Notes under the pieces: model-generated
Told to the model about the DNA's origin: nothing
What the model saw: only the letters and a program-made list of their open reading frames with translations
Databases searched by the model: none
Position numbers and translations under genes: made by a program
Virus record (IMG/VR): IMGVR_UViG_3300022602_000076
Span: 1 to 64,000 of that record
Direction: 5' to 3' (one strand)
Length of the DNA: 64,000 bases
Source: a virus
In this document: positions 1 through 64,000 of the stretch, piece by piece
How positions within the stretch are numbered: the stretch's first letter is position 1
Layout: each line of letters starts with the position of its first letter

Positions 1-207
1 GGGTTATACAAAACTGCTGCCAAGCGTTATATCTACGATTATGACCATGACAAATATTACTATGCATTCAAACCAAAGCTGGCTTCCAGTGGTCGCAAAG
101 TAAAAATTAAAAATTGGTTTTGTATGTTGAGTGATTTTTCAACACTGAATCTTGACGACAATTTACAACAGATCATTGAGCTGTTTCCAGCTCATATCAA
201 TCGTTAA
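1..207 (+). CDS. C-terminal end of a hypothetical protein, truncated by window start
   Basis: An open frame runs from base 1 to a TAA at 205-207, giving 68 residues rich in Lys and Tyr with an amphipathic end. The start lies outside the window. It ends tail to tail with the minus-strand gene that stops at 204, with a few bases of overlap, as expected for two convergent real genes. No family was recognised. Confidence 0.6.
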   Translation, partial: GLYKTAAKRYIYDYDHDKYYYAFKPKLASSGRKVKIKNWFCMLSDFSTLNLDDNLQQIIELFPAHINR

Positions 208-782
208 ATTCCAGCGGCAGTTTGTAATGCCCTTAGATCTGGGTCGTCTTTTTCGTAGATGGTTTTGGTAGGAAGTCCTGCTGCAATGCGAACTTCGTTT
301 AGGTCTTCGTCGTGTATGCGGCGATAGGCTTTGGGACTCAATGGCACCATTTCTTCAAATGCTTCACGAGAGAATGGCACTTCTTTGTTGTCGTAGTGTA
401 TGATCCAGTCGCTGGGTTCAAACTCAGTGAGTGTGTCTAGATCTGTCAGCAGGGTTTCAACATGCCCGGCAGCAGTACTGCGTCTACGAATTTCTACATA
501 GACCAAAAATCTATTGGGTTTGATTTCGCCAGGACTACGATCCGCATCAACCACAAAGTCGTAGCCTTTTTCAAACCAATTCATTAGGTCTTTGGCTGCC
601 TGTTGATCACGCACAAAGAAACTCAACACAATAATGTCATCATCATCGCCCATTTTACTGGAAAATTCGTCAACATGGATTGTGGGCTTCATCAAGCCTT
701 CTAAATCCTTGAACCCTAGACTCTCAAATAGAGACTGGTGGTTGGATTTGTTGCTGTTGTTGCTGTTGTTGTGCATTGTCAT
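204..782 (-). CDS. Hypothetical phage protein (about 160-192 aa)
   Basis: Unrecognised acidic protein. The longest reading starts at 782 and begins with an Asn/Ser-rich stretch encoded by a GTT/GCT-type trinucleotide repeat that it shares, in another frame, with the 3' end of the upstream gene. A second start at 692 (MKPTIHVDEF) has AGAAGG about 5 nt upstream and would avoid nearly all of the overlap, so the true N terminus is uncertain. The body is mixed alpha/beta with no membrane segment. It follows the gene at 724-1323 in one transcription unit. Confidence 0.65.
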   Translation of the reverse strand: MTMHNNSNNSNKSNHQSLFESLGFKDLEGLMKPTIHVDEFSSKMGDDDDIIVLSFFVRDQQAAKDLMNWFEKGYDFVVDADRSPGEIKPNRFLVYVEIRRRSTAAGHVETLLTDLDTLTEFEPSDWIIHYDNKEVPFSREAFEEMVPLSPKAYRRIHDEDLNEVRIAAGLPTKTIYEKDDPDLRALQTAAGI

Positions 783-1323
783 CAGTTTGGAAAGTTTCTT
801 TATCTAGATCCTGCTCGTAAGCACTATCTAAATCTTCAAAATCAATGTCTTGATCTTCAAGTTCAATTGATCCTGTACGGATATCACTCATTAGGGCCTT
901 GGGCATGATTATTTCTACTAACCATACTTTTTTCTCTACGATTTTGGCCTTGTGAGTTCCTGGACGAAAATCGCTGGGATCTTCAATTTTAACAGGAATC
1001 TTCATGTTTGTTTTTTTGTACTTGACTTCGCAGTCAAATGGCAGTAATCTTTTGGCACCTCTGGGATCGGGCATGAGTTTTTCTGGCCACATAAAAATAC
1101 AACCCACACGGTATTTGCCCACATCTGGACCTTGTACTAATTCACCAATGTCCCAGTTTTTAAACGCATACAAGTCTAGTTCATCAAGCACACGCTCAAA
1201 GTCTAGTAGGCTCAATAAGCTTCCTTCGCTCATGTAAATGTCGCGAATATTTTCAGCAACCTGCCAGTAATCACTGTGGTCTTTGAATATTTCTTTGTCG
1301 TTTAATCCAGTGTAATTGCCCAT
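724..1323 (-). CDS. Hypothetical phage protein with C-terminal poly-Gln
   Basis: 199 residues, not recognised. The body is globular (Trp/Tyr/Pro-rich centre), followed by an acidic linker and a run of eight Gln encoded by a trinucleotide repeat near 742-775. A TAAATA late-promoter-like box at 1329-1334 (minus) lies only 5 nt before the ATG, so the mRNA may be leaderless. No Shine-Dalgarno sequence is visible, which fits that idea. Confidence 0.7.
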   Translation of the reverse strand: MGNYTGLNDKEIFKDHSDYWQVAENIRDIYMSEGSLLSLLDFERVLDELDLYAFKNWDIGELVQGPDVGKYRVGCIFMWPEKLMPDPRGAKRLLPFDCEVKYKKTNMKIPVKIEDPSDFRPGTHKAKIVEKKVWLVEIIMPKALMSDIRTGSIELEDQDIDFEDLDSAYEQDLDKETFQTDDNAQQQQQQQQIQPPVSI

Positions 1324-1328
1324 GCTAT

Positions 1329-1334
1329 TATTTA
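1329..1334 (-). promoter_or_regulatory. Late-promoter-like box TAAATA
   Basis: GCTAAATA on the minus strand, 5 nt before the ATG at 1323. It resembles the T4 late promoter core TATAAATA; the role is inferred from recurrence of the box in front of many genes in this window. Confidence 0.45.
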
Positions 1335-1440
1335 GCGTAGTGATTCAAAGACTGATTTATTAAAATATTGCCGTCAAGAGTAATACTTACCTGGATTAAT
1401 TAAAAGATTAGTACCCACTAAACTTCTGACAACAACTATC

Positions 1441-1470
1441 TAAATACTCTGTCAACAGCAATTGTTGACA
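1441..1470 (+). promoter_or_regulatory. Late-type box and inverted repeat upstream of phoH
   Basis: TAAATA at 1441-1446 is followed by an 8-bp inverted repeat, TGTCAACA (1450-1457) and TGTTGACA (1463-1470), with a 5-nt centre. The position just downstream of the box, between it and the start codon, suits an operator or mRNA hairpin. Confidence 0.45.
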
Positions 1471-1494
1471 TTTAACCTAAATGGAGAATCGCAC

Positions 1495-2229
1495 TTGAGC
1501 AGACAAAGAGCCGCAAAAGCACAGCGTCATATGAACCCAGTAGAAAACACCATAAGTTTTAATCAAGCACTTCCAAAGATTTCGACTCGTCGAATTGACT
1601 TGGTTCCTAGAACTAGGAATCAGGAACGCTTGGTACTGGCTCTTCAAGATGAAGCACAACACATTGTAGTCACAGTAGGACCCGCAGGTACAGGTAAAAC
1701 TTATCTTGCCATGCAGGCCGCTGTAAAAGCACTTAAAGAGGGAGATTGTAAACGCATAGTATTAACACGCCCAGCAGTGGGAGTTGAAGGCGAACAACAT
1801 GGATTTTTGCCGGGCAACTTGGTTGCCAAAATGGAACCATGGACTAGACCTTTGTTAGATGTGTTACGAGAGTATTATCGCCCACAAGAAATTGTAGGAA
1901 TGATAGAAGATCAAGTGATAGAAATATCCCCATTGGCGTTTATGAGAGGTAGAACTTTCAAAGACTCATGGATTATTGCAGATGAGATGCAAAACTCAAC
2001 ACCGGCCCAGACAAAAATGCTGATGACCCGCATAGGTTCAGGCAGCAAAATTGTAATAACTGGAGACATAGAACAAGCCGACCGTAGTATTGGCGACAAT
2101 GGACTTTTAGACCTTTGTCAAAGACTGGAGGAAGGGGGTGTAAATGGAATTGCTGTATGCGAGATGACTGCTCGCGATATTCAGCGTCACGCGATCATTG
2201 GATCTGTGTTGAAGCTTTACAGTGATTAA
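1495..2229 (+). CDS. phoH: PhoH-like P-loop ATPase
   Basis: PhoH family ATPase, common in T4-like aquatic phages; its role is thought to be RNA-linked or phosphate-stress related but is not settled. Visible are the Walker A motif GPAGTGKT (about residues 62-69), TRPAVGVEGEQHGFLPG typical of the family, Walker B region SWIIADEMQN, and GDIEQADR. I prefer the TTG start at 1495 (244 aa): GGAGA lies 7 nt before it. An upstream TTG at 1462 sits inside an inverted repeat and has no ribosome-binding site. The next gene starts at 2266 behind its own TAAATA box. Confidence 0.93.
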   Translation: MSRQRAAKAQRHMNPVENTISFNQALPKISTRRIDLVPRTRNQERLVLALQDEAQHIVVTVGPAGTGKTYLAMQAAVKALKEGDCKRIVLTRPAVGVEGEQHGFLPGNLVAKMEPWTRPLLDVLREYYRPQEIVGMIEDQVIEISPLAFMRGRTFKDSWIIADEMQNSTPAQTKMLMTRIGSGSKIVITGDIEQADRSIGDNGLLDLCQRLEEGGVNGIAVCEMTARDIQRHAIIGSVLKLYSD

Positions 2230-2255
2230 TTTATAGTCCGAGTTAGTTCGTTTGG

Positions 2256-2261
2256 TAAATA
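2256..2261 (+). promoter_or_regulatory. Late-promoter-like box TAAATA
   Basis: GGTAAATA ends 4 nt before the ATG at 2266, with no Shine-Dalgarno sequence between. A transcript from it would be leaderless. Confidence 0.45.
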
Positions 2262-2265
2262 TCCC

Positions 2266-2808
2266 ATGTCGAAATTTGCCAAACTTACTAACTTATGTAT
2301 TTTTAGCGACAATGTTATTGGCAAGTTATTAGACATAGCCAATAATCAGCACAATTGGAACACCACATACAATCATGTGGATAGCACAACCAAATTTGTG
2401 TTTACCAAGTTGCCCGGTGAACTAGAGTCAGAGATCTTGGCAAACATACCAGATCAACTCAAATCGTTCGATCCCTTTATAAGATTACAAATAACCACAG
2501 GTGCAGGTCTAGGAGTGCACATTGACAACGGAAGAACTGTTAGTTTACTAACGCCATTAACTGATGATCGTAGCCCAACTAACTTTTATGAGTGGGCACC
2601 CAATGCTACAAAACAATTAGAAGATAAACTGCTGGTGGTTGATCCAGGAGAACTTGTGCTAGCAGAAACAATTGTAGCAGAAAAAAATAAAACTTATCTT
2701 TTCAACAATTCAGAACCGCACTGTGCTGGTCCGATCAATGGCACTAGAGTAACTGTGAATATTTTATTCAACGGTGCCACTTTTGATCAGCTGGTAACTC
2801 TGTTGTAG
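2266..2808 (+). CDS. 2-oxoglutarate/Fe(II) oxygenase-like protein
   Basis: 180 residues with a double-stranded beta-helix pattern: GVHIDNGR supplies an HxD pair (about residues 84-86), and SEPHCAGPINGTRVTVN supplies the distal His and the Arg that usually binds 2-oxoglutarate. Such stand-alone oxygenases are frequent in T4-like aquatic phages and their substrates are mostly unknown. It overlaps the 3' end of the convergent HAD gene by about 20 nt. The function call rests on motifs only. Confidence 0.6.
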   Translation: MSKFAKLTNLCIFSDNVIGKLLDIANNQHNWNTTYNHVDSTTKFVFTKLPGELESEILANIPDQLKSFDPFIRLQITTGAGLGVHIDNGRTVSLLTPLTDDRSPTNFYEWAPNATKQLEDKLLVVDPGELVLAETIVAEKNKTYLFNNSEPHCAGPINGTRVTVNILFNGATFDQLVTLL

Positions 2809-3392
2809 ATATCTTTCCAGTTTTTTACCAGCGGTATGTTTTCATGATAGAAATGCATGTTGTGACCATGTTCTATCAGCAAAGGCCGTAATCCTGCATG
2901 ATGTCCGGCTACTGCATTTTCAGGTTTGTCTTCTACCCAGTGACACCCAGTGTCTCGATACTCGTCCAAGGCTTCGTCTTTGTGAGCACCAGTGGGCAAA
3001 CATACCACACGCTCAAATGCAGTTTTGCCAAATAGCTTGGCAAGATTCATTTCACGAAGTTTGACGGCATTCACATCTGTGCTCAAACTAGTGATACAGT
3101 GAAATCTAAATCCGTGTTCTTCGTGTAGTCGTTTTACATAGTACACTGAATCTCTCAAGGCTGGCAAGAATCCAATTGCAGCACTTTCATTGAATTGCTT
3201 GATAACTTTGGGAGCGTCTTCAGGACTTAGTTCGTTGTAGTGATCGTGCAGATAATAACTTTTCTTGTTGTCTGCGGTCAGGGTATAACCTCGTTCTTGC
3301 ATCCAGACTGAGAATGCCCACTCCCAATCTAACAGCACACCATCCGCATCAACAAGTATAAGTTTTTCTAAGTTTGGGTATTTTGATTTCAT
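2787..3392 (-). CDS. HAD-superfamily phosphatase / nucleotidase-like
   Basis: 201 residues. Motif I is DADGVLLDWEW near the N terminus (two catalytic Asp), followed by TSLS as motif II, a Lys in KDEALDEY, and WVEDKPENA as motif III, so the HAD catalytic set is complete. The layout resembles 5'-deoxynucleotidases, but the substrate is not proven. It has the best sigma70 promoter of the region (TTGACA-N17-TATAAT at 3398-3426), placed so that transcription would begin at the ATG. Confidence 0.75.
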   Translation of the reverse strand: MKSKYPNLEKLILVDADGVLLDWEWAFSVWMQERGYTLTADNKKSYYLHDHYNELSPEDAPKVIKQFNESAAIGFLPALRDSVYYVKRLHEEHGFRFHCITSLSTDVNAVKLREMNLAKLFGKTAFERVVCLPTGAHKDEALDEYRDTGCHWVEDKPENAVAGHHAGLRPLLIEHGHNMHFYHENIPLVKNWKDIYNRVTS

Positions 3393-3426
3393 ACTGTATT
3401 ATACAGTATGTTTAATTAGTTGTCAA
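3390..3426 (-). promoter_or_regulatory. Consensus sigma70 promoter with a 21-bp palindrome, leaderless start
   Basis: On the minus strand -35 TTGACA (3421-3426), a 17-bp spacer and -10 TATAAT (3398-3403). The ATG at 3392 follows after 5 nt. A perfect palindrome at 3390-3410 (10-bp arms around one base) covers the -10 and the start codon, an ideal repressor site. Confidence 0.8.
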
Positions 3427-3705
3427 ATCTTCTTTGACTTCTGTATCTGGTAACACATGCCCGTTTTCCGCAAACAGTCTTTCCATTATATTCTTATAAT
3501 GTTCATAGTAATAGCCAACCACTGTGTCCCAATTCTTAGGAATGGTATTTCCTTCAATGCTACACTTTAAAACTTTTTGTTCTTTGAAATCCAAAATGAT
3601 GTTGGCGCTTTGCCAATCTTTGTCTTTGACTCGTTTGGCAACTGCCATGACTTCATCAATTTTTCCACTGGCTTGGCGGTAGTAAGTTAGTATCATGTAT
3701 CTCAT
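3412..3705 (-). CDS. Conserved small phage protein (98 aa)
   Basis: Starts MRYMILTYYR at 3705, where ATGA overlaps the stop of the radical SAM gene, so it is translationally coupled. A longer reading into the SAM gene is unlikely. Mixed alpha/beta with a VAKRVKDKDWQSANIILDF stretch. It looks like a protein that often accompanies clamp-loader genes in marine T4-like phages, from memory; no function is known to me. Confidence 0.75.
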   Translation of the reverse strand: MRYMILTYYRQASGKIDEVMAVAKRVKDKDWQSANIILDFKEQKVLKCSIEGNTIPKNWDTVVGYYYEHYKNIMERLFAENGHVLPDTEVKEDLTTN

Positions 3706-4820
3706 ATGTAACCTTTTTGATATTTGTTGATTATTTTTGTGTATGTATCTAAACTTCTGGCCTTGGGCGCACAAAGTCCACAGATACAGTTGGATTTTTT
3801 ACATTGTATTATAGGCATACTTTTTGTTTCAAGTTGTGTTTTAGTATCAGCCAACAACTGTGCAGAGTTGGCCAAATTTCCTATAGGACCAACAGTGCCA
3901 TCAAACTTCATCTTACAGTCCTTGTTGACAAATATTTCACCATTGACTTGTTTGATATGCAAGAAAAACCAATTAACACTACAGTACCAGTCTGGAAACT
4001 TATTGGCCACAAAAGACAGTCTCGACTTGTAATTTGAATCTTTGCACACTTGTCGACCGCCACAGCAAGCTCTACCAGTATCAGCTAAATCTGAATTTTT
4101 ATCACTTAAAGTAACTGTTTCCTGATAGTTGTTTGCATTGTATAATTTATTAAACCATACTATTTGTTGTGGATTGTAATTAAATTCAACTTGACTTTGA
4201 TCGTGGTCAATTTGTTTAGGAAGATAATTTATATTATTGTCTTTTAACCAAGAAATCATTGCTTGACATTCATCAAACAACACAGGGTCAGAATGCATCA
4301 TTATGATACATTTCATTCTGACACCAGATAATTGAATCAAGGACAAATTGTCTTTGAACTGTTGTTTTTGTTTGCTTGTGCTTTCAATGTGATAGCTGAC
4401 TGTAAATTCATCTATGTAAGGAATTATATCTTTTAATTTTTTAGTCGATACAATAGCATTGGTTGTAGTAGTTACAGTAAGATGCCAACGATCTTTGTAT
4501 TTTTTATACTTGTCTTGCAACACTGACAAAATTTCAACTATGTCAGGATGATGTAGGCTTTCGCCGCCATAGACATTCAATACTACATATTTTATGCCTG
4601 CAGGTTTGTATGTCATGTACAAATCAACATATTCAAACATGAAATCAATGCTTGCAAGACATTCAGTCAGCGGCGGGTGTTTGGTACTGTTGTCGTGCCC
4701 GGCATACAGCCCAGAACCGCAATAGCTACAATCAAGATTGCACTTCATTGTGAGTTCCCAATCCAACAAAAAACTAATGCGGTTGTTGGGATCTATTGCA
4801 GGCTCTAGTACATCAAACAT
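3702..4820 (-). CDS. Radical SAM enzyme with extra C-terminal cysteine clusters
   Basis: 372 residues. CNLDCSYC (C27, C31, C34) is the CxxxCxxC site for the S-adenosylmethionine-binding 4Fe-4S cluster; GGES follows in NVYGGESLHHPD. The C-terminal third has CCGGRQVC and CKKSNCICGLC, which look like SPASM-type auxiliary cluster sites, used by enzymes that modify peptides. The start overlaps the clamp-loader stop (TAATG), placing it in the replication operon. Substrate unknown; similar genes occur in aquatic T4-like phages. Confidence 0.85.
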   Translation of the reverse strand: MFDVLEPAIDPNNRISFLLDWELTMKCNLDCSYCGSGLYAGHDNSTKHPPLTECLASIDFMFEYVDLYMTYKPAGIKYVVLNVYGGESLHHPDIVEILSVLQDKYKKYKDRWHLTVTTTTNAIVSTKKLKDIIPYIDEFTVSYHIESTSKQKQQFKDNLSLIQLSGVRMKCIIMMHSDPVLFDECQAMISWLKDNNINYLPKQIDHDQSQVEFNYNPQQIVWFNKLYNANNYQETVTLSDKNSDLADTGRACCGGRQVCKDSNYKSRLSFVANKFPDWYCSVNWFFLHIKQVNGEIFVNKDCKMKFDGTVGPIGNLANSAQLLADTKTQLETKSMPIIQCKKSNCICGLCAPKARSLDTYTKIINKYQKGYI

Positions 4821-5737
4821 TATAGGTTAGTTAGCTCAACCAAGGTTGCTGATAAGTTGATTTCTTGGTCTGCTACAAGCGGAACATTGACATAGCCTTG
4901 TCGGATAATAACAATGGCCTTGTCTTGTGTTTCTTGATCTTTGCCCCAAAGCTCTAGATTATCGTACATCCAACGGAATACTTCTTCCATTTCTTCAGGT
5001 CTTGCACTGCTACACATCAGTTTTCTAGCTTCAAGTATGCGCCCGGACTTGAACATATCAACAACTGCTAACTTCCAGTCTTGACTGTTGCTTTCGTTGC
5101 CCTGGGGAGCAATCAGCGTGCCAGTGGTAGAATTCATTTGACATGTGTTCAAACATTTACGCAGATCTGGATAGGTTGATCTCACATAAGTGTCCAAGGT
5201 GTCTAAATCAAACTCTACATGTTCCTCCACAAGAACAGTAGCAATGCGAGCAGTGAACTCAGTGATATCAATTCTGTCGATATGAAATCCTTGACACCGG
5301 GAATGGAGAGCAGGAATAACCCTATTAGGGTAATTGCAAGTAAGTATGAATCTAGCCGACGCATGATATGTTTCCATAACTCCGCGTAGAGCTGCCTGTC
5401 CGTTAGGTGTGATATAATCCGCTTCATCTAATAGTACAACCTTAAATTTTCCAAATGGCATTGTTTGCACGAATCCAGTGATTTTGTCCCGGATGGTGTC
5501 CACTGAGTTTTCTCTACTGGCATTGATTTCTAGTAAATCGTATTCGTTGATATCCAACAAATTGATTAGAATTTTTGCCAGGGTAGTTTTGCCTACGCCA
5601 GGTGCACCACTGAATAACAGGTGCGGAATACTACCATCTTTAATCCAGGATTCAATCTGTGTGCGTTGTCCTGCATCTTTAAAAACATAGCCGTCCAAGG
5701 TATTGGGTCTATATTTTTCTGTCCAAAGTTCTTTCAC
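4820..5737 (-). CDS. Sliding-clamp loader large subunit (gp44/RFC-small type AAA+ ATPase)
   Basis: 305 residues starting at a GTG with GGGAGA upstream. TEKYRPNTLDGYVF is the RFC-box N terminus; Walker A GAPGVGKT lies at residues 44-51, Walker B in VVLLDEADYI, sensor 1 in FILTCNY, and HSRC is the SRC arginine-finger motif. It loads the sliding clamp on phage DNA during replication. No obvious gp62 partner is seen nearby. It overlaps the upstream small gene (GTGA) and the downstream SAM gene (TAATG). Confidence 0.92.
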   Translation of the reverse strand: MKELWTEKYRPNTLDGYVFKDAGQRTQIESWIKDGSIPHLLFSGAPGVGKTTLAKILINLLDINEYDLLEINASRENSVDTIRDKITGFVQTMPFGKFKVVLLDEADYITPNGQAALRGVMETYHASARFILTCNYPNRVIPALHSRCQGFHIDRIDITEFTARIATVLVEEHVEFDLDTLDTYVRSTYPDLRKCLNTCQMNSTTGTLIAPQGNESNSQDWKLAVVDMFKSGRILEARKLMCSSARPEEMEEVFRWMYDNLELWGKDQETQDKAIVIIRQGYVNVPLVADQEINLSATLVELTNL

Positions 5738-5946
5738 GCAAATCTCCCAATTGTGTTGTAAATTAATTCGTCTAATTCGTGTTGATAGTCACTGCCAATT
5801 CTGCGCTTGTGAAAGATAGCAGTGATCAATTGTTTGTCATTGTTGTTTATTATTTTACCACGATTTTCTAATTCTTCAATCAAATCGACAGTGTCAAAAT
5901 CATCTAATCCTACTTCAACTTCTACTTCTTGATAAATGGTGGGCAT
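5734..5946 (-). CDS. Small acidic phage protein (70 aa)
   Basis: The start at 5946 (MPTIYQEVEVEVGLDDFDTVD) overlaps the stop of the upstream gene as TAATG; longer readings would run through that gene. Acidic N terminus, then a helical part ending IYNTIGRFA. Its stop overlaps the GTG of the clamp loader. No family recognised; the position just upstream of the clamp loader suggests a replication link. Confidence 0.7.
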   Translation of the reverse strand: MPTIYQEVEVEVGLDDFDTVDLIEELENRGKIINNNDKQLITAIFHKRRIGSDYQHELDELIYNTIGRFA

Positions 5947-6143
5947 TATAAGTTCCAATCTTTCTTTGCTTGTTGCCAGACTTGGCGTGGATGAGTTACT
6001 GTCCATACAGGTATTATAACACAGGCCGCTAACAATAAAAACCATTTAGGAAAAGTCTTTATCATAGGAGGATGGCGAGGACACCTACCTTGTCTATAAT
6101 CACATGCAGGACTATAGTCTTGTTTACAAGTATCACATTTCAT
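5946..6143 (-). CDS. Small zinc-ribbon-like membrane protein (65 aa)
   Basis: N terminus has MKCDTCKQDY and two further Cys (ACDYRQGRC), a possible four-Cys metal site, followed by one membrane segment (KWFLLLAACVIIPVW). It overlaps the upstream gene (ATGA at 6140-6143) and the downstream one (TAATG). Function unknown. Confidence 0.65.
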   Translation of the reverse strand: MKCDTCKQDYSPACDYRQGRCPRHPPMIKTFPKWFLLLAACVIIPVWTVTHPRQVWQQAKKDWNL

Positions 6144-6376
6144 TTTTTAAGTATTTTAATTATACGATCTTGCTCTTGTTCCTGCAACCACTTAGTTTCT
6201 CCTGAAAATTCACTGCAATCTTCCAGGGCCTGATCTATTTGCCATTTGAGTTGGTAGAGGTCTTTTTTTATTTCAAATGCAGTGAAGCCATCAGTGTACG
6301 AAGAACTGGCTTCACTTCGCATGATCCAGATCTGATGCTGGATTGCATTCATATCCCAATTTTTGCGAAATCCCAT
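6140..6376 (-). CDS. Hypothetical helical protein (78 aa)
   Basis: Predicted all-helical, charged, with two heptad-like stretches and a Lys-rich end. The start is immediately after the co-chaperonin gene and its stop overlaps the zinc-ribbon membrane protein. Not recognised. Confidence 0.6.
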   Translation of the reverse strand: MGFRKNWDMNAIQHQIWIMRSEASSSYTDGFTAFEIKKDLYQLKWQIDQALEDCSEFSGETKWLQEQEQDRIIKILKK

Positions 6377-6377
6377 G

Positions 6378-6767
6378 TCAGCGTGTTTGCTTTGTTACAT
6401 TGACTGCGTCACTCATTGTGTCATCGTTCGGTAACTCATCGCTAACCATTAAAATATCATTGGGGTCAATTCTGCGTAGAGTTTTTTTGCCAGTTTCGTC
6501 TTCGATGTCAATACCGCGAGTCCAACGACCGTGTGCCACACAAATCCAATCGCCTACTTCAACATCTTCTTGATCTGGGCCAACAGCATATACTTGGCCC
6601 CAGCGTGGCCTAATACCAGATCCTGTGCCGTTGTCGTTGAGCAGAATAATGCCCGAAGTCATAATGCGTTGGTCAAATACCATGTCGCTGACTACAACAC
6701 TTTTGTTCAAAGGCTTGAATTTTTCTTTGGATATTTGATGTGGCTGAAATGCTAGTTTTGTCATCAT
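6378..6767 (-). CDS. GroES/gp31-like co-chaperonin
   Basis: 129 residues. The GroES fold pattern is clear: KPLNKSVVVSDMV at the start, the mobile-loop region FDQRIMTSGIILLND, then WGQVYAVGPDQEDVEVGDWICVAHGRWTRG. Phage co-chaperonins cap host GroEL to fold the capsid protein. It follows a conserved phage gene and is read through to the clamp-loader operon. Confidence 0.85.
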   Translation of the reverse strand: MMTKLAFQPHQISKEKFKPLNKSVVVSDMVFDQRIMTSGIILLNDNGTGSGIRPRWGQVYAVGPDQEDVEVGDWICVAHGRWTRGIDIEDETGKKTLRRIDPNDILMVSDELPNDDTMSDAVNVTKQTR

Positions 6768-7234
6768 TAAATCTTTCTAACTCCGGGTTTAAATTGAGTA
6801 AGCTCTTTCATTGTTTTTTCTTTTTCTTGTACTACGCTTCGTGACTTTGCAATTGCTCCTGCTAATCCGCCTTTTGGAGCAGCGGCTGCCACCGGTGCTT
6901 CTACTTTAAGTTCCGGAGACGGAGCAACAACTGGCGCAGGAACTTCTGCCGCAGGTGTTACCACTGCCGGAGTTGGAGCAACTCCTTTGGCTTTTTTTGC
7001 AGCTAAAGTACTAGTATGTGTTTCTCTTGTGGGAATTGCTGGCACTGTTTGTCTTTGTGTTTGTCTTTGTACTTGTTGATTCTTTGTATCAATCACACGA
7101 TTAGCACTGTCTAATCTATCGCCTCGTGCGTTTACATTCATGTTGCCAACTGCTCGTACAGTTTCGTTTCTTAGAATTAATTGTCCAAGGTCAATTACTT
7201 TACCTTGTGCAGTTTTATATTGTTTCTTGGTCAT
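6767..7234 (-). CDS. Conserved phage protein with Ala/Pro-rich linker (155 aa)
   Basis: N terminus MTKKQYKTAQGKVIDLGQLILRN and RAVGNMNVNARGD is a block I associate with aquatic T4-like phages. A Gln/Arg segment and an Ala/Pro/Val-rich disordered linker follow, and the C terminus is basic. A GGAG site precedes the ATG and a late-type box lies at 7258-7263. Probably a virion or assembly protein, inferred only from the late box. Confidence 0.75.
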   Translation of the reverse strand: MTKKQYKTAQGKVIDLGQLILRNETVRAVGNMNVNARGDRLDSANRVIDTKNQQVQRQTQRQTVPAIPTRETHTSTLAAKKAKGVAPTPAVVTPAAEVPAPVVAPSPELKVEAPVAAAAPKGGLAGAIAKSRSVVQEKEKTMKELTQFKPGVRKI

Positions 7235-7257
7235 ATGTATTCTCCGTAATATATGTG

Positions 7258-7263
7258 TATTTA
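7258..7263 (-). promoter_or_regulatory. Late-promoter-like box TAAATA
   Basis: TTAAATA on the minus strand overlaps the stop codon of the DnaE-like gene, 23 nt before the ATG at 7234, with GGAG in between. It would give the 6.4-7.2 kb genes a late transcript inside the replication operon. Confidence 0.45.
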
Positions 7264-7785
7264 ACGCAGGAATTCGCTGATGTCTAATTCATAGAACAAG
7301 CTGTCAACTCTGTGTACTTTTAGTTTATACAACACATAACTTGCTACACTGGATCCTCTACCCACTCCCCAAATCACACGATTGGCAACCATAACATCTA
7401 CTAGATATTTTAGATATTGTAGTAATGGAAATAAATCTCGCTCTTGATATAGTAACAGTTCTTCACCGCATCTTTGTAATTCTGGTTCTGACACACATAA
7501 ATCTAAAATATGTTGTGCAATATCTAGTTGTTGATATTCTTGGGGCATGAACCAGGTTTGTTTTTTGATCATATCCCAATCTGGAACGGATCGTTCGGTT
7601 TTGTCGTCAAATGTATAGTAGATCAAATCATTGGGGAAGTTTTCAACAAAGTTTACTATTTTTTCAATGTCTATGGAACTATCAATCAACATGCCTTTTA
7701 AACTTTCAATCTCGCGACCCTGCATCAACAGATCACACACATCTGTTTCATTGAAAATCATTTCGCCGAATTTATTTTGTATCAT
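7261..7785 (-). CDS. DNA polymerase III alpha (DnaE)-like fragment, 174 aa
   Basis: The C terminus, WGVGRGSSVASYVLYKLKV followed by VDSLFYELDISEFLR, matches the GPGRGSxxGSLVAY...DPLxYxLLFERFL block of bacterial DnaE/PolC palm domains. The preceding helices (YQERDLFPLLQYLKYLVDVM) match the helix before that block. It ends before the catalytic Asp motif, so it cannot be a complete polymerase. I prefer the start at 7785 (MIQNKFGEM); a longer start at 7806 would overlap the upstream gene by 35 nt. Confidence 0.7.
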   Translation of the reverse strand: MIQNKFGEMIFNETDVCDLLMQGREIESLKGMLIDSSIDIEKIVNFVENFPNDLIYYTFDDKTERSVPDWDMIKKQTWFMPQEYQQLDIAQHILDLCVSEPELQRCGEELLLYQERDLFPLLQYLKYLVDVMVANRVIWGVGRGSSVASYVLYKLKVHRVDSLFYELDISEFLR

Positions 7786-8371
7786 CGTTTTTACTGAAAT
7801 CTGCAAATACTATGGTGTTGCCAAACTCGGACTTTTCGTCAGTCCAGGCCAAATCTAAATCTCTCCATGACTTGGCAGTGTTCATTGAAACTACCTTGTC
7901 CTTATTGACCAGATTAATGTCATAATGATCAAACTTGGGCGAAGTCCACCAGTCTGGCTTTTCAATTTCTGGCTTTTCAATTTCACTGTGTAGGTAAGTT
8001 ACACCATCACTGAACGCACTGCTCAATTCAGTTTCTACTACAACCATGCGTCCTTCCATGATTGAGTTTAACTTGTAGTATAACATAATTCCAATCACTT
8101 GATCAAGCGGCTCATCGTTCAGTGTGGTAACAGTAAGCCCGGCATTGATATAGTTGTCGATGACTTCTGTGTGCTCACTGTTGATAAAAATACTGCTGTC
8201 AAGTACATCATGAATAAAATAATTGATTCGTTCAAATGCTATGTTATGACTATCAGATTCTTGACTAGTGGTCATCATCCATAGTTTTACCTCATAGCTG
8301 TTCATTTGCATGGAACCATTGTAGTATACGCCGGCAGTAAAATGTAGTTTGGTTGAAATTCTTGCGTTCAT
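7772..8371 (-). CDS. Conserved hypothetical phage protein (199 aa)
   Basis: Mixed alpha/beta, about 65 percent of it beta-prone, containing a small internal duplication (EIEKPEIEKP). Start overlaps the upstream gene as ATGA and its end overlaps the DnaE-like gene by 14 nt. Not recognised; the operon position suggests a replication or early role. Confidence 0.65.
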   Translation of the reverse strand: MNARISTKLHFTAGVYYNGSMQMNSYEVKLWMMTTSQESDSHNIAFERINYFIHDVLDSSIFINSEHTEVIDNYINAGLTVTTLNDEPLDQVIGIMLYYKLNSIMEGRMVVVETELSSAFSDGVTYLHSEIEKPEIEKPDWWTSPKFDHYDINLVNKDKVVSMNTAKSWRDLDLAWTDEKSEFGNTIVFADFSKNDDTK

Positions 8372-8589
8372 GAAATGTTGATTATTTCGTCAAAGTTGTT
8401 GTTGTCGTTGCCACGAATTTTATCGTTGTACTTCATCTGGTGGCTGTCAATGGCCATGCGAATTTGGTTGCACAGATCATTATTGCCCATGCGCCAGGCA
8501 ATGCTTAGTTTTTTGTTGAGTTCGGATATTCGTTCTAACAGTTGTTCTTCTGTTAGATTGTCTAGACTAGGTATTAACGGATGTTCCAT
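8368..8589 (-). CDS. Small coiled-coil protein (73 aa), first gene of the replication operon
   Basis: Leu-rich helical segment TEEQLLERISELNKKLSIAWRMG, then a charged, Asn-rich tail. It is the first gene behind the sigma70 promoter at 8596-8624; the -10 lies 6 nt before the ATG and no Shine-Dalgarno site exists, so its mRNA should be leaderless. Confidence 0.65.
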   Translation of the reverse strand: MEHPLIPSLDNLTEEQLLERISELNKKLSIAWRMGNNDLCNQIRMAIDSHQMKYNDKIRGNDNNNFDEIINIS

Positions 8590-8595
8590 GTACTA

Positions 8596-8624
8596 ATTGT
8601 ACAAGATAATACTAGTCTAGTCAA
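8596..8624 (-). promoter_or_regulatory. Sigma70 promoter, leaderless start
   Basis: TTGACT (8619-8624), 17-bp spacer, TACAAT (8596-8601), ATG after 6 nt at 8589. Likely drives the run of overlapping genes down to about 3.4 kb. Confidence 0.7.
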
Positions 8625-8630
8625 TGGATT

Positions 8631-9524
8631 TTAGGCAAATGCTGCACCATTGTTGCCAATACAGAACCATTTGGAGTCAACATACTGTAGTATGCAACCA
8701 GATCCTCTTGTGCTAAAAGTAATGGTTCCAGTCCCACTTGCTTTCCATCCTGCGTTGGTCACAGTTACCACCATGTTACCAGCAGTGATATCCACTGCTG
8801 AGAATGTTTTGATTTGACCTGCAACACCTGCAGCCAAAGTTGTTGCTTCTGTGCCAGCAGTGCTGAAATAGCTGGAAGTGGTTGCCAAATTGGCTGCAAC
8901 ACTTGGGGCTAAATCTTCTGATGTGTTGTTGAATGGTGTTATCAATATATTGGCTTGACTAACGCTGACTGTGGTTCCGCCATCACTTGTGGTAAATTCA
9001 AATGAATATGTACCGGCAGCAGCAAAACTCAGGATACTGGTGCTGGTATTGAAACCTTGGATTCCAATTGCGTTAATAGTGACTGATGCAGGGAATTGAA
9101 CCGTGTGCGAAGCTGATGCCACTGTGATTTGCACCACAATAGATGCTGCTTTACCAGCTGAGGGGAAGTTGCTGAATCCCAACACAATACTACCATTGGT
9201 AGTAACTGTTTGATATGATCCCAGTGTGTAATTTAAAGTAACAGATCCACTGAGTGTACCAAGTGCAACTCTGGGTTCATACATGGCTTGCAAGTACCCA
9301 TTGGTAAGTGTACTGGTCAACAAGTTGTTTACAACAGGGTTGGTACTGGTTGCCAAGTCAGTGGTCAAAACAGCGTTGTTCTGTAGTGCAGTAATTTCGT
9401 TGGCTGCATACTGAAAATTGGTTTTCGTGTTGGTAAAGTTGTCACGAAATCCTTGACTATTGTTGTCTTGTCCGGCTACTGGGTAAGCACCATCGATATT
9501 GTTTGGGTTAATTGCACTGGTCAT
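8631..9524 (-). CDS. Tail-fibre / virion structural protein (297 aa)
   Basis: N terminus MTSAINPNNIDGAYPVAGQDN with GFRDNFTNTKTNFQYAANEI is a block found at the start of tail-fibre-type proteins in marine T4-like phages. The rest is Thr/Ser/Gly-rich beta structure with low charge. AGGA lies before the ATG and a TAAATA box at 9548-9553. Last of the four structural genes of this strand. Confidence 0.75.
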   Translation of the reverse strand: MTSAINPNNIDGAYPVAGQDNNSQGFRDNFTNTKTNFQYAANEITALQNNAVLTTDLATSTNPVVNNLLTSTLTNGYLQAMYEPRVALGTLSGSVTLNYTLGSYQTVTTNGSIVLGFSNFPSAGKAASIVVQITVASASHTVQFPASVTINAIGIQGFNTSTSILSFAAAGTYSFEFTTSDGGTTVSVSQANILITPFNNTSEDLAPSVAANLATTSSYFSTAGTEATTLAAGVAGQIKTFSAVDITAGNMVVTVTNAGWKASGTGTITFSTRGSGCILQYVDSKWFCIGNNGAAFA

Positions 9525-9547
9525 ATGTTATCCTAATTTACTGCTAG

Positions 9548-9553
9548 TATTTA
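9548..9553 (-). promoter_or_regulatory. Late-promoter-like box TAAATA
   Basis: GCTAAATA on the minus strand, 23 nt before the ATG at 9524, followed by an AGGA ribosome-binding site. Confidence 0.5.
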
Positions 9554-9568
9554 GCTGGTATTAATACA

Positions 9569-10558
9569 TCAAATTGATTTATACCAAGTGGTAGTAGATG
9601 CACGATAGGTGTATTTGTATCCAGTTCCAACTGTGGTGCTTCCAGCAAAACTACTGTTTAAAGTTCCTGTTCCGGCTACCAGCGTGACTGTGTTTCCGGC
9701 CACAGTGAATCTTGTGATTTGTCCATCAACTGGTGTAGCAGGCATGTTTACTGTGAATGTGTAGCCAGTGTTGTTGGCCACTAAAAAATTGGTACTTGTT
9801 GTTGTGCTTAAATTTCCAGTCTGTGCGTTGCCTGTTATGTTGATATAGTTAGGATTAACAACTTCTAGACCTGTGTTCTTGGCTCCAACAGATGTTATGT
9901 TACCAGTAACACTGAGTGCACCGCCTGAACTGAGTCCAGCTAATAACACATTAGCAATACCACTGTTGTAGAACAATATACCATCTGCGCTACCGGCACT
10001 TATACGAGCATTTCCTGTGAGATAATCAAGTACTACACCGTCGGTATATGGGCCAGCATATGAGCTAGTGGCTTCTACACCATTGGCTGATGTCACATAT
10101 CCGTTGGCAATTAAATTTCCGCCGGCTATATTAGCAGTGGTAATAATATTGCCTATTGCGCTTATAATACCCGATGCAACTATACTACCATTTGAAATTA
10201 TATTACTGCCAGTTATTGATCCAGTAACAGTGACCAGTCCACTGACATGTCCACTGCCAGTGTAGGAATTTCCAGTGGTACTTATAATACCTGCAGTGAA
10301 TAAATTTCCGCCAGTGACATTGCCCACAAAATTAACATCGCTTGTGGTTGTTAAATTGCCAGTTGCTATATATCCAGCAGTTATATTGCCAGAAACAACT
10401 AGATTCCCTAGAGTACCAACTGATGTTATGGCTGGTTGCGCACTAGCAGTGACTACTCCTGCCGAGTCAGAATACGCTTGTACATTAGCAAAGTTAGCAT
10501 CCAGCTCACTTAGTTGTATGTTACCAGTTTGGTTTTGAAATATATATGGTACGGTCAT
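9569..10558 (-). CDS. Tail-fibre protein with GN(I/V)-type beta repeats (329 aa)
   Basis: Starts MTVPYIFQNQTGNIQLSELDANFANV, a tail-fibre N-terminal block, then many short repeats of the type ATGNLTT, GGNLFTAG, SGNITSVG, suggesting a trimeric beta-prism shaft. The C-terminal part resembles the adaptor block of other fibres in this window. It follows the 855-residue structural gene with a 12-nt gap. Confidence 0.75.
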   Translation of the reverse strand: MTVPYIFQNQTGNIQLSELDANFANVQAYSDSAGVVTASAQPAITSVGTLGNLVVSGNITAGYIATGNLTTTSDVNFVGNVTGGNLFTAGIISTTGNSYTGSGHVSGLVTVTGSITGSNIISNGSIVASGIISAIGNIITTANIAGGNLIANGYVTSANGVEATSSYAGPYTDGVVLDYLTGNARISAGSADGILFYNSGIANVLLAGLSSGGALSVTGNITSVGAKNTGLEVVNPNYINITGNAQTGNLSTTTSTNFLVANNTGYTFTVNMPATPVDGQITRFTVAGNTVTLVAGTGTLNSSFAGSTTVGTGYKYTYRASTTTWYKSI

Positions 10559-10570
10559 GTTTGATACTCT

Positions 10571-13138
10571 TTATTCGTTGGTCCATTCCACTATGGAGCT
10601 ATAGGAATTTACCCATACCACAGTGTTAGCTGAATTATTTATCCAGCTAACATAGCTGGGATCGGTCACAATTGTCCGCAACGGACCTGTGTTGATAATG
10701 TTGCGTTTGGGGAACAACAGATACTTGTCATAGACTTGAGTATTGGTATACATGTCAACTGGTGCAATAAACTGTAGACTATTGCCGTCAAATGTGGTTG
10801 GTTGTCCGTTGTAGTTGCTTTGCCATCCTACTATTTCAGCATCATCATTGACCCATTGTACAGGGCTATGCGAGTTATTGACCCATCGATCAAACATACC
10901 AGTGCCGCCTTGATCAAATCTTGTGTACTCAGGTGGTTGTGGTACCCAGTGCTCCTCGCCTGCGTCCCAATTATGACTCAACAATCTGTCTAGTTCATAA
11001 CGGTCAGCTTGATAATCAATGAGATTCAATCGTTCGCCATAGGCCTGTTTGATGTTGTAGGCAATTTGCCCGCTTTGATTTGGCAATGTATAACAGATCA
11101 CCCAAGCAGGTGTAAATCCCAGGGTTTGACCATTGGATTGTTTTGATACCATCCATTGCGGTAAAATATTGCTGACCTGCCCCACAGTGTCAATGACTTG
11201 TGTGCGCATGTCTTGCAGACTATTAGGATAAACCACTTGAACTTCCTCGCCATTAGCCATCACCGGAAACGCTAGGTCTACTTGTTTGCTGACACTTTCA
11301 CCATGGTTGTTGACAAGATTGTCAATGATTCTACTGTACACAATTTCGTAGAGAATATTTCCGTTTGAATCCAGAGCCTGCGCAGTTTCAATACTGCCCA
11401 AGGTTAGATTTTTCCAATAGTGATTTAGATTCAAACTGTCAACATAGGCATCAAGAGTGGCATCAGTCAATCCATAGGCATTGTAGTATTTTATATTTGT
11501 TGCCACACCAAAATTTGGATCGTTGTAACGATAAATCAATGCAGGATTAAACACTGTGGTGTCTTGCAAGAAAGTAGATATAAAGTTTCTATTATTCTGC
11601 GGGGGCATTGCCTGTATGTAAAGATTGTCATAGGGCTCGTTGTACACGCGATTTACTGTTATAGTAAATGTTTTGCTGACATTGACAACACCATTGTTGC
11701 TGTAGGCATTGACTGTGAATGTGTTTACTAGGTCAAATGTTGTGGGCTGATGTATACCTGTTCTAGGATCTGTGTACACATTGTAGTGAGGATTTACAGT
11801 GACATCAAAAGTGGTCTTGCCTTCGTCCAGTGCAAAGGTATCAAAACTCACATGTCCTGCTATTTCGCCTGATGGTAATAATTGCAAACCTTGAGGTAAT
11901 TTACTGTTGCTGCCAGACAGTAGTTGATACTGTAATGATAAACCGTAACTGTTAACTGCGGCAACATAAAAAGTACTCACTGCACCATTGTTGATAGTAC
12001 CCAAATCACTGTCAACCAACCATGTGATATCACTGCTGATTGGTCCAATAACAGTTAAACTATACGAATAAGGATTGCTTATAACATCTTCGTATTCTGC
12101 TTTGTATACTCTAACATTGAATGGATAAGATGACTCTATCAATCCTAGATTTGGAATGTATCCATACAACCATCCAGAGTTGGGATCAAGTGTCAGTCCT
12201 GGTGGGGTTGTATTGGCAACAAATTTTATTTGATCGCCATCAAAGTCCACTGCTTGGATTTGGAACGCAAAGAAATTGTCATTGCGTACTGTGCCAATTG
12301 ATCCAGTGGGTGTGGTGATAACTGGAATACGCTGAGGACTTACATCTGCAGTTACAAATGTATTGTCGGCAGTGAGATAAGCATTGTCAGCCGTCATTGA
12401 GTTTCGACTATACACAAGAATACTAAATGTTCTTAGGTTATTAGCCACACCATTGCTGACACGCAGAGTAAATTCATATGTGACATTGGTACTTTGTGTG
12501 TCAAAGTCAAATCCATATTCATCAAATCCTTGAAAGTCTCTGCTGTATCCAGGTATTGCATTTGTTCCTGTGTTGGGATATATCAAGCCAGAAATAACTC
12601 CATCGGGTGCTATAGATAATCCTGGAGGTAAAGATCCTGCTGCCAAGGTCACAACTGCTTTGGCGTAGATATCAGGATCAAAAGTTTCAATCTGAAGATC
12701 TGTTACTTGTGAACCATCAAAATAGGTGGCAATCTGTCCTGCTGGTGTTATAAATTCCGGAGTATTTTGTCCAGTTACTGTGATACTGAATGTTCTGTCG
12801 GCCAGTCGATTTACCACAGTTATTCCATTCACAGTCTTTTCTGTGTAGGCTCTCACTGCAAATTGACTGGTAGTGTCAGCTGGTACTGGGTAAGGCACGC
12901 CTTGGATTGTTGTAGTTTGTAAGGTAGGAGATGCAAACAACAAAGATTGAGGTGTTCCTGCAAGAATTCCGTCTTCGTTGATCTGTATGCCATTGGGCAG
13001 TTGACCAGCAATGACTTTGAAATAAACAGTATCAACATCATCAGGATCGTATGCCACCAAAGGAATAGAATAAAATACTCCTTCGGGTATTGTTCCCAAT
13101 GTGCCTGGTGGTGTTTCCCAAACTGGTTGTGCTGACAT
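10571..13138 (-). CDS. Large virion protein with Ig-like (He_PIG type) repeats, 855 aa
   Basis: Three to four repeats carry the pattern GTLGTIPEGVFYSIPLVAYD...LPNGIQINEDGILAGTP, typical of He_PIG/cadherin-like beta-sandwich modules of surface proteins. The C-terminal 250 residues are a different, Trp/Tyr/Asn-rich domain that repeats WVNxSxxxVxW motifs. No signal peptide. Position among fibre genes suggests a tail or baseplate appendage. Confidence 0.75.
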   Translation of the reverse strand: MSAQPVWETPPGTLGTIPEGVFYSIPLVAYDPDDVDTVYFKVIAGQLPNGIQINEDGILAGTPQSLLFASPTLQTTTIQGVPYPVPADTTSQFAVRAYTEKTVNGITVVNRLADRTFSITVTGQNTPEFITPAGQIATYFDGSQVTDLQIETFDPDIYAKAVVTLAAGSLPPGLSIAPDGVISGLIYPNTGTNAIPGYSRDFQGFDEYGFDFDTQSTNVTYEFTLRVSNGVANNLRTFSILVYSRNSMTADNAYLTADNTFVTADVSPQRIPVITTPTGSIGTVRNDNFFAFQIQAVDFDGDQIKFVANTTPPGLTLDPNSGWLYGYIPNLGLIESSYPFNVRVYKAEYEDVISNPYSYSLTVIGPISSDITWLVDSDLGTINNGAVSTFYVAAVNSYGLSLQYQLLSGSNSKLPQGLQLLPSGEIAGHVSFDTFALDEGKTTFDVTVNPHYNVYTDPRTGIHQPTTFDLVNTFTVNAYSNNGVVNVSKTFTITVNRVYNEPYDNLYIQAMPPQNNRNFISTFLQDTTVFNPALIYRYNDPNFGVATNIKYYNAYGLTDATLDAYVDSLNLNHYWKNLTLGSIETAQALDSNGNILYEIVYSRIIDNLVNNHGESVSKQVDLAFPVMANGEEVQVVYPNSLQDMRTQVIDTVGQVSNILPQWMVSKQSNGQTLGFTPAWVICYTLPNQSGQIAYNIKQAYGERLNLIDYQADRYELDRLLSHNWDAGEEHWVPQPPEYTRFDQGGTGMFDRWVNNSHSPVQWVNDDAEIVGWQSNYNGQPTTFDGNSLQFIAPVDMYTNTQVYDKYLLFPKRNIINTGPLRTIVTDPSYVSWINNSANTVVWVNSYSSIVEWTNE

Positions 13139-13143
13139 ATTAA

Positions 13144-15564
13144 TTAGACTCTTCCAACTACAATTTCTATTGTTCCAAAATCGCCATCAAAGGTTTCAAG
13201 TGCTTTGCCAATTATGGTACCAGGCAATGGATGTTTTTCAGCTCTTGCTACTCCATTACCAGCAGACACCATTAACGAACCTTTTGATACAGGTCCTTGT
13301 ACCTGACACGGAACCCTGCCGACCAATGCTACGGTTGTAACATACTCACCTTCCAATCCTGTATTCATGTTGTAGGCTGGGTTTGTAGAAACCACACCTG
13401 CCACTGCTGGATCCTGATCTGTGTCACAGAATGTGACTTCATTTGGTCCACCAAAACTCACAACAGTTCCAGGAACATAATATGCATCTCCAAGATAACA
13501 TTCTGCCAAGTCAGCGTATTGTGCTGATGTTGCTTTGGCAAACACAGTATTGAAATATCTACTGTTGCTACCAATGTTACCAACTGCATTTGCACCACCG
13601 TTGACAATGGCAGTGGCAGCGTTACCACTGTTGACTGTGATAATACCTGGGGTTATCAAATTACCAACATTGGCATTGTTGGTCACAAACAAAGAATTGT
13701 TGGAAGCTATTCCACCAGTGACAACCATTGTACCTGTTGTAGCAGTAGTTGACTGAGTGTTTGGCGCATTGATTTTGATAGCGACATCATTTTGTGTGCT
13801 GCCACCACTGATAATTCTTATCTGAGATCCTGCATCTGGAGTACCAATAACCATGTCACTAGGATTGCCCCCGGCAACATTACCTACCACATACAAGTAA
13901 GCATCGTTGGGAGTCACTGAATTGCCAAGTGCGTTATCTAATATGGCCACTGCTCCATTATAGGTACTGCCTGCAATACCCATGTCAAAGTAGTAGGTAT
14001 TGTCGTCACCGTTGTTGGATGTTAGGATGTAATCAGTTGTGGAAGTATTTCCAGCACTGATGTTTTGATTGTTGATCTGACTGTACCCATTGTAACTAGA
14101 AATATAGTTGACAACTGATTGTGGCAACAAGTTGAATCCAGATGGAAGACCCGCATACAATGCGTTGAAACCAGTGGATGCATTACCAAAGAACTGACCA
14201 GAGTTACCAGATACCTGGGTAATATTACCAGCAATTGTGGTGTTACCTGACACATACAGGTTACCAATCACTGCGTTACCTGTTGACATAGAAATACCAC
14301 CAGGGGTGATATTACCACTCACTGCCAAACTTGTCAGGGTACCCACCGCAGTAATACTGGTCTGACTACCGTTTGATAGTGTGCCAGAGATTGTGTTGCC
14401 AATGATATTGTTGGCAGTGACATTGCCAGTGACGCTGACTGCAGCACCTGTGTGAATGTTGGCAGAAATATTTCCGCCTGAATTAATGTTACCTGCCAAC
14501 AGTGTAGCATTGGTATAGATATTTCCGGCAGAAGTAATTATACCACCTGTGACAATATTACCGCCTATGACATTGCCAGTTGCAGTGACCAAGCCAGCAG
14601 TGTTAACATTACCACCTCTGACATTGCCACCTGCACTGACTACACCAGCAGTAAGAATGTTGCTTGCAACAACATTGCCGCCAGCACTTACCAAAGCGCC
14701 AGTTAGTACATTACCACCTGTGATATTGCCAGTGGCAACAACTTGAGCACCAGTTGTTAGATTACCAGCAATTACATTTCCTTGTGAACTGATAATGCCT
14801 AACACAATAAATGTATTGGCATCTTTGTTGTAGATCATACCACCAACGGCATCAGCGTTTCCATTGGTGTTGAACAATACTTCTGTGTTTGATCCTGGAA
14901 CTGTAAAGTTACCTGTGATGTTACCCGCAAAGTCTCCAACAAAATATCCTGCGGTATAAATGTTACCTGTGGCAGAAACTGTTCCTTGTACATTGACATT
15001 ACCCGATACATTAGCATCGCGTGTGATAGCAATATAATCACCAGCAATATTACCTGTGTACACTGGCAAGAAGTCACCAACATTGGCGTTTGAGTAAGTG
15101 GCTGGCAGCCCAGTTAAGAATGCACCGTTACCCAAGAAATAGTTACTGGAGATATTGCCAATGGCACTGACTACACCTTTTATCGCAACTCCAGAACTGG
15201 AAAATACTGCTACATTGCTAGTACCATGAATACTGACATTTGCGTTGCCATTGATATCAGCAATTTGTATTGTACTGTTGCCGTTTTGAATCTGTGTTGC
15301 TGATACATTTCCCAGCGATGTAAGCTCGGCCCAAATAATGCTTGACCCGTCGTAGTTGGCAAAGCAATAGAAAAAATAACTAGAATTATAAGCATACATG
15401 CCGGCTTGGTCGCCAACACTACCTACCAAAGTTGTGGGCGGATTTGTCTGCACACGACTGTATAATTGGCTGAAATTGTCGTTTGATTTGATAAAAGCCG
15501 TGCGTATAGGATCGCCCTGCCCGTCATTTGGTGCGGTTCCTACATTAATTATTTGTTGAGCCAT
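13144..15564 (-). CDS. Long tail-fibre protein (806 aa)
   Basis: N terminus NVGTAPNDGQGDPIRTAFIKSNDNFSQLY is the common attachment block of T4-like fibre proteins. Residues about 100-430 form a shaft of repeats of 14-16 residues (ATGNITGGNVLTGALVSAGG). The C terminus (YADLAECYLGDAYYVPGTVV through NPAYNMN and GRVPCQVQGPV) is a conserved fibre-tip/chaperone-like domain resembling Peptidase_G2-type ends; self-cleavage is possible but not shown. GAGGA precedes the ATG. Confidence 0.85.
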   Translation of the reverse strand: MAQQIINVGTAPNDGQGDPIRTAFIKSNDNFSQLYSRVQTNPPTTLVGSVGDQAGMYAYNSSYFFYCFANYDGSSIIWAELTSLGNVSATQIQNGNSTIQIADINGNANVSIHGTSNVAVFSSSGVAIKGVVSAIGNISSNYFLGNGAFLTGLPATYSNANVGDFLPVYTGNIAGDYIAITRDANVSGNVNVQGTVSATGNIYTAGYFVGDFAGNITGNFTVPGSNTEVLFNTNGNADAVGGMIYNKDANTFIVLGIISSQGNVIAGNLTTGAQVVATGNITGGNVLTGALVSAGGNVVASNILTAGVVSAGGNVRGGNVNTAGLVTATGNVIGGNIVTGGIITSAGNIYTNATLLAGNINSGGNISANIHTGAAVSVTGNVTANNIIGNTISGTLSNGSQTSITAVGTLTSLAVSGNITPGGISMSTGNAVIGNLYVSGNTTIAGNITQVSGNSGQFFGNASTGFNALYAGLPSGFNLLPQSVVNYISSYNGYSQINNQNISAGNTSTTDYILTSNNGDDNTYYFDMGIAGSTYNGAVAILDNALGNSVTPNDAYLYVVGNVAGGNPSDMVIGTPDAGSQIRIISGGSTQNDVAIKINAPNTQSTTATTGTMVVTGGIASNNSLFVTNNANVGNLITPGIITVNSGNAATAIVNGGANAVGNIGSNSRYFNTVFAKATSAQYADLAECYLGDAYYVPGTVVSFGGPNEVTFCDTDQDPAVAGVVSTNPAYNMNTGLEGEYVTTVALVGRVPCQVQGPVSKGSLMVSAGNGVARAEKHPLPGTIIGKALETFDGDFGTIEIVVGRV
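14400..14800 (-). repeat. Tandem degenerate coding repeats of the fibre shaft
   Basis: About eight imperfect units of 42-48 bp, each encoding a version of TGGxxTAGxVxAxGNV. Period and degeneracy fit a beta-helical or beta-prism shaft; recombination between units could change fibre length. Confidence 0.6.
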
Positions 15565-15583
15565 AGATAGTCGTCCTCTGGTG

Positions 15584-15589
15584 TATTTA
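15584..15589 (-). promoter_or_regulatory. Late-promoter-like box TAAATA
   Basis: GGTAAATA on the minus strand, 19 nt before the fibre ATG at 15564, followed by GAGGA. Probably the head of the 8.6-15.6 kb late structural operon. Confidence 0.55.
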
Positions 15590-15619
15590 CCAGATTACAC
15601 AGGCTCTGAGATTTAGGGA

Positions 15620-15946
15620 TTAATGTGGGCTAAAGCTAGATCCGCAACCACAGGTAGTTTGTGCGTTGGGATTATCAATTACAAAGCTGCTGCCGTAGAC
15701 ATCTTCTTTGTAGTTCACAGTTGCACCAGTGAGATACTGGCCACTCATTGAGTCTACCAGCACTTTTACACCGTTGAATTCTAGGTCCCAATCGTCTTCG
15801 TTGGCAACTTCATCAAAGGTAAATCCGTATTGCATACCCGAACATCCGCCACCCTGTACGAATACTCTGAGTTTGAGATTTGGGTTGTTTTCTTCAGCAA
15901 TAAGATCTTTTAATTTGCTGGTAGCTGATTCTGTTAATGTCATCAT
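15620..15946 (-). CDS. A-type iron-sulfur carrier (IscA/ErpA-like)
   Basis: 108 residues with the three conserved cysteines of the family: one in [13 protein letters not shown] and two in the C-terminal [10 protein letters not shown]-type carriers bind and hand on Fe-S clusters. The ATG overlaps the SOD stop as ATGA, so it is coupled to SOD. In a phage it could supply clusters to the radical SAM enzyme or repair oxidised clusters; this is inference. Confidence 0.93.
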
Positions 15947-16503
15947 AGTCTTTCGTTACAAACATCCCAATCGATGATTTTCCATATATTATCTAGGTAC
16001 TTTTCTTTGTCCCATTGGTAGTCCAGGCTCCAGGCATGTTCCCACCAGTCAACCAACACACAAATATCTGTGCGAACTGCATGATTAGCTATGGTTTTGA
16101 TAGCACCACTGGTACTCAAATAAACCCAACCAGACCCTTGAATTTTCATTGCAGCTTCTTTGAATGCAATTTTAAAGTCTTCGTAGGTTTTAAAATGCTC
16201 TTCAATGAGAGCCAGTACTGCTCCTCGTGGACGATTTGCGCCCTTGGGTGCACGAAGTTGTGGAAAGAATTTGTTGTGCAAAAAGCTGCCAGCACGATTA
16301 AAATCAGGGTTTCCTTCGCCGGCATTGTAGCGTTTGGCATAGCCTTTGGCCAGGTGTTCAAAGTGATAGTTGATGGTTTCCTTACTCATCACTGGCTCTA
16401 GCGCCTTTTCTGAATAAGGCAAAGGCGTAGTTTCTAGTTTAGCTGGTCTAGTACTTGCTTCGACCATGTAAACAAAATCCATTATTGAGTTTGATGTTTC
16501 CAT
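15943..16503 (-). CDS. Fe/Mn superoxide dismutase
   Basis: 186 residues. All four metal ligands are present: H47 ([11 protein letters not shown]), H76 (SFLHNKFF), D152 and H156 ([13 protein letters not shown]). The N-terminal 28 residues form a non-family extension; the SOD domain begins at [10 protein letters not shown]. It converts superoxide to peroxide. A TAAATA box 5 nt before its ATG overlaps the IF-1 stop, so it may be a late, leaderless product. Confidence 0.93.
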
Positions 16504-16508
16504 AATGA

Positions 16509-16514
16509 TATTTA
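16509..16514 (-). promoter_or_regulatory. Late-promoter-like box TAAATA before SOD
   Basis: GATAAATA on the minus strand, 5 nt before the SOD ATG and overlapping the IF-1 stop codon. No ribosome-binding site lies between. Confidence 0.4.
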
Positions 16515-16730
16515 TCTGCGTCTGACTATGCGTCCACGAGTCAGATCGTAAGGACTAAATTCCATTTCGACTGTGTCGCCGGCTAGAACTTTGATATTAT
16601 GTTGGCGCATACGCCCATTTAATGTTGCCAATATGGGTTTGTCAAACCCATCTACTTTTATCCTGTATGTGGTGTTGCGTAAGACTTCTGCTACTACACC
16701 TTCCATTTTTATAAAATCGTCTTTACTCAA
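16512..16730 (-). CDS. infA: Translation initiation factor IF-1-like protein
   Basis: 72 residues, the usual size for IF-1, with the OB-fold sequence KMEGVVAEVLRNTTYRIKVDG, LNGRMRQHNIKVLAGDTVEMEFSPYDLTRGRIVRRR. IF-1 binds the ribosomal A site and helps start selection. It overlaps the upstream WYL_2-like gene by 8 nt. A phage copy could bias initiation, notable here because leaderless mRNAs are predicted. Confidence 0.93.
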   Translation of the reverse strand: MSKDDFIKMEGVVAEVLRNTTYRIKVDGFDKPILATLNGRMRQHNIKVLAGDTVEMEFSPYDLTRGRIVRRR

Positions 16731-17082
16731 TTGAGAACGCTATCTTTCGTAATCTGTCCCATCTAAAGCTACGCCACCCATTGGCGTTGCAATCCCAAAC
16801 TACACAAGTTTCTTTTTTGTCTATTAGTTTGGATTCGTTTGCGGGTTCTTTATTTACATGTTTAGCGCCTAATGACTCGTTTAAGGTACAGGTCATTGAA
16901 CGCACAGTACCATCAGCTTTGGTAAACTCAATTTGAACTGTTGATTCATTGAGCGTACCGTACATCCAGTTTCTAAGTTCTTGGCGGCCAGCATCATCTG
17001 CTTCTTGGTACCAGTTTCCTGTCTCTCCTTGAAGTAAACGCCAAGTTTCGTTTTTATTAAATTCTTCTGGGCTAAATGTCAT
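16723..17082 (-). CDS. WYL_2/Sm-like SH3-barrel protein (119 aa)
   Basis: The centre STVQIEFTKADGTVRSMTCTL and the end CVVWDCNANGWRSFRWDRL fit the WYL_2 (Sm-like SH3 beta-barrel) family seen in many phages. Function unknown, possibly nucleic-acid binding. The start overlaps the upstream gene as ATGA. Confidence 0.65.
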   Translation of the reverse strand: MTFSPEEFNKNETWRLLQGETGNWYQEADDAGRQELRNWMYGTLNESTVQIEFTKADGTVRSMTCTLNESLGAKHVNKEPANESKLIDKKETCVVWDCNANGWRSFRWDRLRKIAFSIE

Positions 17083-17471
17083 CGTCTCATCCTTGAAATA
17101 TCTACGGCTTGTTCGTCTGAAAAAACTGGCACGGCATTGCTCTTGTGCATGGTAGCAATACCTTTGACTTTGGTTCCTGTGTAAACTTTAGGTGCGGCCA
17201 ATGTGGCTACTCCGGCACCAGAATTTAAACTGGGAATATGATTGGTGGTTGTGCGGCCAGCCGGTGTGCTGAGCTTGTAGGTCAAGGGCTCGGCTTTTAG
17301 TGCACGACTGCGCCGTTTTTCGTCAGCATCTATACCTTGTTTTTTAAGCAATTCTTTCCAACTGGCTTCTAATTCACGGGCTTTGCGAGCTTCGTCTGCA
17401 TTGCGGAATTTTACTTTGCCCTTGCGTTTGCCGTTCAAACTCAAACTAGGGTGGTGTAAGTGCATGCTCAT
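17079..17471 (-). CDS. Conserved basic phage protein (130 aa)
   Basis: MSMHLHHPSLSLNGKRKGKVKF, a Lys/Arg/Glu helix, then GVATLAAPKVYTGTKVKGIATMHKSNAVPVF and a basic end. I recall this arrangement from many aquatic phages but no function. First gene behind the sigma70 promoter at 17501-17529; leads into the IF-1/SOD/IscA cluster. Confidence 0.75.
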   Translation of the reverse strand: MSMHLHHPSLSLNGKRKGKVKFRNADEARKARELEASWKELLKKQGIDADEKRRSRALKAEPLTYKLSTPAGRTTTNHIPSLNSGAGVATLAAPKVYTGTKVKGIATMHKSNAVPVFSDEQAVDISRMRR

Positions 17472-17500
17472 AGGATCAACTTGTAGTTAAATATGCATAT

Positions 17501-17529
17501 ATTATAACACAAATTGATCCCAGAGTCAA
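17501..17529 (-). promoter_or_regulatory. Sigma70 promoter with extended -10
   Basis: TTGACT (17524-17529), 17-bp spacer ending TGT, TATAAT (17501-17506). About 30 nt upstream of the ATG at 17471. Confidence 0.75.
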
Positions 17530-17532
17530 CCG

Positions 17533-17856
17533 TTATTTGAACAGTATTAACGCCATTAAACCGGCTTGAATCATAAAACCCACACCAATTGTAATGATAT
17601 TTAGAGCATCTTTGAGTATGACTGCTCGTCCAAACATTAGTATAAGCCCAGCCCACATGAAAAGCACAATGTCCAAATTGGGTGTGCGATCACTGAGTCC
17701 AGATAGCAAACTCAACAAAGTGGGAATAGTGGCGCAATGAATAATAACTGTGGCCAACCATCCCAGAGTTTCTGCTGAAATTTTAGGCAAGTGCTCATCG
17801 ATAAATTGTCTCAGACCTTGAACTGCTAGTTCAATTTGTACAAGTCCAAACTTCAT
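17533..17856 (-). CDS. Phage membrane protein (107 aa)
   Basis: An amphipathic N-terminal part, then three to four membrane segments (TLGWLATVIIHCATIPTLLS, VLFMWAGLILMFG, ITIGVGFMIQAGLMALIL). It overlaps the cell-wall hydrolase gene as ATGA. Co-expression with a peptidoglycan hydrolase fits a lysis role such as holin, but no family was recognised. Confidence 0.7.
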   Translation of the reverse strand: MKFGLVQIELAVQGLRQFIDEHLPKISAETLGWLATVIIHCATIPTLLSLLSGLSDRTPNLDIVLFMWAGLILMFGRAVILKDALNIITIGVGFMIQAGLMALILFK

Positions 17857-18431
17857 ACTCGTTCTCCATAAAATATGTGATGTCCAATTTGAGCAATGGG
17901 TGGTTTACTCCATTGCGGTTTTAAATAGTCTGCATGAAAATACATGGCCTTTTGCAGGCTGGGCAAGCGAAAGCCTTCCAACAATACTTTTTTGGCTACT
18001 TCTTCGCTTTCTTTCCAAAGTACTCCGTACACTGGTTTTGTTTTGTATGTTCCATCGCAGTACCAGCTGAACTGGCAAATTACTTTTTCGTAAACAACAT
18101 TTTTTTGGTAAACCACGCCACAGATGTCATGCGCAAAATGTCCAGACTCAACTCTGTTCATAGTGACCTGTGCCACTGCTACTTTGCCTTCAAATGACTC
18201 GCTGGCTGCTTCCCAGTAGATGTTGCGGGTTAGGCAATCTAATTGTTGTGTGCGCTCTTTTACGCTGACATGATCCAGTTGCCATGTCTCGTTGTCTGCT
18301 TTTAGATCGTTAAGACGATGAGTTGTTACATTTACAACTACCACGATAACCATCAAAAGACTTACAAATTTTACTAGTACACTACCCCACTTTTCTAAGA
18401 TGGTGCAGATGCTGTTGGTTGATTTAGTCAA
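17853..18431 (-). CDS. SleB-type cell-wall hydrolase (membrane-anchored)
   Basis: 192 residues from a TTG start with GGAGA upstream. Residues about 18-35 form a signal anchor (FVSLLMVIVVVVNVTT). The hydrolase_2/SleB domain follows: LTRNIYWEAASESFEGKVAVAQVTMNR with the catalytic Glu, then VVYQKNVVYEKVICQFSWYCDG. It cleaves peptidoglycan after export and is a likely lysis or entry enzyme. A hairpin with T-run lies just upstream of the gene. Confidence 0.88.
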   Translation of the reverse strand: MTKSTNSICTILEKWGSVLVKFVSLLMVIVVVVNVTTHRLNDLKADNETWQLDHVSVKERTQQLDCLTRNIYWEAASESFEGKVAVAQVTMNRVESGHFAHDICGVVYQKNVVYEKVICQFSWYCDGTYKTKPVYGVLWKESEEVAKKVLLEGFRLPSLQKAMYFHADYLKPQWSKPPIAQIGHHIFYGERV

Positions 18432-18457
18432 CTTGTTCTCCTTTTAATTGGATTGAT

Positions 18458-18536
18458 AAAAAGGGGCAGATGTATGATTGTGATCTATTGCTAACATGTA
18501 AATTAGCAGATTTGTTTTTCTGCCCCCACAAATACT
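18458..18536 (-). terminator. Hairpin terminator or attenuator before the cell-wall hydrolase
   Basis: On the minus strand GGGGCAGA (18529-18536) can pair with TCTGCCCC (18463-18470), followed by a run of five T. Inside, GCAGA can instead pair with TCTGC (18506-18510), and CTAA/TTAG form a third small stem. The alternatives are mutually exclusive, so it may be a plain terminator or an attenuator. Confidence 0.5.
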
Positions 18537-18604
18537 TAGTTTTGACTTTGTTAATGGACCAATATACTGGGTATTTCGGCCCATTTTTGTCGTTAACTAC
18601 ATAC

Positions 18605-19093
18605 TTAATCAATTTTTGGTGGGGGCATGGCTTTGAGCTTTTCCCACATGTCGGCTTTTTCTTTGATCTGCTTTTCCAAGGCACGATATTGATCACCCAG
18701 CTCTCTAAGCTCGTCCCAATCAGCTTCAAGTTTGGTGTTTGGGTGCAGGATGTTCAGTCGAGATTCAATGTTGGCCAGCATGTCCATCAAGCTGACTTCA
18801 TTGACAATGATATCAGCATCTTTGCCGTTTAGCACTATTTTGGCACTAGGTTCTATAGTAGACCATCCAGCACTGGCACTGTTGCTGACTATATAAGGAC
18901 TCTGGCTGATGCCAGAAGTGATACCACTGGCCATTGTGGTGCTCCAATTGTAGTTGCCAAAAGTACCTGTGCTGATTGATAAGTCAGGAGTACCGCAACT
19001 CAAACTGATTGTGTCCACAGTGTCTGAGCCGCTGTCAGCGAAACTGATTCCCAGTCTATCTGCTAGTTCTTTGACTCCGTTTGAATCTGACAT
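18605..19093 (-). CDS. Phage structural-type protein with C-terminal coiled coil (162 aa)
   Basis: A Ser/Thr/Gly-rich N-terminal half of fibre type is joined to a conserved helical end (KLEADWDELRELGDQYRALEKQIKEK). The latter is recurrent in aquatic T4-like phages. Follows the histone-like gene with a 2-nt gap. Function unknown. Confidence 0.7.
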   Translation of the reverse strand: MSDSNGVKELADRLGISFADSGSDTVDTISLSCGTPDLSISTGTFGNYNWSTTMASGITSGISQSPYIVSNSASAGWSTIEPSAKIVLNGKDADIIVNEVSLMDMLANIESRLNILHPNTKLEADWDELRELGDQYRALEKQIKEKADMWEKLKAMPPPKID

Positions 19094-19095
19094 GT

Positions 19096-19284
19096 TTACT
19101 TGGCAGTACTCAAAGCTTCTTTTTCAGCGGTAATTTCTTTGCGACGCTCTTTGATGCCTTTGCTCATTTCTTGCAGAGCTTTTCTAGCACGGGCAGCGGC
19201 AGCTTTGACACCTTTGTCTGTGAACTTTGCATTTTCAGCAAGGTAAGTTTCATAAGCGGCTACGATTTGTTCATGTTGTGTCAT
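19096..19284 (-). CDS. Histone H1-like small basic protein
   Basis: 62 residues, helical: FTDKGVKAAAARARKALQEMSKGIKERRKEI. This KGVKAAAxRARKAL pattern occurs in small bacterial and phage proteins annotated as histone-like or as transcription coactivators. DNA binding is plausible from charge. AAAGGAAA precedes the ATG and a strong promoter lies at 19310-19337. Confidence 0.7.
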   Translation of the reverse strand: MTQHEQIVAAYETYLAENAKFTDKGVKAAAARARKALQEMSKGIKERRKEITAEKEALSTAK

Positions 19285-19309
19285 TTGTGTTTCCTTTAAA
19301 TGTATAGTA

Positions 19310-19337
19310 ATTATACGGCATTTTGCACACTTGTCAA
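19310..19337 (-). promoter_or_regulatory. Consensus sigma70 promoter
   Basis: TTGACA (19332-19337), 16-bp spacer, TATAAT (19310-19315); about 20-nt leader to the ATG at 19284. Confidence 0.8.
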
Positions 19338-19344
19338 ATTTTGT

Positions 19345-19587
19345 TTAACCAGAGATGTGCCGGCGGTTCCATGTGTCCCATATGGTAACATCGTCCCAAT
19401 CGTGTTTCCATGTGACCATGAACAAGTTCAAAGTATTGTGATCAAATAGATGCATGCGACCATCATCTATTCGTGCCTTGGCACTTTTGTTATTGTTTAT
19501 CCATGCCGAAAAAAGATTTTTTGCTTGTGGTGATCGTAAGATTATTATAAACATAGCTTCGCCATGCTTATTGTTTGGTTGTGCCAT
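19345..19587 (-). CDS. Hypothetical phage protein (80 aa)
   Basis: Small alpha/beta protein with HGEAMFIIILRSPQAKNLFSAW and a Trp/Asp-rich end. It lies directly after the gene ending at 19589 with one base between. Not recognised. Confidence 0.6.
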   Translation of the reverse strand: MAQPNNKHGEAMFIIILRSPQAKNLFSAWINNNKSAKARIDDGRMHLFDHNTLNLFMVTWKHDWDDVTIWDTWNRRHISG

Positions 19588-19588
19588 A

Positions 19589-19834
19589 TTAATGTAATTG
19601 TTGGTTCACTGGACTTAGTTTTGCAAACTCAGTGACTCTTTCAACATACTTAGCAAATTCTGCATCTACAATGACTTCTTCGTTGTCATGCTCTTCTGCA
19701 GTTTCGTTTGGTACGCCTAGAATACGCATAAGTCCACCCATGTGAATCTTGGTAATGCCCTCACGATACAAGACCAACATCAAGTGCATGGTAGCCAATC
19801 GAATAAGTTCTTCTTGTGTTTCGTCGTCGAGCAT
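19589..19834 (-). CDS. Hypothetical helical protein (81 aa)
   Basis: The likely start is MLDDETQEEL at 19834; a longer reading runs toward the terminator at 19868-19889. Helical, acidic, with EELIRLATMHLMLVLYREG and LMRILGVP. Not recognised. Confidence 0.6.
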   Translation of the reverse strand: MLDDETQEELIRLATMHLMLVLYREGITKIHMGGLMRILGVPNETAEEHDNEEVIVDAEFAKYVERVTEFAKLSPVNQQLH

Positions 19835-19866
19835 GTTATTAATTATGATAAATTTTAAAGTCGTAA

Positions 19867-19889
19867 AAAATGGCACCGAAGTGCCATTT
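19867..19889 (-). terminator. Rho-independent terminator with UUCG loop
   Basis: Minus-strand 9-bp stem AAATGGCAC/GTGCCATTT with a TTCG loop and a T-run, 18 nt after the stop of the gene at 19907. Confidence 0.85.
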
Positions 19890-19906
19890 GTGCGTGCAAA
19901 GTAAAA

Positions 19907-20260
19907 TTAAGCTTCTACTGCTGTGTCTACTGTGGTAGATTTTGCAGGAGCTTTGGTTGTTTTCACACTTGAAGCACTGACCTTCAACTCACCTTTCTTA
20001 GCAAGTTTGGCCTTTTCTGCTAATTTATTGGCCACTGCATAACCAGCATCACCTTCTGTGATACCTTGAGTCTGCAAATATTGAAGAGCTTCCAACTTAG
20101 TCATTGCATGTGGAAGTTCAATCAAGTTAATATCTGTGCAACCTGCTTTGTTCAAAATCTTATGACGAGCTACTAAGTCGTTGGCGAAACGAGCCTTAGT
20201 TGTGCCATCAGGATTAGTTGCGGTGCCTGCTACGGAGAAGAGTTTTTCAGTTGTTGACAT
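19907..20260 (-). CDS. Conserved phage protein (117 aa)
   Basis: MSTTEKLFSVAGTA with TKARFANDLVARHKIL and INLIELPHAMTKLEALQYL, then a Lys/Ala/Thr-rich tail. A protein of this type recurs in aquatic T4-like phages (from memory); no function known. The start at 20260 is preferred because AAAGGCAAC precedes it. It is a single-gene unit between the promoter at 20331-20359 and the terminator at 19867-19889. Confidence 0.75.
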   Translation of the reverse strand: MSTTEKLFSVAGTATNPDGTTKARFANDLVARHKILNKAGCTDINLIELPHAMTKLEALQYLQTQGITEGDAGYAVANKLAEKAKLAKKGELKVSASSVKTTKAPAKSTTVDTAVEA

Positions 20261-20330
20261 AGTGTTGCCTTTCAATGTTGCCTGTAAAGTTTAAGTTTAA
20301 AATCAATGCTAGTTTTGCTAACATATCTAA

Positions 20331-20359
20331 ATTATAACATAAAGTGGTTTTGTGGTCAA
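20331..20359 (-). promoter_or_regulatory. Sigma70 promoter of the TTGACC family
   Basis: TTGACC (20354-20359), 17-bp spacer, TATAAT (20331-20336), about 65-nt leader to the ATG at 20260. Confidence 0.75.
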
Positions 20360-20397
20360 TCATTTTATGTTATTTAGATTCTTCAATTTGCCCAAAA

Positions 20398-20526
20398 TCA
20401 CTGTGCTAGTGTTTGGGCTTGTGTTTTGACCGTTTCGACCCCATGGTCCATGATCCGAGCCACGCCCGAAAAACCCACGGTTGCCACAATCAATCCCAGT
20501 ATAAAACCAATTAAGAGTTTGCTCAT
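20398..20526 (-). CDS. Small membrane protein (42 aa)
   Basis: Reads MSKLLIGFILGLIVATVGFS, one membrane helix, then a short polar tail ending TVKTQAQTLAQ. The ATG overlaps the stop of the upstream 44-aa gene as ATGA, so it is very probably translated. No family recognised. Confidence 0.65.
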   Translation of the reverse strand: MSKLLIGFILGLIVATVGFSGVARIMDHGVETVKTQAQTLAQ

Positions 20527-20657
20527 GATAATACCTCTTCTAAAATCACATCATTGTAACCTTGTGCAATCCATTCTTTGTAGACCGCTTTGGCTTGATT
20601 TAAATTGTTGCCTTCATAATCGGCTACACCACCTACCCAAACAATAAATTCACTCAT
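20523..20657 (-). CDS. Small phage protein (44 aa) of the VWVGGV type
   Basis: Reads MSEFIVWVGGVADYEGNNLN, then QAKAVYKEWIAQGYNDVILEEV. This resembles small phage proteins with an IVWVGGV start and a WIxxGYDDVxxE end. The ATG overlaps the upstream stop (ATGA) and the stop overlaps the next start (ATGA). Confidence 0.75.
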   Translation of the reverse strand: MSEFIVWVGGVADYEGNNLNQAKAVYKEWIAQGYNDVILEEVLS

Positions 20658-21367
20658 AGTGTTCCTTTGTGTATGACTGTCACCCTGTTGAGTTGAGTGG
20701 TAGCATTGTCACGGTGAGCTTTGACAGTGCCACGGATTTTCACGCCAGGTCCTAGATCTATAGGAGCACGATAGCTGAAAAACACACTGCGGTTTTCAGT
20801 GTCTACCGCGGTTATGAACCAGACATTATAGTTCAAATTGTATGAAGTTCTCAATACTTCAATTTCCAAGTTAACCTTGGCGCCAACCGTGCTGACATGT
20901 TCGTTGACAGTTTGACGCAGTCTTGAGTCTGTTTCTGCTCGGGCCTGGCCACGAGCCTGGCTGGCAGGCAAGCATGGTACCACCGCCAGTGCTAACTTGT
21001 CAATGTTGGAATCAAAGTTTTCTGTGACGGCCAGGACCTTTTGCACACTCAAATCAAAATCGCTGAGTCGACCTCGGAGTGCTTTGAAAGTAACATCGCC
21101 ACGCACCCAGTCTAAACATTCTTGTCCGGCCTGGATGTCACCAGCATCCAATCGATCAGGATTGGCCAGTAATTCTGCAAACACCTCACGATTTGTTCGA
21201 TACTTCAATACAGGAGGCTCCGCTTGAGTATCCCACTCAGGGGCTTTGATATAACGATTGCCATTGATACGATGAGCAGCTACTGCCGCGGCCCAAACAA
21301 CTGCAACAGAATATTGGATGCCGGGTACAACTCGACGAGCGGATTTTGACATGGTGTAATACTGCAT
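20654..21367 (-). CDS. Hypothetical protein with OB-fold-like C terminus (237 aa)
   Basis: Residues about 190-237, VFFSYRAPIDLGPGVKIRGT with VKAHRDNATTQLNRVTVI, look like the small OB-like end found in several phage nucleic-acid proteins. The N-terminal part is helical and Arg-rich. The promoter and AGGAG cassette at 21371-21426 precede it. Function unknown; nucleic-acid binding is a guess from the end domain. Confidence 0.65.
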   Translation of the reverse strand: MQYYTMSKSARRVVPGIQYSVAVVWAAAVAAHRINGNRYIKAPEWDTQAEPPVLKYRTNREVFAELLANPDRLDAGDIQAGQECLDWVRGDVTFKALRGRLSDFDLSVQKVLAVTENFDSNIDKLALAVVPCLPASQARGQARAETDSRLRQTVNEHVSTVGAKVNLEIEVLRTSYNLNYNVWFITAVDTENRSVFFSYRAPIDLGPGVKIRGTVKAHRDNATTQLNRVTVIHKGTL

Positions 21368-21370
21368 TTA

Positions 21371-21426
21371 TTGCTCCTGTTTTCTTACTATGCTGTTATT
21401 ATAGCAAAACGGTGATTTTTGGTCAA
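21371..21426 (-). repeat. Promoter/RBS cassette, copy 1 (56-bp perfect direct repeat)
   Basis: Identical over 56 bp to 21647-21702. It contains, on the minus strand, TTGACC (21421-21426), a 17-bp spacer, TATAAT (21398-21403) preceded by TGC (extended -10), and a CAGGAGCAA ribosome-binding site. Confidence 0.9.
21398..21426 (-). promoter_or_regulatory. Sigma70 promoter, TTGACC-N17-TATAAT
   Basis: Drives the gene starting at 21367 and its coupled small genes; leader about 25 nt including AGGAG. Confidence 0.82.
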
Positions 21427-21442
21427 TCTTTTTGTGTTGTTT

Positions 21443-21643
21443 TTACACAACATCAGGAGATCTGCGGGGACTTTGTTCCCAAACTGCATCATGCTCTGCT
21501 TGGGCACGAGCGACCATGGCACGAAACTCTGCTTGAAACGCAGGGCTGAAAGATTCAACCATTCTGACATGTTCCATATCAGCGACGGCTCCGCTCATTG
21601 CTGAAACTCTGTCTCTCCATTGTTCTGTTTCAAAACTGGCCAT
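21443..21643 (-). CDS. Hypothetical protein (66 aa)
   Basis: Starts MASFETEQWRDRVSAMSGAV at 21643, just after the AGGAG of the duplicated promoter cassette. A longer reading would be translated through the promoter and is rejected. Helical, charged, no family recognised. Confidence 0.7.
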   Translation of the reverse strand: MASFETEQWRDRVSAMSGAVADMEHVRMVESFSPAFQAEFRAMVARAQAEHDAVWEQSPRRSPDVV

Positions 21644-21646
21644 TTT

Positions 21647-21702
21647 TTGCTCCTGTTTTCTTACTATGCTGTTATTATAGCAAAACGGTGATTTTTGGTC
21701 AA
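21647..21702 (-). repeat. Promoter/RBS cassette, copy 2
   Basis: Perfect copy of 21371-21426, 276 bp away in the same orientation. Confidence 0.9.
21674..21702 (-). promoter_or_regulatory. Sigma70 promoter, TTGACC-N17-TATAAT
   Basis: -35 at 21697-21702, -10 at 21674-21679; drives the gene starting at 21643. The -35 abuts the 3' end of the next gene upstream (stop at 21699). Confidence 0.82.
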
Positions 21703-21926
21703 CCAAACGCTTTAAATAACCCTACAACACATATGGCTATTCCCACTGCATTGGTAACCATCTGTGGCTTATTTGCAACACGCAGGCTCCACACCATGTA
21801 CAGTGCGCCACCGCAGAACCCTGCTAGAATGTTCCAAGGATAAAGATTCAAGCTCATAAGCGTATACATGGCCATAAAACAGGCTGTTCCGGACCACTGT
21901 AAAATTTCGTTAGTATCTAATTTCAT
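21699..21926 (-). CDS. Small three-helix membrane protein (75 aa), SemiSWEET/PnuC-like
   Basis: Three hydrophobic helices: LQWSGTACFMAMYTLMSL, WNILAGFCGGALYMVWSL and AVGIAICVVGLF. Size and pattern (start with QW.G, Asn near helix 3) recall SemiSWEET-like half-transporters and similar phage proteins; transport is not shown. The -10 of its promoter lies 6 nt before the ATG with no ribosome-binding site, so it should be leaderless. Confidence 0.65.
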   Translation of the reverse strand: MKLDTNEILQWSGTACFMAMYTLMSLNLYPWNILAGFCGGALYMVWSLRVANKPQMVTNAVGIAICVVGLFKAFG

Positions 21927-21932
21927 AAACTA

Positions 21933-21961
21933 ATTATAGCAAAATGGGTGTTTTTGGTCAA
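21933..21961 (-). promoter_or_regulatory. Sigma70 promoter, leaderless start
   Basis: TTGACC (21956-21961), 17-bp spacer, extended -10 TGCTATAAT (TATAAT at 21933-21938), ATG after 6 nt. Confidence 0.8.
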
Positions 21962-22001
21962 CCAAAAAGTGTTGTTTTTTCGCCACACATTTGTGTTACA
22001 G

Positions 22002-22007
22002 TAAATA
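22002..22007 (+). promoter_or_regulatory. Late-promoter-like box TAAATA
   Basis: AGTAAATA ends 5 nt before the ATG at 22013; no ribosome-binding site between. Divergent from the promoter at 21933-21961. Confidence 0.45.
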
Positions 22008-22012
22008 TCAGT

Positions 22013-23095
22013 ATGATCTTAAACTGCCCAGTTCACTACTACGGATTCGCTGATTATGCGTTATCTGACTGGAATATACAGCTAGCTGACCCTGTTAAAA
22101 ATTGCAAATTTAAAATGGCCGCCATACCAGTTTTGTTGCAAGGAAACAAAGTGGACTTTTTCCTGGATCCATCATGCATGCCCAGTGATGCACCACCTGA
22201 TCGTCAAACGCCCTACATAGATCTCAGTGAATTTGATTTTGTAGTTCTCAGCGACAATGAATACGCATCTGCTGACGATATTAGAAAAGCAGTGGCCAGA
22301 CACAAAATCAAAAAGTATGTGGTGTCATTGGGTGCCTTGTGGCACAACGAAACTGTGGATGAATCTTGCATGGTGCATCGTCCTTGGTGGCCATTTTTGA
22401 CTGTGAACACCAACACCTATCAAGACACCAGTGGCACCAACAAACCTTACATGTTTGATGTACTGTTAGGCAGTCGTCGCTGGCACAGAGATTTTGTCAT
22501 GAAAGAATTCATACAATCCAATCTAATAGATCAAAATGTCATTACCTATAGAAATCTGCTGAAGGTACAAGATGTTGCTGAATACAATCGAACCAACAAT
22601 CAAAACTTTCCTGAAGTCGAAATTCCCTATCCCTGGGTTAATACAAATTATGATTCAGCCTGGGATCGACCCCTGTCCACAAACATATCCTGGGACCTGT
22701 ATCGCCACACCAATTATACCATAGTCACCGAAACCTTGTTTGAAGGTCCAACGGTTTTTGTCACAGAAAAAGTTGCCAAGCCCATTGTGGCTGAACGATT
22801 GTTTATTGTTTTTTCTGTGGACAGATATCTACAAAGATTACACGAAATGGGATTTCAAACATTTGATTCTGTGATTGACGAAAGTTATGACCTAGAACCA
22901 AATCTATCCAAACGCCTGGGTATGGCCATGGACCAAGTCAGATATCTGCACACTCAAGATCCTGACAAGATCAAAGAAAAAATACTGCCGATTGTAAAAC
23001 ACAATCATCTGAGACTGATAGAATTACAGCAACAGACACACCAAAGAATGGAAGATCTGTTGCGGCAACACATACCTGCTGAGTTTATTGCCTAA
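22013..23095 (+). CDS. Glycosyltransferase-like protein (exostosin/fucosyltransferase type), 360 aa
   Basis: The C-terminal half holds YTIVTETLFEGPTVFVTEKV, then AKPIVAERLFIVF and FQTFDSVIDESYD, the nucleotide-sugar binding pattern of exostosin/alpha-1,3-fucosyltransferase-like GT-B enzymes (VxEKxxxPIxxxxxFI). The same block recurs in the gene at 62453. The start at 22013 (MILNCPVHYYG) is preferred over an upstream one that would overlap the divergent promoter. It is the only plus-strand gene between 2.8 and 35 kb. Confidence 0.65.
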   Translation: MILNCPVHYYGFADYALSDWNIQLADPVKNCKFKMAAIPVLLQGNKVDFFLDPSCMPSDAPPDRQTPYIDLSEFDFVVLSDNEYASADDIRKAVARHKIKKYVVSLGALWHNETVDESCMVHRPWWPFLTVNTNTYQDTSGTNKPYMFDVLLGSRRWHRDFVMKEFIQSNLIDQNVITYRNLLKVQDVAEYNRTNNQNFPEVEIPYPWVNTNYDSAWDRPLSTNISWDLYRHTNYTIVTETLFEGPTVFVTEKVAKPIVAERLFIVFSVDRYLQRLHEMGFQTFDSVIDESYDLEPNLSKRLGMAMDQVRYLHTQDPDKIKEKILPIVKHNHLRLIELQQQTHQRMEDLLRQHIPAEFIA

Positions 23096-23098
23096 GAT

Positions 23099-23320
23099 TT
23101 ATTTGGCTTTGTAGGCCCGGTAGAAGTGCGGCTCATAGTCTGCATAGGAGCAGTAGGCCCATTCAACCTTGCGATCTCTCCACCAAAGATCTTTGTGCTC
23201 ACCTCGTAGTATATCTATCATCATGGCCTTGTTGTTTCGTGTGACCTGAGCTTTGGCCGAGGCTTCGCGCTCATACACTGTGACACACTGACCAGATTTG
23301 ACACGATATACTACGAACAT
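23099..23320 (-). CDS. Hypothetical protein (73 aa)
   Basis: Small basic alpha/beta protein: MFVVYRVKSGQCVTVYERE, then KAQVTRNNKAMMID. Converges with the glycosyltransferase-like gene. Not recognised. Confidence 0.65.
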   Translation of the reverse strand: MFVVYRVKSGQCVTVYEREASAKAQVTRNNKAMMIDILRGEHKDLWWRDRKVEWAYCSYADYEPHFYRAYKAK

Positions 23321-23321
23321 T

Positions 23322-23516
23322 TTATTTCTTCAATGAAACAGAAGTTTTAAAAACACCACCTAGTACTATGACCGCAAACCAGGTTTCAAGTGTGTAAGGA
23401 ATTGCCAATGTTGGGAAAAGAGCATTCAGGGCCCAGATAGTTGCCAAGGGTCCCGCAACGGCCAAGGCTATTACTGCCAACACTGCAACAACGATTCCTA
23501 TTTCTTTTGCGTTCAT
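23322..23516 (-). CDS. Small membrane protein (64 aa)
   Basis: Two hydrophobic helices (IGIVVAVLAVIALAVAGPLA and TWFAVIVLGGVF) and a basic C terminus (KTSVSLKK). Its ATG adjoins the stop of the upstream gene. Not recognised. Confidence 0.7.
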   Translation of the reverse strand: MNAKEIGIVVAVLAVIALAVAGPLATIWALNALFPTLAIPYTLETWFAVIVLGGVFKTSVSLKK

Positions 23517-23788
23517 TATACAGTCTCCAACATATTAGCAGGCACCTTGTACAAGGAATTGCCAGTGCCGACTGTGACAAATTTGATAGCAATCTTTTTA
23601 ACTGTGCCGGTGTAAGTCACGCCATTGCGATTGCTGGTGAACTTGACATTGTCGCCAATTCTGAGTGAACGACGAGTCTGTTGCGTGAGTTGAGCTCGAG
23701 CAAATTTTACTGCTGCAATCACAGATTCCAACTGCTCATTGTTGAGTCCGCCGAACATGATTGCATTGTTGATTTCTTTTACATCCAT
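23516..23788 (-). CDS. Phage protein with KOW/SH3-like domain (90 aa)
   Basis: N-terminal helix NNEQLESVIAAVKFARAQLT, then a small beta-barrel-like segment (LRIGDNVKFTSNRNGVTYTG with TVKKIAIKFVTV). Common type in phages; nucleic-acid binding is possible. Start overlaps the upstream stop (TAATG). Confidence 0.7.
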   Translation of the reverse strand: MDVKEINNAIMFGGLNNEQLESVIAAVKFARAQLTQQTRRSLRIGDNVKFTSNRNGVTYTGTVKKIAIKFVTVGTGNSLYKVPANMLETV

Positions 23789-23967
23789 TATGCCACCTCT
23801 TTGGTTTTTTGCTCTAGAAGTTGTTCCAAAAACGAAATACGAATCTCGTCTGAAATGCCGCTGCTTTGTAGACTGTTGTACAAGTCTAGCTCTTCTTGAA
23901 TTTCTTCAACAGTACAAGATTCATACTTGTCTAAAAAATCCACAAACAATGATTTCATCTGTCCCAT
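23788..23967 (-). CDS. Small acidic helical protein (59 aa)
   Basis: Reads MGQMKSLFVDFLDKYESCTV, then EEIQEELDLYNSLQSSG and a helical end. AAGGAAAA precedes the ATG and the stop forms TAATG with the next gene. Not recognised. Confidence 0.7.
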   Translation of the reverse strand: MGQMKSLFVDFLDKYESCTVEEIQEELDLYNSLQSSGISDEIRISFLEQLLEQKTKEVA

Positions 23968-23977
23968 AATATTTTCC

Positions 23978-24130
23978 TTAGGTGTTTATAATCATTTCTG
24001 TTACTTCATAAGTGTCAAAACAGTATGACAACTTAGTATTAAAAAACTCCACTGCCGTATCTTCTGTCAGAAACTCACGGTCAATGAGTTCCCATTCATT
24101 GCTATCGTTTAGCACCTGTAATACAAACAT
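23978..24130 (-). CDS. Small protein (50 aa)
   Basis: Reads MFVLQVLNDSNEWELIDREF, then LTEDTAVEFFNTKL. AGGAGAAAAT precedes the ATG. The pattern resembles small phage proteins with an FVLQ/WxL start; function unknown. Confidence 0.65.
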   Translation of the reverse strand: MFVLQVLNDSNEWELIDREFLTEDTAVEFFNTKLSYCFDTYEVTEMIINT

Positions 24131-24144
24131 ATTTTCTCCTTAGA

Positions 24145-24324
24145 TTATTCTGTTATGTGTTCATTAACAAACTGCATTAATTCTTCATATGTTGCTTCAT
24201 ATGCATTTACAATGCTAGAATCTAAGTTATCCATTTCGTTACCAATGTAATGTACAGCTTCCGACAGTGTCATTCCACTGTCTCTTACAAAATTTGCAAA
24301 TACTACTAAATGATGCTTACTCAT
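24145..24324 (-). CDS. Small acidic protein (59 aa)
   Basis: Reads MSKHHLVVFANFVRDSGMTL, then SEAVHYIGNEMDNL and a helical acidic end. AAGGAG lies 6 nt before the ATG. Not recognised. Confidence 0.65.
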   Translation of the reverse strand: MSKHHLVVFANFVRDSGMTLSEAVHYIGNEMDNLDSSIVNAYEATYEELMQFVNEHITE

Positions 24325-24333
24325 ATACTCTCC

Positions 24334-24600
24334 TTAAACTGTTTCTGATTGGTTGCGTTTCTCGTCCATCATTTCAAACAAGATGAACTTGGCAATGTTT
24401 AAATTGCAACGGATCAACTCGTCAGTAAACGGTGATCCAATTTCAGGATTCTTCATTGCAATCATTTCTTGGCAGTCTGACATAATGCCAGCAACAACCA
24501 TTTCAAGACCGGAACATTTTGCAGTGATTGAATTCATGTATTGATCACGAATTTGTTGCTCGGTCATTCCGTACATTTTAACTTCGTTTGCGTTTGACAT
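24334..24600 (-). CDS. Hypothetical helical protein (88 aa)
   Basis: Starts MSNANEVKMYGMTEQQIRDQ at 24600, after GGAGCAGAAA; an apparent upstream extension runs through the promoter at 24631-24659 and is rejected. Helical with Cys in KCSGLEM and RCNLNI. First of a run of small genes down to 23.1 kb. Confidence 0.7.
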   Translation of the reverse strand: MSNANEVKMYGMTEQQIRDQYMNSITAKCSGLEMVVAGIMSDCQEMIAMKNPEIGSPFTDELIRCNLNIAKFILFEMMDEKRNQSETV

Positions 24601-24630
24601 TTTCTGCTCCTTTTTGTTTAATATGCTATT

Positions 24631-24659
24631 ATTATAACCGTTCTTGTATTTTTGGTCAA
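24631..24659 (-). promoter_or_regulatory. Sigma70 promoter of the TTGACC family
   Basis: TTGACC (24654-24659), 17-bp spacer, TATAAT (24631-24636). Together with the following GGAGCA site it looks like a diverged relative of the 56-bp cassette at 21.4/21.7 kb. Confidence 0.8.
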
Positions 24660-24664
24660 CCATT

Positions 24665-24979
24665 TTAGTGACTGTTGAGTGTGGGTTTTTGACTGTTGAT
24701 CAATTCGCGCTCTATGGCATGTGCGGGCTTTCTGCCACGCACAATGTCAACTAAAAGTACTACAAAAGCTTCTGCACCATGTTCTCTAATACTGTTGCAC
24801 AAAGCCCACGCTTTGTTCTCAGTAAGTGCACGACGCACATGCTTCTGAAAGCGAACTTTTAGTGCTTTATTGACTTGACTTCCACATACAGTAATGCCAA
24901 TATATGACTCGTTTGTGTTAGTATTCACTAACATATACACTGCATGTTTGGTATCTTGACGGCGTTTTCTTGTTTTCAT
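24665..24979 (-). CDS. GIY-YIG nuclease domain protein (104 aa)
   Basis: AVYMLVNTNTNESYIGITVC gives the GIY...YIG motifs (here VYM and YIG), followed by VRFQKHVRRALTE with the Arg/His typical of the fold, and a later Glu (AIERELINSQKP). Size fits a single-domain endonuclease; a free-standing homing or junction nuclease is possible. The ATG at 24979 lies 6 nt after the -10, so it should be leaderless; an upstream extension into the promoter is rejected. Confidence 0.8.
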   Translation of the reverse strand: MKTRKRRQDTKHAVYMLVNTNTNESYIGITVCGSQVNKALKVRFQKHVRRALTENKAWALCNSIREHGAEAFVVLLVDIVRGRKPAHAIERELINSQKPTLNSH

Positions 24980-24985
24980 GTTATT

Positions 24986-25014
24986 ATTATAGCAAATCGG
25001 GCATTTTGGGTCAA
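24986..25014 (-). promoter_or_regulatory. Sigma70 promoter, leaderless start
   Basis: TTGACC (25009-25014), 17-bp spacer, extended -10 TGCTATAAT (TATAAT at 24986-24991), ATG after 6 nt at 24979. Confidence 0.8.
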
Positions 25015-25042
25015 CCAAAAAAGTGTGGTATTTTTGCCACAA

Positions 25043-25069
25043 AAAAACCCTGCAAAATACAGGGTTTTT
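25043..25069. terminator. Bidirectional rho-independent terminator
   Basis: Stem AAAAACCCTG/CAGGGTTTTT with a 7-nt loop. It ends the 25.1-25.9 kb unit immediately before the promoter of the GIY-YIG gene. Confidence 0.85.
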
Positions 25070-25090
25070 AGTGTTGTTTTTAGCAACAAA

Positions 25091-25342
25091 TTAGCTCAAC
25101 CCTTTGCCGCCACCGCCTGAAGTTTGTTTTTGAACATCTACCATGTTGCCTTGCACATCGGCATAGTCTAAAAACACATCTGGTACATTGAGATCATCAG
25201 GGATAGTAATTGGATTTCCACCGTTGTCATTGATGTAACCTGCCCAGCCCAACTGGGTCATAATCCAGTGTACTTTTTTTTCTAAATCTCTTAATGCTGT
25301 GCCTTCTTCGATTCTGGGATCGTGGCTTAAAAAGTTATCCAT
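25091..25342 (-). CDS. Hypothetical protein (83 aa)
   Basis: Acidic protein with a helical start (LRDLEKKVHWIMTQLG), an IPDDLNVPDVF middle and a Gly-rich end (SGGGGKGLS). AGGAG precedes the ATG and a late-type box lies at 25363-25368. Possibly a virion component judging from the box and the disordered Gly tail; not recognised. Confidence 0.65.
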   Translation of the reverse strand: MDNFLSHDPRIEEGTALRDLEKKVHWIMTQLGWAGYINDNGGNPITIPDDLNVPDVFLDYADVQGNMVDVQKQTSGGGGKGLS

Positions 25343-25362
25343 TGCTATCTCCTGTGATGCAA

Positions 25363-25368
25363 TATTTA
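25363..25368 (-). promoter_or_regulatory. Late-promoter-like box TAAATA
   Basis: ACTAAATA on the minus strand just after the rubredoxin stop, 20 nt before the ATG at 25342, with AGGAG between. Confidence 0.45.
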
Positions 25369-25369
25369 G

Positions 25370-25504
25370 TTAGATTACTTCGTACTCATCTTTGCCACAT
25401 CCACATTCAGGGCACAAAAAGTCTTCGGCTAGATCTTCCCATACGCCTTCGGCGGCTTCATCGTGGACATGTCCACATACTACGCATACATGTTCTGGTT
25501 TCAT
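25370..25504 (-). CDS. Rubredoxin (44 aa)
   Basis: Reads MKPEHVCVVCGHVHDEAAEG, then WEDLAEDFLCPECGCGKDEY. The four Fe ligands C7, C10, C31 and C34 in the CxxCG...CPxCGxxKD arrangement are those of rubredoxin; the protein is slightly shorter than the usual 52-54 residues. It carries single electrons. The ATG overlaps the rubrerythrin stop as TAATG, so the two are coupled, which fits rubredoxin as the electron donor. Confidence 0.88.
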   Translation of the reverse strand: MKPEHVCVVCGHVHDEAAEGVWEDLAEDFLCPECGCGKDEYEVI

Positions 25505-25953
25505 TATAGTGCCTCCAATTTAGATTGATATGCTTCGGCATGACGCTTTTCAATCTTGGTCAGTGCCGCAAAACGCTTTTCTGCTTTCTCCAACATTTCA
25601 ATAAACTCACGAGCATGTTCTTTACTCTCGGTGATTTGTTCTTCGGCTTCTTTTGCCGCTTCAATGTTACCTTCACTCTCAGCAATTGCTTGAAACTCTG
25701 GATACATTGTAGTAAACTCATATGTCTCACCTTCAATTGCTTTGTGTAAACATTCTGCAACAGTTGGTTTGCCGATCAACAATTCCAGATGCCCCCAAGC
25801 ATGCAATAGCTCTTGGTCAGCGGTATGTTCAAAATGTTTTGCAATATCTTCGTGTCCAGCTTCTCTGGCAATTTTCGCAAAATAACGATATTTGGTGTGA
25901 GCCTGTGACTCACCAGCAAATGCCGCTTCTAGATTTTTAATAGTAATTGACAT
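25504..25953 (-). CDS. Rubrerythrin, diiron domain only
   Basis: 149 residues. FAGESQAHTKYRYF, TADQELLHAWGHL, EGETYEFTTMYPEF and KIEKRHAEAY carry the Glu/His diiron ligands of the erythrin domain (E14, E48/H51, E75, E79, E135/H138 by my reading). The usual C-terminal rubredoxin domain is absent; a separate rubredoxin gene follows directly. It reduces hydrogen peroxide. GGAG precedes the ATG. Confidence 0.92.
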   Translation of the reverse strand: MSITIKNLEAAFAGESQAHTKYRYFAKIAREAGHEDIAKHFEHTADQELLHAWGHLELLIGKPTVAECLHKAIEGETYEFTTMYPEFQAIAESEGNIEAAKEAEEQITESKEHAREFIEMLEKAEKRFAALTKIEKRHAEAYQSKLEAL

Positions 25954-25973
25954 TGTTTCTCCTTTAAAACTGT

Positions 25974-26002
25974 ATTATAATAGTAATTATCTGAGAAATC
26001 AA
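25974..26002 (-). promoter_or_regulatory. Sigma70 promoter of rubrerythrin
   Basis: TTGATT (25997-26002), 17-bp spacer, TATAAT (25974-25979), 20-nt leader with AAAGGAG. Confidence 0.72.
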
Positions 26003-26062
26003 CGAGTTTCATAGTATTTTCACTAATATATTTTTATGGCGACAATAGAAATTTTCTATAAC

Positions 26063-26096
26063 AAAAAGCCTACACTTGTTAGGCATAGGCTTTTTT
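26063..26096. terminator. Bidirectional terminator
   Basis: Stem AAAAAGCCTA/TAGGCTTTTT with a 13-nt loop. It overlaps the last codons of the gene ending at 26079. Confidence 0.78.
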
Positions 26097-26291
26097 GTAG
26101 GCTTCCATTGCTTTTAATCTGGCTATGAGTAATCTAATTTTTACATAATCAGAAAGCTCTTGTTCCTTTTCATGTACAATCTTTCCATACTCTACAACCC
26201 GACGATTTCGTCCTAGAACCAAATCGTCGTCGATTACAATACTGTGAGGATTACTTGGCCGCGGGCGCCTTAGCCTCGACTTTCTTTTCAC
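26079..26291 (-). CDS. Small basic protein (up to 70 aa)
   Basis: GTG-started frame beginning MKRKSRLRRPRPSNP within the 3' end of the upstream gene, then SIVIDDDLVLGRNRRVVEYG and a Lys/Ala helix. The first 13 residues are read from the overlap, so the start is uncertain. Ends inside a terminator stem. Confidence 0.55.
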   Translation of the reverse strand: MKRKSRLRRPRPSNPHSIVIDDDLVLGRNRRVVEYGKIVHEKEQELSDYVKIRLLIARLKAMEAYKKAYA

Positions 26292-26436
26292 TTTTGACAG
26301 GCTTGGCTTCTTCTTTCTTGGCCGGTGCTGTCACTGTAGGAGTTGCAGCTGGTGCTGGTGTAGCGGCTTTGGGAGCATCTGCGGCAAAAGCTGATACTGC
26401 AAACAATGTTACAAGAGTTGCGATAAATGATTTCAT
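26251..26436 (-). CDS. Exported Ala/Pro/Lys-rich small protein (61 aa)
   Basis: MKSFIATLVTLFAVSAFAAD is a clear signal peptide with an AFA cleavage site; the mature part (APKAATPAPAATPTVTAPAK...) is disordered and basic. Periplasmic or envelope location is expected. AAAGGAAA precedes the ATG. No known family. Confidence 0.75.
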   Translation of the reverse strand: MKSFIATLVTLFAVSAFAADAPKAATPAPAATPTVTAPAKKEEAKPVKSEKKVEAKAPAAK

Positions 26437-26517
26437 GATAAGTTTCCTTTAGGTTAGTAGCAGAATCTCTCCTGCTGTATATACAACGCCTAGGCAATAC
26501 AGTTAGTTGACACAGTT

Positions 26518-27660
26518 TTACTTTTTGGTAAAAATATAAATGCCTTCACTCTTGGTAGAATTTTCGGCACGATTATTGCCTACTCCGGGTCTAGTGGTCA
26601 ATAACATTTTAACTGTTTCGGTGTGTCTGAAACCACATTTTTCGCTGATTTCAATCCAGCGATCCACTATGCTGTATGATTCCTTGCCTTGTTTATAATC
26701 TGCAATGTTGACGGCATAAATGCCATCCCGTATCAGACCACGATGCACCATGCTCAAGGTTGGTTCCACATACTGTTCGAACCAAGCATCCAGATTGGAA
26801 AACTTGTTGTAGCATTGTGTGGGCTCATCGTTGTAGCGTTCGCAGTTGAAGTAGGGCGGACTAGAGAATGCCGCATCATACATTTCAACTCCGGGCATAA
26901 AATCTTCACTGCCTGTACAGTATACTTCAGATTCTGTGCCAACCACATCCGAGATCAACGCACCTAGTGCCTCAAGCCCTGCATAGGTCTTGGTGTTGGG
27001 ATCAATGCCGTGATAAGTGTAGCGCATGCGACTGGTCATTGCACCCAACATACGACCGCCAAAGCCAGCTGAGAAATCCAAGACTTGACCTCGCCAGGTA
27101 GGGCAGATATACTCCCATATGGCTCTGGCATTCATGGGTTTAAAATTGGTAATAGTGCCACCGTTGACCAATTCCAGGGCAGTTCTCAAGGCTGCCGGAA
27201 ACACTGCCTGATCACCATTGTCTCTAAACTGATAGCAGATACGAATGGCTCGTTTTAACTTATTATCGTGATTGAATCTGCTTTTTAGCCCCACAGTATC
27301 ATTGTCTCCCCAGGCAGCTTCCTGCATACCAGGAAACCAAAATCTACTAAATGCAGAACCAGCACTGCCGCCAATGGCCAGTGTGTTGTTTTTTACTACT
27401 TTGACTGCATCAGAGACTTCTCGGATCTGTTGTCTACATCCTTCTAGGCTATAGTAGGTAATAGGAACAATGCCTATGCCGCGATAAATTTGAAATGCAG
27501 CTTCTTGTATGGCTTCTCGACCAGCATCATCCGTAGCAGTCCATGCCTGTTTGCTCAACGCCCGTAGTTGATCATACACTGGCTCGTAACCAGTGTAAAT
27601 GTCAGAGGTAGGTGTTACTCCCCACTCTGCACATATTTTGTTATAGTAAGTTTCAATCAT
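26518..27660 (-). CDS. DNA methyltransferase (SPPYF type, N4-C or N6-A), 380 aa
   Basis: VLDFSAGFGGRMLGA is the S-adenosylmethionine motif I and AAFSSPPYFNCERY is the catalytic (S/D)PPY motif of amino-methyltransferases. The N-terminal 190 residues are helical and may recognise the target. I prefer the start at 27660 (MIETYYNKI), which overlaps the upstream gene as ATGA. Neighbouring PD-(D/E)xK-like and HVMP-type proteins suggest a modification-linked cluster. Confidence 0.82.
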   Translation of the reverse strand: MIETYYNKICAEWGVTPTSDIYTGYEPVYDQLRALSKQAWTATDDAGREAIQEAAFQIYRGIGIVPITYYSLEGCRQQIREVSDAVKVVKNNTLAIGGSAGSAFSRFWFPGMQEAAWGDNDTVGLKSRFNHDNKLKRAIRICYQFRDNGDQAVFPAALRTALELVNGGTITNFKPMNARAIWEYICPTWRGQVLDFSAGFGGRMLGAMTSRMRYTYHGIDPNTKTYAGLEALGALISDVVGTESEVYCTGSEDFMPGVEMYDAAFSSPPYFNCERYNDEPTQCYNKFSNLDAWFEQYVEPTLSMVHRGLIRDGIYAVNIADYKQGKESYSIVDRWIEISEKCGFRHTETVKMLLTTRPGVGNNRAENSTKSEGIYIFTKK

Positions 27661-28229
27661 GCCTGTATTACTTCGCACTCATTGATCACAAAGCGTTTGG
27701 TCACAGTGAGATTTTTTGCCAGTACAGATTCAGGAATTCCAATTACATCACGCTTCATGTATTTTTTATCAATGGCACAACGATCTTCCCACAACTTGCG
27801 TTCGTTCATTAGATAATCCTGAACCAATGTGACATTGGCAACTTTGCCGATATCGTACAATCTAACTGGAGCCAAAGTAGATTTGTCACGACTGACCAAA
27901 ATGTATCTGGGATATATCAAATCGCCCATAGCATGAAACTGATACATGGCATCTGGATATGTGCCCAATCGTTTGCGTTTTTCTACCCGGCTGCATTTCT
28001 GCTCAATTTTGACATTGTTGGACATTGCATCTTCGCCATTTCTAGCAAAGTTGATATTGTAATCTGCATCGTACTGACTGACAATTTCATAAACAGACAA
28101 AGAGCTTAATGTATCTGTATCCAACACATCAATTTTATGTTTTCTATATATTGCTTCGCGTTCAGTAAAAATACGCTTGCGGTATTCGTCGAGTTCTTTT
28201 AATACTTCGGGTGTTAGATATTTTGCCAT
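27657..28229 (-). CDS. Putative PD-(D/E)xK-like nuclease (190 aa)
   Basis: The order YDADYNINFARNGEDAM then NNVKIEQKCSRV places an acidic residue before a beta-strand and an E-x-K triad, as in restriction-like nucleases; the assignment is weak. The start at 28229 follows the upstream stop by 4 nt. The coupling with a methyltransferase (ATGA) makes a restriction-modification-like pair possible. Confidence 0.5.
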   Translation of the reverse strand: MAKYLTPEVLKELDEYRKRIFTEREAIYRKHKIDVLDTDTLSSLSVYEIVSQYDADYNINFARNGEDAMSNNVKIEQKCSRVEKRKRLGTYPDAMYQFHAMGDLIYPRYILVSRDKSTLAPVRLYDIGKVANVTLVQDYLMNERKLWEDRCAIDKKYMKRDVIGIPESVLAKNLTVTKRFVINECEVIQA

Positions 28230-28233
28230 GATG

Positions 28234-28785
28234 TTATATGCCAAATAATTTGAAGTGATCTTCTAGTGTGAAGTTGTTAGGATCAGATATTTCCTGTCCG
28301 TTGTAGGTTTTAAATTGTGAATTTAAAACACCGTAGCGTCTGAAGAAATACCATGCATCCGGCGAACTTGATCCGTGCCCACTTTCTCTCAGCACAATAT
28401 CATCTTCTTTCTTGATCAAACAAGTTGGTGTATTAAGAGCTTGCCGGATAGTTAATCTATTTTCAATCAACATAGCAACAATAGTGTTAACTGGCATAAC
28501 ATGTTCAAAGATACAGTTCTTTTCATCAACTCCAATTTGTCTGTAATGTCCGCCAATTTTACCTTCAATGGCGTATCCATGATATCTGCGAATGTGATGT
28601 TCCATGGCATCACGAATCAGCCTGGCTTCTTGATCCTCATCAGACTTGACTAGGTACATGTTCAACAATCTTTCCAACTCATTGGTAGTAAAATTGTCAG
28701 TTTGTTGATAACTATGGTCATTGCGTTGAACTCGTTTATAGGCTTTTTTAGCAAAAGTTTTGACAAGTATTTTTAAACTAGACAT
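28234..28785 (-). CDS. Phage protein of the HVMP type, possible nuclease-related (183 aa)
   Basis: CIFEHVMPVNTIVAMLIENR, then LTIRQALNTPTCLIKKEDD. This EHVxPxxxI...L..L pattern recurs in phage proteins near nucleases, from memory; no catalytic set was identified. The start is MSSLKILVKTF at 28785. It precedes the nuclease-like gene. Confidence 0.5.
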   Translation of the reverse strand: MSSLKILVKTFAKKAYKRVQRNDHSYQQTDNFTTNELERLLNMYLVKSDEDQEARLIRDAMEHHIRRYHGYAIEGKIGGHYRQIGVDEKNCIFEHVMPVNTIVAMLIENRLTIRQALNTPTCLIKKEDDIVLRESGHGSSSPDAWYFFRRYGVLNSQFKTYNGQEISDPNNFTLEDHFKLFGI

Positions 28786-28787
28786 TG

Positions 28788-29123
28788 TTATACAATCACT
28801 CGTTCTTTTTGGGATTCTGCATTGCTGTAAAAACATTCACCATTTTTACGAATATGATTTACCATATATTGAGGATCGTTGGCAAATGCGTCAACTAGAT
28901 CTTCTTTGGTTATTTCTCTGTCAACTGAGAAAAAATAAATTTCATAGTTACGCTGAGGATTTGTTTGTGCTCGCAACCTAAGATGAAATGGATTGGCCAG
29001 TGCATGTCTTGGAGATTCTTTGCCTTGCAGTTTTTCCCACATCACTCGCTGTTCATCTGCAGTGACATCGTCGATGTACTCGAGACCATTGCAGTCCCAC
29101 ATGGCTATAAATGTATGACTCAT
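28788..29123 (-). CDS. Hypothetical protein (111 aa)
   Basis: Alpha/beta protein: HTFIAMWDCNGLEYIDDVTA and YEIYFFSVDREITKEDLVDA. Starts with ATGA overlapping the upstream stop. Not recognised; conserved-looking. Confidence 0.65.
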   Translation of the reverse strand: MSHTFIAMWDCNGLEYIDDVTADEQRVMWEKLQGKESPRHALANPFHLRLRAQTNPQRNYEIYFFSVDREITKEDLVDAFANDPQYMVNHIRKNGECFYSNAESQKERVIV

Positions 29124-29338
29124 TTTTTACCTCGATTGAATTCTGCAGTCAAATAATACTTTGTGAGCTTGGCAGCAATCATTCCAGGCAAGTCGTAGTA
29201 TGGACTTTCGAGCAAGAAGTTAACATTGATCTGGCCCCATGTGCCTGTTTTATAAAATGTGCTCACTGCTTGGCGATGTTCTTTGTTGGTTGGATCAAAA
29301 ATAACAGTAGGTCTATGAATAAGATTTAAACAGCTCAT
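29120..29338 (-). CDS. Small protein (72 aa)
   Basis: HRPTVIFDPTNKEHRQAVST and SPYYDLPGMIAAKLTKYYL; mixed alpha/beta. First gene behind the promoter at 29368-29396. Not recognised. Confidence 0.65.
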   Translation of the reverse strand: MSCLNLIHRPTVIFDPTNKEHRQAVSTFYKTGTWGQINVNFLLESPYYDLPGMIAAKLTKYYLTAEFNRGKK

Positions 29339-29367
29339 AAGAATTCCAAAGTTTAATTTATAAAATT

Positions 29368-29396
29368 ATTTTAACACAAAACTCAATCAAAGTCAA
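29368..29396 (-). promoter_or_regulatory. Sigma70 promoter
   Basis: TTGACT (29391-29396), 17-bp spacer ending TGT, TAAAAT (29368-29373). Starts the 29.3-26.5 kb operon. Confidence 0.7.
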
Positions 29397-29629
29397 GCCC
29401 AACGCATTACAAATGCCAAATAGTCTTTTTCAGAATCAAAATAAAAGATATATCGTCCGGGATTTCGGTCCGAACTGGTTTCAATCAATTGCCAGCGCCA
29501 ATCGGCGGTCATTCCGGATTTGCACCAATCTAATACATGTTCGATCACACCAAATGGTTTGGATATTTCGTGAGCATAAGTAAAACTCACTGCATCTCGC
29601 AAATACTCAAGTGGTGGATCTAGGAGCAT
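29393..29629 (-). CDS. Conserved small phage protein (78 aa)
   Basis: GVIEHVLDWCKSGMTADWRW and YIFYFDSEKDYLAFVMRWA. A protein with such a W-rich middle and FxxRW end recurs in aquatic phages. Its end overlaps the -35 of the 29.4 kb promoter. Function unknown. Confidence 0.65.
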   Translation of the reverse strand: MLLDPPLEYLRDAVSFTYAHEISKPFGVIEHVLDWCKSGMTADWRWQLIETSSDRNPGRYIFYFDSEKDYLAFVMRWA

Positions 29630-30051
29630 TTATACCCTTCCAGTGCCGTTTCCAGCAACGGCATAGGTAGTTGCCACTGCCAGTAACTTTCAACTATGTC
29701 ATCAACATACCATGGATGTGGTTTACCAACACGGGGATCAGTCATTTCATAAAAGAAAAATTTCTTGCCATCTTGGTACCATTCTTGCTTGACATAGTAC
29801 ACCGGGTGACCTTCAAATCGATCCAGACTGTATTCACATAGATTGGTAATCTTCCAAAGTACCCCGGCCACTTCTGCACCTTTGTTATACTCAATGTTTG
29901 CATGAGTATAAAATTTCAATTGCCAGTCTTTTAAAACAAAAGGACCAATAGGCACTGCATCAGGACAACGATACTTCATGTTGTCTTCGTGCATGTTGGC
30001 ACCATAAGCAAAATACAGCTTAGTAGATGTAGGTTTTTTGTATGTAAGCAT
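29620..30051 (-). CDS. Gamma-glutamylcyclotransferase-like (AIG2/GGCT) protein
   Basis: LYFAYGANMHEDNM is the GGCT glycine-rich entry motif (YGSNM type) and LDRFEGHPVYYVKQEW the typical LDxxEGxPxxY block. Members split gamma-glutamyl amines or dipeptides. I prefer the start at 30051 (MLTYKKPTST); earlier ATGs at 30069 and 30075 are possible and would increase the overlap with the upstream gene. Its start lies 30 nt inside that gene. Confidence 0.75.
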   Translation of the reverse strand: MLTYKKPTSTKLYFAYGANMHEDNMKYRCPDAVPIGPFVLKDWQLKFYTHANIEYNKGAEVAGVLWKITNLCEYSLDRFEGHPVYYVKQEWYQDGKKFFFYEMTDPRVGKPHPWYVDDIVESYWQWQLPMPLLETALEGYKCS

Positions 30052-30277
30052 CTGCTCTTTGATAATCATTGTCATAAAATAAAATGCTGTCGGTTATTCC
30101 AAAGTGATTGCAAAAACTTTGAGAATATCGTTGGCCATATAGTGCGTCCCAGGTGAATTCTTTTTTCCACTGCTCATATTCAGCTCTAGACACTTTTTGA
30201 TAACTTGTTTCTTTGCTATTCATCAATTGAGCTAGGTGCGAAGCAAACACCTGAGCACTTCGTTGTTGTTCAGTCAT
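30020..30277 (-). CDS. Small acidic helical protein (85 aa)
   Basis: Starts MTEQQRSAQVFASHLAQLMN at 30277, where ATGACTGA overlaps the upstream stop. Hydrophilic helix followed by an aromatic end (DSILFYDNDYQRADAYIQ). Not recognised. Confidence 0.6.
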   Translation of the reverse strand: MTEQQRSAQVFASHLAQLMNSKETSYQKVSRAEYEQWKKEFTWDALYGQRYSQSFCNHFGITDSILFYDNDYQRADAYIQKTYIY

Positions 30278-30740
30278 TGTGTATTTCCATCCATGTGTGA
30301 TCGCCCATGTACTGTACCTGACATACATAGTCATAGTTCACTGGTTTGCCAGTGTTCCAATCTTCAGGGCCGTGTTGGGTCAATATCATTTTTTGCTTTC
30401 GTGTGTCCATTGCTAACCAATAACATTGTCCCATGACAATTTGAAATTCATATTCGGCTGCATATACCATATCAGTGACATCTAGCCTGCGTTTGATATC
30501 TTCTGCTTGTCGTTGTAACACTGAGACCAATTCCATGATTCTATCATATTCTTGCTGAGCATAGATCCTGGCATGATTGATCATTATGTCTTTTTGTTTG
30601 GCCACAGGAACCAGGTCAAACTTGGCACCACCAGCTTCGGTGGCATAGGGCATGACATTGCGATTGAAAAAGCTCACCAGGGTGTTGCCTGTGGCAATGT
30701 CAAAACTGTCGCGACCTTTGGCTGAGTTATTTTCTTCCAT
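30270..30740 (-). CDS. DUF2452-like protein (156 aa)
   Basis: NVMPYATEAGGAKFDLVPVA, helix EYDRIMELVSVLQRQAEDIK, then CYWLAMDTRKQKMILTQHGPEDWN and GDHTWMEI. These blocks match my memory of DUF2452 (PYAxxxG...YE..F.P..G..Y.LY...L..isPeeW...HTWE). Function unknown for the family. Confidence 0.6.
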   Translation of the reverse strand: MEENNSAKGRDSFDIATGNTLVSFFNRNVMPYATEAGGAKFDLVPVAKQKDIMINHARIYAQQEYDRIMELVSVLQRQAEDIKRRLDVTDMVYAAEYEFQIVMGQCYWLAMDTRKQKMILTQHGPEDWNTGKPVNYDYVCQVQYMGDHTWMEIHND

Positions 30741-31414
30741 TAATCCCAGAGGTTTTGATAATACTTGCCAAACAATACAAAACCATTTTGAATGCGTTTT
30801 TGAACTTTTTCCATGCCTTCGTAGTCACATGTATAAGTGTGCTCAGGGCCATCTACTAGTTTGTACATGGTTGCTTTACCGTTTTCATCCCAGGCACAGG
30901 CCACACTTCGATGGTCGGCCACTCCTGAACTAAATGCATCCTGCCAAGAGTCATCTACTTTACATTCAAATGCAAAGATCATTTCCGCCAACACCCAGTC
31001 CCAACGCAGGAAGTGGTTGGCATCTGTGTCCCACTCGTTTTCTTTTGGTGGTGCTGATGTACTACGCAATTCTTCTGGTACATCCTCATCATCCACATAG
31101 GGAGCACCGTGTTTGCTGTCTTTCAATTGTCGCAACATGGGCAGTATGATATCGGCCAAGGTATGATCCATGCTCCAGGTATCGTAACGGTCAATTCGCA
31201 CATAATTGACTCGAGGATGTACAAAATCTAAGAATGTCTGCCAAGCAACGCAAAAGGGTGATAAACGGTCGACCCACTTATCGTATTTGTGCCCGGGTTT
31301 ATCTTCGTGATTGTAAAAAACGCTATCATCTTTCTCCCAAAAGCAAACTGCTTTTAAGATAGTGTAGGGGCTAACCCAATGATTTCTGTAACCTGATTTG
31401 TAAATTTTCATCAA
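30740..31414 (-). CDS. Conserved phage protein with WSMDxTLA...KHGAP...VDDEDVP signature (224 aa)
   Basis: TWSMDHTLADIILPMLRQLK, KHGAPYVDDEDVPEELRSTS, HFLRWDWVLAEMIFAFECK and RIQNGFVLFGKYYQNLWD form a pattern widely repeated among phages. No function is known to me. The order of blocks is complete, so the gene appears intact. Confidence 0.8.
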   Translation of the reverse strand: MMKIYKSGYRNHWVSPYTILKAVCFWEKDDSVFYNHEDKPGHKYDKWVDRLSPFCVAWQTFLDFVHPRVNYVRIDRYDTWSMDHTLADIILPMLRQLKDSKHGAPYVDDEDVPEELRSTSAPPKENEWDTDANHFLRWDWVLAEMIFAFECKVDDSWQDAFSSGVADHRSVACAWDENGKATMYKLVDGPEHTYTCDYEGMEKVQKRIQNGFVLFGKYYQNLWD

Positions 31415-31680
31415 TCACTCCATTTTAAAATAATCCAAAAATACTTGGGGTCATTTTCATCTATGTCAAACCAAAGTTGACGATCTCGTTTTTCTGCAGT
31501 GATTCCTTTGTGATTGAAAAAATCCACTGCAAAATCAATCAGTTTATCTCGGTGTTCGGGATTTGTTATCGTTTCTTTTAGAGAATTGGCAAGATTGGCC
31601 CTGGTATGAAATTCTTCCAAGTAGGTTTCTATAATATAGTTATTGAACCAACTTGGGCAGTCTTTGTAACTGAATTGCAT
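31411..31680 (-). CDS. Hypothetical protein (89 aa)
   Basis: WFNNYIIETYLEEFHTRANL and KLIDFAVDFFNHKGITAEKR. Its start overlaps the phosphoesterase stop. Not recognised. Confidence 0.65.
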   Translation of the reverse strand: MQFSYKDCPSWFNNYIIETYLEEFHTRANLANSLKETITNPEHRDKLIDFAVDFFNHKGITAEKRDRQLWFDIDENDPKYFWIILKWSD

Positions 31681-32489
31681 TATTGACCTCCTGGAAGATC
31701 AATATACATAAGCTGGAAGCGGTTGGCCCTTGCTTCATAGCCGTAATAGCCTCTTGGGTTGCACACAACTCTTGTAGTGCCAATTGTGTAGTCAAAGTCG
31801 TCATGCATGTGCCCATGGGTCCAAAGCACAATCTCAGGATAGTCTAAGATAAGTTCGCTGAGGTCGGATGCAAAACATCCGTTCATGATTGTGTCACGCT
31901 GGTATTGTTCGGCGATGCTTTGAAAACTTGGAGCATGATGTCCGACTACCACAACATTGTGAGCATGATTGTTGTTGACCCTACGAGTATCCAACACCAA
32001 CTTTATGTAGTTGACCATGTCGTTGTGCTCTTTTAAAGAGTGTATGGGCAAAAACTTCCAACTGTTGTGATCATTGGTATTTTTAACGCCGCGGTAATCA
32101 TTCATCATTGTTTCAGCAGCATGCAAGGTAACAGGATCACGCCTGTTGAAATCTGTCCATAATGTACCGCCGATGAATGTAAAGTTGCCAATCTGTAGTG
32201 TACTGCAATCTAATAAATGTATGTTGCGGATATTCAAAGAATTCAGCATATTCAAGATGAGTTCACCACTCTGGGCATAGTCGCCATTGTAGTGTTCATG
32301 GTTGCCCATGATATAAATGGTTTCTGGAAATTCCCAACTCACACGCTGAAAAAAGTCTTTGACCTCCGGTGTGAGCCTTTTTGCCACACAAATATCTCCG
32401 CCAAGGATCAACACATCTGCTGACTGATCATTTTTGAAGAAGATGTCACCAAATTCAAGATGTAGATCCGAGGTTACTGCTATTTTCAT
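31680..32489 (-). CDS. Metallophosphoesterase (calcineurin-like), 269 aa
   Basis: All metal-site motifs are visible: SDLHLEFGD, LGGDIC, IMGNHEHY, VVVGHHAP and WTHGHMHDDF. These are dimetal phosphoesterases acting on nucleotides or phosphoproteins; the substrate is unknown. It overlaps the upstream membrane-anchored gene by 35 nt and the downstream gene by 1 nt. Confidence 0.88.
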   Translation of the reverse strand: MKIAVTSDLHLEFGDIFFKNDQSADVLILGGDICVAKRLTPEVKDFFQRVSWEFPETIYIMGNHEHYNGDYAQSGELILNMLNSLNIRNIHLLDCSTLQIGNFTFIGGTLWTDFNRRDPVTLHAAETMMNDYRGVKNTNDHNSWKFLPIHSLKEHNDMVNYIKLVLDTRRVNNNHAHNVVVVGHHAPSFQSIAEQYQRDTIMNGCFASDLSELILDYPEIVLWTHGHMHDDFDYTIGTTRVVCNPRGYYGYEARANRFQLMYIDLPGGQ

Positions 32490-32814
32490 TTTTTATTTGA
32501 TTTAATTGTTCTGCTAGTGTCGTTAGCACTGACTCTTCGCCTGCAGACAAGTATGCGTCGGCACCAGGAAATCTTGCTCTAAACGAATCTCTAATTTCTT
32601 CAAGATTGCGTCCTTGACACAAAAACTGATTGGTTTCATTATTGTAGCAGTAATACATATCTTTGTCAACCTCTACCCGCATGCCAATTTCTTGTTTTTC
32701 GGTTTGCTCAGCTAACTCTGCTTCTCGTAGAGTTTTTCTTATTGTTTGAAAAACAAACATGCCAGAAAACAATATTCCAGCAACAAAACCAATGATCAAA
32801 TCAAAAAAATTCAT
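32455..32814 (-). CDS. Membrane-anchored small protein (119 aa)
   Basis: One N-terminal membrane helix (FDLIIGFVAGILFSGMFVFQ), then a coiled-coil-like charged part and a small domain YYCYNNETNQFLCQGRNLEE. AAGGAAC precedes the ATG. Function unknown. Confidence 0.7.
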   Translation of the reverse strand: MNFFDLIIGFVAGILFSGMFVFQTIRKTLREAELAEQTEKQEIGMRVEVDKDMYYCYNNETNQFLCQGRNLEEIRDSFRARFPGADAYLSAGEESVLTTLAEQLNQIKNENSSNLGSTS

Positions 32815-32892
32815 TTTGTTCCTTTGTTAAATTTTTCTTACCCATGTGCGGCTCCATGGATTATTGTGTATATAGTCCGTTATGTAGTGGCA

Positions 32893-33267
32893 TCATGTTC
32901 GGCACAGTTCCAATAAGGTGCAGTAATGTTGATAGGCTTTTTCCACAGCAGGATTGTTTAGTCTAACTACGCGATCCCGTTCATATCTAGCCATTAATTT
33001 CTTATCGGTTTCATGTTTATCTATTTCAGATTCTGCGTATTTGATATAATTGATAATAGTTTCTAATCTATCTTTAGGCATGAGTATGTCCACACAAGGC
33101 ACTTCTTCTGAGTGTGCTTGTTGATATAACATTTCGTCAGATATAGTGACATTCCAGGCGTTTATCTGCGGCAACGGCGGTCGTATTAGTCTACGCAATG
33201 TGCGATTGCTAAGTCTAACCTGCATTTCCATTTGATTGTAAAAGTGTTGATTAGGATCGCTCATCAT
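32893..33267 (-). CDS. Conserved phage protein (124 aa)
   Basis: Begins MMSDPNQHFYNQMEMQVRLS; DILMPKDRLETIINYIKYAE and RVVRLNNPAVEKAYQHYCTL mark a family common in phages: a Leu-rich helix followed by R.RxNPAVxxAYxxYQxLL. Function unknown. Confidence 0.7.
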   Translation of the reverse strand: MMSDPNQHFYNQMEMQVRLSNRTLRRLIRPPLPQINAWNVTISDEMLYQQAHSEEVPCVDILMPKDRLETIINYIKYAESEIDKHETDKKLMARYERDRVVRLNNPAVEKAYQHYCTLLELCRT

Positions 33268-33497
33268 TCAATTCCGAAATGTGCTCGAATATATTTGCTC
33301 ACATAAGAATCCATGTCTGCTCTTTCTACTTCATCAGCAATCGCACAACATTCTCTTACAATCAACTCGGCGAACTTTGCGTAATGCATTTCTAAATGTT
33401 CTGAATACATTACCACATGGTCTCGTTCTACCGTTTCAAGGTCATGTTTCACAAAAGCCCATGCTTCTTGTCTAATTTGTCGAATTCGTTCGTTCAT
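33264..33497 (-). CDS. Small paralogue of the FAELIVREC family (77 aa)
   Basis: MNERIRQIRQEAWAF, AKFAELIVRECCAIADEVER, RAHFGIE. Same three blocks as the genes at 33724, 33915 and 34448. Overlaps the downstream gene as ATGA. Family is widespread in phages, function unknown. Confidence 0.75.
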   Translation of the reverse strand: MNERIRQIRQEAWAFVKHDLETVERDHVVMYSEHLEMHYAKFAELIVRECCAIADEVERADMDSYVSKYIRAHFGIE

Positions 33498-33508
33498 TCT
33501 TTTAATCC

Positions 33509-33727
33509 TTACATATAATAAGGTTTGGGACTACGATACACTTCAACAGTATCTAACATATTCTTTGCTTGGGTTATAGCAAGTTCTTTTGCTCTTTCAT
33601 CAGGAAGATGCTCAGACACTTTATAACATTCCGCAAATTTCCAAAATAGAAAATTCTTATATTGTACATTATATTCTTTCAAGTGTGCGTCATACACAAC
33701 TCGTGTTTGTAAAAATAGGTTTTTCAT
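33509..33727 (-). CDS. Conserved small phage protein (72 aa)
   Basis: MKNLFLQTRVVYDAHLKEYN, FLFWKFAECYKV, KNMLDTVEVYRSP. The family (Q..VVYN...Y.V.YR...FWRF...AENMLDTVEVWR) is one I recall as common in phages. Function unknown. Confidence 0.75.
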   Translation of the reverse strand: MKNLFLQTRVVYDAHLKEYNVQYKNFLFWKFAECYKVSEHLPDERAKELAITQAKNMLDTVEVYRSPKPYYM

Positions 33728-33918
33728 TGTTCAACTCCGAAATGTTCTCTAATATCATCACCCATAGTCCCGCCACCATCTTTCCGTTCACGCAAGATGT
33801 TATCTACTCGGCCGGCACATTCCCGGATCAGCAACTCGGCCAACTGTTGAGCACGCTGAGCCAACTCCGGAGCCGCATAGCCTGCTGCCAACATCAATTT
33901 TCTTAGGTTTTCATTCAT
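33724..33918 (-). CDS. Small paralogue of the FAELIVREC family (64 aa)
   Basis: MNENLRKLMLAAGYAAPELA, RAQQLAELLIRECAGRVDNI, DIREHFGVEQ. Shortest member of the array, overlapping both neighbours as ATGA. Confidence 0.72.
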   Translation of the reverse strand: MNENLRKLMLAAGYAAPELAQRAQQLAELLIRECAGRVDNILRERKDGGGTMGDDIREHFGVEQ

Positions 33919-34169
33919 TCCGCAACTCCGAAATGTTTCTTTATATGAGTTACTGCTTCCAAAATACCATCATTGAATCCAAGTTTATTTCGTACAGCAA
34001 CATCGTCAGCAAGACCTGCTCCACGAGCACAATCAATACATTCCTGAACAATCAACTTGGCGAACTTTTCCTTTAGTATTGATAACTGAGAATGGGTCAG
34101 TGTAGTCCAAGTTTCTGGTATAGTTTGATCCATAGCCTGTCCAAACAGTTTATTGATTCGTTCGTTCAT
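33915..34169 (-). CDS. Small paralogue of the FAELIVREC family (84 aa)
   Basis: MNERINKLFGQAMDQTI, KFAKLIVQECIDCARGAGLA, HIKKHFGVAE. A member of the tandem array, overlapping both neighbours by 4 nt. Confidence 0.74.
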   Translation of the reverse strand: MNERINKLFGQAMDQTIPETWTTLTHSQLSILKEKFAKLIVQECIDCARGAGLADDVAVRNKLGFNDGILEAVTHIKKHFGVAE

Positions 34170-34282
34170 CTTCCATCCTTAGCATCATTGTATCCGATTA
34201 AATAACCCATCACTAACGCAAACATCATACCCGCAATGGCAATGGCTGTGCCAATCATTGGTCCCAAATTAAATTCATTCAT
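34166..34282 (-). CDS. Small membrane protein (38 aa)
   Basis: Starts MNEFNLGPMIGTAIAIAGMM at 34282 behind AAGGA, one membrane helix, end GYNDAKDGR. Longer in-frame readings run into the gene at 34275-34451. Function unknown. Confidence 0.6.
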   Translation of the reverse strand: MNEFNLGPMIGTAIAIAGMMFALVMGYLIGYNDAKDGR

Positions 34283-34451
34283 GCCGGTCCTTTTCCCAAG
34301 GGGTAAATTCGTATCTGTAAACGGGTAACAGGCCAAACAACCATGTACCAACCTTTACTTGTTTTAATTCTCTATGCTCAACTTCGGGCCGGTATTGGTC
34401 TGGGGTATTTCTAATTCTCGTGAAGTCATCTTGGAAATTTGTTAGGTTCAT
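34275..34451 (-). CDS. Small protein (58 aa)
   Basis: Reads MNLTNFQDDFTRIRNTPDQY, then RPEVEHRELKQVKVGTWLFG and an aromatic end (VYRYEFTPWEK). It overlaps the gene above as ATGA and the gene below by 8 nt, so it is part of the coupled run. Not recognised. Confidence 0.65.
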   Translation of the reverse strand: MNLTNFQDDFTRIRNTPDQYRPEVEHRELKQVKVGTWLFGLLPVYRYEFTPWEKDRHE

Positions 34452-34696
34452 TCTTCAACTCCGAAATGTTCTCTAATTCCACTAATCATCTTTTCACAAG
34501 CACGGTCATACCCAATAACATAATGTGTATCAGTTGCTGGTTCCCCTCTAACCTCAAAGGCAATGTCTAAACAGTCTCTCACAATCAACTCGGCAAACTT
34601 TTGATTGTAAGCTTCAATCCATTCATTCACAGTGAGTCTCCCGACAGGAATGTTGAGTTTTGCTTGATTAGCAAGTTCTTGAATTTTATTGCTCAT
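34448..34696 (-). CDS. Small paralogue of the FAELIVREC family (82 aa)
   Basis: MSNKIQELANQAKLNIPVGR, KFAELIVRDCLDIAFEVRGE, ISGIREHFGVEE. First member of the tandem array. Coupled to neighbours on both sides. Confidence 0.75.
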   Translation of the reverse strand: MSNKIQELANQAKLNIPVGRLTVNEWIEAYNQKFAELIVRDCLDIAFEVRGEPATDTHYVIGYDRACEKMISGIREHFGVEE

Positions 34697-34857
34697 ATTG
34701 TATTTTCCAACAAACGATTGACATACAACAGTACTTCAGCTAGATTCCAGGAAAATATTAAGCCATCAAAAATATAAGTCCAACGACGCCCTGTGTAATC
34801 CCAGGTCACTAACCAGTACCAAGTCAACAAAAATGCAACGACATTTAGATAGATCAT
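34693..34857 (-). CDS. Small membrane protein (54 aa)
   Basis: Reads MIYLNVVAFLLTWYWLVTWD, then YTGRRWTYIFDGLIFSWNLA; one or two hydrophobic helices. ATGA overlaps both the upstream stop (34854) and the next start (34696). Function unknown. Confidence 0.65.
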   Translation of the reverse strand: MIYLNVVAFLLTWYWLVTWDYTGRRWTYIFDGLIFSWNLAEVLLYVNRLLENTI

Positions 34858-35315
34858 TGTGATGCTTTCACTGCTCGTTGTGACAAATAAGCTTCGTTTT
34901 CAACCCAACCTTTGGTGGTTAAAAATCCCCACTCGCGTTGTTTTGGACCTGGCATAAACAAGGTCCAAGTTTCCACATCAGGGTCTAATTCTATACGATG
35001 ATAACCAGTAGCAGGAGAATACCTAAAATGACCAGGCCCTCGCCAATGCCCAACTTCTCCACACTTTCTTCCTGTTTCATCGAACTGAGGAATCCACTCA
35101 TAATAACCACCTTTTAAAATCAGTGTGCAGTAGGGCCAAGGATGGTCATGCACATCATCTGGGTCGCCCTTGAGGAACCTGTGCAAAAACACATTGAACG
35201 GAAATCGTTCGCGATCTTTTAAGAATAGATAGTAGCGTTCCAGATAGGGTTCATTATTTACCCTGTCCATTATAACCCTATATCTGCCCAGTTTGGTAAA
35301 GAGATTTTTTATCAT
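34854..35315 (-). CDS. Cupin-like protein (153 aa)
   Basis: DPDDVHDHPWPYCTLILKGG and GPGHFRYSPATGYHRIELDP form a cupin-type double motif (HDH...E...and a distal His). The end GPKQREWGFLTTKGWVENEA is typical of cupin-like phage proteins. Enzyme activity is unknown. First gene of the long 35.3-29.4 kb operon; its mRNA should be leaderless. Confidence 0.68.
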   Translation of the reverse strand: MIKNLFTKLGRYRVIMDRVNNEPYLERYYLFLKDRERFPFNVFLHRFLKGDPDDVHDHPWPYCTLILKGGYYEWIPQFDETGRKCGEVGHWRGPGHFRYSPATGYHRIELDPDVETWTLFMPGPKQREWGFLTTKGWVENEAYLSQRAVKASQ

Positions 35316-35321
35316 GTGTTT

Positions 35322-35350
35322 ATTATAGCAAATCCAGGATTTTTGGTCAA
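35322..35350 (-). promoter_or_regulatory. Sigma70 promoter, leaderless start
   Basis: TTGACC (35345-35350), 17-bp spacer, extended -10 TGCTATAAT (TATAAT at 35322-35327), ATG after 6 nt at 35315. Likely drives about eighteen coupled genes. Confidence 0.8.
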
Positions 35351-35351
35351 G

Positions 35352-35379
35352 AAAAAACCCTACAAACTGTAGGGTTTTT
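35352..35379. terminator. Bidirectional terminator
   Basis: Stem AAAAACCCTACA/TGTAGGGTTTTT with a short AAC loop, just after the stop of the HTH gene (35405) and directly before the promoter at 35322-35350. Confidence 0.87.
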
Positions 35380-35404
35380 GCAACATCTTAGTCTAAGCTA
35401 AGAA

Positions 35405-35677
35405 TTATACCAATCCCATGGCCAAGGCCTTGTAACCAGCAGCTACAACCTTGCGGCTTGGCTTGCCAATTGCGTACTCAGTGACATGAACGCCATTACC
35501 GGCCTTACGGCTGTTTGCGTAAACTGCAAAACCAGCTGAACGGATTCTGCTGGCTTCGGCACTGATGTTCTTGATACCAAAACGCTTCTCAGCCTGAGCT
35601 GGAGTGATCTTTTCACCATTGTGCAAGGCATTGAACAATTTGTAGGTTTTTGTTTTTGGGCTAAAACGAGTAATCAT
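35405..35677 (-). CDS. Winged-helix / HTH protein (90 aa)
   Basis: Segment YKLFNALHNGEKITPAQAEK with FGIKNISAEASRIRSAGFAV is a helix-turn-helix with wing pattern seen in phage DNA-binding proteins; the C terminus is basic. It could regulate transcription. AAGGAAA precedes the ATG. It lies divergent from the plus-strand late fibre operon. Confidence 0.7.
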   Translation of the reverse strand: MITRFSPKTKTYKLFNALHNGEKITPAQAEKRFGIKNISAEASRIRSAGFAVYANSRKAGNGVHVTEYAIGKPSRKVVAAGYKALAMGLV

Positions 35678-35734
35678 AATTTAAGTTTCCTTTTCTAAAG
35701 TTTAAAAATAACTGTTTACTAACAGTATGACTCT

Positions 35735-35764
35735 AGTTTAACACGAGTGTAACACAGAACGCAA
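35735..35764 (-). promoter_or_regulatory. Possible weak sigma70 promoter of the HTH gene
   Basis: TTGCGT (35759-35764), 18-bp spacer, TAAACT (35735-35740). A CTGTT/AACAG inverted repeat at 35712-35725 lies in the leader. Confidence 0.4.
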
Positions 35765-35788
35765 CAGTTTTAGAACACAGTTTAACCA

Positions 35789-35794
35789 TAAATA
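35789..35794 (+). promoter_or_regulatory. Late-promoter-like box (C)ATAAATA
   Basis: ATAAATA is a close match to the T4 late promoter core; 25 nt before the ATG at 35820, followed by CAAGGA. Head of the 13-kb plus-strand structural operon. Confidence 0.6.
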
Positions 35795-35819
35795 ACATAA
35801 AAGGCTAACAAGGATCCCA

Positions 35820-38800
35820 ATGGCAATAACCTATTTTACTACAACCGCGGTACAGACCTACGCTGCCAACAATGCGGTGACCTTAACTAATCTTTCAAAC
35901 ATATTTCCAGGAATGTCCATAGTATTTTCTGGAAATGTTTTTGGAAACATCGCCAGCAACACTCAATATTATGTGAGCAATGTGGTTAGTCAATCCAGTA
36001 TCACTATCAGTAATAGCGTCGGCGGATTCAACACTATTTTAGCAAACGGCACAGGCAATCTAACAGCTACTTTGAGCACTGGCGGACAAGCTCAGATCAA
36101 CACAGGTGCAATACCCAATGACGGCACCGGCGATCCTTTGCGAACTGCCTTCACAGAAACCAACCTAAATTTTGACCAAATCTATGCTGCTGGTCCAGTT
36201 GGTTCCAATGTTCAAATCACAAACAACACAATTTTAACCACAAATACCAATGGTAATTTGATTCTAAGTCCCAATGGCATTGGCAATGTTATTTCCAATG
36301 CACATGTTATTCCTGATCAATCTCGTATTAGAAACCTAGGAGCACCCAACCTACTGTGGCTGGGTGTCTATGCTCAAACTGCCAACATCGCAAGCAATGT
36401 AGCTATCGGCGGTGACATGCTGATTTCCGGCAATTTACAAGTTAATGGCAATTTGACCTACATTGATTCCAATGTGGTTGAAATCAAAGATAAAAATATC
36501 ACTTTGGCATATGGATCACCCAACGCACAGGTTGCTGATGGTGGTGGTATCACCATTGCTGGTGCCAACGCAGAAATGTACTACAACTATGCTGGCAACA
36601 ATTGGACATTTAACCTGCCAATTGCCACTGCCAACATTGTTTTCCCAGACGGCAGTGTACTAGATACTGCCAACACTGTGCACATTGGCAATACAGCCCT
36701 GAACAAAGGCGATGGCAATCTATGGTGGAACAGCAATGATGGCCGCGGCTATGTAAAATACAACAATCAATGGCTGGAGTTCAGCCCACCTGTTATCCCC
36801 AATCCTGCCGTCTATCTCGGCAACTTGACCATAGATGGTGATAATAATAGCACATTATATTTCCCACCAGATGGCAACATTGTGTTTGGTGATGGTACTA
36901 TTCAAGACACTGCATTTACTGGCTCGGCCAATGTGGACTTTACAAACATTGCCAGCAATATTATTCCAGCAACCAACAATACCTACAGTTTGGGCAATGC
37001 TACCAATCAATGGGCCAGTGTTTATGTTGGTGCCAATACTCTATATCTCAACAATGTGCCAGTGGGTGTCACAGGCAACACTCTAACAGTAAACGGAGCC
37101 AATGTGGTCACTGCAGCCAACGGCACTGTGACTGGAAACAATATCAGTGTAACAGGCAATGTCACTGCCAATGCAATTACACTAAAGAACACGGATGATT
37201 TTGCTCAGATTGTGTTCAGCAATGATGGTGGTTCTACCAACAACGGTCAGATCAAAGTGGATGGTGGCACTAACATGGTTGTCAGTGCCAACAACAATTT
37301 TTATGTCAAGCGAGTTGGTCAAGACAGAATAGCCATAACTGATACCACCGCTGATTTCATGGCCGCAACCAATGTGCGTATACAAAGTAACAAAACTGGT
37401 AACACCAATACTTGGACATTTGATAGTTCAGGTAATTTATCTTTACCAGGAGCAGTTAATTATCAAGTTTCAGGCTTAGGCAATAGCGGACATTTTGACA
37501 TCAACAGTTGGTATCCTGTAAACATCAGTACAGGTGATAGCGTCGACGAGGCTATATCAACTTGGAATTTTGGTTACAACGGCACATTAACCTTGCCTGG
37601 CAATATTGTGATGGGTGGCGGCAACTCTATAGTACTAGATTCCAGCACCGGCAATGCTTATATTGCTCAAACCATGGGCTTGCAAATTGCAGGTGAAGGT
37701 GGAATAAGCCTTATAGTCAACGACGGCGAAGGTGATTTCAACACTGTTGGGATTGATGTCTACGGCAATATCCAAACTCCTGGCAGTATCACTGCCACTA
37801 GTATTTCTGCCAGTGGTAATGTAACTGGTGGCAATGTGCTGGCTGGTGGATTGTATACCACTGCCATATCAGCCACGGCCATGGTCTATGTTGACAGCAC
37901 TGGCAAACTCACTGGCGATGCTGCTGGATTATCCACTGATGGCAACGGTAACTTGTCTGCTTACGGCACTGTGACAGCCGCAGGACTGAATACATCATTG
38001 TTGAATCTTGGCAACACTGTGGCCGGCCCTGCAGCTGGTGGTGCCAGCGACAAGATAACCATTTATGACTTTTATAATCCTTCACAATTCAACTATGCCA
38101 TTGGTGCAGAGTCCAGTAATCTGTGGTTTGGAGTGGATCAAGTAGAATCTGGTGTGGGATTCAACTTCTATGGTGGCAATACCTTGGCAGCTCGCATTGA
38201 TTCAACTGGTAATGTGACTGGCACAAACTTTGTGGGTAATGTGATTGGCAGCAACGGTAATTCTGTTGGTATAAACAGTTTTTATGCCAACGGATCTTCT
38301 GCAGTTAGTTTTGCTATTGGAGCCAATGGCAATGTAAATATCCAAACTTACCAGGGTGCTGGATTAGCGGGTGTATGGACATTTGACAACACAGGTAATT
38401 TGAACTTGCCAGCCAATGGTGACATCAACATGACCAGCGCCAGTTCTTTATTGAATGTTGGTGGAACTATAACCAGTTACGGCAATACCAATAGCACAGC
38501 ATTTGCGGTGGTGGGCAACGGAGCAGCCAGTAATGTTGCACTGGGATTCTTCCCCACAGGCAATACACCAGCTGAAATGGCTATTCGTGACTACTCAACT
38601 GCCAATAGCACAATGTATTTTGATACTACCATTGGCAGTGCCAATACCGGAGGATCATTCCAATTCCGTGGTAGTAGTTCATATACTCCTTATGCTAACA
38701 TCTCCCAATACGGTGTTCAAACACCAACTACACCGGCCTTCCGTGTGTATGGAAATGGCGTAACCGGTGGATTGAACATCACAACCAACGGCACTGGTAT

Positions 38801-39143
38801 CTTGAACGGCAACAACTGGGCAGTAGACTACAATCAAGGCGGGTACTTGAATAGCACCACAGGAGTGTTTACTGCTCCTATTGCTGGTTTATATCAAGTT
38901 AACCTTGTGGCTCGTGTGGCCAATAATCTTGCACCGCAGGCCCAGGCGGTTGTTATAAAGAACAACGCCACTACTCCGGTGAATCAAGCCATGTGGGAGG
39001 TGGCCGCAAACTGCACCACCAATCACTTTGGTGTAAGCACCACATCAAAACTAGCAGTAGGTGATACGCTTACACTCAAAGTTGCCTTGGGGAATGTTAC
39101 TTTCGATGCCAACGACAACTGGTCGGTAGCGTTCTTGGGTTAA
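35820..39143 (+). CDS. Very long tail-fibre protein with C1q-like C terminus (1107 aa)
   Basis: Residues about 95-125 carry IPNDGTGDPLRTAFTETNLN, the T4-type fibre attachment block, followed by QSRIRNLGAPNLLW and long beta-repeat shaft with NWTF, VWTFDSSGNLSLP motifs. The end (TGVFTAPIAGLYQVNLVARV) fits a C1q/TNF-like trimeric head. Likely a receptor-binding appendage. CAAGGA precedes the ATG. Confidence 0.87.
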   Translation: MAITYFTTTAVQTYAANNAVTLTNLSNIFPGMSIVFSGNVFGNIASNTQYYVSNVVSQSSITISNSVGGFNTILANGTGNLTATLSTGGQAQINTGAIPNDGTGDPLRTAFTETNLNFDQIYAAGPVGSNVQITNNTILTTNTNGNLILSPNGIGNVISNAHVIPDQSRIRNLGAPNLLWLGVYAQTANIASNVAIGGDMLISGNLQVNGNLTYIDSNVVEIKDKNITLAYGSPNAQVADGGGITIAGANAEMYYNYAGNNWTFNLPIATANIVFPDGSVLDTANTVHIGNTALNKGDGNLWWNSNDGRGYVKYNNQWLEFSPPVIPNPAVYLGNLTIDGDNNSTLYFPPDGNIVFGDGTIQDTAFTGSANVDFTNIASNIIPATNNTYSLGNATNQWASVYVGANTLYLNNVPVGVTGNTLTVNGANVVTAANGTVTGNNISVTGNVTANAITLKNTDDFAQIVFSNDGGSTNNGQIKVDGGTNMVVSANNNFYVKRVGQDRIAITDTTADFMAATNVRIQSNKTGNTNTWTFDSSGNLSLPGAVNYQVSGLGNSGHFDINSWYPVNISTGDSVDEAISTWNFGYNGTLTLPGNIVMGGGNSIVLDSSTGNAYIAQTMGLQIAGEGGISLIVNDGEGDFNTVGIDVYGNIQTPGSITATSISASGNVTGGNVLAGGLYTTAISATAMVYVDSTGKLTGDAAGLSTDGNGNLSAYGTVTAAGLNTSLLNLGNTVAGPAAGGASDKITIYDFYNPSQFNYAIGAESSNLWFGVDQVESGVGFNFYGGNTLAARIDSTGNVTGTNFVGNVIGSNGNSVGINSFYANGSSAVSFAIGANGNVNIQTYQGAGLAGVWTFDNTGNLNLPANGDINMTSASSLLNVGGTITSYGNTNSTAFAVVGNGAASNVALGFFPTGNTPAEMAIRDYSTANSTMYFDTTIGSANTGGSFQFRGSSSYTPYANISQYGVQTPTTPAFRVYGNGVTGGLNITTNGTGILNGNNWAVDYNQGGYLNSTTGVFTAPIAGLYQVNLVARVANNLAPQAQAVVIKNNATTPVNQAMWEVAANCTTNHFGVSTTSKLAVGDTLTLKVALGNVTFDANDNWSVAFLG

Positions 39144-39151
39144 CTTTACGG

Positions 39152-39157
39152 TAAATA
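39152..39157 (+). promoter_or_regulatory. Late-promoter-like box TAAATA
   Basis: GGTAAATA, 20 nt before the ATG at 39178, with ACAGGA between. Confidence 0.5.
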
Positions 39158-39177
39158 TAACAACAGGACATGAACAA

Positions 39178-39378
39178 ATGATTTTGATGCCAACAAATCC
39201 AACAGTAGGACAACAGTATGTTGCTCAAAATACTGTGACTTACGAATGGACTGGTGATCGTTGGAGCGCAGCGATACCATTGCAGAATGGAACGGCAGTG
39301 TTTGCCGTCAACAACGGTGGGCCTGATTTTGTTTACGACCCATATTTAGACACAATAATCGACGGAGGCTCAGCCTAA
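39178..39378 (+). CDS. Small virion-type protein (66 aa)
   Basis: MPTNPTVGQQYVAQNTVTYE, WTGDRWSAAIPLQNG, ending in DTIIDGGSA. The VGQQYxxxxTxYxWTGDRW pattern is common in fibre-associated proteins of aquatic phages. It ends TAAATG with the next gene, so co-translation is likely. Confidence 0.75.
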   Translation: MILMPTNPTVGQQYVAQNTVTYEWTGDRWSAAIPLQNGTAVFAVNNGGPDFVYDPYLDTIIDGGSA

Positions 39379-42300
39379 ATGACAACAAGAATTCAACTAC
39401 GACGCGGAACATCAACTGCGTGGACCACAGACAATCCAGTGCTAGCATTAGGCGAAGCTGGCATAGAAACAAACACACAGTTATGGAAAGTAGGCGACGG
39501 AACTACTGCTTGGAATTCATTGCCATACATGTCAGGCGGCGGTGGTACTCCTACACACATTCAAGATGGCACAACCACTGTGGCCATTGATGGCCCCAGC
39601 GGCAATGTTTACATTCAGGTAGACGACAATCCAATTTGGACTTTTGATACTAATTCTACTTTTACTGCTCCTGGTACTATAATTGCACAGGAACTAGATG
39701 CTGGTGATTATACCAATGGCACACCCGGAGACGCATATTTTCATTCCAATGTCAGCGGAACCACCATAGGCGTCACTGCTGCCGGTGGAATCACTGTGGC
39801 CAACACTGGAATTTCAATTGGCAGCACTGGTACTGTAGCAATTACTCCTAACAGCGCTGACGGACTTACTTGGTCTTTTACTGACGGGGGTTCTAATGTT
39901 AGTCTGCTGACTGCTCCGCAAAGTGATGACGCAAACATTGGCGGTATTATATTACCGGGTGCTGCTGGACAAGGCTTTATAGGTTGGATTGGTGCTAATC
40001 CTGATTCTGATACACAATTTGCTAATACTTTATTCATTGACAGTTCAAACACAGTAACTATCGGTACTAATTTTGGTATGGGCCTTGGTAATGTAGGTTG
40101 GGTATTTGATCCTACTGGCAACTTAACACTTCCCGCAGGTGCCGTTATTAGTGACACCAATGCTGATGGTATTGGATTAACTGTGGCCAACCCACCTGTG
40201 TCCATAACTCTGTCAGGTGCAGATCATGCACCCTGCAACGGAACTTACACACAAGTGGTAGGATATCAACAGTCCGGCTTGCCAACTTGGTACAAGTCCG
40301 GAGATTACACCAGTCAACAATACATTGTTTACAATTCAGGTGCTAATCAATGGCAAGCTGTTACCACAGACATAAACACCAATCCAATTTATATCAACAC
40401 AGGAAGTGAGTATTTTCCATTGGCGCAATGGGCACCTGGCTACAGTGGCGGCCCGTATCCCACTGGCACTTACACATATTCAAATCCTGCCTGGACTTTT
40501 GATACTGCTGGCAACTTGACATTACCAGGAAATACATCCAGCATCAACTATGCCAATGGTCAACCTTACGGTGGCAACGGAGGATCCGGAAATTCTAACA
40601 CAATTTTCAATGGCACCAGCAATGTTTCAATACCTACCGCAAGTGCAAATGTGTTGATTAACATACAAGGAAACGCCGGAACAAAAACTTGGAACTTTGA
40701 TTCAACTGGCGATTTGACTATACCTGACAATGGTACAATCAGCGTCAACAGTGGTAACTTGTATCTAATACCTGACAACACCGGCGCAGTTGTGATTCAA
40801 ACAGCTGGTGTATCAAATGTGCTATTGAATTTGCAAAGTTTGGCTGCTAATAGTCAAAACAGAATGCAGATAGACACATTTGGCAACGGGCTTGGCCTAA
40901 ACGGCGGAGGAACTTTTATTGGTTCATACCTAAGACCCAGCGGTGCCATGCAAAACGGTGATAGACTTGCACAGTTTGGTGGTCGAGGATCTTTTGACGG
41001 GGTTAATTTACAACCAGGCGCACCTGCTGGACACATTGATATCAAAGCTGATGCACCTTGGACTGCTAACAATACTCCAACCCGCATAGCTTTTTGGAAT
41101 ACACAAGTAGGAAGTTCATCACCAACACAAACTGCTCAACTTACCAGCAACGGTAATCTTCAAATATTCCAAGGCAATGTTATTGTCAGCAGCGGTGCAG
41201 GATACTTTGTTGGTGAGCTCGACACTGGTAACACTGCGTTACAGGCTGGAATCTACGGGTACACTTCACTGGGTTCCAATGTGGTTGCACAGTTTTCTGC
41301 CAATGTAGACAACTATGCTCAAATCAATTTCCAAAACATCAGCTCAGGCAACAGTGCCAGTACTGACTATATTTTAACTGCCGACAACGGCACTGATTCC
41401 ACCTACTATCTTGACCTGGGCATGAACGGCAGCAATCACTACGATCCTGTGTTCTTTGGTGACACTACAACTGCCAACGATGGATATCTGTATGTTACAG
41501 GTGCCAGTGAAACAGGCCCGGGTGATGGTGCTGCTGGTAACTTGATCTTGGGCAGTACCAACGGTGTGGTCAAACTGTTTGTGGGCAACACTGCTCAGGC
41601 CAATGTTGTGACTACTTTGAGTACCACAGGCATGGAAGTCAACGGTAATATCACTACCACAGGTACAACAGGAAATATCACCGGTGCCAATGTAATTTCG
41701 GCCCAGACTTATACCAGCCCTGGCAATGTAACAATAGCTAGTTCTAATACCACAATACTGTTTGATTCTTATGACAACATGTATTTCAGCTTTGCTGGCA
41801 ACAGTCTAGGAAGTATTGGATTTGACGCTACCACTGACTTTTATATCAGTCCGAACGGCAATACTTTTATACAAAGTGCGTTGGGCGTAAATGGAAATAT
41901 ATCCACCACCGGCAATATCATAGGTGCTTACTTGTATGGCAATGGATCAAATATCACTGGACTACCGGCCACTTATGGCAATGCCAATGTGGCTACATTT
42001 TTGGCAAACTTTGGTGCCAATAATTTCAGTTCTACAGGCAATATTACTGCCAACAATGTCAGCGCTGGCACATACACCAATAGCAATGCCAATGTGCTGA
42101 TTACTACCACGGTATCTGGTGATACTTCTACCATAACTTTTGATCAATACAACGACATATATTTTGCCTGGAATGGCAACAGTGTGGGCAGTATTGGATT
42201 TGATGCCACCAGCGACTTTTATATCAGTCCGTCAGGCAATACTATTATACAAAGTCTATTGAGTGTGACTGGCAGCATCAACACCAGTGCTAATGTCACA

Positions 42301-43314
42301 GGTGGCAATTTAATAAGTGGTCGAGTAGTTGGCACGGGTAACTTACACCTACAACCAGATCCTTCTAACTCCAGTGCATATTTGGATGTTTACTTGACCT
42401 CAGGTCCTGATGTGCACATTGCAGGCAATGGAGAAAATCTCATACTTGGCGGAGATTCTACTGCCAATGTCACTGTCAATACCGTTGGTAATGTGACCAT
42501 ACAAAGCTGGAACGGATCAGCCCATACATGGAACTTTGGCAACGATGGATCAATGACTGCGCCTGGTTCTGTTACTGCAACTGCATTTGATGTAGGAAGT
42601 TCAACTGTTTACGAAGACACTAGTTTGATTCTTCAAGGCGGCACTTCAATTTCAATCACATCACCTAATGACACAACTGTAACGGCTGCTTCAGAAAACT
42701 TTGTGTTTGACACTGGCGGTAATTTAACAGTGCCTTCTACTCTCAATGCCAGCAGTGTGTTTACTTCAGGATCTGGTGGCGATATTGCTATGACTGGTGG
42801 CAATATCACTGGTGCAAACATAATCACTGCCAATGGAGTCAGTTCAACTGCCAATGTCACATTGACCAGCAATGGCAATAGTTGGGTGTTTAGATCCAAT
42901 GGCAATATCACATTCCCAGACTCCAGTGTTCAAACCACTGCTTATCAAACTGTTAGATCTGGATTTAATGCAGTTAATCCTATTGTACAAATGGATAATG
43001 TGCAATTTGCCCTAGACAACAGTGGCAATCCTACAGTGGCAGCAGTATCAGGTACTTGGTCTGGACCATATACCATACAGGCACAATTATGGAACGGCAG
43101 CAATTATCCGTTGACCACATTTGGCAGCAACGCAGCCACATGGACAAGCATAGCTGGCTACGGATTTGGTGTGACTTTTGCCAATGCAGGAGATCAAGTG
43201 GTTGGATATTTTACCAACACCGATGCTGGGCATATTTACAAAACTACCTGGATTGCCAGTCCTTCTGGTGCAGCCAGTGGGTATGGATTTATTCAAGTTG
43301 AACGATTAGTTTAA
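39379..43314 (+). CDS. Giant tail-fibre protein (1311 aa)
   Basis: N terminus MTTRIQLRRGTSTAWTTDNP with LALGEAGIETNTQLWKVGDG is the phage tail-fibre entry module (QLRRGT...NPxLxxGExGxE...KxGDG). A shaft of repeated WTFDxxGNLTLP and SNGNITGANVI units follows, and the C-terminal 120 residues are a separate domain (VNPIVQMDNVQFALDN). Probable adhesin; one of the two longest proteins here. Confidence 0.87.
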   Translation: MTTRIQLRRGTSTAWTTDNPVLALGEAGIETNTQLWKVGDGTTAWNSLPYMSGGGGTPTHIQDGTTTVAIDGPSGNVYIQVDDNPIWTFDTNSTFTAPGTIIAQELDAGDYTNGTPGDAYFHSNVSGTTIGVTAAGGITVANTGISIGSTGTVAITPNSADGLTWSFTDGGSNVSLLTAPQSDDANIGGIILPGAAGQGFIGWIGANPDSDTQFANTLFIDSSNTVTIGTNFGMGLGNVGWVFDPTGNLTLPAGAVISDTNADGIGLTVANPPVSITLSGADHAPCNGTYTQVVGYQQSGLPTWYKSGDYTSQQYIVYNSGANQWQAVTTDINTNPIYINTGSEYFPLAQWAPGYSGGPYPTGTYTYSNPAWTFDTAGNLTLPGNTSSINYANGQPYGGNGGSGNSNTIFNGTSNVSIPTASANVLINIQGNAGTKTWNFDSTGDLTIPDNGTISVNSGNLYLIPDNTGAVVIQTAGVSNVLLNLQSLAANSQNRMQIDTFGNGLGLNGGGTFIGSYLRPSGAMQNGDRLAQFGGRGSFDGVNLQPGAPAGHIDIKADAPWTANNTPTRIAFWNTQVGSSSPTQTAQLTSNGNLQIFQGNVIVSSGAGYFVGELDTGNTALQAGIYGYTSLGSNVVAQFSANVDNYAQINFQNISSGNSASTDYILTADNGTDSTYYLDLGMNGSNHYDPVFFGDTTTANDGYLYVTGASETGPGDGAAGNLILGSTNGVVKLFVGNTAQANVVTTLSTTGMEVNGNITTTGTTGNITGANVISAQTYTSPGNVTIASSNTTILFDSYDNMYFSFAGNSLGSIGFDATTDFYISPNGNTFIQSALGVNGNISTTGNIIGAYLYGNGSNITGLPATYGNANVATFLANFGANNFSSTGNITANNVSAGTYTNSNANVLITTTVSGDTSTITFDQYNDIYFAWNGNSVGSIGFDATSDFYISPSGNTIIQSLLSVTGSINTSANVTGGNLISGRVVGTGNLHLQPDPSNSSAYLDVYLTSGPDVHIAGNGENLILGGDSTANVTVNTVGNVTIQSWNGSAHTWNFGNDGSMTAPGSVTATAFDVGSSTVYEDTSLILQGGTSISITSPNDTTVTAASENFVFDTGGNLTVPSTLNASSVFTSGSGGDIAMTGGNITGANIITANGVSSTANVTLTSNGNSWVFRSNGNITFPDSSVQTTAYQTVRSGFNAVNPIVQMDNVQFALDNSGNPTVAAVSGTWSGPYTIQAQLWNGSNYPLTTFGSNAATWTSIAGYGFGVTFANAGDQVVGYFTNTDAGHIYKTTWIASPSGAASGYGFIQVERLV

Positions 43315-43330
43315 AAATTAAAGGTTATAA

Positions 43331-46300
43331 ATGGCACTAGTAATAGAAGGCGGAATTTCAATAGGTGGTAATATTACTATTACTTCTGAAAATATTACCC
43401 CTGAAACGGATCTTGTATTGTTCTATGATGCTGGCAACAGCATGAGTTTTAATGGAACAGGGTCAACATTCAATACTGCTTTTACTGGACAACTAGTTAA
43501 CAGTGGATATTACGCAAATGTCATCGTTGATTTGTCTATCTTGTCTGGTGGTGCAGGTAATGCTGGTAATTTAACAGGTGAATCCGGTAATACTGCCACT
43601 TGGACCAGCCAAGGTGTTGCCAGTTACTGGTCATTTGATGCCGGCAGTAATCAATACATTGACAGCACATGGCAGGCCAGCAATGTTGGAGCCAGCAGTG
43701 CTCCAACATTAAACTCACCAACTTATACCATACTAGCAGTGGCTCGCCCACAGGACTTTAACAATGGTGCTATTGTGGGTGGTGATCAAAATATATTTGC
43801 TTTTGGTCCAAATGGCGGATTAAACGACGGTCCAACTTTAGCAGCTGCAAACGGGTATGGACCGCCTGCTGTAATAGATACCACAACTCAATTTGAAACT
43901 GATACTTGGTATTGTGTGGCAGTGACCTATGATGCTGGCGATGGCACAATGAAACTGTATACCAACGGTAACTTGGTCGCTACTGCTACCAGTGTGCCTT
44001 CTATCGACCATCCCACAGGTCTATATTGGGGCACACTAGAAGGCGATCTTTGGTTCACTGGTGATCTATCAGTGGCCATGGTCTGGGAGCGTGCGATAAG
44101 TGCTGACGAAATTTCACAATTCTCCACTGCATTCCTGAGTCGTTATGTAACACCAGCCGCAACAAGCTCTGCAGTGTTTACTACTCCTTATGTAGGCGGT
44201 CCTCCTGCGACATTTACAGTGCCCGAAGGTGTCACCTCAATCAGTGTAGTGGCTGTGGGCGCAGGTGGCGGCGGTACCACTGATGGATACTCACCACCAG
44301 GCACAGACTCAGTGATGCTACGAGCCGACAACTATGTCTACGCCAATACCACATATACTGGAACCAGCAACACTATCTGGATTGACGGAACAGCCAATCC
44401 CAATATTGCCAATGTCACAGGTGATGGTACCTGGATAGTAGGCGGCTCTGACATAGGATATCCGGCCAGTTCTGTGCCTGGGTGGGATCTAGTGACCAGT
44501 GTGAATTCTGGCAATGTCAGCAATGTGGTTATCACCATCAACAAATCCATCACAACTACAGCAGGAGATAATTTCTTCTTCTATCAAGCAGTGGCAGCTG
44601 CCGAAGGCGGCCTTGAAATCGACAACTATTTTTACAATCAAGCCAATCTTAATCCAGGAGGTAGCAATTTACCACTAGGACCAGGTTCATCAGCACTGGC
44701 TTTGGTCACTGATGGACCTTACGGCAACGGTGGTGTGGTTGACTGGACCGCAGAGTATCCTGTTGGTGGTGGAGGTGCAGGTGGTTATGGTATTGACGGA
44801 CTTGCCTGGAATATTGATCATGCTGGATCATGGATTCAAAATGGCAATGTAGATAGTGGATATCATACCTTGAACTTTAGCAATAACAATTTGACAGTGA
44901 CTGCCTTGGTGGACATAGGAACCGGTGCAGCCAATCAAGAATGTCAGGTCTTAGGAACTTCAACAGTGGCTCTGGGCAATGCTAAAATCATGTATTCAGT
45001 GGTGGTCAATCATGCATCTGGTATAGGCTACACTGGCGTAGGACTATCCAACTACTATGAAAATTTACAAAATTACACAGGTTGCAGCGACAACAGCATA
45101 GGTTACTACGATGATGGGCAAGTGTTTATCAATGGTACCAATGTGGGCAACTGTGCACCATTTGTCACAGGCAATGTTGTGGACATAGCAGTGGATCTGG
45201 GTCTTGAACGAGTCTGGTTCAGAGCCGACGGAGGCAGCTGGAACAACAACGGAACTGCTGATCCTGCCGCTGGCACAGGCGGCCTGGATATTTCTACTGT
45301 GATTGCTCAGGGTTACCCGCTGACCCTGGCTGCAAGTCCTTGGTACAATGACGATACCTCTGGTGTTGATTCAATTTCAATTGCCACTATATCTTATTGG
45401 TCAACACCTTCGGGATTCACCTTTATTCCTGGTGTGGCCAGTGCAGGTGGCACAGGTGGCCAGGGCGCCAGTTACTATGCAGGAAACAACACCGACGGCA
45501 CAGGTGGTGCTGGTGCAGGTGGAGGCGGTCTCTATGAAAATACCGGAGCAGGCGGTTCTGGCACCAGCCTTTATGGGCGTGGGTTAAATGGCGTAGCAGG
45601 CAGTTTTGCCCCATATGGATCACCAGACAATTCAGTTTCTACTGCAAGCACTGGCGGAAGTCCGCTATTCTCTTTGGATGGCAATGGTGGACAAGCCACA
45701 CCCTGGAATGGCGGTCGTGGTGGTTGGCCAGGTGGTGGTGGCGGTAGTGGCCTGGATTATTACATGGCCGGCAACGGTGGCGCACTGGCCTATCGCAACA
45801 ACTATGCTGTCACACCAGGACAACAATTTATTATCAGTCCAGGACTAGGCGCTCAAGGACAATTTGGAGGTGGATCAGGATCCAACGGTGCTATTCGTAT
45901 TGTATGGCCGGGTGATACACGCCAATTTCCTAGTACCAATGTTGGACCTGACACAGTGGTAGTACCAACACTAGATATCACTGCACACGATTTGCCAAGT
46001 GGGAATCCCATTGGACAAATAACATTTAACATCAACAGTACCGGCGGTAGTACCATACTTGAAGCCGGGGTTGTTTGGGGATTACCAGGACAAGCCACAT
46101 ACTCAGCTAGCACAGATATTTGCAGTGGATCAAGTAGCACTGCACAAAGAAAAGCTGTAAGAGATGGAGACAGTTGCTCAAATCCTTTTACCACAGGATT
46201 AACTGGAAGTCAAACTATCAACTTTGATGCTTACGAATTTAACAATGAAGAAATACAAGTTCGTGCTTATGCTCGAAACAGCGCAGGAGTTGCTTATAGT

Positions 46301-46990
46301 GCCACCACACTGACTTGGACTCCAGTTATTTGTTTGGCCGAAGGCACTTTGATCACTCTGGCAGATGGCTCTACCAAGGCCATTGAAAATATCACAATGT
46401 CAGACTCAATTCGAGTCTGGGACTTTGACAACGGTGTAACTGCAAGTGCAACTCCATTGTGGATTAAACATAGAGAAAGTACGGTTCAGTATAACTTGCT
46501 GAAATTCAGTGACGGATCGGAACTCAAGACCATTGGTCAACACCGTATATTCAACAAGGAAGCAGGAGCATTTACATATCCAATGACTTCAGCTACTCCC
46601 ATTGGAACTACTACAATTAAAGTCGACGGAACTGAAGTTACGCTGACCGGCAAGAGAGTTGTGTATGAGCGAGTCAACTATTATAATGTGGTCACTGCAG
46701 GCGGATACATGAACTTGTATGCCAATTCAATCTTGACCAGTATGCGTTACAACAATATCTATCCCATTGCTGACATGCGGTATGTCAAAGACAGTCGTGT
46801 GTTGCGTAACCGTGCAGAGTTTGCGGGCATAGCTGATCGTTGGATTGATGGATTGCGCTTGCCAGAACAAACCATTGACATCAAACACATAAGAAAATAT
46901 GTTGACCGTTTGGAAAAAAACGAAGCAGTTGCAAAGCTATCACTATCGTCTCCAAGCACAAAATGGACCACTGGTAAATTAAAGGTATAA
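43331..46990 (+). CDS. LamG-containing tail adhesin with C-terminal Hint domain (1219 aa)
   Basis: Residues about 130-270 are a LamG/concanavalin-like module (DTWYCVAVTYDAGDGTMKLY). The middle is Gly-rich with GGGGAGGYG-type runs and a second beta domain. A Hint (hedgehog/intein) domain begins at Cys 1001 (CLAEGTLITLADGSTKAIEN) and ends near YANSILTS; an 80-residue helical tail follows. The Hint Cys could drive self-cleavage. No HN-Cys splice junction is seen, so splicing is unlikely. AAAGG precedes the ATG. Confidence 0.87.
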   Translation: MALVIEGGISIGGNITITSENITPETDLVLFYDAGNSMSFNGTGSTFNTAFTGQLVNSGYYANVIVDLSILSGGAGNAGNLTGESGNTATWTSQGVASYWSFDAGSNQYIDSTWQASNVGASSAPTLNSPTYTILAVARPQDFNNGAIVGGDQNIFAFGPNGGLNDGPTLAAANGYGPPAVIDTTTQFETDTWYCVAVTYDAGDGTMKLYTNGNLVATATSVPSIDHPTGLYWGTLEGDLWFTGDLSVAMVWERAISADEISQFSTAFLSRYVTPAATSSAVFTTPYVGGPPATFTVPEGVTSISVVAVGAGGGGTTDGYSPPGTDSVMLRADNYVYANTTYTGTSNTIWIDGTANPNIANVTGDGTWIVGGSDIGYPASSVPGWDLVTSVNSGNVSNVVITINKSITTTAGDNFFFYQAVAAAEGGLEIDNYFYNQANLNPGGSNLPLGPGSSALALVTDGPYGNGGVVDWTAEYPVGGGGAGGYGIDGLAWNIDHAGSWIQNGNVDSGYHTLNFSNNNLTVTALVDIGTGAANQECQVLGTSTVALGNAKIMYSVVVNHASGIGYTGVGLSNYYENLQNYTGCSDNSIGYYDDGQVFINGTNVGNCAPFVTGNVVDIAVDLGLERVWFRADGGSWNNNGTADPAAGTGGLDISTVIAQGYPLTLAASPWYNDDTSGVDSISIATISYWSTPSGFTFIPGVASAGGTGGQGASYYAGNNTDGTGGAGAGGGGLYENTGAGGSGTSLYGRGLNGVAGSFAPYGSPDNSVSTASTGGSPLFSLDGNGGQATPWNGGRGGWPGGGGGSGLDYYMAGNGGALAYRNNYAVTPGQQFIISPGLGAQGQFGGGSGSNGAIRIVWPGDTRQFPSTNVGPDTVVVPTLDITAHDLPSGNPIGQITFNINSTGGSTILEAGVVWGLPGQATYSASTDICSGSSSTAQRKAVRDGDSCSNPFTTGLTGSQTINFDAYEFNNEEIQVRAYARNSAGVAYSATTLTWTPVICLAEGTLITLADGSTKAIENITMSDSIRVWDFDNGVTASATPLWIKHRESTVQYNLLKFSDGSELKTIGQHRIFNKEAGAFTYPMTSATPIGTTTIKVDGTEVTLTGKRVVYERVNYYNVVTAGGYMNLYANSILTSMRYNNIYPIADMRYVKDSRVLRNRAEFAGIADRWIDGLRLPEQTIDIKHIRKYVDRLEKNEAVAKLSLSSPSTKWTTGKLKV

Positions 46991-47009
46991 TATGTCATTG
47001 GCAGGAATT
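46975..47009 (+). repeat. 35-bp perfect direct repeat, copy 1
   Basis: Spans the leader, AAAGG ribosome-binding site and first codons of the LamG gene at 46992; identical to 47736-47770. Confidence 0.9.
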
Positions 47010-47732
47010 ACACTAGGATCAGGAATCACAATTGGTGCTGGAGTTAGTATCAACTACGGAATTGTAACTACTAATCTTGCACTGTCGTTGGACGCACAGA
47101 CATATCCAGGATCAGGTACCACATGGCCGGCCACTGTAGGACCCGACGCTACCTTGTATAATGGTGTGACCTGGACAGACACAGGACCGGGATATTTTAC
47201 CTTCGTTCCCAGCAGTTTGCAATTTGCCACTGCACCCAACATTGGAGATTTAAGCAACTGGACTGTGGAATGTTGGTTCAAAGTGACCAGCAATTTTGCA
47301 GGCTATGAATATCCTGCCTTGGTAACAACCGTTTATCAAGAACAGGATGGCACTCTTTACAGTAATATAAATTATACCCTGAGCACATACCCAGACAACA
47401 CCACACTTACCACAGGGTATTTCAACGGTGCTTGGCACACCACCAGTGGGTTCACACCCACAGTAGGCGACTGGTATCAAATGGTGGGCACCTTTGATGG
47501 TACCACATTAAAAACTTATGTAAATGGTGTGGAGTTCTCTTCGGCCGCCGGCAGCGGTGCTAGCATAGCCAACGGTGCACCAATTCGTATTGCTCGGCGA
47601 TGGGACGGCGATGGCGAAGCCAAATACTTCATGCCTGCCGAGATTTCTGTTGTGAGAGTTTACAGTGCCGCCCTGACTTCTGCACAGGTTCACCAGAATT
47701 TCAATGCTTTGAGAGCACGATTTGGATTTTAA
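46992..47732 (+). CDS. LamG/concanavalin-like tail protein (246 aa)
   Basis: N terminus MSLAGITLGSGITIGAGVSI, then a LamG fold: LSNWTVECWFKVTSNFAGYE, GDWYQMVGTFDGTTLKTYVN, AEISVVRVYSAALTSAQVHQ. Likely carbohydrate-binding tip or decoration. It shares its leader, ribosome-binding site and first codons (35-bp repeat) with the next gene. Confidence 0.82.
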   Translation: MSLAGITLGSGITIGAGVSINYGIVTTNLALSLDAQTYPGSGTTWPATVGPDATLYNGVTWTDTGPGYFTFVPSSLQFATAPNIGDLSNWTVECWFKVTSNFAGYEYPALVTTVYQEQDGTLYSNINYTLSTYPDNTTLTTGYFNGAWHTTSGFTPTVGDWYQMVGTFDGTTLKTYVNGVEFSSAAGSGASIANGAPIRIARRWDGDGEAKYFMPAEISVVRVYSAALTSAQVHQNFNALRARFGF

Positions 47733-47735
47733 AAA

Positions 47736-47770
47736 TAAATTAAAGGTATAATATGTCATTGGCAGGAATT
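47736..47770 (+). repeat. 35-bp perfect direct repeat, copy 2
   Basis: Same element before the LamG gene at 47753. A shorter related leader (ATTAAAGG) precedes 43331. Confidence 0.9.
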
Positions 47771-48478
47771 CAAATCGGAGCAGGCGTTCAACTTGGATCA
47801 GGAATCTCTGTTAATCCTGCGCTACCAACATTGGTTTTAAATTTGGATGCCAACAATCCCAGTTCATACAGTGGATCAGGAACCACATGGTATGATGTCA
47901 GTGGCTTTGGCAACAATGTTGACATGGTCAACAGCGGTGATATCACTTTCTGGACTGGCAGCCCTTCCTATTTTGCCACAGGCGAAACTGGATATTTCAG
48001 TGGGGCAGGCTCGTCGGGTATTCCTGTGGGCAACACTCTTTATACCTTGGCTTGCTGGGTTAACAGTCCTGGGCAAGGAACATGGGGAGCCAATGGACTT
48101 GTAAGCATTGGTGGGTATGGTGAAGGCAATCAATCAAATGCATTTAGAACTGCATCAAATCCCATCTTGGTCAACTACTGGTGGGGAGATGACTTTGCAG
48201 TAGGAACCACGGCTCCAAGCACTGGATGGTTTTATGCAGTAGTGACCTACGATGGTATACATCGCAACATGTATGTCAACGGTGTGTTGCAAGGCACTGA
48301 TACACCTTCTGGCACGCACAATGTGGTTTCGTCTACGGTTCAAGTTGCGGCTACAGATGTTGGTCTAGGCGAATACTTAAACGGCAACATTGGAGCAGTT
48401 TACATTTACAATTATGCACTCAGTGGTGCAGATATATTGGCAAATTTCAATGCCACACGAAGCATATACGGAGTATAA
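47753..48478 (+). CDS. LamG/concanavalin-like tail protein, paralogue (241 aa)
   Basis: MSLAGIQIGAGVQLGSGISV, then LVLNLDANNPSSYSGSGTTW with WYDVSG, and GWFYAVVTYDGIHRNMYVNG, GNIGAVYIYNYALSGADIL. Same architecture as the preceding gene, from which it may have arisen by duplication. Likely glycan binding. Confidence 0.82.
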   Translation: MSLAGIQIGAGVQLGSGISVNPALPTLVLNLDANNPSSYSGSGTTWYDVSGFGNNVDMVNSGDITFWTGSPSYFATGETGYFSGAGSSGIPVGNTLYTLACWVNSPGQGTWGANGLVSIGGYGEGNQSNAFRTASNPILVNYWWGDDFAVGTTAPSTGWFYAVVTYDGIHRNMYVNGVLQGTDTPSGTHNVVSSTVQVAATDVGLGEYLNGNIGAVYIYNYALSGADILANFNATRSIYGV

Positions 48479-48507
48479 GCCGTCAATACAACAAAATAGG
48501 AATATGT

Positions 48508-49368
48508 ATGTCAACTAGAATCAGCGAAAGACCAGTTTACACCAGTACTGTTGAAGCCAGAGCAGCTCAATCAGCAATCAAAATCATGGAGTCCACTCCC
48601 AAGTATCACTGGACAAGAGATCCAGTTGACACCCGTGATCATCTTTATCAACCAGTGGCATTGTCAAGCACACCTAGTCTAGTGGATTTAAGAAACTATG
48701 CCAGTCCAATTGACGATCAAGGTAATCTAGGAAGTTGCACCGGTAACGCCATTGCAGGTGCAATTGATTTGATTGATAAAAAAGAAAATAAAACTAATCG
48801 TGTGAGTCGACTGTTTATCTACTACCAAGAGCGTGTGATTGAAGGCGATGTTAACCAAGACAACGGTGCTTACATACGCGATGGTATCAAGGCCTGCTAC
48901 ACCTACGGAGCACCATTGGAAACACTATGGCCTTATACAGTACCTAAATTTGCAGTTCGTCCTACCACTGCAGCCTATAACGATGCATTGACCAGAAAAG
49001 TAACTGGCTATCAACGATGCAACGATTTTACTGCTGTCAAAAATGCACTAGCCGCAGGAAATCCTGTGGTAATTGGATTTGATGTTTATTCAAGTTTTGA
49101 ATCTGGTACTTGGTGGACAAGCCGTGGCACTGGACTGATGCCTTATCCCAATGTGAATCGTGAACAACTGCTGGGTGGTCATGCAGTCTGCATTGTTGGA
49201 TATAACGATAACTTAACTGGTCCTGCTGGCAAGGGTTATTTTATTGTGCGAAATAGTTGGGGCACTGGCTGGGGACAACAAGGCTATTTCTACATGCCAT
49301 ATCAGGTCATACAAAACACCAGCATGAGCAGTGACTTTTGGACCATCAGCGTGGTGCACAATCCTTGA
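48508..49368 (+). CDS. Papain-like (C1A) cysteine protease (286 aa)
   Basis: QGNLGSCTGNAIAG (Q71, C77), LLGGHAVCIVGY (H225) and FIVRNSWGTGWGQQGY (N249) give a complete C1A oxyanion/catalytic set. No signal peptide. It follows the tail adhesins in the late operon, so processing of virion proteins or of host surface proteins are both possible. AGGAAT precedes the ATG. Confidence 0.88.
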   Translation: MSTRISERPVYTSTVEARAAQSAIKIMESTPKYHWTRDPVDTRDHLYQPVALSSTPSLVDLRNYASPIDDQGNLGSCTGNAIAGAIDLIDKKENKTNRVSRLFIYYQERVIEGDVNQDNGAYIRDGIKACYTYGAPLETLWPYTVPKFAVRPTTAAYNDALTRKVTGYQRCNDFTAVKNALAAGNPVVIGFDVYSSFESGTWWTSRGTGLMPYPNVNREQLLGGHAVCIVGYNDNLTGPAGKGYFIVRNSWGTGWGQQGYFYMPYQVIQNTSMSSDFWTISVVHNP

Positions 49369-49702
49369 TGTGTTTGCAGTCGCCTCGGAATTTAAAACCA
49401 GTACAACTGCAACTGAGCTGACCAGATTCGTCGGTGACTGTGTACTTGTCACCTTTGGATCCTGTCACTGTCCAAGATTTACTAATAGATTTCAGATCTT
49501 CTCGAGGGAAGAAGCCCCAGGTATTGGGTACTTCTCGAAACTTGCGTCCACGCACATCTAGTTTCAGTGGCGACTTGAATTCAAACAATTCTGTCTTACC
49601 CACGGGCAAATAAGCATAAGCCTTGCTTTTTGAATCATCCATGAAATAGATATGATTGGGAGTTTTTTCATCCCATGCTGTGATTTCTTCAAACACTTTC
49701 AT
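49346..49702 (-). CDS. SWIM zinc-finger protein (118 aa)
   Basis: The C terminus LSCSCTGFKFRGDCKHIKDC fits the SWIM pattern CxC...CxH; the rest is beta-rich. SWIM domains bind DNA or protein. It converges with the papain-like gene and overlaps the upstream gene as ATGA. Confidence 0.78.
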   Translation of the reverse strand: MKVFEEITAWDEKTPNHIYFMDDSKSKAYAYLPVGKTELFEFKSPLKLDVRGRKFREVPNTWGFFPREDLKSISKSWTVTGSKGDKYTVTDESGQLSCSCTGFKFRGDCKHIKDCAPR

Positions 49703-49941
49703 TGTCTAATGCCTTTGATATCTTTGTATTCTACACGAATAACATTGTACACTATTTCATCTATTTTAAATGGCAAGTCCAAACTCACAGTGACCCTGGG
49801 TCCTTCGATTTCACTTCTTATATTGTCAGATCCCACAGTACCAACAAAAGGCACACCCTGGTAAATGCCATCTACTCTGTCGCCAAATCGATACTTGGGC
49901 TTGGGAATAGTTCGATCAAAAAAATCTGTTAGATTACCCAT
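49699..49941 (-). CDS. Small phage protein (80 aa)
   Basis: PKYRFGDRVDGIYQGVPFVG, then VTVSLDLPFKIDEIVYNVIR; an SH3/KOW-like beta barrel is likely. GGAGCC precedes the ATG. Not recognised beyond that. Confidence 0.65.
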   Translation of the reverse strand: MGNLTDFFDRTIPKPKYRFGDRVDGIYQGVPFVGTVGSDNIRSEIEGPRVTVSLDLPFKIDEIVYNVIRVEYKDIKGIRQ

Positions 49942-49970
49942 TGCTGGCTCCGTTTACTGCTCAAGTTGTA

Positions 49971-49999
49971 ATTATAGCAAAAAGATAAATTCTGGTCAA
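49971..49999 (-). promoter_or_regulatory. Sigma70 promoter of the TTGACC family
   Basis: TTGACC (49994-49999), 17-bp spacer, extended -10 TGCTATAAT (TATAAT at 49971-49976). The -35 overlaps the end of the glycosyltransferase gene. Confidence 0.78.
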
Positions 50000-51063
50000 C
50001 CAAACAATAGTCCTTGATTTTTCAGGGTTTCTATTGCAGTATCCACACTATTTTGCCAGTTGAATTGGGTTCTAATAACCTTACTGTTTTTAAGGGCATT
50101 TTCAGTTAACATCTCAGTGTTGTCTTTACACAACACCATGGCTTCTGCTAGATTATCTACATCAGGCATAGCCCATTGTCCCCAATTGTTGTCAGGTTCT
50201 GGGTAGTGTGATTGATATATCGGACATTGAATTGGTCCCAATTGGTAATCCACAGGAACAACACTATTGGTAATGTGTTGCAGATATTCTGTGTGTCCAC
50301 TGTAATTGGTTGTGATGATTGGTAGTCCAGATGCCGCTGCCTCTATTATGGGTAGTCCCCAAGCTTCACCTTTGGTAGGAGCCAACAATGCATCGCACAC
50401 AGTGTATAAATGTTGCATATAATCAACGGCTCCAACAACCACATGTATGTTGGTCAATCCAAGGTCTGAAACTTTTTGCTCAAACTCAGCCATTGAATCA
50501 TCTTCACTGACTAGGTGTGTTTTGAATACTAGTTCCACTTCAGGACTATTGTTCCAAGCCCGAGCAAACGCATCGAGTACTTCAGACCAACTTTTTCTTT
50601 GTTCATATTTGCCCACAAACAAAAATCTATATGGTCGGTGTTGTTTGGGTCTGGACCAGATATTGTATGCTGAAGGATCTACTCCTTCAGGTACAACATG
50701 AATTTTGTCAGGCGAGATTCCGTTGGCAACTAGAACTCTATTGCCCCACGCACTGGGTACCCATACACTGTCAGCATGTTCTAGGTTGGGCATGATTTTG
50801 CTAGGGATTTTGTCGCTTTCAAACACAATCCATTGTATGTTATGCCCACGAAACAGTTCATGTATGTTGCCAGATACAAAACTTATGTTGACATCATCAG
50901 GTGCACTAGTTTGTATAGCATGTTCGACTATCTGCTGATTTGTAAAATCAACCTCGTCTACCAAATGCCCTATCCCTATGTATTGGCGGATAGCATCGCA
51001 AAATGCACTGTAATGAATGCCAACACCTAGGTTATTGCGTTGACCAATTAATCTAATTCTCAT
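49996..51063 (-). CDS. Glycosyltransferase family 4 type (355 aa)
   Basis: GT-B enzyme: [19 protein letters not shown] at the start, [20 protein letters not shown] in the middle, and [20 protein letters not shown] carrying the E(x7)E donor-sugar motif. It may modify virion, DNA or host surface. It is translationally coupled to ClpP (ATGA at 51060-51063). Confidence 0.85.
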
Positions 51064-51656
51064 GCTGTACGGTTGGTAATAATTTCATCAACAAGCCCAA
51101 AATCCAGAGCTTCTTGAGCACTCATGTAATTATCTCGTTCCATAGCTGAATAAAATTCTTCAAATGTTTTGCCCTTTGAATTATGATTGACATAAATTTG
51201 TGTGAGATTCTTTTTCATTGCAAGAATCTCTTCAACTTGAATTAACATGTCTGTGGCTTGTCCACGGGCACCACCTGAAGGCTGATGAATCATGTGACGA
51301 GCGTTTGGTAGAATTTTGCGTTTGCCAGCAGCCCCAGCAGTGGCGAGTAAACTACCCATGCTGCAAGCCTGTCCCATAACGATGGTTTGTACATCTGGCT
51401 TGACGAACTGCATAGTGTCGTAAATTGCCATGCCAGCGGTAACAACACCGCCAGGGCTATTAATATAAAAGAGAATGTCTGCATCTGGATTTTCACTTTC
51501 TAAAAATAACATTTGTGCTACAATTAAACTAGCAGAATGCTCGTTTACATCTGTGTCTAAAATAACAATACGATCTTTGAGTAATCTACTGTAAATATCG
51601 TAACTTCGTTCGCCTTTTGAAGTTTGTTCTACCACAATTGGTACTAAGTTTGGCAT
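51060..51656 (-). CDS. clpP: ClpP-like serine protease 1 (198 aa)
   Basis: Start at 51656 ([11 protein letters not shown]) with AGGAG upstream. [25 protein letters not shown] (S99), HMIHQPSGG (H124) and MERDNYMSA (D175) give a full ClpP triad; length is that of E. coli ClpP without a long propeptide. Likely forms barrels that use the host ClpX/ClpA unfoldase. Promoter at 51680-51708. Confidence 0.92.
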
Positions 51657-51679
51657 AGGGTCTCCTGGTTGAAAGCATA

Positions 51680-51708
51680 AGTATAACATATTCCTTGGAA
51701 AAATACAA
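51680..51708 (-). promoter_or_regulatory. Sigma70-like promoter of clpP
   Basis: TTGTAT (51703-51708), 17-bp spacer, TATACT (51680-51685). The -35 overlaps the start codon of the divergent gene at 51708. Confidence 0.6.
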
Positions 51709-53267
51709 TGCGTGACCTACTCGATTTGATAGATAATTTAGAAGAAAGTCGTGGACTCAGTGCCCGACAACCTGGTGAAGTTTATAACCGCGGACCAAAT
51801 GCTGATGACCAAATCACATTTCAGGGCCTGACTTTCTACCCAGAAGTTGGTGCATACCCAGATGTACAACAAATGTTGGCGGCATTTGCTCAGGTGCAAG
51901 AACAAGTTGGACGAGAAATTGAGCAGGTTAACCGTCCCAACGCAAGAACACGAGCATTTGGTATTGCAGCTTTTGATACCGCAGTGGGCCCTAGATATTT
52001 GGTAAAATTTGCCGAAGAAATCAAACCAGTAAGAACACAAAATACATTTTTTCAAACCAAAGATATACCCGGCGGATTCAGCCAGAGCGATGCAAGAGGT
52101 AGCAAAGAAAAAGTTGGCTACAAGCCCAGCGATGTGCTGACAGATTTTAAAAGTCAAACTCCTGAAAGCATCTTGGCACAAATTGCTGCCAAGTTTGGTG
52201 AGAACTCTGATGAGTATCGTGCTGCGGTTATTATCACTTCCACTGATAGATTTCCTGTGAGCGTGCCTGCTGGTAAGATGGATTTTGCTGGCTTCCGTGA
52301 TTACTTTTGCGAAATGCTACAACCTATCATATTGATCCGTGGTATTCCAGTCAAAGGCAATGCTGCCAAGGCTGCAGAAATCTTCATGGGACAAGATGGC
52401 TTTGCTGGTTCTGTAGTCAGCTTCAATCAAAATGTCAGTGGCGGCTTGTACGATAGTTTGTTGGTCAGCCCCAAAGGCAAACAAATCAAACTCAGTAGCA
52501 AAGGCGCCAAAGGTGCAATGGCATCCAGTATAAACTTGTTGACTGCGGTACGAGAGCTAGAAGCTGCTGGCATGACTCAGTTCCGTGAACAGTATGCTGA
52601 TGTGATTGAAATCTTAGAAACCATTGACAAAGGAGATCACAACTCCGGTCCATTGGCTTTGGCAGTAGAACAAGGTTTGATTACTCCTGCTGAAGTACAA
52701 GAAGTAATGAGCTTGAAACAATATGCCGGTGCCAAAGACTTTGACATTGATAAAACCAATGTCAGCAAAAATCTAAAAAAGATCTATCACGATCGCAAAG
52801 CAGAAGATCCCAGCAAGATAGTGCCGCTGAATCACATGGTGTCTAGTATTGCCTACAAGGTAGTAAACTATATCAATATGAACACCAACTTCAGCGATGC
52901 GGCAGCAGATATTTTAAATAACTCTGCGTTTGTGCAAATGTACACTGAAGCTAAAAATGCCAAAACAGAATTTATCATACAGGGATTCAATACTGTATGG
53001 CCCAGCAAGCTGTTTACTGAAGTTACGCTGGAAGCACAAAAGAGCTATTCAAGCACATCAAGCTCCAGTGGCAAGTTGGTGTTCAATATCAACAAAGAAC
53101 CCAAGGTTGAACCCAATGTAGAGAAAACTGCCACAACAGGCAATCAAGATAAGAGCAAAGCCGGAGAGTTGGTTGATTACATTCCGCCTCGTAGCGATGT
53201 CAAAGCCTACAAAGAACCGGAAAAGTTTGGATCAGAGAAGACTCTGGGACGCAAGCGTCAGAAGTAA
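51708..53267 (+). CDS. Conserved phage protein, function unknown (519 aa)
   Basis: [40 protein letters not shown] with [14 protein letters not shown], and [20 protein letters not shown]. The GRYxxKFxxEIKPxxxQNxxFxxxDIPGGF block matches proteins I remember from large phages; a nuclease or virion role has been suggested for none with certainty. The C-terminal 70 residues are disordered and basic (ends GRKRQK). Confidence 0.75.
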
Positions 53268-53843
53268 TTACTTCTTGAGATCACTCACATAATCGCAAAT
53301 ACCCAGTTCTAGTGCTTCTTTAGAACTCAGCCAAACATCTTGTGGCGGTAGCAAATACTGTCGTATTTTTTCATCATCAAGCCCAGTTGAGTCACGGTAC
53401 AAATCCAACATACGCTGAAATGTCAGCTCGTATTCTTTTACTTGAGCAAACAATTCATGTGCTTTGCCATCACTGCCCCAACTGTACTGATGACTTAGTA
53501 TGCTGGTGTTGGGAGTAAGAACTCTGCGACCTTTGGCTCCGGCAATGAATATACACAATCCAGCACTGGCAATTTGTCCTAGCCCTATTGTTTTGACTGG
53601 TATGGTGCTGGCGTTCATTACATCAATCAATGCAAATGCACTTTGAAGATCGCCGCCTTCACTGCAGACCATTAACAATAATTCTTTTTTCTTTTTCTTG
53701 ACCACATGATTTTCAACCAAGATCCATTCAATTATGGGTTTTATGGATTCGTTGTCTACTGAATCCATAAACACATACATACCTGTATCATTCAATAATT
53801 GCGAATGATCGTTGTTATTGATATCGGAATCTTGTACGGCCAT
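53268..53843 (-). CDS. ClpP-like serine protease 2 (191 aa)
   Basis: SEGGDLQSAFALIDVMN, GQIASAGLCIFIAG (S93), TSILSHQYSWG (H118) and PPQDVWLSSKEALELG (D169) keep the ClpP triad but the sequence is far from ClpP1; the first 20 residues are acidic and disordered and KKKKK lies in the handle region. Could be a partner subunit of ClpP1 or act separately. The stop lies directly after that of the convergent gene. Confidence 0.85.
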   Translation of the reverse strand: MAVQDSDINNNDHSQLLNDTGMYVFMDSVDNESIKPIIEWILVENHVVKKKKKELLLMVCSEGGDLQSAFALIDVMNASTIPVKTIGLGQIASAGLCIFIAGAKGRRVLTPNTSILSHQYSWGSDGKAHELFAQVKEYELTFQRMLDLYRDSTGLDDEKIRQYLLPPQDVWLSSKEALELGICDYVSDLKK

Positions 53844-53868
53844 ATTAGTTAGATGAGTTAATATATAA

Positions 53869-53896
53869 ATTATAGCATGCTATAATGGGTCTACAA
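53869..53896 (-). promoter_or_regulatory. Sigma70-like promoter with 18-bp palindrome (clpP2)
   Basis: TTGTAG (53891-53896), 16-bp spacer, TATAAT (53869-53874). A perfect 18-bp palindrome (53869-53886) covers the -10 and could be an operator. Confidence 0.6.
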
Positions 53897-53911
53897 GTAC
53901 TTATGGCAAAA

Positions 53912-53938
53912 AAAATCCAGTATCGAAATACTGGATTT
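53912..53938 (-). terminator. Rho-independent terminator after the phasin gene
   Basis: 11-bp stem AAATCCAGTAT/ATACTGGATTT around a 4-nt loop, with a run of eight T on the minus strand, 20 nt after the phasin stop. Confidence 0.87.
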
Positions 53939-53957
53939 GGTCAATGATTACTCATTA

Positions 53958-54221
53958 TTATTTTTTGCTTGTTTTTGGTGCAAATGCTTCAAACATTTTG
54001 GTATAATCAAATTTACCAGCAGTCTGAGCAAATTTTGTGACTTCTTCAACCAAAGTAGTCATTGTATCAGTGCCCAATTTAACAGTTTTTTTAGAGTATT
54101 CAGCGTTGGTATCAACCAATTTGTTTAATGTATCTGCTATTGCTTCGTGTTGTACGAAAGTTTTAACCAGATTTTTTTGACCAACTTGAATAGTATCGAT
54201 AGTAGTATCTAATGCGAACAT
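53958..54221 (-). CDS. Phasin-like protein (87 aa)
   Basis: KNLVKTFVQHEAIADTLNKL, VDTNAEYSKKTVKLGTDTM, LVEEVTKFAQTAGKFDYTKM fits the phasin helical pattern (amphipathic helix, then T..EY.K..VK). Phasins coat polyhydroxyalkanoate granules. Shorter than the usual 110-190 residues. It is a single-gene unit with its own promoter and terminator. It suggests a PHA-storing host; whether the phage copy stabilises or remodels granules is unknown. Confidence 0.78.
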   Translation of the reverse strand: MFALDTTIDTIQVGQKNLVKTFVQHEAIADTLNKLVDTNAEYSKKTVKLGTDTMTTLVEEVTKFAQTAGKFDYTKMFEAFAPKTSKK

Positions 54222-54284
54222 TTTATTTTCCTTTATTAAGCGAAATGTTTATCAAGACCCGCCCTATGCAGCGCCTTGTACTAT

Positions 54285-54314
54285 ATTATATATGATAATT
54301 ATCGTGCAATGCAA
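54285..54314 (-). promoter_or_regulatory. Sigma70-like promoter of the phasin gene
   Basis: TTGCAT (54309-54314), 18-bp spacer, TATAAT (54285-54290). A GATAATTATC palindrome lies in the spacer (54294-54303). Confidence 0.5.
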
Positions 54315-54352
54315 CAAATATTTCTAGTGAATGGTCACTAATTTTTGAGACA

Positions 54353-54377
54353 AAAAAAGCCGGTAATACCGGCTTTT
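54353..54377. terminator. Terminator after the ferritin-like gene
   Basis: Stem AAAAGCCGGT/ACCGGCTTTT with a short AAT loop, about 14 nt after the stop at 54391. Confidence 0.83.
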
Positions 54378-54390
54378 GACACAATCCTGA

Positions 54391-55092
54391 TTATAGCGGA
54401 CCGTATGCATCTTCAACCAATTGGCGAGCCTCAGCAACTGCTTTGGTACCAGCGCAACTGATACGATACAACTCTTTGCGCATTTTGCCAACCAACTCAG
54501 TGGCGTGTGCTTGTGCTTCGGGTGTATCACACAATTGTTCTAGTTTCCATGCACCAATCTTGCTGTGGAATGTTTCGTCCTTGGCAATTTTAGCGTAGCG
54601 TGAACTGATAAAATCGTCTTGGATGGTTTCAGCCATTTGACGCCATACTGCTCCAGCACGACCTTCTGCACACATTTGGTACAATGCTAATGCAATTGGG
54701 TCATCATGACAGTTGAATTCATTGATCAGACTAGCACCTTTGTTTTTGACGCGAGTTTCCCAGCTGTCAGTGGCAGCTTGTAGATCTACTTCTTCACCTG
54801 TGAGATGTTCAATTACTTCTTTGACCATGCGATAATGCTTGGCTTCATCAAGAGCTTGTTTACTCAAAAGATGTAGTTCTTCCACGCTGGTATCTGCTGG
54901 CATTTCTGAAATTGCTTTAGAAATTTCCACTAGATTCATACGCTCGTTTACCATACGACCTGTGAAGTGATCGATCAATTCATCCTTGGATAAATCGCTT
55001 TCGAAGTAAGCCTTGACTTGCATAGCACTGGCTTGAAATAATGCTTGGTTATTGTTTGCTATGTTAGCTACAAATTCTTTTGCGTTTTGCAT
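54391..55092 (-). CDS. Ferritin-like diiron protein (233 aa)
   Basis: The carboxylate/His set E50, E83xxH86 (LDEAKHYRM), E143 (CAEGRAGAV) and E173xxH176 (KDETFHSKIG) is that of a ferritin-like diiron protein. Length fits monooxygenase/oxidase types rather than ferritin itself. Substrate unknown. Two strong hairpins lie between its leader and the desaturase gene. Confidence 0.72.
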   Translation of the reverse strand: MQNAKEFVANIANNNQALFQASAMQVKAYFESDLSKDELIDHFTGRMVNERMNLVEISKAISEMPADTSVEELHLLSKQALDEAKHYRMVKEVIEHLTGEEVDLQAATDSWETRVKNKGASLINEFNCHDDPIALALYQMCAEGRAGAVWRQMAETIQDDFISSRYAKIAKDETFHSKIGAWKLEQLCDTPEAQAHATELVGKMRKELYRISCAGTKAVAEARQLVEDAYGPL

Positions 55093-55119
55093 AAGATTTC
55101 CTGTTAAAAGTTATAAATT

Positions 55120-55162
55120 AAGATGTGTTGGTAACACATCTTGACCGGTGCTCAACACCGGT
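55120..55162. promoter_or_regulatory. Two adjacent hairpins upstream of the ferritin-like gene
   Basis: Perfect 10-bp stem AAGATGTGTT/AACACATCTT (55120-55142) and 7-bp stem ACCGGTG/CACCGGT (55144-55162), 1 nt apart. No poly-T run follows either, so they are more likely leader structures than terminators. They lie in the 5' region of the ferritin-like gene. Confidence 0.6.
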
Positions 55163-55205
55163 AATTTAGTGTTGACACAATTATTAACTTTTCGCATCAG
55201 ACAAT

Positions 55206-55925
55206 TTATTTATCTAGTCTTTTTACTTTAATTAAATTTAGAAAACTAAAAATTCGTATCCACATCCAACCTATGTCAAACTCAAACCAGCGACGACTTA
55301 GTTTGGGATTAGCAGGCTCTATGTGATGATTGTTGTGTAGTTCTTCGCCGCCAATTATGATGCCCCATGGAACTAAATTGTGGCTGTTGTCTCTGGTTTC
55401 ACCGTTGCGATATCCACACCAATGGGCTAGACCATTGATCACACCTGCGGCCCAGAATGGGATCCATAGCATCTGGACCAACCAAATTAAAAATCCACAA
55501 CCGCCAAATACTGCCACATCAACGATCAACATCAACAATATACCTAGTCGACTGTGTGCAGAGTATAAGTTTTGTTCGATCCAATCGTTTGGAGTACCTA
55601 GCCCGTATTTTTCTATTGTGCTGGCATTTTTGGATTCTTTGTGATACAAAAAAGCACCGCCAAACAGCACATGCCAAATCCCGTAGTATACAGGACTGTG
55701 TGGGTCTTTAAAACGATCAGAATTTACATGATGTTTGCGGTGGATTGCTACCCATTGACGAGTAACCATGCCTGTTGTTAACCACAGCCAAAAGCGTATA
55801 AAGTGTTCTAAAATAGGGTGAAACTCAAGACTTCTATGAGCCATCCCGCGGTGTAGATAAAGTGTAACACATACTATAGTAATATGTGTCATCACTAAGG
55901 TAGCGATAATTTCATTCATTATCAC
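55206..55925 (-). CDS. Fatty acid desaturase (delta-9 acyl type), 239 aa
   Basis: Three histidine boxes: HRGMAH (H25-H30), HRKHH (H62-H66) and HNNHH (H197-H201), with hydrophobic membrane helices between. These are the diiron ligands of membrane acyl-lipid/acyl-CoA desaturases. The frame opens with a GTG right after TAAATA; ATG at codon 3 is an alternative start. It could alter host membrane fluidity during infection (inference). Confidence 0.9.
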   Translation of the reverse strand: MIMNEIIATLVMTHITIVCVTLYLHRGMAHRSLEFHPILEHFIRFWLWLTTGMVTRQWVAIHRKHHVNSDRFKDPHSPVYYGIWHVLFGGAFLYHKESKNASTIEKYGLGTPNDWIEQNLYSAHSRLGILLMLIVDVAVFGGCGFLIWLVQMLWIPFWAAGVINGLAHWCGYRNGETRDNSHNLVPWGIIIGGEELHNNHHIEPANPKLSRRWFEFDIGWMWIRIFSFLNLIKVKRLDK

Positions 55926-55931
55926 TATTTA
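55926..55931 (-). promoter_or_regulatory. Late-promoter-like box TAAATA before the desaturase
   Basis: CATAAATA on the minus strand ends directly before the GTG start (6 nt before the ATG). Close to the T4 consensus. Confidence 0.5.
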
Positions 55932-55935
55932 TGAG

Positions 55936-56265
55936 TCAAGCAGCTTCGGCAAGATCTAAAACTTGATCCTCGATGTATTCTTCTACAACCAGATCATTGT
56001 CGTTGGCAAAGTTCAATACAAACTCAAATGCCAGTATTTCAATGTCTTTTAATCTAGAATCGAGCACTACTGATTTTATACCATTGGAAAAAGTAGGCAT
56101 GATGTAAGTGGAGTAACCTTGCATTTTATGCGTGTGTTCAGCCACAACACTCACAGGCTTGGTGCCAGGGCGATAGTGTGCCAGCATTGAGCAAAGACGA
56201 TCCGACCAGTCACTCGGACGGAACACTGATCCTGATTTAGTTAAACCTTTGATTAGATATTTCAT
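55936..56265 (-). CDS. Hypothetical protein (109 aa)
   Basis: Starts MKYLIKGLTKSGSVFRPSDW at 56265, one base after the GNAT stop. WSDRLCSMLAHYRPGTKPVS is a distinctive block that I cannot place in a family. Operon with GNAT and the desaturase. Confidence 0.65.
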   Translation of the reverse strand: MKYLIKGLTKSGSVFRPSDWSDRLCSMLAHYRPGTKPVSVVAEHTHKMQGYSTYIMPTFSNGIKSVVLDSRLKDIEILAFEFVLNFANDNDLVVEEYIEDQVLDLAEAA

Positions 56266-56266
56266 A

Positions 56267-56821
56267 TTATACAAATGCAACTAGTTTGGGTATTCTTTTA
56301 CCCAAATAGTCAACTACTCCTAAGTTATTGTCAGTGGCTTCGTGCATATAGGTACTGAGATCTGGACGGTCAAATTGAATTTTGGCCAATGTTTCGCCTC
56401 GATCATTTTGCATACTAATTCCGTATTTGTTACACAAGTGTCTAATAACTGAATTAGCACTCAAACACACCATACATCCACTGAGAATGTTGTGTGTTCT
56501 ACACCACTGAATGCATCGTTGCATCAGTAGGTTGCCCAGGCCTTGTCCTTGATACTCGTCAAGCACACTAAAAGCCAATTCCATTTCACCTTCTAGGGCA
56601 ATATGCCCAATGGCAACAAATTCTAGATCATTGTTTTCTACACAAAAAAGAATATGTTTTGTGTGATTGAGTTCAAACCGGTCGCACAACTGATTGATTA
56701 TTGTGTCAGTTGCTGGATACCCAAATCTCAAAATTTTAGATTCAGCATCTAACTGTTTGAGATGATGCCTGTATTTCACATACTCATGCGGTAACACTCG
56801 GCGAACTGTTTGAAGTGGCAT
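56267..56821 (-). CDS. GNAT-family N-acetyltransferase (184 aa)
   Basis: LEFVAIGHIALEGEMELAFS then LDEYQGQGLGNLLMQRCIQW contains the acetyl-CoA-binding QxxGxG motif A, and the C-terminal CNKYGISM closes the fold. The acceptor is unknown; protein or metabolite acetylation is possible. It follows a micro-protein cluster by 4 nt. Confidence 0.82.
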   Translation of the reverse strand: MPLQTVRRVLPHEYVKYRHHLKQLDAESKILRFGYPATDTIINQLCDRFELNHTKHILFCVENNDLEFVAIGHIALEGEMELAFSVLDEYQGQGLGNLLMQRCIQWCRTHNILSGCMVCLSANSVIRHLCNKYGISMQNDRGETLAKIQFDRPDLSTYMHEATDNNLGVVDYLGKRIPKLVAFV

Positions 56822-56825
56822 GCAG

Positions 56826-56927
56826 TTACTTTGTTAATTCTAAATAGATAATAATAGCTGCAATTGCAAGCATCGCAAATCTAGGACCGTATTCACGATC
56901 TTCCCAGGTTTTGATCAATTCTGCCAT
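56826..56927 (-). CDS. Micro-protein with one membrane helix (33 aa)
   Basis: Reads MAELIKTWEDREYGPRFAML, then AIAAIIIYLELTK. The stop lies 4 nt before the GNAT start. It fits the packed gene order, but there is no homology support. Confidence 0.5.
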   Translation of the reverse strand: MAELIKTWEDREYGPRFAMLAIAAIIIYLELTK

Positions 56928-56929
56928 GA

Positions 56930-57034
56930 TTATTTTCCGTGATTAAATCCGTTGACCATTTGCTCTGCTCTTGCTTTACGAGCTTCAACAATTGCTTCTG
57001 CAAGGGTTTTAAAAAATTTTTTAATTGAATTCAT
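56930..57034 (-). CDS. Micro-protein (34 aa)
   Basis: Reads MNSIKKFFKTLAEAIVEARK, then ARAEQMVNGFNHGK; basic helix. Similar short proteins with this kind of start are common in proteobacteria and phages. Placed in the same run of micro-genes. Confidence 0.5.
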   Translation of the reverse strand: MNSIKKFFKTLAEAIVEARKARAEQMVNGFNHGK

Positions 57035-57044
57035 GATGATTCCG

Positions 57045-57140
57045 TTATGTTAATAAAATGGTCAATGTTAGCCCGGCCAATAATACACCTGTTGTATAAA
57101 CAAGAAATTGAATAATTGCTTTGAAAAGTTCGTCGTCCAT
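57045..57140 (-). CDS. Micro-protein with one membrane helix (31 aa)
   Basis: Reads MDDELFKAIIQFLVYTTGVL, then LAGLTLTILLT. The ATG overlaps the stop of the gene above (TGATG), which supports translation. Confidence 0.55.
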   Translation of the reverse strand: MDDELFKAIIQFLVYTTGVLLAGLTLTILLT

Positions 57141-57295
57141 CACAACTCCCTTGCGTACAGTTGTCTATTGTACTGGTTTAACCAAAATTCTACCTCTGCA
57201 GTGTTGGTTGGCTTTTTGCTATTGATAAATTGTTCTAGATCGCTAGAATGTTTAATTTTAAAAAACTCTGTAAGTTTTTGTGCTATTTTTGTCAT
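57140..57295 (-). CDS. Small protein (51 aa), first of a micro-gene cluster
   Basis: Reads MTKIAQKLTEFFKIKHSSDL, then EQFINSKKPTNTAEVEFWLN. AAAGGAG lies 8 nt before the ATG. The SDLExFI...PxxxAxVExxxxxY pattern resembles small phage proteins I have seen often; function unknown. Confidence 0.68.
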   Translation of the reverse strand: MTKIAQKLTEFFKIKHSSDLEQFINSKKPTNTAEVEFWLNQYNRQLYAREL

Positions 57296-57316
57296 TTTGT
57301 GACTCCTTTAAATGTT

Positions 57317-57360
57317 AGTGTTTACACTGATATTTATCTCTCAGTGTTTCTACTGATATA
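57317..57360. repeat. Two 18-bp imperfect direct repeats between two promoters
   Basis: 57317-57334 and 57343-57360 agree at 15 of 18 positions (AGTGTTT..ACTGATAT). The first contains an AGTGT/ACACT dyad. They cover the likely start point of the sigma70 promoter, an operator-like position. Confidence 0.65.
57331..57336 (-). promoter_or_regulatory. Late-promoter-like box TAAATA
   Basis: GATAAATA on the minus strand, 35 nt before the ATG at 57295, downstream of a sigma70 promoter for the same operon. Confidence 0.45.
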
Positions 57361-57362
57361 CA

Positions 57363-57391
57363 ATTATATTGCAATCGAACATAACTGTCAA
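57363..57391 (-). promoter_or_regulatory. Consensus sigma70 promoter
   Basis: TTGACA (57386-57391), 17-bp spacer, TATAAT (57363-57368). Likely drives the micro-gene cluster, GNAT, and possibly the desaturase. Confidence 0.82.
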
Positions 57392-57418
57392 ATAATAACT
57401 GTGTAATACTATTTTGAG

Positions 57419-57424
57419 TAAATA
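57419..57424 (+). promoter_or_regulatory. Late-promoter-like box TAAATA
   Basis: AGTAAATA, 20 nt before the ATG at 57445, followed by AAGGAG. Confidence 0.45.
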
Positions 57425-57444
57425 AAAAACAAAGGAGATAGCAA

Positions 57445-57804
57445 ATGCTACTAGATTTTTTAAAGAAATATTTGTCAATTAAACCAAAACAAATTCCAGA
57501 ACAAGCATCAGAGGCACCATATAAAGTTGAGGCTCCTACAAGTGCACAGGCTGTAAAACCACCAGTGAGTTGCGGATGCGGTCGTAGTCCAAGTGGATTA
57601 TGCGAAGGATATCATGCGTTGACTGCTGAACAATGGGCTGCCAGCGATAAAAATTCCAACAGGGTTGCTGAGACAGTGGTCAAAGAAGTTGCTCCCGCAA
57701 AGCCTGCGCCTGCTAAGAAGAAACCTGCAGCAAAAAAAGCACCAGCCAAGCCGCCAGCTGAAAAGAAACCTCGTGCTCCAAGAAAGCCCAAAGCTTCAGC
57801 TTAA
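57445..57804 (+). CDS. CDGSH-like metal-site protein with histone-like tail (119 aa)
   Basis: The centre CGCGRSPSGLCEGYHALTAE carries three Cys and one His as CxC-x7-CxxxH, one residue shorter than the CDGSH (mitoNEET-type) 2Fe-2S pattern. The last 45 residues are Lys/Ala/Pro-rich (PAKKKPAAKKAPAKPP), like histone H1 tails. DNA- or RNA-binding of the tail is inferred. Strong AAGGAG site. Confidence 0.72.
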   Translation: MLLDFLKKYLSIKPKQIPEQASEAPYKVEAPTSAQAVKPPVSCGCGRSPSGLCEGYHALTAEQWAASDKNSNRVAETVVKEVAPAKPAPAKKKPAAKKAPAKPPAEKKPRAPRKPKASA

Positions 57805-58083
57805 CATTCGTATCAGTCCAACTGTGTCTATGCTTACCAGCAAGATATAGTTGGCCAACATACCAAAAGATCTGCGGGTCCAACTTGCCCAAGCGTACAT
57901 CGCACATCCACTGATCCATACAGGATACATAAACAACAGTGGAGGGTTAGGCACAGTGATTGCCATAGTCAAACTACACCCAACTGAAATAGCCCAGGCA
58001 AATACTTCTACTGAAAATCGAAACGGGTGTGTTCGATAGTCTTCCTGTATCCATCGAAATATCCCAAATAATATATCATTCAT
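57796..58083 (-). CDS. Conserved phage membrane protein (95 aa)
   Basis: Start at 58083 (MNDILFGIFRWIQEDYRTHP). Three membrane helices with FSVEVFAWAISVGCSLTMAI, NPPLLFMYPVWISGCAMYAW and NYILLVSIDTVGLIRM. The pattern recurs in aquatic T4-like phages. Overlaps the uvsE stop by 8 nt. Confidence 0.75.
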   Translation of the reverse strand: MNDILFGIFRWIQEDYRTHPFRFSVEVFAWAISVGCSLTMAITVPNPPLLFMYPVWISGCAMYAWASWTRRSFGMLANYILLVSIDTVGLIRMLS

Positions 58084-59107
58084 TTGTAACTCTTTGTTGG
58101 TGTAGTTGTGCACTGGCTAGATTTTTACCTTTGGCCTCAACTTGTATATCAAACGCATTGCCAAAGCTCAAAGCCCAGTCATTGCTGGCACGATTCCACA
58201 TAAAGTCTGAATGTGCTCGCAGTTTTTGTTTCTTGTAACCTAGGTCGAGTAGTTGTTGAAGGTCTGGTCTAACATTGGGATCGTGATCAACCAAAAGATC
58301 TTCACGACTAACACTATAGTGAAGACTAGGACGAACACCGCGCCAAGAGTCAATAACCCTAGCTGTCCTGGAGTCCTCCGGTGTGATGTATTCTCCTGTG
58401 TTGATCCAGTGATGGTGTATATCCAACACCAAAGCCACATGCTCAGCCACACCCAAAGTAATGTCAAGTCCATTTGATATCTCGTCGTTTTCGATGGTAA
58501 TTAAATTTCTGGCCTCTGGAGTGAGACGACCTAATGTCTTCAGAAACTTAGCAGGCCCACCTTTGCCTGATAAATGCACATTGATTTTAAATCCGTGATC
58601 ATGCCATGTGGCACCATAGCCCATCCAGCGTGCCATGTCTGCATGATACTCAAATTCCAAAATGCTACGCTCTACAATTTCATCTGCTTCACTGGCCAAC
58701 ACACAAAACTGTCCAGGATGAAAGCTCAGTCTTACATCTAGCCTACGAGCAGTTTCACCTATGGGAGCAAAAATTTTCTCAAGATGATCTTGCACTTCGC
58801 GTCTTTGCCACCAGGCGATCCAGTTGGGCTCTGTGTATCCCTGCAACATTTCACTGCCCAGTCTGACCATTCTTCGTTCTGGAGGCAGTGTGGCCACACG
58901 CTCAATCATTTTCACTGCCGCGGTAGCATTGTGATTCATGATGTCCCATTGGCGCTGATCAGCGTCTTCAGGATGCTCACGCAACCAGCGCATGGTAGTT
59001 GATCTTCCGTTTAGGTCACGGTCCACAGCATTGACTTTCATGCCTCCACATTCGGAAGGATCATTGAGCCACTTGCAACAAAAGCCTATGCGTTGTAATG
59101 TATTCAT
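58076..59107 (-). CDS. uvsE: UV damage endonuclease UvsE
   Basis: 343 residues from the ATG at 59107. RIGFCCKWLN at the start, LSFHPGQFCVLASEADEIV and HADMARWMGYGATWHDHGFK, LTIENDEIS and LVLDIHHHWIN give the TIM-barrel His/Glu/Asp metal ligands of UVDE. It nicks 5' of UV photoproducts. Its promoter is a perfect sigma70 consensus with a leaderless start. Confidence 0.93.
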   Translation of the reverse strand: MNTLQRIGFCCKWLNDPSECGGMKVNAVDRDLNGRSTTMRWLREHPEDADQRQWDIMNHNATAAVKMIERVATLPPERRMVRLGSEMLQGYTEPNWIAWWQRREVQDHLEKIFAPIGETARRLDVRLSFHPGQFCVLASEADEIVERSILEFEYHADMARWMGYGATWHDHGFKINVHLSGKGGPAKFLKTLGRLTPEARNLITIENDEISNGLDITLGVAEHVALVLDIHHHWINTGEYITPEDSRTARVIDSWRGVRPSLHYSVSREDLLVDHDPNVRPDLQQLLDLGYKKQKLRAHSDFMWNRASNDWALSFGNAFDIQVEAKGKNLASAQLHQQRVTNE

Positions 59108-59142
59108 ACTGGTATTATACAGTGAAAACACTTATGTGTCAA
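59105..59142 (-). promoter_or_regulatory. Consensus sigma70 promoter with dyad, leaderless start (uvsE)
   Basis: TTGACA (59137-59142), 17-bp spacer, TATAAT (59114-59119), ATG after 6 nt at 59107. The -10 is flanked by CTG/CAG as in the HAD promoter at 3390-3426. Confidence 0.82.
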
Positions 59143-59696
59143 CTAGTAAGTAGATCAATCACATTAGACATAGAATCTTGGGTGAGATTTTCCAGACCAT
59201 CCAGTCCTTTTCGAACTTCGCCAGGGTGATCTACCAAAACCCATTGTATTCCAGGGTTATCTGTGATCACTTGTTTTACCAAATTGTTGTAGTGATGTTG
59301 GCGATGCACAATTAATTTGTCTGCAATCGGATCCTTTTCTTGCCAGTCAAATCCCAAAAGTAATACTATATCACTAGTGCTGGCAGCCAAATGCATGGCC
59401 ACAAGTTCGTCCTGATGATCAACATCGTGCACAAAAGCACCTTCAAACAGTTTTACATTTTCTGGTCTGTCCAACATTGAGTATATGCTGTTTGGTATAA
59501 AAAAATTACACTGTTTTTGAAATTGCCGTTTAATTAGATTTTGGGCATGTTTCATGTCATAACAAATCACATTGTCTGTTTGACATGCTCGCCATGTACA
59601 CCAGCCACCCCAAAAACTTCCAATATTTTTCAACTCAGACAGATCCTGTGTGGGATCAATTATTACTGAATCGGCTAATACCCAACTTGTTTTCAT
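59139..59696 (-). CDS. Conserved phage protein (185 aa)
   Basis: ELKNIGSFWGGWCTWRACQT, NVICYDMKHAQNLIKRQF, AMHLAASTSDIVLLLGFDWQ. The pattern (SFWG.W..WR.CQTDNV...LAASTSDIVLLLGFD) is one I associate with aquatic T4-like phages. Function unknown. The start overlaps the fibre gene as ATGA and its end overlaps the uvsE promoter. Confidence 0.75.
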   Translation of the reverse strand: MKTSWVLADSVIIDPTQDLSELKNIGSFWGGWCTWRACQTDNVICYDMKHAQNLIKRQFQKQCNFFIPNSIYSMLDRPENVKLFEGAFVHDVDHQDELVAMHLAASTSDIVLLLGFDWQEKDPIADKLIVHRQHHYNNLVKQVITDNPGIQWVLVDHPGEVRKGLDGLENLTQDSMSNVIDLLTS

Positions 59697-60967
59697 TCTG
59701 CTGCCTTCAATACTTGCCAGTTAAATGCACCTATACATACCCAAGCAAACACACGGTCCTTGTTGGGATTGGTATTAAACACTATGTCTCCTTTGGTTCC
59801 TGACCATCCAGGTACTTGTGCACTGTGAGCAATTTTGTGTACTCCTATTTGCAGTTTCTTAACTGTGGTCAATCCAGTTTCGTCAATTTCAACATAAGGT
59901 GTACGGTTTACTCCCAGTGTCAATGTTTGAGCACGACTGGTACCCACAAAGGCCTGTTTCTCTTTGTGTTTACCAATTATAACTGCAACTTCTTCATCCC
60001 AAACACTCAATGCCATTTCTGGCGAGTCTGTGTTGATTCCTACACGACGATTGCCCACAGTGACATTGTTGATCTGAGACTTGCCCAGTACTGTCAGCTC
60101 TTTTAATCGACCCACAGATTCCAAATTTGATTCTGTGATTGTGCCACTGAGCTTGGTGCCTGAGACAAGATAGTCGCCGCCCACAGTTACTTGATCAAAA
60201 TCAATGCCAGTGGTTTTAATTTGGTCAGCAACTTGTTGTACCAAGGTATCACGCCATTTGTCCGACAAACTGTTGAGAGTGTTTTCACTGATGTTGTTGG
60301 CCAACACAGTCCAGGCTTGATTGTCTGTGTTGATGCTACCTGTCACTGCCAGGTCCTTGATTGTGGCACCATTTACAATTTGTAGATCAGCTGCGACCAA
60401 TTTGTTTTCTACCACTGTGGCTTCATCCATCACAGTGAGTTGGCACTCGCTTGCTTGGTCACTGATTCCTGTGCTGGAAAATTCAGTCAAGAATTGTTCT
60501 TTGATCTTGACCATGTTTTCATCAACCCTGCGACGGATAACAGAGTTGATGTCCAGTGAGCTGAGTTTGGTCAGTGTTTGTAAAACCACAGATTGATTAA
60601 CTAGATTTTCAACTTTGGCTACCCATTCAGCGTCTTGTGCCAGTTGCACAATGGCTGATTCAACTGTGTTTTGTACCGCAATGTTGACAGTTTGTGTCAC
60701 AAGTGTATTGTCAATGAATTGGTCAATACCCGGTATCAGACCTTGATCAAACAACTGTGTCACACTATTTTTGACTGCATCAACAATTTCTGGCATAGTA
60801 GATGAATTGTTAAATTTAGCTAGTATTCTATCTTGTGTGTAACTTAGTATTTTGTTTTCCAAAGAAGCAAGCCATTCATCAGATGACATGACTTCTTGCA
60901 CATGGTCGTTGACTACAGAAGCTACCTGCTGATTAATTAACTGCGTCAGTGCCGCTGGATCAATCAT
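59693..60967 (-). CDS. Tail-fibre type protein (424 aa)
   Basis: Start at 60967 (MIDPAALTQLINQQVASVVN) with GGAGAAAGC upstream. The first 200 residues are heptad-rich coiled coil, then beta segments, then a tip NRRVGINTDSPEMALSVWDE and VFAWVCIGAFNWQVLKA. Virion appendage, probably a trimer. Overlaps the amidinotransferase stop. Confidence 0.78.
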   Translation of the reverse strand: MIDPAALTQLINQQVASVVNDHVQEVMSSDEWLASLENKILSYTQDRILAKFNNSSTMPEIVDAVKNSVTQLFDQGLIPGIDQFIDNTLVTQTVNIAVQNTVESAIVQLAQDAEWVAKVENLVNQSVVLQTLTKLSSLDINSVIRRRVDENMVKIKEQFLTEFSSTGISDQASECQLTVMDEATVVENKLVAADLQIVNGATIKDLAVTGSINTDNQAWTVLANNISENTLNSLSDKWRDTLVQQVADQIKTTGIDFDQVTVGGDYLVSGTKLSGTITESNLESVGRLKELTVLGKSQINNVTVGNRRVGINTDSPEMALSVWDEEVAVIIGKHKEKQAFVGTSRAQTLTLGVNRTPYVEIDETGLTTVKKLQIGVHKIAHSAQVPGWSGTKGDIVFNTNPNKDRVFAWVCIGAFNWQVLKAAE

Positions 60968-61901
60968 GCTTTCTCCGAAGATCCAATGTGACACAGTGGA
61001 AACCACCGCCCAGCGTACGACTATGTCTCAACTCATGTGGTATGCAATCAATTTGATGTTTACCCAACAGTTTCATTAGCTTGGTTTGATGCCGGTCAAT
61101 GATAACTGTGCTGGGATCCACACTCAGCATGTTCATTGCAATCCACTTGCTGGCATAGGGATATTGATAAAAGTCTTGCGCCACAATCATGTCATCAGTT
61201 ACCCAGATCTTTTCCCAGTCTCTAAATGCACCAGGGCAATTCTCTGGCTTGACACGACTGGCATTTAGCATTACCAGACCTTCACGCAGGGCCACAATGG
61301 TTGAATCAATATGTACACCACTGTAAAAGTTACAGGTTTCAATGCTGGTATTAGTGGGGAGATTTTGCAACAACCAATGCCAAGCAAGTTTGTTGCCACT
61401 GGCACTTTCCAAGTACAATAATTTGTTTGGACCAAGTCTCAGTACATTGGCTGCATCTAGGACCATGCCTTCGTTGCGCACAGGATTCCTTGGCATGGAG
61501 TAAACTTTGCTGGCACGCTCAATCACTTGTCTCAGTGCCACGATTTCAATGTCACGACAAGGATACATCATGGCAGGATCAATCACACTGTCACCAAACA
61601 CTATCAATCTGTCTCTGGGACAATAGTTGTACATGCACCCAATTTCTTGAAAGTTTATTTCTTCTGGACGATGTACAACAATTCCTAATTTGGTCAATAT
61701 ATCTGCCAACCCTTGCAGGTCTTCGTTGGTTTCTTCGATGATCCAGTCAGGTACCGGGCCTGACGGAACAGGAGTTTCAGTCCAGGTTGTTTTTAAACTT
61801 TCCAACGCAAATACTGGATCGTGCCCGGGCCAATTTGCGTAAGTAGCGGATCCTACTATTATTTCCTCCAGCGGATCCCATTCGTTGTGACTATTGATCA
61901 T
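60960..61901 (-). CDS. Amidinotransferase-like enzyme (313 aa)
   Basis: MINSHNEWDPLEEIIVGSAT is the start of glycine/inosamine amidinotransferases; VLDAANVLRLG, SGVHIDSTIV and RTLGGGFHCVTLDL supply the Asp, His and catalytic Cys. They transfer amidino groups from arginine. Copies occur in cyanophages. The gene sits between a 2OG-oxygenase-like gene and a tail-fibre gene, overlapping both. Confidence 0.88.
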   Translation of the reverse strand: MINSHNEWDPLEEIIVGSATYANWPGHDPVFALESLKTTWTETPVPSGPVPDWIIEETNEDLQGLADILTKLGIVVHRPEEINFQEIGCMYNYCPRDRLIVFGDSVIDPAMMYPCRDIEIVALRQVIERASKVYSMPRNPVRNEGMVLDAANVLRLGPNKLLYLESASGNKLAWHWLLQNLPTNTSIETCNFYSGVHIDSTIVALREGLVMLNASRVKPENCPGAFRDWEKIWVTDDMIVAQDFYQYPYASKWIAMNMLSVDPSTVIIDRHQTKLMKLLGKHQIDCIPHELRHSRTLGGGFHCVTLDLRRKHD

Positions 61902-62413
61902 AGATGTCCTGTAATTTGTAATGTGTATCTTGGTGCTAATCCCAGGTTGGCTGCCATGTGCGGAGTGTCATAGGTCCACTCAATCATTGCTCCAGCTCGC
62001 CACTCTGTAAACGGAACATCCATGTATTCTGCATAGTGGCCTGGTTGCCAATCTTCTAAAAATAACACAGCTCTGCGTATTGATTGTTCCTGTCCTTGAA
62101 GATTAAAAATCTCAATATATTTCTTGTACAAGTCAGTGTGTGTAGGAAGCACTGTGCCAGTGTCCATGCGGTAGTAACTGGTGCCTACATCTTTCCAACC
62201 TTTGTTTTCAAACACATCAATTATGCGTTGATTCCAACTTGGTTGCACACTGCGCATGTCACACATGTGTCCTGTGAATTTGGGCGGATATCCTGCATTG
62301 GTCCAACGCTTTAGATTTTCTGGATCATTAAAATCTTCATTGATATACAACAGATGTTTGAATTCGTCGTCCCAGAATTTTGTTAGTTGGTATTTTTTTA
62401 TTGATTGTGACAT
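61898..62413 (-). CDS. 2OG-Fe(II) oxygenase-like protein (171 aa)
   Basis: TGTVLPTHTDLYKKYIEIFN gives HxD, and DTPHMAANLGLAPRYTLQIT the distal His and Arg of the 2-oxoglutarate oxygenase fold. Likely hydroxylates a small molecule or side chain. Overlaps the amidinotransferase gene as ATGA, suggesting a joint function. Confidence 0.78.
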   Translation of the reverse strand: MSQSIKKYQLTKFWDDEFKHLLYINEDFNDPENLKRWTNAGYPPKFTGHMCDMRSVQPSWNQRIIDVFENKGWKDVGTSYYRMDTGTVLPTHTDLYKKYIEIFNLQGQEQSIRRAVLFLEDWQPGHYAEYMDVPFTEWRAGAMIEWTYDTPHMAANLGLAPRYTLQITGHL

Positions 62414-62439
62414 ATTTTATTCCCAGTCACCACCTTATG

Positions 62440-62445
62440 TAAATA
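62440..62445 (+). promoter_or_regulatory. Late-promoter-like box TAAATA
   Basis: TGTAAATA, 7 nt before the ATG at 62453; no ribosome-binding site. Confidence 0.45.
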
Positions 62446-62452
62446 ACATTTC

Positions 62453-63727
62453 ATGAGTATTCCATTAGATCAATTATACAACTATATCAGTGACATAGCA
62501 ACAGAAATGTTTGGTGAGACTATAGTAATTTATCGTTTTTACCCGCACGGTTCTAAAAAACTTGAAGATCTTCAAGAGATAAAATGGCACAACTGGATTG
62601 AATTAAACTTAGCACCTACTCTTTTTTGCAATGACCAAGAGCCTTTGAACTTTGACTATTACCAATCTCATATACTGGCACCAAAAAAACAAAATCTATT
62701 TGCTGATATTATAAAATCCACTGGACTAAATCATTTAAAAAACAACATCAAAAGAAAGCAGAATATCTACGATCAATCAGTGTTGTTGCACAGTGAACAA
62801 AGATCCATTGATGTTGAAAAATATCAACAAAATAAATTCATCACAGTGTATTACTGGAATCATGCATTTCTGTCCTTGGATTGGTTTAGATATGCCAACC
62901 ATGTTACCATAAAGAAAAATCCATGTAAAAAGTTTTTGATTTATAACAGAGCATGGGCTGGCACCAGAGAGTATAGATTGAAATTTGCCGATCTACTTGT
63001 TGCATCTGGCATTGACTCTCATTGTGCTACATCAATTGCTCTGGATGGATACCGGGAGCACGAATTTGCCAATCCAGTATGGAAGCCAGCAAGAGAATTG
63101 GAAAACTATTTTCAAAACAATACCACGCCAAGTACATTTAGCGCCGACTTCACAGCAGAAGATTATGCCGCAACCGACATCGAAGTTGTGCTAGAAACAC
63201 TGTTTGATGACTCACGCTTGCACCTAACTGAAAAAGCACTTAGGCCCATTGCCATGGCACAACCGTTTATACTGGCTGCCACACACGGCAGTTTAGAATA
63301 TCTGCGCAGTTATGGATTCAAAACTTTTAGCAGTGTCTGGGATGAAAGCTATGACCAAATAGTGGATCCAAAACAAAGACTTGATGCCATAGTTAGTTTA
63401 ATGAAATCAATTTCAACTTGGGATCCTTTGACCCGCGATATTAAATTAGCACAAGCCAACGCTGTTGCTGAATATAATCGACAACATTTTTTCAGCCAAG
63501 AATTCGAAGACACTATCGTTGCTGAACTAAAAACAAATTTAAACAGTGCAGTTAATGAATTCAATTCAACAAAAACCACGGATAAGTGGGTCAACTGGTG
63601 GGACAATGCGTTAACACATGAATCTATCCAAAATTTCTTAACAACCAACACTGACCCAAAAATGCCCACTAAACCTGTGTTTGATGTTGTTTATGAAAAA
63701 GCAAAAAATATGTTGACTACTCCGTAG
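62453..63727 (+). CDS. Glycosyltransferase-like protein (exostosin/fucosyltransferase type), 424 aa
   Basis: The C-terminal half has DIEVVLETLFDDSRLHLTEK, then ALRPIAMAQPFILAATHGSL and FKTFSSVWDESYD, closely matching the block of the gene at 22013 (VTEKxxKPI...FxTFDSVIDESYD). KFLIYNRAWAGTREYRLKFA precedes. The N-terminal 200 residues are different from the paralogue. No signal peptide; sugar and acceptor unknown. Confidence 0.7.
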   Translation: MSIPLDQLYNYISDIATEMFGETIVIYRFYPHGSKKLEDLQEIKWHNWIELNLAPTLFCNDQEPLNFDYYQSHILAPKKQNLFADIIKSTGLNHLKNNIKRKQNIYDQSVLLHSEQRSIDVEKYQQNKFITVYYWNHAFLSLDWFRYANHVTIKKNPCKKFLIYNRAWAGTREYRLKFADLLVASGIDSHCATSIALDGYREHEFANPVWKPARELENYFQNNTTPSTFSADFTAEDYAATDIEVVLETLFDDSRLHLTEKALRPIAMAQPFILAATHGSLEYLRSYGFKTFSSVWDESYDQIVDPKQRLDAIVSLMKSISTWDPLTRDIKLAQANAVAEYNRQHFFSQEFEDTIVAELKTNLNSAVNEFNSTKTTDKWVNWWDNALTHESIQNFLTTNTDPKMPTKPVFDVVYEKAKNMLTTP

Positions 63728-63746
63728 AAACACTATATAATAAATA
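63713..63746 (+). promoter_or_regulatory. Composite sigma70 and late promoter
   Basis: TTGACT (63713-63718), 17-bp spacer, TATAAT (63736-63741) whose last base starts TAAATA (63741-63746). The -35 overlaps the end of the glycosyltransferase gene. An AAGGAG site and an ATG follow. Confidence 0.7.
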
Positions 63747-63772
63747 CTTATTTGACATTACAAGGAGATAAA

Positions 63773-64000
63773 ATGACAACAACAGTAACAATTGGTGTAA
63801 CACCAATTAACGCAACATACACTGCCGTAACTGGCGCTACCGGCGGTTCGGGCGTGGGAGCTAAATTTGATGTGACCAAAACCAATGGTGTATATTCAAC
63901 AGTAATTGAAGCTGCTAATCCTGGCTCAGGGTACGCACTAGGCGATACAATCACCATTGCTGGTACTGCACTTGGTGGTGCCGCACCTGCCAACAACGAT
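63773..64000 (+). CDS. Start of a virion structural protein, truncated by window end
   Basis: Reads MTTTVTIGVTPINATYTAVT, then GATGGSGVGAKFDVTKTNGVYSTVIEA in smaller segments, then NPGSGYALGDTITIAGTALG. The GSGVGAxFxVT...GxGYxxGDTITIxGxxLGG pattern is a repeat unit of phage tail or appendage proteins. AAGGAG lies 7 nt before the ATG. Confidence 0.78.
   Translation, partial: MTTTVTIGVTPINATYTAVTGATGGSGVGAKFDVTKTNGVYSTVIEAANPGSGYALGDTITIAGTALGGAAPANND

Follow-up and report, generated by a model that had tools for sequence, protein, structure and literature searches.

An exact 56-nt promoter repeat belongs to a dispersed family of cassettes at gene boundaries in uncultured huge phages

Repeats described at gene starts of other viruses

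T4-type phages carry promoter-early stem-loops (PeSLs; Arbiol et al. 2010, doi 10.1093/gbe/evq006; Comeau et al. 2014, doi 10.1093/gbe/evu129; cited in PMC4503421, PMC4177764, and PMC3950731). In the haloarchaeal virus HGTV-1, a motif made of a TATA-box and an inverted repeat precedes most ORFs of the left arm and has been proposed to serve both transcription and genome shuffling (PMC3950731). Cluster K mycobacteriophages have phage-specific repeats, SAS and ESAS, which lie at the starts of unrelated genes, are absent from the hosts, and were suggested as possible recombination targets (PMC3203893). Cluster O mycobacteriophages contain more than 30 dispersed repeats per genome, with two reported deletions between repeats, as well as predicted promoters with the start codon at +1 (PMC4351075).

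The window analyzed here (the whole 64,000-nt stretch of DNA) belongs to a viral record of 71,720 bases, the relatives of which are phages of approximately 350 kb. No nucleotide match to it was found in isolated phages (50,697 records), and Rfam gave no match anywhere in it. It contains an identical pair of cassettes belonging to a family in which cassette length is roughly 35–60 bases. As PeSLs are summarized in the papers citing them, the cassettes resemble them in being repeated host-like early promoters in gene-plastic regions and in providing small homologies for gene shuffling between related phages. Unlike the PeSLs so summarized, the cassette unit joins a promoter to a translation start, frequently with fusion to the stop codon of the gene upstream, and the family includes a leaderless class. 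Its phages are also distant from T4: the record encodes PhoH and a T4-type clamp loader, the latter less than 60% identical to that of any isolate. The HGTV-1 motif, set beside the cassette by description only, is likewise a promoter-like repeat before many ORFs, but its promoter is of the archaeal type and the inverted repeat is its core. SAS differs in sequence and, at 13 bp, marks translation starts instead of being a promoter (ESAS adds inverted repeats); the motif GGGATAGGAGCCC was not found in the cassette, which has AGGAGCAA/AGGAGCC. The Cluster O repeats differ as well, being 17-bp palindromes mostly unrelated to promoters. The mycobacteriophage repeats at gene starts (PMC3203893, PMC4351075) are analogues that lack a promoter.

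The identical pair and the other cassettes of the window

Copies A (21371–21426, before gene g1) and B (21647–21702, before gene g2), both on the minus strand, were identical over exactly 56 nt. The identity stopped abruptly and extended 0 nt on either side, which confirmed the exact duplication reported in the first-pass annotation. Both copies consist of TTGACC-N17-TATAAT (with TG before TATAAT), a leader, and AGGAGCAA, followed by ATG, and each contains all the parts that had been named (−35, spacer, extended −10, leader, and AGGAG). The best chance matches to the 56-nt cassette in shuffled windows had 24–27 mismatches. The unit ends exactly with the −35 on one side and just past the Shine-Dalgarno sequence on the other, with no terminal inverted repeats, target-site duplication, or shared flanking base. 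A transposon-like mobile promoter element was rejected on these grounds, together with the lack of a transposase and the fact that the 56 nt encode nothing.

The genes behind the two copies are unrelated, as had been claimed. Gene g1 (20654–21367, minus strand; 237 aa) is kept in large relatives and occurs on contigs of up to 367 kb; its C-terminal part matches phrog_2319, and it had no match among 50,697 isolated-phage records. Gene g2 (21443–21643, minus strand; 66 aa) is nearly an orphan, with relatives elsewhere on 3 contigs only (47% identity), placed behind a GIY-YIG gene. In the window phage it fills the slot behind g3 (21699–21926, minus strand; 75 aa), the stop codon of which (TGA, 21699–21701) sits inside the −35 of copy B (21697–21702); homologues of g3 likewise have a cassette behind them that overlaps their stop codon. 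The pair around g2 is most simply explained by a recent gain of a unit, or by local conversion, next to g1. A long open frame on the opposite strand (21944–23095, plus strand; up to 383 aa) starts at the promoter of g3. None of the close relatives in the comparison had it in this slot, and it had no confident family match.

The window contains eight TTGACC-N17-TATAAT sites, all on the minus strand, and the six beyond the pair start at 20359, 21961, 24659, 25014, 35350, and 49999. The first (20331–20359, downstream of g1) is a promoter of the same form with the core only. The sites starting at 21961, 25014, and 35350 have neither a leader nor a Shine-Dalgarno sequence, with ATG 6 nt after TATAAT; these are the predicted leaderless cassettes of g3 (21927–21961), of a small GIY-YIG nuclease gene (24980–25014), and of the gene at 34854–35315 (35316–35350), whose PHROG match is cysteine dioxygenase. 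The site at 49942–49999 has a leader and CGGAG and precedes the gene at 49699–49941. The recurrent motifs noted earlier at 21933, 24986, 35322, and 49971 proved to be the −10 ends of four minus-strand promoters, but not all of these are the same cassette. Similarly, 24601–24659, the cassette of the gene at 24334–24600, had been taken for a diverged third copy. With 15 mismatches in 56 positions relative to the pair, it is a real family member, but not a recent copy: the site is an old one, common to orthologues in relatives, and its leader matches the cassette of the orthologous gene there (score 0.93 versus G014:11400).

Repeats of other kinds were observed elsewhere in the window. Tandem repeats D6/D7 (33260–34601, minus strand) form a run of small, apparently paralogous genes with shared motifs at regular intervals, and repeat D8 (46975–47803, plus strand) consists of approximately 35 identical nt common to the start regions of two adjacent genes, which are neighboring paralogues.

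The cassette family in relatives

Exact TTGAC-N18-TATAAT sites numbered 32, 36, 37, 27, and 33 in five relatives of approximately 350 kb, versus 0, 0, 1, 0, and 3 sites for a control pattern. None were found in T4 or Atu_ph07; PA5oct had 11, with no common spacer, and XacN1 had 28, several of which are repeated entries. The family that had been suggested from the window is thus real: it is phage-specific, precedes many unrelated genes, and has 27–37 sites per 350-kb relative. Its spacers and leaders are lineage-specific, with spacer dialects such as TTGACCAAAAATnCCCnATTTGC and TTGACAATAAATCACTTTGGGTA. The dialect TTGACCAAAAATNNCCNNTTTGCTATAAT occurred in at least 119 viral stretches and had 0 matches in cellular genomes (257 Gb searched); because of this absence, the cassette gives no clue to the host. 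Isolated phages (50,697 records) yielded weak partial matches only. The consensus, TTGACC-17-TATAAT with TG at −15/−14, is of the sigma70 type and points to host-type promoters, which would be active early in infection.

In 127 Shine-Dalgarno-coupled cassettes before unrelated genes, spacer and leader were more alike within than between genomes (observed likeness reached in 0 of 300 label shuffles), whereas the 20 nt upstream were not. Likeness within a genome decreased with distance, from 0.61 at less than 1 kb to 0.43 at 10–50 kb and 0.41 beyond (observed value reached in 0 of 1000 permutations), with all related loci being metagenome contigs and related contigs not being independent. Such a decrease is as expected from local duplication or conversion; selection on sigma70 contacts would not by itself account for it. 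A second exact cassette pair was present in G014. In held-out loci, which had been selected by spacer, the within-contig effect was reproduced for leaders, not for spacers.

The position of the start codon separated two classes. Among 372 cassettes, ATG was found at offset 6 past TATAAT in 64, compared with 0 to 5 at offsets 3–5 and 7–8, and a second peak was found at offsets 29–33, with a Shine-Dalgarno sequence. At offset 6, the A of ATG falls on the expected +1, that is, the mRNA would be leaderless. These cassettes are predicted to represent a conserved class of leaderless early mRNAs; the layout is kept before orthologues of the GIY-YIG gene (in many phages), g3, and the cysteine-dioxygenase-like gene.

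The stop codon of g3 or its homologue (TGA) lay inside the −35 (TTGAC) of the next cassette in 40 of 45 loci, the end of g3 usually being TTT GGT TGA CC (Phe-Gly-stop). The genes behind that next cassette formed 12 clusters, ten of them with an identified ORF, and represented at least ten unrelated families. The upstream stop was exactly in the −35 in 156 of 656 cassettes (24%), versus 2.5% of other TTGAC sites.

Gene turnover at cassettes

In relatives, the slot before g1 varied by whole cassette-plus-gene units. With F17, F18, and F23 as labels of gene families, the order was P-F17, P-F18, P-g1 in L034 and L037; P-F17, P-g1 in L038; P-F17, P-F23, P-F18, g1 in L039; and P-g3, P-g2, P-g1 in the window phage. 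The cassette of L038 has the left flank of the P-F18 cassette of L034 and the right side of that of P-g1, and in L048 the left flank of P-F23 of L046 is joined to the F18 gene. Both junctions of these single-unit gains or losses (L034/L038 and L046/L048; relatives, not the pair of the window) lay inside the cassette. The P-F18 cassette of L034 was identical to the adjoining P-F17 cassette, but differed in L037 despite flanks that were 97% identical.

Across all loci, for gene starts 75–97% conserved between two phages, the left neighbor was kept at cassettes in a mean of 34% of cases (54 families). The corresponding values were 69% for other intergenic starts (21 families; P = 0.0015) and 77% for starts with tight spacing (32 families), with neighbor breaks about twice as frequent at cassettes as at the other intergenic starts. 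Some breaks would be expected wherever one transcription unit gives way to another, and the control sites may represent boundaries of a kind unlike cassettes. When both flanking genes were conserved, the cassette was nearly always conserved, with few replacements (192 pairs), and free exchange of promoters alone is therefore rare. Thus, of the mobile promoter cassettes proposed earlier, what stands is that gene order breaks and re-joins at them, but the main process is not the hopping of promoters by themselves. As to whether neighboring genes move with the cassette, a check proposed in the first-pass annotation, mostly cassette-plus-gene units change, with junctions in the cassette. The contrary outcome named beforehand, a cassette fixed at two positions in relatives, was not observed.

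We consider it probable that the two 56-bp copies are one example of a phage-specific regulatory joint, present at dispersed sites, where gene units recombine. Such a cassette would provide a sigma70 early promoter, read by host RNA polymerase early in infection, and a ready-made translation start, either a leader of approximately 30 nt with a Shine-Dalgarno sequence or an ATG placed exactly at +1. At the 5′ end, the cassette is often fused with the stop of the preceding gene (TGA inside TTGACC). No match to an RNA polymerase beta-subunit was found in eight related records. As many small genes are separated by this one type of joint, we infer from the sequence comparisons that homologous or template-switch recombination between two joints could insert, delete, or exchange whole cassette-plus-gene units, and could also homogenize neighboring cassettes locally. 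A swap at a joint would leave the reading frame unbroken and no gene without a promoter or start site. Identity between cassettes (approximately 55 bp) is near the length of approximately 50 bp reported to suffice for T4 recombination (PMC4177764), and a RecA-family recombinase is encoded in 5 of 5 relatives of approximately 350 kb tested.

Every cassette is a near-perfect sigma70 promoter and is conserved where the gene context is conserved, as could also be true of ordinary strong early promoters made alike by sigma70 and Shine-Dalgarno selection, with the exact pair as a single local duplication. This reading is already disfavored, and we regard it as unlikely: positions of the spacer and leader outside the sigma70 contacts are shared within genomes, their likeness decays with distance, G014 has its own exact pair, and gene order breaks at cassettes. 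Still less likely is a conserved spacer that serves as the binding site of a phage regulator co-evolving with its sites. The conserved CCC at the spacer center, the lineage dialects, and some palindromic −35 regions (TTTTTGGT-TG-ACCAAAAA at 21961) would suit an operator, but we rejected one in the spacer after finding no convincing dyad covariation in 94 spacers, and a shared operator accounts for neither the distance decay nor the shared leaders.

The GIY-YIG gene (24665–24979, minus strand) lies directly behind a leaderless cassette in the window phage and in many relatives, and its nuclease might cut at or near cassettes and spread them. That is very improbable. Exactly one copy was found in 17 of 17 related records, so the gene behaves as part of the core and seems to encode a conserved nuclease, not one engaged in homing; a homing-endonuclease mobile element, for which patchy presence and spread with the target would be expected, was rejected on this count. 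Moreover, cassette junctions occur far from the gene. The gene had no match in 50,697 isolated-phage records, and no relative of the protein with a solved structure was found by sequence. We attach as little weight to chimeric joining of metagenome contigs at short identical repeats. Repeats are a known cause of chimeras, all related loci come from such contigs, and the pair of the window rests on one record; however, contigs from separate samples show matching arrangements (L034/L035/L036; L046/L047; L304/L305/L338; L325/L327), and 40 loci have the stop-codon overlap in exactly the same frame.

If cassettes are recombining joints, as we favor, a newly acquired gene would arrive already wired for expression, which bears on the ways in which large phages gain small early genes that are expressed immediately. 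The joints would mark the boundaries of gene units to the nucleotide, predict real early genes among small ORFs (among them leaderless genes, which start-site callers may overlook), and serve as a phage-specific signature by which accessory early regions could be located in uncultured huge phages. The chances seem evenly balanced that, in a clade of huge uncultured T4-related phages, early genes are interchangeable units on a stop-promoter-start linker (the −35 being the stop, and the start being leaderless or behind a fixed leader) and that recombination there is the main route by which genes turn over in these regions.

Stem-loops and likeness to PeSLs

A perfect upstream hairpin was found in 30 of 124 cassettes (approximately 24%), versus 6.6 in shuffles and 9.5% of control starts. 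Copy A has a weak 6-bp hairpin upstream (21435–21452, minus strand), with no T-run on the transcribed side, and copy B has no counterpart to it. An obligatory promoter-terminator composite was rejected, the stem-loop being found in a minority of cassettes only. Of the features of PeSLs as summarized in the citing papers, the cassettes have a host-type early promoter (as judged by consensus), repetition in regions of gene turnover (neighbor-break test and slot comparison), and, for the relatives, junctions at the cassette; the stem-loop or terminator part is not general. Because a stem-loop is found in only approximately 24% of cassettes and not at copy B, we regard the cassette as a PeSL variant. 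The likeness to the T4 shuttling elements, pointed out in the first-pass annotation, extends to the unrelated genes and to the breaks and re-joins at cassettes, but not to the stem-loop missing at copy B.

Strong hairpins over the −10 (stem of at least 10 bp) were found at 11 promoters in relatives, versus approximately 1 expected, so that true composites do occur in the clade. Inverted repeats of 10–14 bp overlapping the −10 lie at L108:1596, L087:1290, L269:7890, L081:2064, G001:56884, and G015:77328, with a T-run after some. By its sequence, such a hairpin would terminate transcription arriving from upstream, and its second arm would contain the start site. A further hairpin, CCAAATAGTGTTG[CATAAAAA]CAACACTATTTGG, precedes the −35 upstream of position 7311 in L034 and L037, and its loop is exactly inverted between these two close relatives ([TTTTTATG] in L037).
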